The translations under genes and the position numbers were made by a program. From a virus: 25,505 nt of DNA. Below the pieces are notes generated by a model, which saw only the letters and a program-made list of their open reading frames with translations, was not told the origin of the DNA and made no database searches. The stretch spans positions 1 through 25,505 of IMG/VR virus record IMGVR_UViG_3300037193_001206. One strand, 5' to 3'. Shown here one piece after another: positions 1 through 25,505 of the stretch. Position 1 is the first letter of the stretch, and the number at the start of each line of letters is the position of its first letter.

Positions 1-13
1 CGTGGGGACAGTG

Positions 14-286
14 ATGGCTCGGTTCCGCAAGAAGCCTGTCGTCGTTGAGGCGTTGCAGTTCGACGGCGCCAACCACGCGCTCGTGCTCGCGTGGGCGACC
101 GCGCTCGCCGGCGCCGGCACCATGCCGATCCGCGTGCACGAGACGAAGCGCGACTCGCTCATCATCGACACGCTCGAGGGGGAGCACCGCGCCGACCCGG
201 CCGACTGGATCATCTGCGGCGTGCAGGGCGAGTTCTATCCGGTGAAACCGGCCATCTTTGAGGCCACGTACGAAGTGGTCGACTGA
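14..286 (+). CDS. Small conserved phage protein with C-terminal YPxKPxIFxATYE motif
   Basis: A 90-residue protein of a widespread phage family of unknown function. Members open with a basic 'RFRKKPVVVEALQF' strand and close with 'GVQGEFYPVKPAIFEATYE', and both ends are present here. I chose the ATG at 14 because GGGGA at 4-8 lies five bases upstream and residue 2 onward matches the family start; in-frame GTG codons at 2 and 11 also exist, and the true 5' end could lie outside the window. Between the two motifs are an acidic middle (TLEGEHRADPADW) and no transmembrane segment. Its stop overlaps the ATG of the HNH gene (TGATG), so the two are probably co-translated. The same C-terminal motif recurs at the end of the HNH protein. 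The family match is from memory of the motif, not a search. Confidence 0.8.
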   Translation: MARFRKKPVVVEALQFDGANHALVLAWATALAGAGTMPIRVHETKRDSLIIDTLEGEHRADPADWIICGVQGEFYPVKPAIFEATYEVVD

Positions 287-666
287 TGCCGCACGCCACC
301 GTTGAGGCGAGGCGCGAGTATCGGCGCCGGTGGTACGCCAACCTGTCGACGGACCGCAAGCAGGCGATGGCGAGGGCGAACCACGCGCGCCACACGTCGG
401 TCAAGCAGTGGATCGCCGAGTACAAGCTGCGCGTCGGATGCGCCGACTGTGGCTACAAGGATCATCACGCCGCGCTCGACTTCGACCACGTTCGCGGCGA
501 CAAGACGATCAACGTGTGCACCGCCAAGTCGATCGCGCAGGCGAAGGCGGAGATAGCCAAGTGCGAAGTCGTGTGCGCCAACTGCCACCGGATCAGGAGC
601 TATGAGCGCATGGTCTACCCGTGCAAGCCGGATATCTTCGCCGCGACCTACGAGCCTGCGGAGTAG
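286..666 (+). CDS. HNH endonuclease with a fused phage-protein tail
   Basis: A 126-residue HNH nuclease. A structural zinc site is visible as C52-x2-C55 and C97-x2-C100, the catalytic His region as DFDH (65-68), and the distal N/H as 'CANCHR' (97-102). This is the layout of small stand-alone phage HNH enzymes, which nick or cut DNA in homing or in terminase-assisted packaging. The N-terminal 45 residues are basic and helical and may bind DNA. Residues 111-126 (YPCKPDIFAATYEPAE) are not part of the HNH fold: they repeat the C-terminal motif of the preceding gene, with 10 of 16 residues identical. This suggests an HNH that invaded or recombined with a second copy of that gene. The start overlaps the previous stop, and the portal gene begins four bases after its own stop. 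Confidence 0.88.
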   Translation: MPHATVEARREYRRRWYANLSTDRKQAMARANHARHTSVKQWIAEYKLRVGCADCGYKDHHAALDFDHVRGDKTINVCTAKSIAQAKAEIAKCEVVCANCHRIRSYERMVYPCKPDIFAATYEPAE

Positions 667-669
667 CCG

Positions 670-2562
670 ATGACGACCGCGTACCTGCCCGCCGTCGTCA
701 CCCCCAACGACGACGTTGCGCTGCCCGTACCGCGTTACGACCCGCTGCCCGCCCGCCGGCTCGAGCACGTCATGTCGCGCGGCACGTTCCTACAGAACCT
801 CAACGCGCCCCGCCGCCCCGACATGCTGCGCATCCGCGCGATCGAGGACGGCGGCGCCGAGGCCATGATCGCGTTGCTCGGCCCCGAGCTCGAGGACGTC
901 GATGAGCACGAGCGGCTGTCCATCCCCGCCGCGAACCTGATCCTGTCCGGCACCGAGCGGGCCGCCCACCGGCTCGGCATCCCGCCGGACCTGCGCTGCG
1001 ACCCGCGCACCGAAACCGACGACGAGAAGCCACGCATCGCCGCGGAGAAGCGCGAACGGATCGTGGAGGCGCTGGACGAGCTCGCCGAGCTCGTGATGAT
1101 GCTGCCGCAGCTTGCCCGCTGGCTCATCGGCTACGGCTTCGCGCCCGTCGTCGTCACCGACCACTGGGACGCCGACGGCAACCCCTACCCCGACCTCGAG
1201 CTTCGCGACCCGTTCGAGTGCTGGCCCGGCGCGTTCGGCCCGAAGCAACAGCCGCGCGAGTGCGCATTCATGTACCGCATGGACCCCGCCGACGTCGTGC
1301 GGAAGTGGCCGTGGGCCCGCGACAAGGTGCTCGAGACGGCGCGCAACTGGACCGCGCCGGCGTGGATGCCGACCCCCGACGCCTACCAGCGGTGGGATCA
1401 GCCGACCAAGGCCGGCATCGCGGTCGTGGAGTACCACGACGTCGCCGGCATCACGACCTACTCGCCGCAGTGCAACGTCATCCTTGACCACATCGCCAAC
1501 CCCGTCCGCGGCCGGCCGACGTTCCACATCTTCAAGCGGTTCAGCTTCAACCGGCCGCAGGGCCAGTTCGACCAATCCATCGGCCTCATGGCCTCCATCG
1601 CGAAGGTGAACCTGCTCGCGCAGATCGCGATGGAAGAAGGCGTGCTCGGCGAAACCAACGTGTTCGACTCGACCGCGGACGCCGGCGACTACGTGAAGGG
1701 CCGCGACGCGGTGAACGTGCTCGACACGAACGCCCGTGTCGAAAAGCCGGTCGCCAGCATCCCGTTCCAACTGTTCCAGCACGTGCAGATTCTCGAGCGG
1801 ATGCTGCGCACCACCAGCCGCTACAACGTGCAGGACGACGGCGAGTCCCCGACCTCGTGGGCGACCGGCAAGGGGCTGGACTCCCTGTCGGCCGGCACCA
1901 ACGCCGAGCTCGATGAGCTCCGCACGGTGCTCAAGCACGGCCTACAGAAGCTCGACTCGTTGCGTCTCGAGTACGACGAGGCGTCATGGCCCGACCTGCG
2001 CAAGCCGCTCGTGGGTGAGCGCAAGGGCGTGCCGTTCGCCGAGGAATACACGCCGGCCAAGGACGTCGGCGGCGTGTACCGAACCAAGCGCATCTACGGA
2101 GCGATGGCCGGATGGGACGACGCAACCAAAATCGTGACGGGCCTGCAACTACGGCAGGCGGGGTCACTGTCCAACGAGACGTTCATGTCGAACATCACGG
2201 GGCTGGACAACATCACCAAGGAGCTCAAGCGGATCGAGAACGAGAAAACCAAGGAGCTTCTGGACATGGGGATCGCCGCCCGGGTGCAGCAGGGCGACGT
2301 CGCAGCGATCCAGGTGCTCGTGGAGCGGCTACCGGAGGGCGAGACGAAGGACGCGTACCTCAAGCTGTACGCGCCGCCCGAACAGCCGGCCGCCCCGCCG
2401 GGCATGGAGGGCCTGCCGCCGGAGCTCGCCGCGATGATGGGCGGCGGCCCGATGCCGGCGCTCCCACCCGGCCAGCCGCCGGAGGACGTGGCGACCGTCC
2501 TGACCCGGTTGCAGATGAACGGGGGAGCGGAGGGCGGAGTCCAGACAGTGGGCCGGCTGTGA
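670..2562 (+). CDS. Portal protein
   Basis: A 630-residue portal protein, which forms the dodecameric ring at the DNA-packaging vertex. Its length is typical of podovirus-type portals. Residues about 153-191 (region of RWLIGYGFAPVVV and LELRDPFECWPG) resemble the wing/stem region of actinophage portals. A helical region (about 340-460) follows, and a Pro/Gly-rich low-complexity tail (about 570-612) ends the protein, as in many portals. Position supports the call: it lies upstream of small head genes, with scaffold and capsid further down. It starts three bases after the HNH stop. The next gene starts on a GTG that overlaps this stop (GTGA). Assignment rests on motif resemblance and context; no search was possible. 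Confidence 0.85.
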   Translation: MTTAYLPAVVTPNDDVALPVPRYDPLPARRLEHVMSRGTFLQNLNAPRRPDMLRIRAIEDGGAEAMIALLGPELEDVDEHERLSIPAANLILSGTERAAHRLGIPPDLRCDPRTETDDEKPRIAAEKRERIVEALDELAELVMMLPQLARWLIGYGFAPVVVTDHWDADGNPYPDLELRDPFECWPGAFGPKQQPRECAFMYRMDPADVVRKWPWARDKVLETARNWTAPAWMPTPDAYQRWDQPTKAGIAVVEYHDVAGITTYSPQCNVILDHIANPVRGRPTFHIFKRFSFNRPQGQFDQSIGLMASIAKVNLLAQIAMEEGVLGETNVFDSTADAGDYVKGRDAVNVLDTNARVEKPVASIPFQLFQHVQILERMLRTTSRYNVQDDGESPTSWATGKGLDSLSAGTNAELDELRTVLKHGLQKLDSLRLEYDEASWPDLRKPLVGERKGVPFAEEYTPAKDVGGVYRTKRIYGAMAGWDDATKIVTGLQLRQAGSLSNETFMSNITGLDNITKELKRIENEKTKELLDMGIAARVQQGDVAAIQVLVERLPEGETKDAYLKLYAPPEQPAAPPGMEGLPPELAAMMGGGPMPALPPGQPPEDVATVLTRLQMNGGAEGGVQTVGRL

Positions 2563-2822
2563 CCGGGCCTGTCGAACAGCCTGTCGTCCACGAGAACGAC
2601 ACGCCGCCCGACACGTCGCAGGGGTACACGCACGGCACCCCGCGTGTGTGCCCGTCGTCCTACACGCTCATCGTGCAGACCGAGCACGCCGGCCCGCAGC
2701 AGGCGGTCTACCGCTGCCAGCTTGACCGCCGCCACGGCGGCGACCACCGGCAGGGCGGGGTGCATTGGCAATCACAAGGCGTCGGCTTCACGGTCGACCA
2801 GGAAGAAGGGGCAACCGAATGA
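2559..2822 (+). CDS. Small Cys/His protein, possible zinc binder
   Basis: An 87-residue protein read from a GTG that overlaps the portal stop codon (GTGA). The purine-rich stretch GGGGGAGCGGAGGGCGGAG (2521-2539) lies somewhat far upstream, so coupling to portal translation is likely. The C-terminal half contains C, C, H and H in a spaced pattern (RVCPSS, YRCQLDRRHGGDHR) that could hold one zinc ion; this is inference. 'GGDHRQGGVHW' resembles short phage proteins with a C-x(n)-H-x-G-D-H pattern. No function is recognised. The stop overlaps the next start (ATGA). Confidence 0.72.
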   Translation: MTGPVEQPVVHENDTPPDTSQGYTHGTPRVCPSSYTLIVQTEHAGPQQAVYRCQLDRRHGGDHRQGGVHWQSQGVGFTVDQEEGATE

Positions 2823-3184
2823 CCACCATCCAGAAGCCCACCATCGGGCGTGTCGTGCTGTACCGCTCCCGCACCGGCGACTACGACGTGCCGGCGGTCG
2901 TGGCGTGCACCGTCGACTCGATCTTCAAGCCGGCGGTCGACGCCGGCGTGATGCCGCCCCTCGAGGACCCGTCCGTCGTGCACTTGACCGTATTCACGCC
3001 GGGCCCACAGGGGATGCGGCACCGTGCCGAGAACCTGTCGCCGGTCCAGTACGAGGCCGACGGCCGGCCACGCTCTGAGAATCAGGGCGGCACCTACCAG
3101 GAGTGGCAGGTGCCCTACGACGCCGACGCCGGCCCCGGCACGTGGCGCTATCCCGAGCGCAGCGACGAGCAGATCGAAGTCTGA
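2819..3184 (+). CDS. Conserved small phage protein, function unknown
   Basis: A 121-residue soluble protein starting at the ATG that overlaps the preceding stop (ATGA). It begins 'MTTIQKPTIGRVVLYRS' and ends 'GTYQEWQVPYDADAGPGTWRYPER'. Short proteins with this beginning and this 'GTYQEW-VP-PGTW' end are common next to portal and head genes in phages and seem to be compact beta-rich folds. I do not know a proven function. An in-frame ATG at 2765 lies inside the preceding gene and is not preferred. The stop overlaps the following ATG (TGATG), so this gene is an inner member of the portal operon. Confidence 0.78.
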   Translation: MTTIQKPTIGRVVLYRSRTGDYDVPAVVACTVDSIFKPAVDAGVMPPLEDPSVVHLTVFTPGPQGMRHRAENLSPVQYEADGRPRSENQGGTYQEWQVPYDADAGPGTWRYPERSDEQIEV

Positions 3185-3594
3185 TGGCACGCGGCAACGG
3201 GCATCGCCCCCCACACAACCCGGCGCCGGTGTCGCTGCCCGGTGCCGCTTCCTCACGCACCGACGGCGGACCGTCGAACCCGATCCTGCTGACCACCGGC
3301 CTCGGTTACGGCGAGAAGCAACAGCTTGAGAAGGTGGCAGCCGCCGCTCCGATGGCTGCCCGGAGCGGCCCCGCCGGCGCGGGAGGGCCCGTTGCGCCCC
3401 CGACGGGCCCCCCGTTGCCGGACATGTACGGCCCGACCGAGCGACCGGGCGAGCCGATCACCGCCGGCGCCGCGGTCGGCCCGGGCGGCGGACCGTTGCA
3501 CGTGCCGCCCGACGAGGACGAAGCGCTGTGGGTCGCGTATGAGAAGGCGCCGTCGGCGGACCTACTCGCGATCCTCGAGTCACGGAGGCGTTGA
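3184..3594 (+). CDS. Conserved Pro/Gly-rich phage structural-module protein
   Basis: A 136-residue protein rich in Gly, Pro and Ala, starting on the TGATG overlap at 3184. Recognisable pieces are the start 'MARGNGHRPPHNPAPVSLPG', 'RTDGGPSNP', 'GLGYGEKQQL' and 'GPTERPGEPITAGAAVGPGGGP'. The order 'PTERP-EP-T-GA--GPG' is a recurring signature of small actinophage proteins encoded between portal and the large virion proteins. The protein is probably mostly disordered with a short C-terminal helix (EDEALWVAYEKAPSADLLAIL). A linker or virion-associated role is likely from context, but no biochemical function is established to my knowledge. Confidence 0.8.
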   Translation: MARGNGHRPPHNPAPVSLPGAASSRTDGGPSNPILLTTGLGYGEKQQLEKVAAAAPMAARSGPAGAGGPVAPPTGPPLPDMYGPTERPGEPITAGAAVGPGGGPLHVPPDEDEALWVAYEKAPSADLLAILESRRR

Positions 3595-3797
3595 TGTGCT
3601 GCTCGCCGGCTGCGTGCGCTGACTGCGATCCCGTCGTGCTCGAGCGCCGTCGCGACCCCCGCAACCTGCCCGTCGGCACCTATCCGCGGTGCCCGGGCTG
3701 CGCGGAGCGTGAGGAACGCCTGCTCGCCGGCGTGTTCTTGATTCCCCTCGAGACGCGCATCGCCGAGGCTCGGTCGTTCGGGCGGTCGGTGTTCTGA
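3594..3797 (+). CDS. Cys-rich 67-residue protein, putative zinc ribbon
   Basis: A 67-residue protein with an N-terminal cluster 'MCCSPAACADC' and a second pair 'CPGC' about 25 residues later, a spacing that fits a zinc ribbon or rubredoxin-like knuckle. The ATG at 3594 overlaps the upstream stop (TGATG) and has GGAGG at 3584-3588 five bases before it, so it is preferred over the TTG at 3591. The C-terminus (LLAGVFLIPLETRIAEA) is an amphipathic or hydrophobic helix. Its stop overlaps the start of the 1777-residue gene. No specific function is recognised. Confidence 0.72.
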   Translation: MCCSPAACADCDPVVLERRRDPRNLPVGTYPRCPGCAEREERLLAGVFLIPLETRIAEARSFGRSVF

Positions 3798-6700
3798 TGG
3801 CGTACACCGACGGGCCGCTGGGCTACTTCGCCCCGATGGAAGAAGAGACGTTCCAGCTTCGCGGGATGGCCGAACGGCAGATGCGGCTCGACGCGCTGCG
3901 CGCCAGCATCACCCCCGAAATGGCGTCCCACGCGACCACGATCGCGCGCGACTTCCCGTGGATGCCGCCCGGCGTTGTCTCGAGCATGATGCTGGCCCAC
4001 GCCGACGACTCGACCGTGGCCCACGCCGCGGTCCTGTCGGCGCAGCAGGCGATGGAGCGCGGCGACTTCCGACCGCCCGGCGCGCAGGTCCCGCCCACAC
4101 CCGAGGACGAACAGCGCAAGGCCGTGTCCGAGGCGCACCGCTCCGGCCTCGCGTCGATCTTCGCCCCGATCGGCGAGGCGCTGGGCGACTTCGGCAACGA
4201 GCTCAAGGGCGCCGCCCGCTACGGCCTCGCCGCGCTCGAGTCACCGTTGCAGGAGCTCTCCGGCGTGGTGCAGGAAGGGCTCATCGCCGCACGCGACCCC
4301 AACGTGTCCTACGGCGACATAGCCGGCAGCCTCGCGGGATCGTCCACCCTCGGCCGCGTGTATGACGCCGCGGTCGAAGGTCGCGACTACGACCTCGGCC
4401 AAGGCATCATGCCGGCCGGCGGGATCGCCGAGGAACGTGCGCTCATCAGCGAAGGCTTCGCGCGCACCTACGTCCCCGAGATAGCCAACAACCCGCTCTA
4501 CAACGCGCGGCCCGGCGAGCTCTACGTGTCGCCCGGCCGACTGCTCGCGCTCACTCTGACGAAGCCCGGCACCCGCGAGTTCCAGCTTGCGTCCGGCGTG
4601 GTCGACTTCGCCTTCTCCGCCGCCGCGGACCCGACCAACATCGTGTTCGGCGGTGCTGCCAAGGCGCTCAAGGCGCGCAAGCTGTTCGGCGCGCAACAGG
4701 GTTTGCGCGCAGCGTTCCCCCGCGCCGCCGAGGCCCTGACGTCCATTGGCATCGTCCCCGGCGCCCGCCCCGTCGTCGTCGCCGACGAAGTGATGGGCTG
4801 GATGAACCGATCCAACCAGGGGCGCAACGCCGTCCGGTGGCTCGAGGAAACCAGCGACTTCGACACGATCTGGCGAGGGCTGGGCAAGAAGGTCGACGCG
4901 CAGACCGTGTTGCGTCTCGCCGAGGCGGGCAGCCGCAAGGCGGTCACCGAAGGACGCGCGACACGCACCGTCCATGACGTGCTGCTCGAGGCGTTCACCG
5001 GCAAGGCCGATGACCTTGACGAGCCGATGCTGCCGCTGCTGCGCGAGAAGTTCTCCGCGCCGACGGGGATGCGCGCCCGCGTGAAGAGCCGCATGGGGCA
5101 GGTGCGGTTCGTTCAGATGGTGCCGCACACCGCGATCGACGTGGAGGACTTGGATCAGGGCGTCGAAACGCTCGACCGGGTGATGCGCAACGCGAAGCTG
5201 CCGCAGGAAATCATCAGCCAGCGGATCAACGAGTTTGTCCGCGCCGAATCGCCCGACCACATGCGCGAGACGGTCGACAACGCGCTCGGCGATATCTACG
5301 CCAAGGTCGCCGGCTGGGACCCCGAAGTGGCCCGCAAGGTGACGCGTCGGATGCGCGACCGCAACGGCTTCAACGAGGCGTTCCGGCTGTACGACATTGA
5401 CGCCAACACCGGCCTGTCCCGCGCCGGCGTCGGCACGAAGGTCGACCGGCACGGCACCGTCGTCCCCACCGCGACGATCCTGTCCGAGTACATGCACCGC
5501 ACCATCGGCCTGCCCGACCCGCGGGAGATTCGCCGCGCGACGTCGGCCTTCAAGTGGCTCACCGCCGACCGCGACGTGCTGCCCGCCAAGGTCGCCCGCT
5601 GGGGTATCGACGCGGCGTCCGGCTTTATGACCGGCTTCTGGCAGCCGCTACAGCTATTCCGCGCCGCGTGGCTGGCCCGCGTGTCGATGGAGCAGATGCC
5701 TCGCATGGCCGCCGGCGGCCTCGAGTCGCTGGGCAACCACCCGGCCCGCTACCTCATGTGGGCGCTGGGCGGCGCCACCGAGCGTGGCGCGCTGCGCGGA
5801 GCGAAGAAGCTCGCCGGCGGCGGCCGCGGCACGCAGGACCTTCTTGGCAACCCGTTCCGCCGCGGCGAAGAAGGGCTCGAGTCCTTCACCGACGCGATGA
5901 ACAAGGGCAAGTCCGGCTGGGCTGGCGACCCGACCCGCGCGGGAGTGTCCGACGACTACATGCCCGTGACGCGCGACCACCCGAAGTTCGTGGAGGCGTG
6001 GGTCAAGCACAACATCAACCAGCTTGTCGTGGAGCCGGTCGCGCAGCGCGCCGCCGGTGGGCTCGACGCCGACGACCTCGCCAGCATCGGCAAGTTCGAC
6101 CCCGTGACGGGGCGCAAGCTCACGCAGGCGGACGCCGACGCGGCCGCGATGCGCAACGGCGACACCGTTGGCACCGACCCCACAGCGCGCCCGACACCGG
6201 AGCCGGCGGTGTCGAACGACGCGGAGATTCAACGGCTCATCGAACGGCAGGAGCTCCCCGGCGACCCCGGCGACTCGATCGTCCTGTACCGCGGCGTCGG
6301 CGAGCTCGGCCAGCGTGTCGTCCCCGACCCCACCGAGGGGTTCCGCTTCGTCAACGCTGACACCGGCGACGAAATCCTCGAGGCGATGGCCGAAGAGAAC
6401 ATTGATGAGCTCGGCGCATGGTGGTCGGCCACACCCGACGCCGGCGAGCTCTACGCCGGCGGCAGCACCGACGACGTGGGCGCCGTGTTCGCGGTCCGCT
6501 TCCCGCGTTCGGCGCTCCGCGCCGGCCCGGAGGACGCGTCGGGCATCCTCGCCCGCGGCGAGGGCGTCATCGAGGGTGTTCGCGTGTGGCGCGGCGGCAA
6601 GTGGGTGGACCTCCCCGTGTCCAAGGGCCGGAAGGTGCTCGCATCAGCGGACGACGCTGCGCCCGCCACATCGCCGGGAGCGCCCGCAGGAGGCGTTTTC

Positions 6701-9130
6701 GACGCCGAGGACATGGCAGCACCCACAGCAGGGGCGCCCAACGTCACACCGGGCGGCGTCTCACCCGTCGGATCGCCGGACGCCGCATCGTTCACGGCGC
6801 TGTCCGAGTGGTTTTGGTCCGGCGCCGGCGTCCAGTACCGCCGACGCCTGATGACCGGCGGCGAGGCGAAAAGCGTCCTGTCCACCCGCGAAGGCGCCGA
6901 CCAATACCTGCGCACCCGCTACGTCGACCGCATCCGCGACTTCACCGGCGGCGACACCGAGCTCATGGAGGCCATCGCCACCGGCAACCTGCGCGGCGTC
7001 AACCTCCGCGGGATGGACTGGAACCCACCCAAGGCCGTCACCCCCGCAGAGCGCGCCGCCCTCAAGCGGCTCAAGCGCCAGCAGAAGCGCGTCTACGCAG
7101 CCATGCACGAGAAGCTGCCCGAGCTCGAGGCCGCCGGCGTCGCACCCAAGTACGTCAAGATTCCCCGCGACGAGGGCAACCCGTCCGTCCGCCGCGTGCT
7201 CAACGCGTTTGTCGACACGATCTTCGACGTCGGCTTCGCCCGCCCCGACAACTTCATCAGCCGGTCGCCGGCGTACCGGCAGTTCTTCTTCAAGCGCGCC
7301 GATGAGCTCATTCCGTTCATGGACCGGCCGACCCGCCGCATGGTGATCCAGAAGGCGAAAGAGGCCGGCGTGTCGCGCCGCGAAGTGACGCGCATGGTCA
7401 ACGCCGCCAAGCGCAGCGAACCGGGCGTCATCAACGACCTCGAGTCCGTGAACGCGATGGCCCACGACTTCGCGGCCAAGCAGACCAAGCGCCTGCTGTA
7501 CGACGTCACCGAAAGGCATCAGTTCGCAGAAATCCTCCGCGTAACTAACCCATTCCTCGAGGCGTGGTATGAAATGTTCTCGACATGGACGCGGCTCGCA
7601 GCAACTAATCCAAAGATCATTCGTCGTGGGCAACAGATTGTAGAAGGTGCGCGCTCGAGCGGTTTCTTCTACGAAGATGAAGTGTCGGGAAAAGAAATGT
7701 TCGCCTATCCCGGCGGCGAAATGATGACAAATCTCGGACTCAAGATCGCCGACTTCGCGCAGCGCGCGATCCCCGGTGGGTCCGAGGGCTTCGGCCGGCA
7801 GCCGGGCGAGGGCATGTTCGAGGGGCTGGGCCTGCCCGAAGGCACGTCGATCCCGCTGACCGGCACCGTGCAGGGGCTCAACCTCGCCGGCAATATCCTG
7901 CCCGGCTTCGGGCCCGTCGTGACCGTGCCGACACAGTTCTTGCTCGACCCGCAGGACCCCGACCTGCAAGGCGTCCGCGGCTTCCTGCTGCCGTTTGGCG
8001 CCGACGACTCGGTGCTCGACGCGGTGGCGCCGGCGTACATCAAGCGGTTCGCGACGTGGTTCCAGAACGATCCCGAGGCCGACGAAATGCTGCGCAACAC
8101 GCAGCTACAGGTGATGACCATGCTGTCGGCCACCGGGCAGTACACGTCGTCTGAGCTCGGATTGGCGACCGAGGAAGAACAGGCGCGTCTCGTTGCCGAC
8201 TCTGAGAACATCGCCAAGCGGCTGTTCTTCATCCGCGGCTTCGCGCAGTTCGGACTCCCCACCGGCCCGACGCCGCGGTTCACCGTGGAGGACCTGCGCG
8301 ACCCCGCGAACAAGCAGGCGTGGGCGATCCAAGCGCTGTCGCACCGCTACCGCGAGCTCGTGGAGCAGAACGGTGAGGACTCTGAGGCCGCCATGCGGCA
8401 GTTCGTGGACGAGTTCGGGTGGGACTTCACCATCGCCACGCAGGGCCGCTCGAGGGCCGTCGCTGTGCGGCCCGTCACCGCCGGCGGATACGACTGGATG
8501 AAGCGCAACCCCGAGCTCGAGACGGCGTTGCCGTTCACCGTCGGCCTCGCCGCGCCCGACCCCAACGGCGAGTTCGACATTGAGGCGTACGCCGAGCAGT
8601 TCGGCGACACCCGCGAGCCGCTGACCCCGGATCAGATGGCGCGGCTTCGCAACAACACGCTCGGCTGGATGGCGTACACGCACGCGCAGACCCGCGCCGC
8701 TGCGATGGGCGACGCCGGCGAGCAGTGGCTACGCGTGTACCGCGAGCAGCTTCGCGAGACGTACCCGGGCTTCGACTCGACGGTGCTGGGGCTGGCAGAG
8801 AAGGCCGACATTCCGCAGATGGTCGATGAGGTCAAGCGGTGGCCGGAGTTCCCCGCGATCGCGGCCACGCCCGCCGGCGAGGCCGCAGCGCGGTACCTGC
8901 AATACCGCCAGCAGGCGCTTGACCGGATCATGGCGCAGGGCGGCGCCGGCGAGTCGACGTTGCGTCAAGCCAACGATGGCTTCGCCTACCGCCAGTGGCT
9001 CCGCGCGGTCGGCGAGAAGATCGCCGAGCAGAACAAGGACTTTGCCGGCGTGTGGCGCTACGTGTTCGAGCCAGAGTTGAATCAGATGAACGATGACGAC
9101 GTGATGCTCGAGCTACAGGGAGGCGCGTGA
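3797..9130 (+). CDS. Giant internal/ejection virion protein with ADP-ribosyltransferase-like insert
   Basis: A 1777-residue protein, the largest in the window, probably an inner-core protein ejected with the DNA. Its mainly alpha-helical, Ala/Arg/Glu-rich composition and its place among virion genes support this. Residues about 160-260 include a small hydrophobic part near 'LASGVVDFAFSAAADP'. Residues about 815-945 form a compact insert with 'VLYRG' (R832), 'WWSATPDAGELYAGG' (S877) and 'EGVIE' (E922, E926), the order of R, S/T and E elements seen in ADP-ribosyltransferase-like domains of phage polyvalent proteins. A Pro/Gly/Ala linker (about 950-995) follows before 'ALSEWFWSGAG'. Residues about 1240-1315 (FLEAWYEMFSTW, GFFYEDEVSGKEMF) are a block I recognise from other actinophage virion proteins. 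The DNA coding for that block is unusually AT-rich. ATG at 3797 overlaps the preceding stop. Confidence 0.85.
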   Translation: MAYTDGPLGYFAPMEEETFQLRGMAERQMRLDALRASITPEMASHATTIARDFPWMPPGVVSSMMLAHADDSTVAHAAVLSAQQAMERGDFRPPGAQVPPTPEDEQRKAVSEAHRSGLASIFAPIGEALGDFGNELKGAARYGLAALESPLQELSGVVQEGLIAARDPNVSYGDIAGSLAGSSTLGRVYDAAVEGRDYDLGQGIMPAGGIAEERALISEGFARTYVPEIANNPLYNARPGELYVSPGRLLALTLTKPGTREFQLASGVVDFAFSAAADPTNIVFGGAAKALKARKLFGAQQGLRAAFPRAAEALTSIGIVPGARPVVVADEVMGWMNRSNQGRNAVRWLEETSDFDTIWRGLGKKVDAQTVLRLAEAGSRKAVTEGRATRTVHDVLLEAFTGKADDLDEPMLPLLREKFSAPTGMRARVKSRMGQVRFVQMVPHTAIDVEDLDQGVETLDRVMRNAKLPQEIISQRINEFVRAESPDHMRETVDNALGDIYAKVAGWDPEVARKVTRRMRDRNGFNEAFRLYDIDANTGLSRAGVGTKVDRHGTVVPTATILSEYMHRTIGLPDPREIRRATSAFKWLTADRDVLPAKVARWGIDAASGFMTGFWQPLQLFRAAWLARVSMEQMPRMAAGGLESLGNHPARYLMWALGGATERGALRGAKKLAGGGRGTQDLLGNPFRRGEEGLESFTDAMNKGKSGWAGDPTRAGVSDDYMPVTRDHPKFVEAWVKHNINQLVVEPVAQRAAGGLDADDLASIGKFDPVTGRKLTQADADAAAMRNGDTVGTDPTARPTPEPAVSNDAEIQRLIERQELPGDPGDSIVLYRGVGELGQRVVPDPTEGFRFVNADTGDEILEAMAEENIDELGAWWSATPDAGELYAGGSTDDVGAVFAVRFPRSALRAGPEDASGILARGEGVIEGVRVWRGGKWVDLPVSKGRKVLASADDAAPATSPGAPAGGVFDAEDMAAPTAGAPNVTPGGVSPVGSPDAASFTALSEWFWSGAGVQYRRRLMTGGEAKSVLSTREGADQYLRTRYVDRIRDFTGGDTELMEAIATGNLRGVNLRGMDWNPPKAVTPAERAALKRLKRQQKRVYAAMHEKLPELEAAGVAPKYVKIPRDEGNPSVRRVLNAFVDTIFDVGFARPDNFISRSPAYRQFFFKRADELIPFMDRPTRRMVIQKAKEAGVSRREVTRMVNAAKRSEPGVINDLESVNAMAHDFAAKQTKRLLYDVTERHQFAEILRVTNPFLEAWYEMFSTWTRLAATNPKIIRRGQQIVEGARSSGFFYEDEVSGKEMFAYPGGEMMTNLGLKIADFAQRAIPGGSEGFGRQPGEGMFEGLGLPEGTSIPLTGTVQGLNLAGNILPGFGPVVTVPTQFLLDPQDPDLQGVRGFLLPFGADDSVLDAVAPAYIKRFATWFQNDPEADEMLRNTQLQVMTMLSATGQYTSSELGLATEEEQARLVADSENIAKRLFFIRGFAQFGLPTGPTPRFTVEDLRDPANKQAWAIQALSHRYRELVEQNGEDSEAAMRQFVDEFGWDFTIATQGRSRAVAVRPVTAGGYDWMKRNPELETALPFTVGLAAPDPNGEFDIEAYAEQFGDTREPLTPDQMARLRNNTLGWMAYTHAQTRAAAMGDAGEQWLRVYREQLRETYPGFDSTVLGLAEKADIPQMVDEVKRWPEFPAIAATPAGEAAARYLQYRQQALDRIMAQGGAGESTLRQANDGFAYRQWLRAVGEKIAEQNKDFAGVWRYVFEPELNQMNDDDVMLELQGGA
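7510..7745 (+). other. Low-GC patch inside the giant virion gene
   Basis: Within the 1777-residue reading frame, 7561-7740 has 92 G or C out of 180 (about 51%), against 40 of 60 (67%) in a control line at 9001-9060. Codons here often end in A or T (AAA, GAA, ACA, AAT, GGA), which are rare elsewhere in the window. The reading frame stays open and the encoded block looks well conserved. This fits recombination with a lower-GC relative, or selection on the nucleic acid itself. A 13-bp palindrome (TCTTCTACGAAGA, 7665-7677) lies in it. Confidence 0.75.
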
Positions 9131-9996
9131 TGGGTGCCCAAACCGACTTCCTGCCGCTCGACCCGGAAGAGGAAAACCTGCCGCCGACCAGCATCGGCGA
9201 CCCCAACATGCCGGCGGGCGCCATGCCGCCGGGCGTCGCGCCGGCCGAGTCGACCGCGGACCCGCTCGACGCGGGCATCCCGTCGCTGGCCGAGTTCGAG
9301 GCGCTGAACCCCTACGGCACCGGCGCGGAGACGCCCGGGTGGACCAACGTGCCGGCGACGCGCGACATGCCCGCGTCGTGGTCGCGGGAGCGGATCATCC
9401 TCCTGCAACGCCAGATGCAAGCCGCTGGCGTGCTCGTGCCGCCCTACACCGTCGGCGTGTGGGACCCCGCGTCGTCGCAGGCGTATCACGCGTCGATCGC
9501 CCACGCGAACACCCTCGGCGTCGGTGTGGACGCCGCACTGTCGAAGCTGGCGTCGGCCACCGTGGAGTTCCCGCAGCCGGCCGCGACGTTGCAGCCGATC
9601 AAGCCGTCAGACCTCGCCCGCAACCTCAAGGCGCTGTGGACGCAGTTCCTCGGCGGACGCGAACCCACGACCGATGAGCTCCAAGAGTTCACCGCCGAAG
9701 TGATGGGGATGCGTCAGGCGGCCGAGGCGGGCAACCTCGACTTCCAAGGCGACGTGCAGCAGGCAGCGTTCGACGCGTCGCGCACCGGCACGCCCGAGTG
9801 GGCGAACATGCCGGCGCTCGAGGAAGGCGAGGAAGCCGGCCTCGTGACCGAAGAGGACATGGGCGCCCGCATCACCGAGCTCTTTCAGCAGCGGTACGGC
9901 TCTGAGATTGCCGGCGTCAAGGCGCGTGAAGAGACGGCCGAGTCGCAAGCTGCCGGCGCTGGGCTGTTCCAGACCGACTGGGGGCAGGGGTCCTGA
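9130..9996 (+). CDS. Putative internal virion protein (288 aa)
   Basis: A 288-residue soluble protein. The ATG at 9130 overlaps the upstream stop (GTGATG), and the GTG three bases earlier is a less likely start. The first 90 residues are Pro/Gly/Ala-rich and probably disordered. Residues about 80-150 (SRERIILLQRQMQAAG, VGVWDPASSQAYHASIAHAN) match a recurring 'LQRQM-AAG...GVWDPAS--AY---L-YAN-LG' block of actinophage and marine podovirus virion proteins. The C-terminal half is acidic and helical, with a coiled-coil-like end. Position between the giant protein and the cell-wall hydrolase suggests an inner-core component. No enzyme motif is visible. Confidence 0.75.
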   Translation: MGAQTDFLPLDPEEENLPPTSIGDPNMPAGAMPPGVAPAESTADPLDAGIPSLAEFEALNPYGTGAETPGWTNVPATRDMPASWSRERIILLQRQMQAAGVLVPPYTVGVWDPASSQAYHASIAHANTLGVGVDAALSKLASATVEFPQPAATLQPIKPSDLARNLKALWTQFLGGREPTTDELQEFTAEVMGMRQAAEAGNLDFQGDVQQAAFDASRTGTPEWANMPALEEGEEAGLVTEEDMGARITELFQQRYGSEIAGVKAREETAESQAAGAGLFQTDWGQGS

Positions 9997-11207
9997 TGGC
10001 AACCGCAACCGTCGACCATTCCCCGCGCGTCGCGCAGGCGGTTATCCGCATCGGCCGCGAGCTCGGCGCGACCGACGAGGAAATCGTCGGCGCGCTGGCC
10101 GGCGGCCTCGTGGAGTCCAATCTGCGCAATCTCAACTACGGCGACCGCGATTCGCTCGGCCCGTTCCAGCAGCGCGAGTCGATCTACGGCCGCGACGTCG
10201 CCACCGACCTCGAGGCGTCGATCCGCGCGTTCTTCTCCGGCGCGCGCGCGGTCACCGGCGAGTGGAAGAAAGGCCTGCTCGAGACGCGCGACATGGGCGG
10301 CACGATCGGCGAGCGCGTGCAGGCGGTCCAGATCAGCGCCTACCCCGACAAGTACGACGACAGGGTGGACGAGGCGACCACGCTGTTCGACCTGTATGGC
10401 AACGAGACGATCGCCGACCCTGATCCCGCCGAGCCGGTTGACGCCGGCGACGTGGACGACGATTTCGACGTGGACGGCGCGATGCTGCCGCTGTTCCAGT
10501 CGGTGTCGGACGCGGTGAAGCGCGGCGCGCTGGACCCCGACACCGCCGGCGGCGGCCTCAGTTCGATGCTCGCCGGCGACGAAGAGCCCGGCGGCCCGCA
10601 GCTTCCCGACCTCAACCAGCCGACAGGCGGGCAAGCCGAGGCGCTGCGCGGCCAGATCGCCGGCACCGCGGCGTTCCGCTACAGCGACCTGCCCGAGCTC
10701 ACGCTGACCAATGGCACCACGATCACGCCGGACGGGACGGCGACGCCGCTGCCCGGCACCGGCCAGCTTGCGGCCGGCGACAAGTCCGGCTCTGACCGTT
10801 CGTCGCTGGCGTGGGGCGGCTACGAAAACGGGCAGATTCCGATGGACGAGCTCATGCGGCTCGAGGGTCTGCACTACTCCGGCGAGGGGACGCACTACTT
10901 CGCGCAGGACGCCGGTGCAGCCATGCAGCGCATGGTCGCCGACGCGAAGAAAGACGGCGTTGACGTCACGCTGACCGACTCGTACCGCTCGCTGGCCGCG
11001 CAGGAGGACGTGTACGCCCGCAAGAAGGGCGTGGTCGCCGTCGCGAAGCCGGGCACGTCCATCCACGGGTGGGGCAAGGCCACCGATATCGCGACAGGCC
11101 GCGAGTGGGTCCAGCGCAACGGGTGGCGGTACGGCTGGGTCTGGCCCGACTGGGCACGCTCCGGCGACGACTACGAGCCGTGGCACTTCGAGTACCGGCC
11201 GGCATAG
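9996..11207 (+). CDS. Virion-associated peptidoglycan hydrolase: lysozyme-like plus M15 peptidase
   Basis: A 403-residue two-domain enzyme. Residues about 1-130 look like a lytic-transglycosylase/lysozyme-like domain: 'GGLVESNLRNLNYGDRDSLG' with E40 as likely catalytic acid, then 'PFQQR' and 'QAVQISAYPDKYDDR'. The same order is common in actinobacterial cell-wall proteins. A flexible Asp/Gly/Pro linker (about 135-285) joins it to an M15 D-alanyl-D-alanine carboxypeptidase-type domain: 'SYRS' (329-332), H357 and D364 in 'HGWGKATDI', and 'EPWH' giving E394 and H397. All expected zinc and catalytic residues are therefore present. It lies in the virion block rather than beside the amidase, so it probably opens the wall during DNA entry. 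It starts on a TGATG overlap. Confidence 0.88.
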   Translation: MATATVDHSPRVAQAVIRIGRELGATDEEIVGALAGGLVESNLRNLNYGDRDSLGPFQQRESIYGRDVATDLEASIRAFFSGARAVTGEWKKGLLETRDMGGTIGERVQAVQISAYPDKYDDRVDEATTLFDLYGNETIADPDPAEPVDAGDVDDDFDVDGAMLPLFQSVSDAVKRGALDPDTAGGGLSSMLAGDEEPGGPQLPDLNQPTGGQAEALRGQIAGTAAFRYSDLPELTLTNGTTITPDGTATPLPGTGQLAAGDKSGSDRSSLAWGGYENGQIPMDELMRLEGLHYSGEGTHYFAQDAGAAMQRMVADAKKDGVDVTLTDSYRSLAAQEDVYARKKGVVAVAKPGTSIHGWGKATDIATGREWVQRNGWRYGWVWPDWARSGDDYEPWHFEYRPA

Positions 11208-11216
11208 GAGCTCTCG

Positions 11217-13022
11217 ATGGCTGTTGACGAAGGCGGACCCGCTGGCCGCACCCCGCCGCCGAGCGAGCCGGAGCCGTTGATCGGCACCGTGCGTGTGCAC
11301 GACGGCGCGCGCTGGCGATGGGTCGGCGCGACGGGCATGGGCTCGGCGCATTGGAAGTTCCTCAATGCGATCGACTCCGGCGAGGACTACGACCCGCGCG
11401 ACGATGACGCGCCCAACCGTGAGACGCCCGACCGCGACATTGGCGACCCCAACGCGCCGGCCGTGCGCGCACCCGGCCGCGACGGCCTCCGTGAAGGCCA
11501 GACAGTCCGCCGCGACGGGTGGGTCTGGCGCTGGGTGGACGGCGAGTGGAAGCGGATTCGGGAGGTCCGCCAAGGCGACCGGGATATCCCCCATGCCCGT
11601 GACGCGCTCGACCGGGCCGACGGTGGTGGCGGCGGAGGCGGCGGTGGCGGTGGCGGTGGTGGCGACGACCACGACCACACCGACCCGGCCGAAGGCGACG
11701 ACTCGAACACGCTCGTTGGCGTGCCCGCCGGCGCGAAGCTGTGGAAGGTCGGCAACGAGCACTACGTCGTGATGAACGTGCCCGGCCTCGAGGCGCACAC
11801 GACATGGAAGGTCGCCAACCAGGAGGACCTTGACGCGCTCACCCGCTCCGGGCAGATCAAGCCCGACCGTGTGCTCACCCGTCAGGAGTTCCGACAGACA
11901 GGCGCGATCAACTTCGGCATCAGCCGCGAAATCAGCAACACCGACACCCACCCGTGGGACGTCTTTCGCGACAGGTTCCGCGCCGAGGTCAAGGTCAAGC
12001 CGTGGCTGCGCGACCCCGAAATGCTCGCGCTCCACGCAGCATCGTGGATCGAGAAGAAGTCCGACCCGTCCATCGCCGAGATTCAGGCGACCGAGTGGTG
12101 GCGCACCCACACGCCCGAAGAGCGATCCGCGATGGAGCGGTACTTCGGCGAGGCCGGCGGCAAGCGCGTCACCCAGTCGGCGACCTTCAAGCGCGACTGG
12201 GACCTCATCAGCGACTCGGTTGAGAAGGCGATGGTCGACGCCGGCTACAACTTCGAGGGCAACCGCGACCGTCTCGTCAACCACTACACCCGCGAAATCC
12301 TGTGGGGCCGCATGACCAAGGACGCGTTCGCGTCCGAGCTCACGAAGGTCACCAACCCGTTTGCCACCGACCGTTCCCGGTCGGCCGGCCTCACCGAGCA
12401 GTTCGCCGGCGCGAAGGCGGTCCGACACAACGGCCGCGTGTATCTGCGCGTCGGCGGCAAGGACTACCGGCTCCAAGAGGGCTATGAGGTCGCCGCGTTC
12501 GGCAAGGGCGCGCAGAAGGTCAACAACGTCAACGTGCAGCAGGGCGGCCTCGCCGCGGCGATGCGCGGCCGCGCCGGCGGCCGGCGCGACGTCGACCCCG
12601 GCGCGATCGCTGGGTTTGAGCAGACACGCGCACTGATTCGCGAGTGGGTCGGCCCGCTGTTGGCGCAGGGCTTCACCCGGCAGGAGATTGCGTCGTGGGC
12701 GACGCGCATCCAGGAGAACGAAGAGGCGCAGCAGGAGCTCATCGAGAAGCTGCGCAAGATCAAGACGGCGCGGTATCAGGGCTACGAGCCCGACATGACC
12801 TACGAGGACATAGCTACCGTCGGCCGCGCGCAGGTGCTCGACATGTGGGGCGAGCGGATGGACGAGAAGGACCCGCTGTTCCAGCGCATCTTGCAGACCA
12901 ACGACTCGGAAGAGGCAGCACACATTCTCCGTCGCGCCGGCCGCAAACGCGGCGTCGCGAAGGTGGTCAACGAAGCCACGTCTGACATGTTGCAGGCGAT
13001 GGGCGGAACGGTGCGGAGGTAA
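11217..13022 (+). CDS. Large virion protein with Gly14 linker
   Basis: A 601-residue protein starting at the ATG preceded by GGAG (11207-11210). Residues about 22-48 and 94-116 are two related Trp-rich modules (VRVHDGARWRWV and VRRDGWVWRWV), probably small beta folds. An unbroken run of 14 glycines (residues 136-149) and an acidic His/Asp patch (DDHDHTD) follow and act as a hinge. The C-terminal 400 residues contain 'KPWLRDPEMLALHAASWIE' and 'ATEWWRTHTPEERSAM', a block I recognise from virion proteins of actinophages, and then a helical region. No catalytic motif is seen. A structural or ejected inner-core role is inferred from composition and neighbours. Confidence 0.78.
   Translation: MAVDEGGPAGRTPPPSEPEPLIGTVRVHDGARWRWVGATGMGSAHWKFLNAIDSGEDYDPRDDDAPNRETPDRDIGDPNAPAVRAPGRDGLREGQTVRRDGWVWRWVDGEWKRIREVRQGDRDIPHARDALDRADGGGGGGGGGGGGGGDDHDHTDPAEGDDSNTLVGVPAGAKLWKVGNEHYVVMNVPGLEAHTTWKVANQEDLDALTRSGQIKPDRVLTRQEFRQTGAINFGISREISNTDTHPWDVFRDRFRAEVKVKPWLRDPEMLALHAASWIEKKSDPSIAEIQATEWWRTHTPEERSAMERYFGEAGGKRVTQSATFKRDWDLISDSVEKAMVDAGYNFEGNRDRLVNHYTREILWGRMTKDAFASELTKVTNPFATDRSRSAGLTEQFAGAKAVRHNGRVYLRVGGKDYRLQEGYEVAAFGKGAQKVNNVNVQQGGLAAAMRGRAGGRRDVDPGAIAGFEQTRALIREWVGPLLAQGFTRQEIASWATRIQENEEAQQELIEKLRKIKTARYQGYEPDMTYEDIATVGRAQVLDMWGERMDEKDPLFQRILQTNDSEEAAHILRRAGRKRGVAKVVNEATSDMLQAMGGTVRR
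11622..11663 (+). repeat. GGN x14 polyglycine tract
   Basis: Fourteen successive GGN codons (mostly GGC and GGT, one GGA) encode Gly14 in the 601-residue virion protein. The third bases vary, so this is a selected protein linker rather than a pure simple repeat, though the GGTGGC units could allow slippage. Confidence 0.95.
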
Positions 13023-13025
13023 CCG

Positions 13026-13856
13026 ATGGCAACCTTCCTCGAGCGGACCCGGGCGCTGTTCCCGTACCTGCCCGCGTCGCTCATCCGCATCTACGCCGAC
13101 GCGTGGGACGAGACGGGCAACGCCGCCGTGGCGCTCGAGACGATGCGCCAGTCCAACGACTATCAGGCGGTGTTCCAAGGCAACCGTCGCGCCGACGGGA
13201 CCTACCGCTACACCGAGCTCGAGTACCTGGGGGTGATGGACGCCTATCGGCAGAACCTCGCCGCTCGAGGGATCAACCCCGAGCTTTTCGAGCTCCACAA
13301 GCTCATCGAGGGTGACGTCTCACCCGATGAGCACAACAACCGGATCGAACAGTTCGACACGTACCTGCGCAACTGGGGGCCGCAGGGTGTCGATGGCTAC
13401 TCGTTCGCGCTGCGCTACTTCTCGGAAGCCAACGGCGTCCCGATGACGCAGGAAGCCGTGCTCGCGTCCATGCTCGACCCCAAGATCGGCAAGGACATTG
13501 TGGCTCGCAAGGTGTCCGTCGCACAGGTGGGCGGCGCCGCGGCCGCGTTCGGCTTCAACCGCACGCAGGCGCAGATCGAACGGCTCATGGGCTTCGGTGT
13601 CGGCGGGGAAGATGCGACCGACTTCTACGCCCGCGCGCGCCGGCAGCTTCCGTCCGCGGACGCGATGGCCCGCCGGTTCCACAACCCGGCCGGCGGTGTC
13701 GGCATCGGCGAGTTCGAGGAAGCGATCGCCGGTCAGGACCCCACCCAGTCGCAGCGGCTCGAGCGCAACATGCGCGCCGAGCAGTCATCGTTCTCGAGGC
13801 GCGGAACGTCGCAACGTGACCAGGACGGACGGCTGGCCGGCCTGCGCGACCGATGA
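13026..13856 (+). CDS. Virion-associated protein (276 aa)
   Basis: A 276-residue protein starting at ATG 13026 with GGAGG (13015-13019) six bases upstream. It opens with 'RTRALFPYLPASLIRIYADAWDETGN' and 'ALETMRQSNDYQAVFQGNRR', then 'YTELEYLGVMDAYRQNLAARGINP'. This beginning is a recurrent signature of podovirus-like actinophage virion proteins, sometimes found as part of a bigger protein. The rest is helical with 'GGAAAAFGFNRTQAQIERLMGFG' near residue 175. The tail is Arg/Gln/Ser-rich. It is the last large member of the 3797-13856 block, and its stop overlaps the membrane microprotein start (ATGA). Function is inferred from context only. Confidence 0.78.
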   Translation: MATFLERTRALFPYLPASLIRIYADAWDETGNAAVALETMRQSNDYQAVFQGNRRADGTYRYTELEYLGVMDAYRQNLAARGINPELFELHKLIEGDVSPDEHNNRIEQFDTYLRNWGPQGVDGYSFALRYFSEANGVPMTQEAVLASMLDPKIGKDIVARKVSVAQVGGAAAAFGFNRTQAQIERLMGFGVGGEDATDFYARARRQLPSADAMARRFHNPAGGVGIGEFEEAIAGQDPTQSQRLERNMRAEQSSFSRRGTSQRDQDGRLAGLRDR

Positions 13857-13969
13857 AGCTGCCCAAGCAGCCGGGCCCGCTTGAGTGGATGATGATGGCG
13901 TTGCTCGTGGTCATGGTCGCCGCGATGTTTGTCGCCATCGGGCACGCGATCGTGGAAGGGAAGCCATGA
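13853..13969 (+). CDS. 38-residue single-span membrane microprotein
   Basis: Translation from ATG 13853 gives 38 residues: a short cytosolic start (MKLPKQPGPLEW), one hydrophobic helix (MMMALLVVMVAAMFVAIG) and a charged end (IVEGKP). ATGA overlaps couple it on both sides, with the preceding virion gene and the next small gene, which is strong support for translation of such a small frame. It could be an inner-membrane factor in DNA entry, an antiholin-like peptide or an exclusion peptide; nothing in the sequence decides between these. Confidence 0.68.
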   Translation: MKLPKQPGPLEWMMMALLVVMVAAMFVAIGHAIVEGKP

Positions 13970-14298
13970 GCGACGACGACGGCAAGGCGCGCCAGAGGAT
14001 CGCCGAAGAGCTCTTCGAGTCGGTCACCATCCCGATCTACTCCGGGCATCACCTTCGGCTCAAGACCGACCGGACCGTGACGCTGTGCGGCCGCAACATT
14101 GAGCAGGCGTTCCCGGTCCGCCGCGACGACGGCCAGCCGCACAAGGGGTGTCTCGCGCCGGCGTTCGCGCTCGTGGACGAAGAGGCGAACCGCCGGATGC
14201 ACGAAGAGTCGAACCTGCTGACGCCGGGGATGCCCGCGCCGCTCGCGACCCCCGACGAGGTTGAGAAGCGGCGCGGATGGATGCGCCGGCGCCGCTGA
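13966..14298 (+). CDS. Hypothetical 110-residue protein
   Basis: A 110-residue soluble protein starting on the ATGA overlap at 13966. The first half (MSDDDGKARQRIAEELFES) is acidic and helical. The middle 'LKTDRTVTLCGRNIEQAFPV' followed by 'HKGCLAP' has two cysteines and a histidine that could pair or bind metal. The end is very basic (EKRRGWMRRRR) and suggests nucleic-acid contact. I do not recognise the family. An earlier in-frame start at 13885 lies within the microprotein gene and is rejected because of the coupled ATG. Confidence 0.68.
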   Translation: MSDDDGKARQRIAEELFESVTIPIYSGHHLRLKTDRTVTLCGRNIEQAFPVRRDDGQPHKGCLAPAFALVDEEANRRMHEESNLLTPGMPAPLATPDEVEKRRGWMRRRR

Positions 14299-14477
14299 CG
14301 GTCGACACGATCATGGCCGGCTGGCAAGAGCCGTTCGTGTACGAGTGCCCGGACTGCCCTGCGCGCATCGCGATCCGCGGGCCCGACGACAACCTGCACC
14401 CGGCGACGCGCATGTACTGGCACATGGTCCACGCGCACGACGCGGACGAACGGTGCCTCGTTCCTCGAGCGCCGTAA
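14277..14477 (+). CDS. Putative C2H2 zinc-finger-like small protein
   Basis: A 66-residue protein with 'YECPDCPARIAIRG', followed about 18 residues later by 'MYWHMVHAHDADERC'. This C-x2-C...H-x3-H arrangement is close to a classical zinc finger with an extra Cys. The ATG at 14277 overlaps the preceding gene by 22 bases and has only a weak ribosome site; ATG 14313 would still keep the finger and may be the real start. Likely role: DNA, RNA or protein binding. This is inference from the metal-site pattern alone. Confidence 0.6.
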   Translation: MDAPAPLTVDTIMAGWQEPFVYECPDCPARIAIRGPDDNLHPATRMYWHMVHAHDADERCLVPRAP

Positions 14478-14478
14478 C

Positions 14479-14706
14479 ATGCCGGGCGTGGATAGGGACA
14501 CGGAGGCGAACCGCATCGTCACGGGCCTTCAACTGATGCACATGGGGGCGCTTCATCACGCGTACGTGCGCGAGCTCGTGTCGCCCCGCCCGCACGGGCC
14601 GACGCCGTGGTGGTGGCTGGCGTCTGACGAGACGTGGGATGAGCTCGGCTACGACATGCCAGCCAACGAATACCGTCTCGGACGGGACGTTCTCAACACC
14701 GTCTGA
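14479..14706 (+). CDS. Hypothetical 75-residue protein
   Basis: A 75-residue protein beginning one base after the preceding stop. It contains 'TGLQLMHMGALHHAYVREL' (amphipathic helix) and 'PTPWWWLASDETWDELGY' (Trp-rich). No known family is recognised. A GTG at 14488 is an alternative start. It is the last gene before the promoter and leader of the capsid genes, and its stop TGA directly abuts the -35 box. Whether it is expressed rests only on frame continuity, GC-rich third positions and packing. Confidence 0.55.
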   Translation: MPGVDRDTEANRIVTGLQLMHMGALHHAYVRELVSPRPHGPTPWWWLASDETWDELGYDMPANEYRLGRDVLNTV

Positions 14707-14734
14707 TTGACACGGGCGCCGGCGTGGGCATAAT
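14707..14734 (+). promoter_or_regulatory. Sigma70-type promoter for capsid operon
   Basis: A perfect -35 TTGACA (14707-14712), a 16-base spacer and CATAAT (14729-14734), five of six to the -10 consensus. Such AT-rich hexamers are rare in this DNA, and this one sits at the only sizeable gap between plus-strand genes. Transcription would begin near 14741 and cover scaffold, capsid and downstream genes. Confidence 0.75.
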
Positions 14735-14743
14735 CGCCCCACG
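14723..14743. promoter_or_regulatory. Palindrome enclosing the -10 box (operator candidate)
   Basis: CGTGGG (14723-14728) and CCCACG (14738-14743) are perfect inverted repeats with nine bases between, and the -10 box lies in that centre. A dimeric regulator bound here would block or control polymerase. It could instead fold as a hairpin if read through from upstream. Confidence 0.5.
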
Positions 14744-15003
14744 CGCCTGCCCCGCTCGGCGCGAAATGAGCGGGAGTGCCTTAGAGCTTCATAGCAGCAC
14801 CCACCGCCACCGGATCACGCCGCCGGCTGGCCGCAGGGAATCGGCGTCGGACAACCGAGCACAGGCCCGCAGCAGGCAGGGGCCTCTTCGCGTTGTCCCC
14901 CGTTTTCCGTCCCTGTCGCCTATCTGCCGCCGGCCGCGTGCACGTTCCCCCGCGTCACGCCGTATCGCCGCAACCACTGGGGCGAGCACGGGAGAGAACA
15001 CCG
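14741..15003 (+). promoter_or_regulatory. Long structured 5' leader of the capsid operon
   Basis: About 260 bases without a convincing gene between the promoter and the scaffold start. Visible stem-loops are CCCGCTC/GAGCGGG (14751-14757 with 14768-14774), TCGG-ACAA-CCGA (14847-14858) and AGGCCC/GGGCCT (14863-14868 with 14880-14885). The ribosome site GGAGAG (14991-14996) lies near the end. The first hairpin could also end transcription from the portal operon, but no T-tract follows. I recognise no known riboswitch. Confidence 0.5.
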
Positions 15004-15567
15004 ATGGCGAAGCCCACCCTTGACCAGCTACTCGACAAGCTCGAGCGCGAGGTCGATGACACGTCCCTGATCGAATCGCTCCGCGACGCGATTGACGACC
15101 AAGCGGAGAACCCCAACCTCGTGCGCGACCTGCGCAAGCAGCGCGACGAAGCAGTGTCCGAGCGCGACACGTTGCGTCTCGAGAACCGCGTCGCCGTGCT
15201 CAAGGCCGCAGGGGTGCCCGAGAACGCGCACAAGCGGTTCCTGCGCGACTGGGATGCCGAGAAGAGCAAGGACGAGTTCACCACCGACACGGTGAAGGCC
15301 GCGGCCGACGAGTTCGGCTACCGGCTCGAGGCCGGCGGTGATGGTGGCGGCGGCAACGGTGATGCCGGCGGCGGCAACAGCACCGACGACGACATGGCGA
15401 GGCGCCGCGAGGCGCAGCAACGTCGCCGTGACGCGCAGGCGTTGGGGTCCACCGACGACACGCTCCCTCCCGACTTGGACACGCAGATCGCGACGGCCGA
15501 GAAGGACGGCAACACCGAGCTCGTGTTCGCGCTCAAGCGCCAGAAGATGCAGAAGGCGGCCTCGTAG
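15004..15567 (+). CDS. Scaffold-like protein
   Basis: A 187-residue protein immediately before the capsid gene. Residues 1-75 form a charged coiled coil (LDQLLDKLEREVDD, LRKQRDEAVSERDTLRLENRV). Residues about 60-105 contain 'KAAGVPENAHKRFLRDWDAEKS', seen in phage scaffold-type proteins. A Gly/Asp/Asn linker (about 115-135) and a basic helical C-terminus (RREAQQRRRDAQALG, ALKRQKMQKAAS) follow, the part expected to touch capsid subunits. GGAGAG at 14991-14996 supports the ATG at 15004 over an in-frame codon at 14893. The role is inferred from coiled coil, disorder, size and position; there is no protease domain. Confidence 0.8.
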   Translation: MAKPTLDQLLDKLEREVDDTSLIESLRDAIDDQAENPNLVRDLRKQRDEAVSERDTLRLENRVAVLKAAGVPENAHKRFLRDWDAEKSKDEFTTDTVKAAADEFGYRLEAGGDGGGGNGDAGGGNSTDDDMARRREAQQRRRDAQALGSTDDTLPPDLDTQIATAEKDGNTELVFALKRQKMQKAAS

Positions 15568-15593
15568 CGCCGTCCTGATCCAAGGAGAAGTCG

Positions 15594-16550
15594 ATGGCCG
15601 GTATCACCGGACAGGGGACGACCTTCAATCTCCCCAACTACACCGGGGAGTTGTTCAACATCACCCCGGAGGACACGCCGTTGCTGTCCATGATCGGTGG
15701 GCTGACCGGCGGTCGGCCCGTGATCGGGGCGACGGAGTGGGAATGGCAGTTCTACGACCTGCGCAACGCCGGTCAGAACACGAAGGTTGAGGGCGCAAAC
15801 GCGCCGGCGCCGGAAGAGCGCGTCCGCTCCGCGGCGAACAACATCTTGCAAATCCACCAGGAGACGGTGGAGACGTCCTACACGCGCAACGCCGCGAACA
15901 TGGCCCGCTCCGGCATCAACGTCGGTGGGCTCGCTGGGTCGCCGCTCATGGAGCAGTCCTGGCAAGAGATTCAGATGGTCAAGCAGATCGCCCGCGACGT
16001 CGAATACTCGTTCCTGCGGGGGACCTACAACAAGCCTGTCGACAACACGACCGCGCGGCGGACCCGTGGACTCATCCAGGCGATCACGACCAACGCTGTT
16101 GACCTCGCCGCGGCGCCACTGACCGAGGACGACATTCTCGGCCTGTTGCAGCTTGCGTGGGAGAACGGCGGCATGGCCGAGGGCGAGACGCGCACGCTCA
16201 TCGTGGGCGCGAACCGCAAGCGTGACCTGTCGCGCATCTTCATCACGGACAAGAACTTCCAGGAGCAGTCGCGCAACGTCGCCGGCGTCAACGTGCGCAC
16301 GATCGAGACTGACTTCGGGATCGTCAATGTGATGCTCGAGCGCAACATTCCCGCTGACACGATCGTCGCTGCGTCGCTCGAGGACCTGGCCCCCCGGTTC
16401 CTCGAGATTCCCGACAAGGGCCATTTCTTCCAGGAGCCGCTTGCGAAGGTCGGCGCGTCCGAGCGCACGCAGTTCTATGGCGAGGTCGGGCTTGAGTACG
16501 GCAACGAGCGCAAGCACGCCAAGCTGACCGGCATCGGCGAGCCCGTTTAG
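15594..16550 (+). CDS. Major capsid protein, SU10/DUF5309-like
   Basis: A 318-residue HK97-fold-type capsid subunit. The start 'TGQGTTFNLPNYTGELFNITPEDTPLLSMIGG' and the order 'QFYDLRNAG...VEGANAPAPEERVRSAANNILQI...QIARDVEYSFLRG...RRTRGLIQAI' agree with the DUF5309 / SU10 major capsid family as I remember it. The C-terminal part has 'VRTIETDFGIVNVMLERNIPADTIVAASLEDLAPRF', the typical late beta-strand region. Length is normal for the family. A strong ribosome site (AAGGAGAA, 15582-15589) fits high expression. It follows scaffold and precedes an acidic head protein. Confidence 0.9.
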   Translation: MAGITGQGTTFNLPNYTGELFNITPEDTPLLSMIGGLTGGRPVIGATEWEWQFYDLRNAGQNTKVEGANAPAPEERVRSAANNILQIHQETVETSYTRNAANMARSGINVGGLAGSPLMEQSWQEIQMVKQIARDVEYSFLRGTYNKPVDNTTARRTRGLIQAITTNAVDLAAAPLTEDDILGLLQLAWENGGMAEGETRTLIVGANRKRDLSRIFITDKNFQEQSRNVAGVNVRTIETDFGIVNVMLERNIPADTIVAASLEDLAPRFLEIPDKGHFFQEPLAKVGASERTQFYGEVGLEYGNERKHAKLTGIGEPV

Positions 16551-16608
16551 GGCCTCGCCGGCGCCGCCGACTGAGCACACCGTCCCCAGGGAATCAGGGA
16601 GCGATCTG

Positions 16609-17109
16609 ATGGCAAAGACGAAGAAGGAACTGCTCGCCGAGGCGCGCGCGCTGGGGCTGACGGACGTGGACGACAAGACCACGAACGCCGACCTCGAGGC
16701 CGCGATCGCGGAGAAGCAGGAGCAGGACGAGCGCAACCCGCCGCCCACCACCGACGAGACGCCCGACACCGACACCGGCGAAGGCGACGTGCCCGACGAG
16801 CTCGACGTCGACACCGACGTTGACGACAACAACGTCAACGCCGACGGCACGGTTGTCGGCACGGAGGACGCTCCGCAGACCGTGACGCCCAACGTGGAGC
16901 CCGACCCCTTCCCGCACTACCCGGAGACAGGCCACCGGATGGGCGAGAAGTTCGGCGAGGGCGCGCTGACCACGGAGTCCGACGACGGCGAAACCCTCGA
17001 GTGGGTGGACCCCGACGCGATTCCGGGCACCGTCGGCGACGACCCGGAAGAGACGATGCGTGCCCTGCACGCCGCCGGCTCGCCCGCGGTCAAGGTCGCA
17101 GGCGAGTAA
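16609..17109 (+). CDS. Acidic head-associated protein with HeH/Rho-N-like start
   Basis: A 166-residue strongly acidic protein. Residues 1-40 (KKELLAEARALGLTDVDD, TNADLEAAIAEKQ) resemble the small HeH/LEM or Rho N-terminal helical domain found at the start of many phage head proteins. A Thr/Asp/Glu-rich disordered stretch (about 45-90) and a C-terminal part 'HYPETGHRMGEKFGEG', 'LEWVDPDAIPG' follow. It sits directly after the capsid gene, where head decoration, head-fibre or completion proteins are usual. The AGGGA box (16596-16600) supports ATG 16609. Exact role not determined. Confidence 0.72.
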   Translation: MAKTKKELLAEARALGLTDVDDKTTNADLEAAIAEKQEQDERNPPPTTDETPDTDTGEGDVPDELDVDTDVDDNNVNADGTVVGTEDAPQTVTPNVEPDPFPHYPETGHRMGEKFGEGALTTESDDGETLEWVDPDAIPGTVGDDPEETMRALHAAGSPAVKVAGE

Positions 17110-17122
17110 CCGTCTGAGACGG
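17110..17122. promoter_or_regulatory. 13-bp palindrome
   Basis: CCGTCTGAGACGG is a perfect palindrome around one central base; its first base is the one right after the preceding TAA. Too tight for a stable hairpin, it looks like a protein-binding site. No protein is known for it here. Confidence 0.4.
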
Positions 17123-17124
17123 AT

Positions 17125-17152
17125 AGGGGCCCCGGCCGACACCGGGGCCCCT
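17125..17152 (+). terminator. GC-rich hairpin, intrinsic terminator or attenuator
   Basis: A perfect 11-bp stem (AGGGGCCCCGG with CCGGGGCCCCT) and a six-base loop between the head genes and the adaptor gene. No T-tract follows, as is common for actinobacterial terminators. It may reduce rather than stop transcription into the tail genes, giving more capsid than tail protein. Confidence 0.65.
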
Positions 17153-17181
17153 GACCCGTACGACCCGACGGAGGCGGCCGC

Positions 17182-18078
17182 ATGGCGATCCTGATGGGCG
17201 ACGTCGTGGACCGCGTGTTCCGCGATCACTTGTACGCCGCCGACGACCAACCTGTCCGCGTCCGGCTCGCCGGCGCGGTCGACGCGGCGGTGCCCGACTG
17301 GACGCTGGACCTGACGTTGATCCCGGTCGACGTCGTGGCCGCGATCGCGCCGGGCGTGCTCATCGAAGCCGACCGCGAACAGGCGCTCATCCTCGCCGTC
17401 GCCGATGACGTCGTGACCGTCGCTCGAGGCGTCAACGGCACCGACCCCGCGGCGCACGCCGACGGTGCGTTGGTCAACATCGCGCCGGCGTTTGGCCGGC
17501 AGCAGGTGTTCGACGCCGTGGCGGACAACGTGGTCGCGCTGTACCCGACGCTGTGGGCGGTCAAGACCGAGGCCGTCACGGTCGCGCACCCGTACACGGA
17601 GGTCCCCGCCGACACGCTCAACATCGTGGCGTTCCGCGCGATCTACAGCGTCTCGCACGCGTTCGAGGCGCCGGCCCGTCTCATCACCGCGTTCCCTGAC
17701 TCGAGCACCGGCAAGGCCGCGGTGATCGACGCGACCGCAGGGCAGGCAGGGACGATCGTGTACCGCGGCAGCTTCGACCGGCCCACCACCGACGCCGACG
17801 ACCTCGAGCTCGCCGGCGTGCGGCCCGGGTGGGAGCGCATCGTCCGCGTGGGCGCCGCCGCGCAACTGCTGTTCGGCCGCGACACCGAGCCGATCACGCA
17901 GGAGGTTGTCACCGAGCAGATGCAGGCGGAGTCGCTGCCGATCACCACGCACGGGCGCATCGCCGCACGCCTGCTCGAGTACCGCGACCTGTTGCTCAAG
18001 GAAGCGGCGGACGCGCTCAAGCTCGAGGACCGCAAGCGAGTCGTGAGGATGCCCAACCGCCGGTCCGCGTTGCGATGA
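17182..18078 (+). CDS. Head-tail adaptor-like protein
   Basis: A 298-residue protein between head and tail genes. The start 'MAILMGDVVDRVFRDHLY' and the beta-rich segment 'GVLIEADREQALILAVADDVVTVARGVNGTDPAAHADGALVNI' (about 55-105) form a small domain common in phage connector and tail proteins. Next is 'AVADNVVALYPTLWAVKTEAVTV', then a beta-rich middle and a helical, basic C-terminus (LLEYRDLLLKEAADALKLEDRKR). In similar gene orders the product joins portal to the tail nozzle. GGAGG at 17170-17174 supports ATG 17182. The stop overlaps the next start (ATGA). Specific family not identified. Confidence 0.72.
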   Translation: MAILMGDVVDRVFRDHLYAADDQPVRVRLAGAVDAAVPDWTLDLTLIPVDVVAAIAPGVLIEADREQALILAVADDVVTVARGVNGTDPAAHADGALVNIAPAFGRQQVFDAVADNVVALYPTLWAVKTEAVTVAHPYTEVPADTLNIVAFRAIYSVSHAFEAPARLITAFPDSSTGKAAVIDATAGQAGTIVYRGSFDRPTTDADDLELAGVRPGWERIVRVGAAAQLLFGRDTEPITQEVVTEQMQAESLPITTHGRIAARLLEYRDLLLKEAADALKLEDRKRVVRMPNRRSALR

Positions 18079-19985
18079 CCCTGCCGACCACCGCCACCGT
18101 GCCGCGGCCGCAGGCGCAGGGATTCCACGCGGCGCTGGACGACCTGCTGTTGCGGCTGTTCGTTTCGCGCGACCGGCGCATCGACGTGCAGACCGAGCCG
18201 GCGCAGGCGGAGCGCGTCGACACGCGCACCGACCGGCAGGAGTTCGCCGCTGACTTCGGCGACGTGTTCGGCCGGTCGGACTTCACCGGCGGGGAAGGGC
18301 TGGACTGGGCTCACCGGCCCGGGCTGACCGAGGATGACGCGCGCCGCTACTGGGACTCCAAGGGCGTGTACGTCCACCCGCCCGCGCCCGGGCAGACACG
18401 ACAGATCACGTTGCTGCGCCGCACCGACTCGGTGCTCGCGCTCGCCGGCTCGCCGCGGCTCGTGTCGCTGGCCGGCGTGCTGTACGCCACCGACGGCACA
18501 AGCGTCCGCCGCACGAACAACCCCACCGACGCGGTGCCGCTGTGGACCACGAGCGACCCGAACGCCGGCGAGGCCGCGCAGCCGGTGGCGATGTTGGCCT
18601 CCTACGGCGATGAGGTCTACGCGGCGCTCGGCGCCAACGGCGTGCACAAGCGGAGCTCGGCCGGCGTGTGGTCGCACTTCTCGAACCTCGCCGCCGTCGG
18701 CGTGTGGCACGCCAAGGGCCGCATCCTCGTGTCGACCGGGCAATCGCTGTACGAGGTCACCGCCGCCGACCCGAACCCTGCGGTGCCGCTGCGCACCCTC
18801 CCGCCCGGCCAGACGTGGACCGACGTGGTTGACGCCGGCGTGGTGCTGGCCGGCGCGTCGAACGGATACGTGTTCGCGTTCACCACCGCCGTCACCGAGT
18901 CCGGCACAGGTGAGCTCATCCTTGTAGCCGAGTCGCAGTTCGAGCAGGAAGCGGTCACGTGTCTCGGCGCCGCGCAGGGCAAGGTGTTCGTGGGCACGTC
19001 GCAGGGGACGACGGGCCGGCTGTGGGTCGGCGAGGTCGGCGACGACGGCCAGTTCGACGGAGGCGTGGCCCGCGAATGGGTGAACGGCGTCCCGCGCTCC
19101 ATCGTCGCTGACTGCGAGAACGCCTACACCGCCGTCGCGAACCCCGACACCGGCGAGACGTTCGCGTGGCGGTACGACGTCACCACCGACGGAGTGTTCC
19201 GCCACCACGCCTATCCCGCGTCCGGGGACACATGGCTCGCGATCGTCAACGGCACCCTGTTCGCCGGCGTCACCGGCTCTGGCGTGCACCGCGCATCTTC
19301 GACGCAGTACGTCGCCGACGGCTATCTGATAACGCCGCTCGCCGACTTCCACTCCACCGACGTCAAGGCGTGGATCGGGGCGCTGCTTGACGTCGGGCCG
19401 CTGCCCGACGGGTCCAAGGTGGAGCTTTGGTACACGACCACCCCGGAGGCGATCACCGATCCGGCGCACCCGTCGTGGGTGCGCGCGCGCACGGCCACGG
19501 CGTCCACGACCAACGTGGAGGAAGTGCTGTTGCCCAACGTGCGGGCCCGCGCGATCGCTGGGAAGTTCGTGCTCGTGGCGCCGGCCGGCGCGGCGTCAAC
19601 GCCGGCGGCGTACTCGTGCGGTTTCCACATGCTGCCGTCCGAGTCCGACGTCGCCGTGACGTTGCCTGTGAACGTGTCGGATCAGATCGAAATGCCGGGC
19701 CGCGCGCCGATCCGCGTGCCCGGGCGGGGCGCGGAGACGCTGGCCGCGTTGCAGGCGCGTGAGGGTGCGACGACGTTGCTCGAGGTCTATCGGCCTCACG
19801 AGCTCATCCGCGGCGTCATCGAGAACGTGTCCACCCCCGTCGAAATCCTGACCAACCGCGGGTCGCCGGCGACTGTGACGTTCGTGCGTGTCCGCGGCCG
19901 CCGCGCCACGTCGACCGGCGGTGCTGTTGAGGGCGGCTTCGGCATCGACATGTTCGGCGTCCCCATGTTCGGAGGAAGCTCCTGA
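18075..19985 (+). CDS. Beta-propeller tail protein (nozzle-like)
   Basis: A 636-residue tail protein starting on the ATGA overlap at 18075. The N-terminus has 'RRIDVQTEPAQAERVDTRTD', 'FTGGEGLDWAHRP' and 'RYWDSKGVYVHPP', a trio I recognise from podovirus-like actinophage tail proteins. The middle (about 110-430) is a series of beta repeats such as 'LVSLAGVLYATDG', 'DEVYAALGANGVHK', 'GRILVSTGQSLYEV' and 'GKVFVGTSQG', typical of a seven- or eight-bladed propeller. The end has jelly-roll-like strands and a Gly/Phe/Met tail (GGFGIDMFGVPMFGG). It probably corresponds functionally to the tail nozzle or tubular protein. An in-frame start at 17829 lies in the upstream gene and is not used. Confidence 0.82.
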   Translation: MTLPTTATVPRPQAQGFHAALDDLLLRLFVSRDRRIDVQTEPAQAERVDTRTDRQEFAADFGDVFGRSDFTGGEGLDWAHRPGLTEDDARRYWDSKGVYVHPPAPGQTRQITLLRRTDSVLALAGSPRLVSLAGVLYATDGTSVRRTNNPTDAVPLWTTSDPNAGEAAQPVAMLASYGDEVYAALGANGVHKRSSAGVWSHFSNLAAVGVWHAKGRILVSTGQSLYEVTAADPNPAVPLRTLPPGQTWTDVVDAGVVLAGASNGYVFAFTTAVTESGTGELILVAESQFEQEAVTCLGAAQGKVFVGTSQGTTGRLWVGEVGDDGQFDGGVAREWVNGVPRSIVADCENAYTAVANPDTGETFAWRYDVTTDGVFRHHAYPASGDTWLAIVNGTLFAGVTGSGVHRASSTQYVADGYLITPLADFHSTDVKAWIGALLDVGPLPDGSKVELWYTTTPEAITDPAHPSWVRARTATASTTNVEEVLLPNVRARAIAGKFVLVAPAGAASTPAAYSCGFHMLPSESDVAVTLPVNVSDQIEMPGRAPIRVPGRGAETLAALQAREGATTLLEVYRPHELIRGVIENVSTPVEILTNRGSPATVTFVRVRGRRATSTGGAVEGGFGIDMFGVPMFGGSS

Positions 19986-20890
19986 TGGACCGCGAAACGA
20001 ACGTCGTCAACTTCTTCGAGACGACCCTGACCGGCGACGTTGCGGCCGACGGCGTGGCCTTCAACGTGGCGACGACCGTGGGCGGACCCGCGCCGCCGTG
20101 CATCCTCGTGGTGGACCCCTCGAACGAGACGGGCAAGCGCGAAGTCGTGTTGATGACCGGCTGGACCGGGACGCAGTACAGCACCATCCTCGCCAACCGA
20201 TTCCTGTCGGGGTCCGCCGCCGCCGGCGGGCTCACCCACTCGGCCGGCACGGTGGTCCGGTGCGTCCCGCTGGCGCAGCACATCGAGGACCTGAACGACC
20301 GGATCAACGTGGCAATCGCTGACGCGGCGGCGGCCGTCGCGGCGGAAGAGGCAGCGCGGACCGCGCATGAGGCGGACACGACCGTCCACGGCGTCGACAC
20401 GGCGCTGCTCGCGACCGACGCCGAGGTCGCAGGCGCCGTCGCCGCGCACGCGGGGGCGCTGAACCCGCACCCGGACTATCTGACGCAGGCGGAAGCGGCG
20501 CTGCTGTTCGACCCGCTCGACGCCGACTCCGGGTGGATCACCGGCTTCCCCGACGAGGACCCCGCGTTCGCTATCGACTATGGCCCGGACAGTGCCAACT
20601 GGGGGATTTCAGGGGCCGTCCGCAAGATCGGCAACCGCGTTTTCTACTCGCTCGTGCTGAGCGCGGTGAACAACCTCGGACCGGGCAACATCGGCAACGA
20701 GTCCGCCTACGAGTTCCACGTCGGGTTCCGCCCGAGCCGTATCCAGGCGTTCAACATCGTGACGTCCGATGGGGCGTCGCTGTGGACCGGGCAAATCTCC
20801 GCCGCCGGCATGATCATCATTGAGGCGATCGCCCTCGCTCCCGCCAACTTCCGCAGCGCCCGGCTGTCGGGGTCATTCCTCACCGACTAA
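19985..20890 (+). CDS. Tail fibre or baseplate-like protein
   Basis: A 301-residue protein starting on the TGATG overlap at 19985. Residues 1-100 form a beta-rich anchoring domain (NFFETTLTGDVAADGVAFNV; 'NRFLSGSAAAGGLTHSAGTVV') of a kind often found at the start of fibres. Residues about 105-160 are an Ala-rich coiled coil that leads into 'HGVDTALLATDAEVAGAV' and 'NPHPDYLTQAEAALLF', a familiar trimeric fibre shaft motif. The C-terminal 115 residues (WITGFPDEDPAFAIDYGP onward) are a probable beta-sandwich receptor-binding head. The next gene encodes another adhesin-like protein. Confidence 0.78.
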   Translation: MDRETNVVNFFETTLTGDVAADGVAFNVATTVGGPAPPCILVVDPSNETGKREVVLMTGWTGTQYSTILANRFLSGSAAAGGLTHSAGTVVRCVPLAQHIEDLNDRINVAIADAAAAVAAEEAARTAHEADTTVHGVDTALLATDAEVAGAVAAHAGALNPHPDYLTQAEAALLFDPLDADSGWITGFPDEDPAFAIDYGPDSANWGISGAVRKIGNRVFYSLVLSAVNNLGPGNIGNESAYEFHVGFRPSRIQAFNIVTSDGASLWTGQISAAGMIIIEAIALAPANFRSARLSGSFLTD

Positions 20891-20896
20891 GCGCCG

Positions 20897-21694
20897 ATGA
20901 TCGAGACTCGATTCCGCGAACTCCTGACGTGGGTTCGGCAGCACGGCGCTTCGGCGACCCCCCACAACGGGATCGTCCCCGTCGGCGGGATCATCCAGTG
21001 GTCCGGCGCCATCGCCGACATTCCCGACGGGTGGGCGCTGTGCGACGGCAGCGGCGGCACGCCTGACCTGCGGGGGCGCATGATCGTCGGCGCGTCCCAA
21101 GACGCTGGCGGAGCGGGCAGCGGCGCGTCCTACGACGTCGGCGCGGCCGGCGGCGCCGACACTGTCACGCTTGACGCCGCGAACGTCCCGCCTTCGACGG
21201 TCGCGTCCGCAGCGGAAGCGGCGCATCTGCACACCATCACCGACGGTGGACTGCACGACCACTCCGGCGCGACGGGCACGCAGTCGGTCACGCATCAGCA
21301 CCCGGCCGGCGGGCTCGGCACAAACAACACCGGGTCGGGCCACACCCACGAGAACGTCGACTCCGGCGGCGTCGCGCGTCTCCGCAAGCTCGCCGCCCGT
21401 GTGCTGCCCGCCGCCGGCGCAGCCGACCTTGTCCGTCTCGGCGGCGCGGAGTCGGCGATCGACGCGACGTCGACCGGGTCGACGCACACGCATGGGGTGA
21501 CCGGGTCGACGGGCAACGCCGACGCGAGCCACACCCATACGGTGTCGGCGCAGGGCACCCACGCGCACGGCGGGGCGACGGGGGCGCCGACGGCGGGCCA
21601 CAGCCACAACGTCACCGTGTTCCCCGGCGCCGCCACCGGCCACGAGAACCGGCCGCGGTTCTACGCGCTGGCGTACATCATGCGAATCGCGTAG
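20897..21694 (+). CDS. Tail-collar domain fibre protein with HxH motifs
   Basis: A 265-residue protein with a phage tail-collar domain at about residues 25-70: 'GIVPVGGIIQWSGAIADIPDGWALCDGSGGTPDLRGRMIVGA'. The remainder is Gly/Ala/Thr/His-rich, with eight H-x-H pairs (HLH, HDH, HQH, HTH three times, HAH, HSH), and ends 'HENRPRFYALAYIMRIA', the usual end of collar/MdpB-type proteins. In T4 gp12 such HxH pairs from a trimer bind metal ions along the fibre axis, so a metal-stabilised trimeric fibre tip is likely. ATG 20897 has a poor ribosome site, seven bases after the preceding stop codon. Confidence 0.85.
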   Translation: MIETRFRELLTWVRQHGASATPHNGIVPVGGIIQWSGAIADIPDGWALCDGSGGTPDLRGRMIVGASQDAGGAGSGASYDVGAAGGADTVTLDAANVPPSTVASAAEAAHLHTITDGGLHDHSGATGTQSVTHQHPAGGLGTNNTGSGHTHENVDSGGVARLRKLAARVLPAAGAADLVRLGGAESAIDATSTGSTHTHGVTGSTGNADASHTHTVSAQGTHAHGGATGAPTAGHSHNVTVFPGAATGHENRPRFYALAYIMRIA

Positions 21695-21729
21695 CACGGA
21701 TACGGTTGACGACGTAGGACACCGAACAT

Positions 21730-21734
21730 GGGAG
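21730..21734 (+). promoter_or_regulatory. Ribosome site deciding the amidase start
   Basis: GGGAG lies five bases before ATG 21740, and it overlaps the other in-frame candidate ATG at 21728, which has only a weak, distant AGGA. This favours 21740. Confidence 0.65.
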
Positions 21735-21739
21735 CTCAC

Positions 21740-22357
21740 ATGGCACGCGCGTACCTGTACGAACACGAGAACCCTCACGCCCCGGAGCGCGACAACGGCC
21801 GGCGCTTTTGGGGATACCCGACCCGCTTCGGCGGACTCGACGCCATCCAGATCGCGGTGCTCCACACCGCGGAGAACATTCCCGACGTCAAGGGTGAGGA
21901 CTCGAGCGCGGAGAACATCGCCGCGTACGGCGCCCGCATGGACCGGCCCGCGTCCTGGCACCGCTGCTGCGACGCCGACTCGACCATCATCTGCCTGCCC
22001 GACAAGGCCGTGGCGTTCCACGTCGTCGGCTACAACACGATCAGTCTCGGCCTCGAGATTTGCACGCAGGCGCGCCGATGGGGGCAGGACCCCGACCACG
22101 ACTCGAGGCTCCTGCACCGGGCCGCATGGGTGTTCGCCCGGTGGTCGTGGCGCCACCACCTACCGCTGGACGAAATCCTGACCAAGCGTGAGGTCGACGC
22201 CGGCAAGCGCGGCATCACCACGCACGCGCTTCTCGACCCGGCCCGCCGCTCTGACCCGGGCGCGGACTTCCCGTTCGAGCGGTTCCTGAACATGGCGATC
22301 GACCGGCGCGCGATCGTCCGCAAACGCGAAGGCTCCAAGTGGGGCCGCACCGTCTGA
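21740..22357 (+). CDS. Endolysin: N-acetylmuramoyl-L-alanine amidase type 2
   Basis: A 205-residue zinc amidase that cuts between muramic acid and L-alanine in the wall. Zinc ligands can be placed at H42 ('VLHTAEN'), H162 ('GITTHALLDP') and D172 ('RRSDPGADFP'). The usual Lys before the DPG motif is Arg here. A single catalytic domain covers almost the whole protein, with a short basic tail (RRAIVRKREGSKWGR) instead of a separate wall-binding domain. No signal peptide is visible, so export must depend on a holin, and membrane-protein genes follow directly. If ATG 21728 is used, four residues (MGAH) are added. Confidence 0.9.
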   Translation: MARAYLYEHENPHAPERDNGRRFWGYPTRFGGLDAIQIAVLHTAENIPDVKGEDSSAENIAAYGARMDRPASWHRCCDADSTIICLPDKAVAFHVVGYNTISLGLEICTQARRWGQDPDHDSRLLHRAAWVFARWSWRHHLPLDEILTKREVDAGKRGITTHALLDPARRSDPGADFPFERFLNMAIDRRAIVRKREGSKWGRTV

Positions 22358-22370
22358 CAGGGAGGGACCT

Positions 22371-22604
22371 GTGACAACGGACATGTCCAAGATCGTGCTC
22401 GTGATCCTCGGGGTGGCGCTGCTCGTGGCGCTGACCTTCATCGGCCTGCTCACCCTCAACGAGAAGGCCGTCCCCGACATTCTCGAGCTGACCACGGCGT
22501 CGATCATCACCGGTGTCCTCGGCCTGCTCGCGCCCCGGCCCGGGGTGCAGGAGGTCGAAGTGGTCAACCGCCGCTCTGACGCGGTGCCCGTCGACCCCGC
22601 CTGA
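22371..22604 (+). CDS. Putative holin, two hydrophobic segments
   Basis: A 77-residue protein starting at GTG 22371 with a strong GGAGG (22361-22365) five bases upstream. Residues about 8-29 (IVLVILGVALLVALTFIGLLTL) are a clear transmembrane helix and about 41-53 (TTASIITGVLGLL) a second weaker one. The end is charged (VEVVNRRSDAVPVDPA). Size, topology and position right after the endolysin fit a small class II-type holin. The next gene also encodes a membrane protein, so which one makes the hole is unproven. Confidence 0.72.
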   Translation: MTTDMSKIVLVILGVALLVALTFIGLLTLNEKAVPDILELTTASIITGVLGLLAPRPGVQEVEVVNRRSDAVPVDPA

Positions 22605-22610
22605 TCGCCC

Positions 22611-23030
22611 ATGTACCAGCACCCCCCGTCGGCGTGGCTGATGCTCAACAGCTACGGCGTCCTCGTCGCCGGCCTCGAAATCGTGGTCGGACTGTCGGGC
22701 CTGCTCACGCCGGAACGGCTCGTGGCGCAGTTCGGCCACGTGCCGCCCCTGTCCTACGCGTGGCTGTTCGGCTACGTCGCCGGGGGAGTGCTGTTGCTCG
22801 CTGCGCTGTACGCGCGCCGCGTTGAGGCGGAGGTCTATTCGATCGTCCTGCTGATCGGCGCGAACCTGCTGCAACTCACCCGCGCGTTCACCCTGCTCGG
22901 CGTGAGCGGGGTGGCGCGCGACGTGTTCATTTCGGCGCTGCTCATCGCCACGATGGTCATGCGCATCCGCGCGCTGTTGGTCGGGGGGACGTTCGTGGTT
23001 CCTCGATGGCATCGCCGCCGGAGGGGGTAG
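22611..23030 (+). CDS. Four-helix membrane protein in lysis cassette
   Basis: A 139-residue polytopic membrane protein. Hydrophobic segments lie at about residues 15-33, 49-68, 75-97 and 105-126, linked by short loops, with a strongly basic end (PRWHRRRRG) that should stay in the cytosol. It begins six bases after the holin candidate stop and lacks a strong ribosome site, so it may depend on coupling. It might be a second holin, an antiholin or a membrane-insertion factor. I recognise no family. Confidence 0.68.
   Translation: MYQHPPSAWLMLNSYGVLVAGLEIVVGLSGLLTPERLVAQFGHVPPLSYAWLFGYVAGGVLLLAALYARRVEAEVYSIVLLIGANLLQLTRAFTLLGVSGVARDVFISALLIATMVMRIRALLVGGTFVVPRWHRRRRG
23020..23027 (+). promoter_or_regulatory. 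Ribosome site deciding the coiled-coil gene start
   Basis: GGAGGGGG ends five bases before GTG 23033 and overlaps the end of the preceding gene. An ATG at 23006 in the same frame has no such site, so GTG 23033 is preferred. Confidence 0.75.
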
Positions 23031-23032
23031 GC

Positions 23033-23431
23033 GTGGACGTCACCGCTCTCGGCGTGGTGGGAGCTGTCATCGCGGCCGTGTCCGGCGCGATCTACCAGCT
23101 CTCCAAGCGCAAGCCGGAGGCGTCGGAAATCCTCGTGAACGTCTCGATGAAGCTGACCGAGCAACAGCAGGCGCTCTTGGAGGACCGCGACCGCCGGCTC
23201 GCCGCCCTCGAAACCCACCACGACGAGACGGAACGCAAGCTCGGCGTGATGCAGGACGTCGTGGAAGAGCTCAAAGACGCCTTGGAGCGGGTGGAACGGG
23301 AGCGGGATGAGGCGCTGCGCCGCGCGGACGCGGCCGAGGCGCGCGCCATCGCGGCCGAGGAAGAGGTCACGCGACTACGTGACCGGGTGGCGTCGCTCGA
23401 AGAAGAGGTCGAACGGCTCCGCGCCGCCTGA
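23033..23431 (+). CDS. Membrane-anchored coiled-coil protein (spanin-like topology)
   Basis: A 132-residue protein from GTG 23033. Residues about 3-22 (VTALGVVGAVIAAVSGAIYQL) make one N-terminal membrane helix, followed by KRK (positive inside). From residue about 35 to the end there is an almost unbroken charged heptad coiled coil (LEDRDRRLAALETHHDETERKL ... VTRLRDRVASLEEEVERL). This is the topology of inner-membrane spanin subunits and of other phage lysis-cassette membrane proteins. No lipoprotein partner is visible, so the spanin role is uncertain, especially for a host without a typical outer membrane. Confidence 0.75.
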   Translation: MDVTALGVVGAVIAAVSGAIYQLSKRKPEASEILVNVSMKLTEQQQALLEDRDRRLAALETHHDETERKLGVMQDVVEELKDALERVERERDEALRRADAAEARAIAAEEEVTRLRDRVASLEEEVERLRAA

Positions 23432-23434
23432 CGT

Positions 23435-23704
23435 TCACAGCATCGGTTCCATCTGCGCGTCCTCGCGCCGCTCGTGCGCGGCCGCGCGCTCGCCGGCGTC
23501 GGTGCCGTCGACTCCGTGCACTCCTGCGTGCTGACTGATTCGGGTGCACCGCAGGAACGTGTACGGGCACACGTGCCGGCACCGGACCTGTTCGGGGATT
23601 ACGGTCGGCAGACGACTCGGTGCCGGGCGCGCCCGGACGGGTCGCGCAGGTACGCGTCGCGGCCGCATATCACGCAGGGCTTCGGCGTAGCGGTTGCCGT
23701 CCAT
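23435..23704 (-). CDS. Small Cys/His protein, possible zinc binder
   Basis: An 89-residue protein read leftward. The informative part is 'RCRHVCPYTFLRCTRISQHAGVHG', with three Cys and three His in a pattern like short phage zinc-knuckle proteins (C...LRCT...H-G-H). The first 35 residues are Arg/Pro/Ala-rich and overlap the upstream gene by 106 bases in another frame, so the true start may be further in; ATG 23668 has no ribosome site, whereas ATG 23704 has AAGAAAGAG upstream. The stop is three bases from the stop of the converging plus-strand lysis gene. Confidence 0.58.
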   Translation of the reverse strand: MDGNRYAEALRDMRPRRVPARPVRARPAPSRLPTVIPEQVRCRHVCPYTFLRCTRISQHAGVHGVDGTDAGERAAAHERREDAQMEPML

Positions 23705-23772
23705 TGGGGCTCTTTCTTCTGCGGGTGAGCGTCGGTCCAGAACCCGTCGTCGCCGGGCTCAGGCTCGTTCAC
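23599..23772 (-). CDS. 57-residue CxxC protein
   Basis: Read from GTG 23772, the product is 57 residues with an acidic start (VNEPEPGDDGFWTD) and 'PCVICGRDAYLRDPSGRARHRVVC', a motif found in small phage proteins (C-x2-C, then RDP-G--RH--C). The cysteines and the histidine could bind one zinc. The start overlaps the preceding gene by 14 bases; a clear ribosome site is lacking, so it would depend on coupled translation. The frame is too short to be certain, but the motif is convincing. Confidence 0.55.
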   Translation of the reverse strand: MNEPEPGDDGFWTDAHPQKKEPQWTATATPKPCVICGRDAYLRDPSGRARHRVVCRP

Positions 23773-23992
23773 GGTGGCTGTTGAGGTAGGCGCGGCCCTT
23801 GTCGGTGAGCCAGCACCCCCACGGGCTCGTGCCGTACTCCACGTAGTCGCGGTCGGCTGCTCTCTCGGCTTTGCGATAGACCCGGTTGGGGTGGTGACCG
23901 TTGGCTGCGAGATAGCGGCACCCGAGGGTCCCGTACCGTTCGATGGCGGCGAGGAACACATGCAGCGGCAGACGATCGTGCGGAGCTGTCAC
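23759..23992 (-). CDS. Small winged-helix-like phage protein
   Basis: A 77-residue protein from GTG 23992, which overlaps the preceding stop (GTGA) and has TAGGAG six bases upstream. It contains 'HVFLAAIERYGTLGCRYLAANG', 'RVYRKAERAADRDYVEYGTSPWGCWLTDKGRAYL'. The second part reads like a winged-helix wing and last helix ('-G-WLT-KGR-YL'), suggesting DNA binding or a regulator; this is inference from pattern. It is coupled to the TGA-split conserved gene upstream and to the CxxC gene downstream. Confidence 0.7.
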   Translation of the reverse strand: MTAPHDRLPLHVFLAAIERYGTLGCRYLAANGHHPNRVYRKAERAADRDYVEYGTSPWGCWLTDKGRAYLNSHRERA

Positions 23993-24267
23993 GGCGTTCT
24001 CCTACGCTCCGGCCCGGACTCGCCGGCGTCGGCGACCACGCATCCCGGCGGAACCATCCGTACCTCGTCGGCGGTCAGGGCGACGCGAAGGTGCGCGATG
24101 CGCGGCTGTGCTCGCCATATCCACCACTCCCTGTCGCCGCCGACGCCGCGCAGCATGGCGACCGCGGCGCGTTCGAGCCGGCCGGGCGACCGTAACCGCT
24201 CCCGACCATCGGGTGTCCACAGGGACAGTGAGACGTGCCAGACCGGCGCGCCATCGTTGAGGCGCGC
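23989..24267 (-). pseudogene. C-terminal part of a conserved actinophage protein, no start codon after TGA
   Basis: Reading leftward directly after the TGA at 24268-24270, the same frame stays open for 92 codons and encodes a strongly conserved-looking block: 'PVWHVSLSLWTPDG', 'RLRSPGRLERAAVAMLRGVGG', 'DREWWIW', 'HLRVALTADE', 'VPPGCVVADAGESGPERRR'. I recognise this order (WHVS-S; GVGGDREWW; GHLRV; DAG-SGP-RRR) from small actinophage proteins of unknown function. No ATG, GTG or TTG lies before WHVS; the first in-frame ATG (24156) would remove the first third. It may be the second half of one gene with the 44-residue frame upstream, broken by a nonsense codon or read through. Downstream gene coupling (GTGA at its stop) looks intact. 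Confidence 0.7.
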
Positions 24268-24402
24268 TCACCGGTCGACGGCGAGCACGGACAGCAAAAG
24301 GTTGCCGTCGGACTGCGTGTCAACCTCGCGGTAGTCGGCCACGTCCTCGGTGTCCGGGTTCGTGAGCGGGTGAGTGATGGCGTACCGCTGTCTCTCGTTC
24401 AT
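24268..24402 (-). CDS. 44-residue frame, N-terminal part of the TGA-split gene
   Basis: Read from ATG 24402, which overlaps the stop of the ATPase gene (ATGA) and has GAGG upstream, the frame encodes 44 residues: 'MNERQRYAITHPLTNP', 'VADYREVDTQSDGNLLLSVLAVDR', then TGA. The product ends on a beta-strand-like segment (NLLLSVLAVD), and the next block continues in the same frame as if part of one fold. Either a true tiny protein or the first third of a 137-residue protein interrupted by TGA. Confidence 0.62.
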   Translation of the reverse strand: MNERQRYAITHPLTNPDTEDVADYREVDTQSDGNLLLSVLAVDR

Positions 24403-24959
24403 GCTGTCAACCTCAGATCGGCGCCGATAACGGGCACGAACGCGCACATCGCCTGCACCCGCGACCACGCCGCCGGGCCAAGCAGTGTCGCGAGCTCCGG
24501 CGGGTCAAGATTCGTCGCGACGTGCGTGTACCCGGGCCGGTCGAACCGCCGCTCGATCAGATCCCGGATCGTCTCCACCGCCCACTCCGTCCCTCGCTGC
24601 TTACCCACGTCATCCACGACCGCGACGCGCCGGCGCACAGCTTGGTCGATCACCGTCTCGCGCACGTAGCCGCCCATTTCCGCCTTCGCCGCGGCGAACA
24701 GGTTGCGCACGTCGTAGTACGACGCGCCGTCCGGGACGCCGAGAGTGCACGCCAGCGCGGCCAAGATCGACGTCTTGCCCGTCCCGTTCGGACCGTGCAG
24801 CAGCAGCCCCTTGCGTGGCTGTTCGCCGGCCATGTACATGCGCGTCCACGTGCGCGCCAGCTCGAGCGCCCGGGCGCACTGCGCGTACGGTCCCTCGTCG
24901 GACAGGTCGGCCAGCGTGCGGCCGGCGTGCCACGACGGAAGCTGCCTGCCGTCCATCAT
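24399..24959 (-). CDS. DnaC/IstB-like ATPase, putative helicase loader
   Basis: A 186-residue AAA+ ATPase of the DnaC/IstB type, which opens and loads replicative helicase rings on DNA. Walker A is 'GPNGTGKT' (56-63), Walker B 'RVAVVDD' (111-117), and the sensor I Asn is in 'THVATNLD' (N150). Both length and motif spacing suit a compact phage loader lacking a big N-terminal helicase-binding domain; residues 1-35 are short and may do that job. Start ATG 24959 overlaps the methyltransferase stop (ATGATGA), and a second ATG follows at 24956. The in-frame extension to 25211 is Arg/Pro shadow of the methyltransferase and is rejected. The expected helicase is not in the window. Confidence 0.87.
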   Translation of the reverse strand: MMDGRQLPSWHAGRTLADLSDEGPYAQCARALELARTWTRMYMAGEQPRKGLLLHGPNGTGKTSILAALACTLGVPDGASYYDVRNLFAAAKAEMGGYVRETVIDQAVRRRVAVVDDVGKQRGTEWAVETIRDLIERRFDRPGYTHVATNLDPPELATLLGPAAWSRVQAMCAFVPVIGADLRLTA

Positions 24960-25505
24960 CCGACGCCCCCGAGCGGGAGGACTGATTCGCGGAACCTGCC
25001 GGCGGCGAGCTCGCAGTAGTCGGCGTTCAGCTCTACGCCCACGGCCTTGCGTCCCAACCTGCGGGCCATGACGCCTGTGGTGCCGGAGCCGAAGAACGGG
25101 TCGAGGACGGTGCCGCCCTCGGGGACGGTGGCGAGGATCGGGCGGCGGACGAGTTCTGGCGGGAACACGGCGAAGTGCGCTTGCGGATACGGCTGCGTCG
25201 GCACAACCCATACGTCCCCGGGGTTCGCCCCGGGGGCTGAGAGGTAGCGCCGCGCGTCGATGAGCTGGCCGGGGATGTCACCCGGGTAGACTTCCGGGGC
25301 CCGGGCCCCGCTGAACTGCGCTCGGTGCGGCGCTCCGCGCTTGACCGACTCGTCGGCGAACGGCGCGCGGATCGCGTCGAGGTCGTACCAATACCGCTGC
25401 GCCCGCACGAAATGGAAGACGTACTCCCACTTGGTCGCCAGCCGATCCTTCACCGACGACGGCATCCCGTTCGGCTTGGCCCACACGACCTTGTTGCGGA
25501 GAATC
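24956..25505 (-). CDS. DNA adenine/cytosine-N4 methyltransferase (5' end cut by window edge)
   Basis: C-terminal 183 codons of a site-specific DNA methyltransferase of the N6-adenine/N4-cytosine class. Motif I, the S-adenosylmethionine loop, is 'LDPFFGSGTTG', followed by 'GRKAVGVELNADYCELAAGR'. Upstream are 'KPNGMPSSVKDRLATKWEYVFHF' and 'YWYDLDAIRAPF', the usual region after the catalytic (D/S)PP(Y/W) motif, which should lie beyond the window end, as in beta-class enzymes. The frame is open to base 25504, so the protein extends further right; GTG 25486 is not a likely start. No restriction enzyme is visible, so it may guard phage DNA or act in regulation. The stop overlaps the ATPase start. 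Confidence 0.9.
   Translation of the reverse strand, partial: ILRNKVVWAKPNGMPSSVKDRLATKWEYVFHFVRAQRYWYDLDAIRAPFADESVKRGAPHRAQFSGARAPEVYPGDIPGQLIDARRYLSAPGANPGDVWVVPTQPYPQAHFAVFPPELVRRPILATVPEGGTVLDPFFGSGTTGVMARRLGRKAVGVELNADYCELAAGRFRESVLPLGGVG

Follow-up and report, generated by a model that had tools for sequence, protein, structure and literature searches.

We identified, on the minus strand of a virus contig, a gene that we propose to encode a small phage selenoprotein of a new family, translated with the SelB and tRNA-Sec of the host. Based on sequence, we give this reading a probability of about 0.9. The gene spans positions 23989-24402 of the window, by which we mean the whole stretch of DNA analysed (25,505 nucleotides, IMG/VR record IMGVR_UViG_3300037193_001206). 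The case is built on a stop codon conserved across the family, a single reading frame, one fold predicted for the whole chain, and a hairpin that covaries and has the core of an actinobacterial SECIS. From these data we infer actual selenocysteine (Sec) insertion, the identity of the hosts and the function of the protein.

A single reading frame with a conserved internal stop codon

The frame that opens at ATG 24402-24400 runs for 44 codons to TGA 24270-24268, the proposed Sec codon, and continues at once for 92 more codons to the final stop, TGA 23991-23989, as described in the initial annotation. Read through, the window sequence 24402-23989 (-) is MNERQ...LAVDR*ARLNDGAPVWHVS..., where * denotes TGA 24270-24268. 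The proposed selenoprotein CDS has 137 residues with Sec at residue 45, which separates an N part of 44 aa (24271-24402) from a C part of 92 aa (23992-24267). Both junctions with the neighbouring genes are four-base overlaps, ATGA with the stop of the upstream gene (24399-24402) and GTGA with the downstream gene (23992-23989), as had also been noted. The C part, which begins with xRLNxGxPVWH, has no conserved start codon, and in the window none of its first 20 codons is ATG, GTG or TTG, which bears out the earlier remark that this block has no usable start.

Relatives were sought in IMG/VR and in GTDB contigs either with the C part alone or with a DNA pattern in which the stop codon was left unspecified; therefore, the searches carried no bias toward finding a stop. 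Together with the window, 34 distinct loci were obtained, on 33 virus contigs (the window among them) and one MAG contig, the former being uncultivated IMG/VR contigs and the whole set coming from many independent metagenomes. All 34 loci have a stop at the identical alignment column, with 31 TGA, 3 TAG, no TAA and no sense codon. The protein is conserved on both flanks up to this stop (ILAVDR*xRLNxGxPVWH over the 34 loci), the conservation of the N part extending to LAVDR. Aligning homologues, as the initial annotation had suggested, shows that one protein spans both parts. In-frame starts after the stop are scattered: ATG follows immediately in 7/34 loci, which is above the expectation for a free position, and in 7 loci none is found within the first 20 codons. 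The opposite picture considered at the outset, in which the homologues would always be separate genes with a defined start for the second, is not what the alignment displays.

No credible named relative of the protein was found in 50,697 phage records, plasmids, Pfam, PHROGs, NCBIfam or PADLOC, and the initial description of the C block as typical of actinophage proteins could not be sustained in these collections. Weak matches in other actinobacterial genomes (L076-L078) and in Gammaproteobacteria (L040 and L041) were judged to be due to chance. Stop-agnostic scans of IMG/VR and GTDB contigs did not return a homologue with Cys at the Sec position. Cys homologues are a usual, though not strictly defining, companion of a selenoprotein.

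The gene upstream in the window encodes an AAA+ ATPase related to IstB and is itself preceded by an N6/N4 DNA methylase gene. Among the genes on the plus strand are one for an Amidase_2 (endolysin-like) protein and one for a VanY-domain protein; at 9996-11204 (+), the VanY-type D-Ala-D-Ala carboxypeptidase domain is C-terminal, and the product is probably a cell-wall-cleaving component of the tail. A gene-neighbour comparison found no consistent partner across family members. Two distant members, L027 and L012 (L058), have DUF5131 genes upstream of the proposed selenoprotein gene. Since the neighbours other than DUF5131 vary, the selenoprotein gene seems to be mobile as a single cassette.

One predicted domain across the stop codon

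Modelled with AlphaFold from the 34-row alignment, with the stop treated as a residue, the joined 137 residues are predicted to form one domain (mean pLDDT 94.7, pTM 0.89). In this model, the stop position falls in the loop that joins strands 35-43 and 54-62, and the N part alone would form a helix and two strands. Foldseek searches against PDB and BFVD gave no match at E<=0.001, and a sequence search of PDB gave no match.

Sec almost always acts as a redox centre or a nucleophile, and a small Sec enzyme is therefore our best guess for the role of the protein. We tentatively propose, at slightly under even odds, an enzyme that uses Sec as a redox centre or nucleophile in the loop that follows strand 35-43. 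No conserved Cys partner was found in the family (34 loci).

A candidate SECIS hairpin after the stop codon

The nucleotides around the stop are constrained beyond the protein that they encode. The codon that precedes it (24271-24273; CGG in the window) is CGT in 22 loci, AGG in 5, CGG in 3, CGA in 3 and AAC in 1. CGC, the most frequent Arg codon elsewhere, does not occur at this place in any locus; the synonymous bias at this position reaches z=23. Further synonymous excess is found at codons +3 (CTC), +5 (GAT) and +7 (third base G, irrespective of the residue). Since z=6 is exceeded by two further codons elsewhere in the gene, the bias is concentrated near the stop without being strictly confined to it. 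At codons +3 and +5 (24253-24270 (-) in the window), the family uses CTC in 23 of 27 CTN Leu codons and GAT in 15 of 19 Asp codons, against the usual GC-rich choice. This constraint, which lies outside the SECIS core, perhaps reflects a lower stem, or else a small hairpin (CGUUGAG..CUCAACG) that encloses the Sec codon. This small hairpin was rejected, since some members do not fit it, though most do, and compensation is slight; it is kept as an extra constraint.

The candidate bacterial-type SECIS hairpin lies at 24230-24255 (-), GAUGGCGCGCC-GGUCU-GGCACGUCUC, and begins about 15 nt downstream of the stop. It was identified by its folding, stability, covariation and a core like that of the genes for selenocysteine-type formate dehydrogenase (Sec-FDH; the cysteine versions are called Cys-FDH). 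Its apical loop GGUCU (24240-24244) is 23 nt after the Sec codon, with the first and fourth loop bases paired, and in the family the hairpin takes the form G-C-C-[N26 G U N29 U]-G-G-C plus an outer stem. Compared with synonymous recodings, the segment +18..+42 has the more stable fold (Z=-6.9). It is the best of 35 windows, and among those that lie beyond it some are less stable than the null.

N26 and N29 are the third bases of Pro and Val codons. They form standard pairs in 31 of the 34 loci (GC 15, CG 11, AU 4, UG 1), 16 of them changed on both sides, and they give the strongest mutual information of the region. Their covariation score was reached by none of 500 shuffles, and slid controls failed. 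On the protein tree, several co-changes of these two bases are needed, all of them in one direction where they can be paired; those on supported branches agree in 3/3 cases, a number too small for significance. Part of the invariance of P-V-W-H may stem from the RNA rather than the protein. Rfam returned no match.

Comparison with genuine selenoprotein genes

In the published model of the bacterial SECIS, the loop N1-G-[G/U]..N2, with N1 and N2 paired, is placed 16-37 nt from UGA (PMC13188914). The criteria derived from it (loop of 3-9 nt, G in the first two positions, stem of at least 4 bp, 16-37 nt from the codon, MFE <=-7.5; PMC13188914) are satisfied by 33 of the 34 family loci and also by 104 of 136 synonymous recodings, because PVW and the GC content supply part of the hairpin. 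Such lax criteria are weak alone, and the weight of the Sec reading is therefore placed on the covariation, the third-base pattern, the comparison with FDH, the TAG clade, and the rule on the base preceding the codon that the phage and FDH genes share.

Sec-type FDH genes are common in Actinobacteria: an FDH match was found in 122 of 395 sampled genomes of the class, many with one in-frame TGA. Among the genes fetched, the core CC-NGUNU-GG is present downstream of the Sec codon in all 30 actinobacterial Sec-FDH genes and in none of the 8 Cys-FDH genes. These cores read CC-[GGUCU, AGUCU or AGUUU]-GG, with the GGUCU loop in 24 of the 30. In E. coli, the loops taken from the genome are GGUCU for fdhF, identical to that of the window, and AGUCU for fdnG. 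Like the phage gene, actinobacterial FDH and E. coli fdhF and fdnG have an in-frame stop followed by a hairpin with an N-G-U-N-U loop and N1:N2 pairing; the actinobacterial Sec-FDH genes further share the CC/GG flanks of the loop and the absence of C before the Sec codon. With CC-NGUNU-GG common to both, one RNA core occurs in two unrelated proteins and in different frames (P-V-W in the phage, P-G/S-L-G in FDH).

The genes also differ. The phage protein is small and unrelated to FDH, its hairpin core is in another frame, its loop is 23 instead of 18 nt after the codon and can also be CGUGU, and no Cys homologues were found for it.

In the actinobacterial FDH loci (L085-L122), the codon before Sec is ATT in 16, ATA in 12 and GTT in 2, and never ATC, yet of the 411 Ile codons elsewhere in the same FDH stretches 397 are ATC. 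C is thus avoided as the base before the Sec codon both in the phage Arg codons and in actinobacterial Sec-FDH. This shared rule is an unexpected and independent match between the phage family and Sec-FDH.

Members with TAG at the proposed selenocysteine position

The three TAG members (L012, L023 and L074) group together in a single clade with an SH-aLRT of 94. Sec was reported to be encoded by UAG in Geodermatophilaceae (PMC5330540). In the actinobacterial family of genome G017 (115 genomes), which we infer to be Geodermatophilaceae, 102 genomes have an FDH match, and with one exception they all carry TAG at its Sec position; from these sequences, the UAG-Sec code appears to hold throughout the family and not just in a few species. 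G017, the one member of the family that was checked, carries a tRNA-Sec-family gene above the cut-off with the anticodon CTA.

A phage protein of L012 has its best match in this UAG-Sec family (57% identity over 347 residues, versus 53% in the class-wide sample), and the genome with this best match carries TAG in its own FDH. A match between the TAG members and hosts whose tRNA-Sec would read UAG is, on these data, suggestive only. As in the Sec-UAG genes of Geodermatophilaceae (PMC5330540), UAG is followed in this clade by a SECIS-type hairpin; those genes encode host enzymes (FDH, UGSC, AhpC), whereas here it is a phage gene with UGA-using relatives.

Alternative explanations

A lone in-frame stop usually means a nonsense mutation, a pseudogene or a sequencing error in the phage at hand, and a recent mutation and an error were both among the initial proposals. 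The stop is present in 34/34 loci from many independent metagenomes, and conservation on this scale makes a sequencing error untenable and disposes of a recent mutation as well; to this whole class of explanation we attach practically no weight. The same conservation, together with the absent start, removes the non-standard start that had also been put forward. A related reading keeps two genes, with termination, reinitiation right after the stop and two chains assembling into one fold. ATG right after the stop in 7/34 loci would fit it, as would the TTG, GTG or ATG that overlaps the stop in 30/34. The overlapping XTGA start was nonetheless rejected as it lies in another frame and as T is favoured over G ahead of TGA, a preference that normal start usage does not show. 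Moreover, in 27/34 loci the codon after the stop is no start (GCG, GCA, AGC, CAG and others), R-x-N-x-G-x-PVWH is invariant from the second residue after the stop, and the stop lies within one predicted domain. Two genes are, in our view, very improbable.

The ribosome could also cross the stop without selenium. A hop or frameshift from the Arg codon before the stop to an Arg codon after it would draw on the Arg that precedes the stop, the invariant Arg second after it and the strong preference for CGT; the take-off codons (AGG, CGA, AAC) are unlike the landing codons of the same genes (CGC, CGG, AGA and others) and conservation follows frame 0 before and after the stop, and the hop, its codons being unmatched, was rejected as extremely improbable. 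More serious is ordinary programmed readthrough, with a near-cognate tRNA reading the stop under stimulation by context and hairpin. It would equally produce a conserved stop, a single fold, a local codon bias and a downstream hairpin, and the occurrence of both TGA and TAG is in its favour. The coat/A1 gene of the RNA phage Q-beta is expressed by programmed readthrough. There, as here, a phage gene is extended beyond a stop, but in Q-beta an extra domain is added to a complete coat protein, whereas here the stop is inside one domain and is accompanied by a SECIS-type hairpin. The loop pattern is that of genuine Sec genes, with N1:N2 pairing, and is absent from their Cys versions; in addition, the TAG members belong to a single clade, and there is a host family that encodes Sec with UAG. 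These points lead us to regard readthrough of this kind as unlikely. The initial annotation had also listed programmed readthrough or recoding of TGA: its notion of one protein crossing a stop holds (34/34 loci, one fold), but it had not named selenocysteine with a SECIS hairpin.

Proposed translation and host dependence

According to the selenoprotein reading, the host ribosome would start translation at ATG 24402 and the SECIS hairpin, about 15 nt past UGA 24270-24268, would recruit SelB carrying Sec-tRNA. Selenocysteine would be inserted as residue 45 and translation would run on to 23989, while ribosomes that do not recode would terminate and leave a 44-residue fragment. One phage clade would use UAG as its Sec codon, fitting hosts whose tRNA-Sec reads UAG.

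No suppressor tRNA or tRNA-Sec above the cut-off was found in the 33 phage records, many of which are fragments. As the phages have no detectable tRNA-Sec, the SelA/SelB/SelC/SelD system of the host is presumably required. Transfer RNA-Sec genes have been predicted on huge phages (PMC10747093). Both cases link phages to selenocysteine, but the huge phages contribute tRNA genes only, without a selenoprotein (PMC10747093), and the phages described here have the gene without a detected tRNA-Sec.

The phages look like viruses of soil actinobacteria. The only copy of the gene in a cellular assembly is on a contig of a Hamadaea MAG (L039, JABFYB010000274.1). Searches of this MAG bin for SelA and tRNA-Sec gave no matches above the cut-off; the contig is probably phage DNA placed in a Hamadaea bin, or else the bin is incomplete.

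Significance

In the open PMC papers, we found no phage selenoprotein. If our reading is true, no selenoprotein family would have been described from bacteriophages before this one, within the scope of that literature. Such a family would have been hidden because annotation stops at UGA, and phage gene catalogues would split genes of this kind in two. The family would tie phage biology to the selenium metabolism and the genetic code of the host, and would offer a natural experiment in which a gene tracks the UGA-to-UAG change of the Sec codon. It is conceivable, with a probability that we put somewhat below one half, that actinobacterial phages carry a widespread and strictly Sec-dependent protein, with neither a Cys form nor a Sec machinery of their own; the selenium code of the host, mostly UGA and UAG in one family, would then help to determine which hosts can be used, and the Sec codon would switch when the phage switches host.
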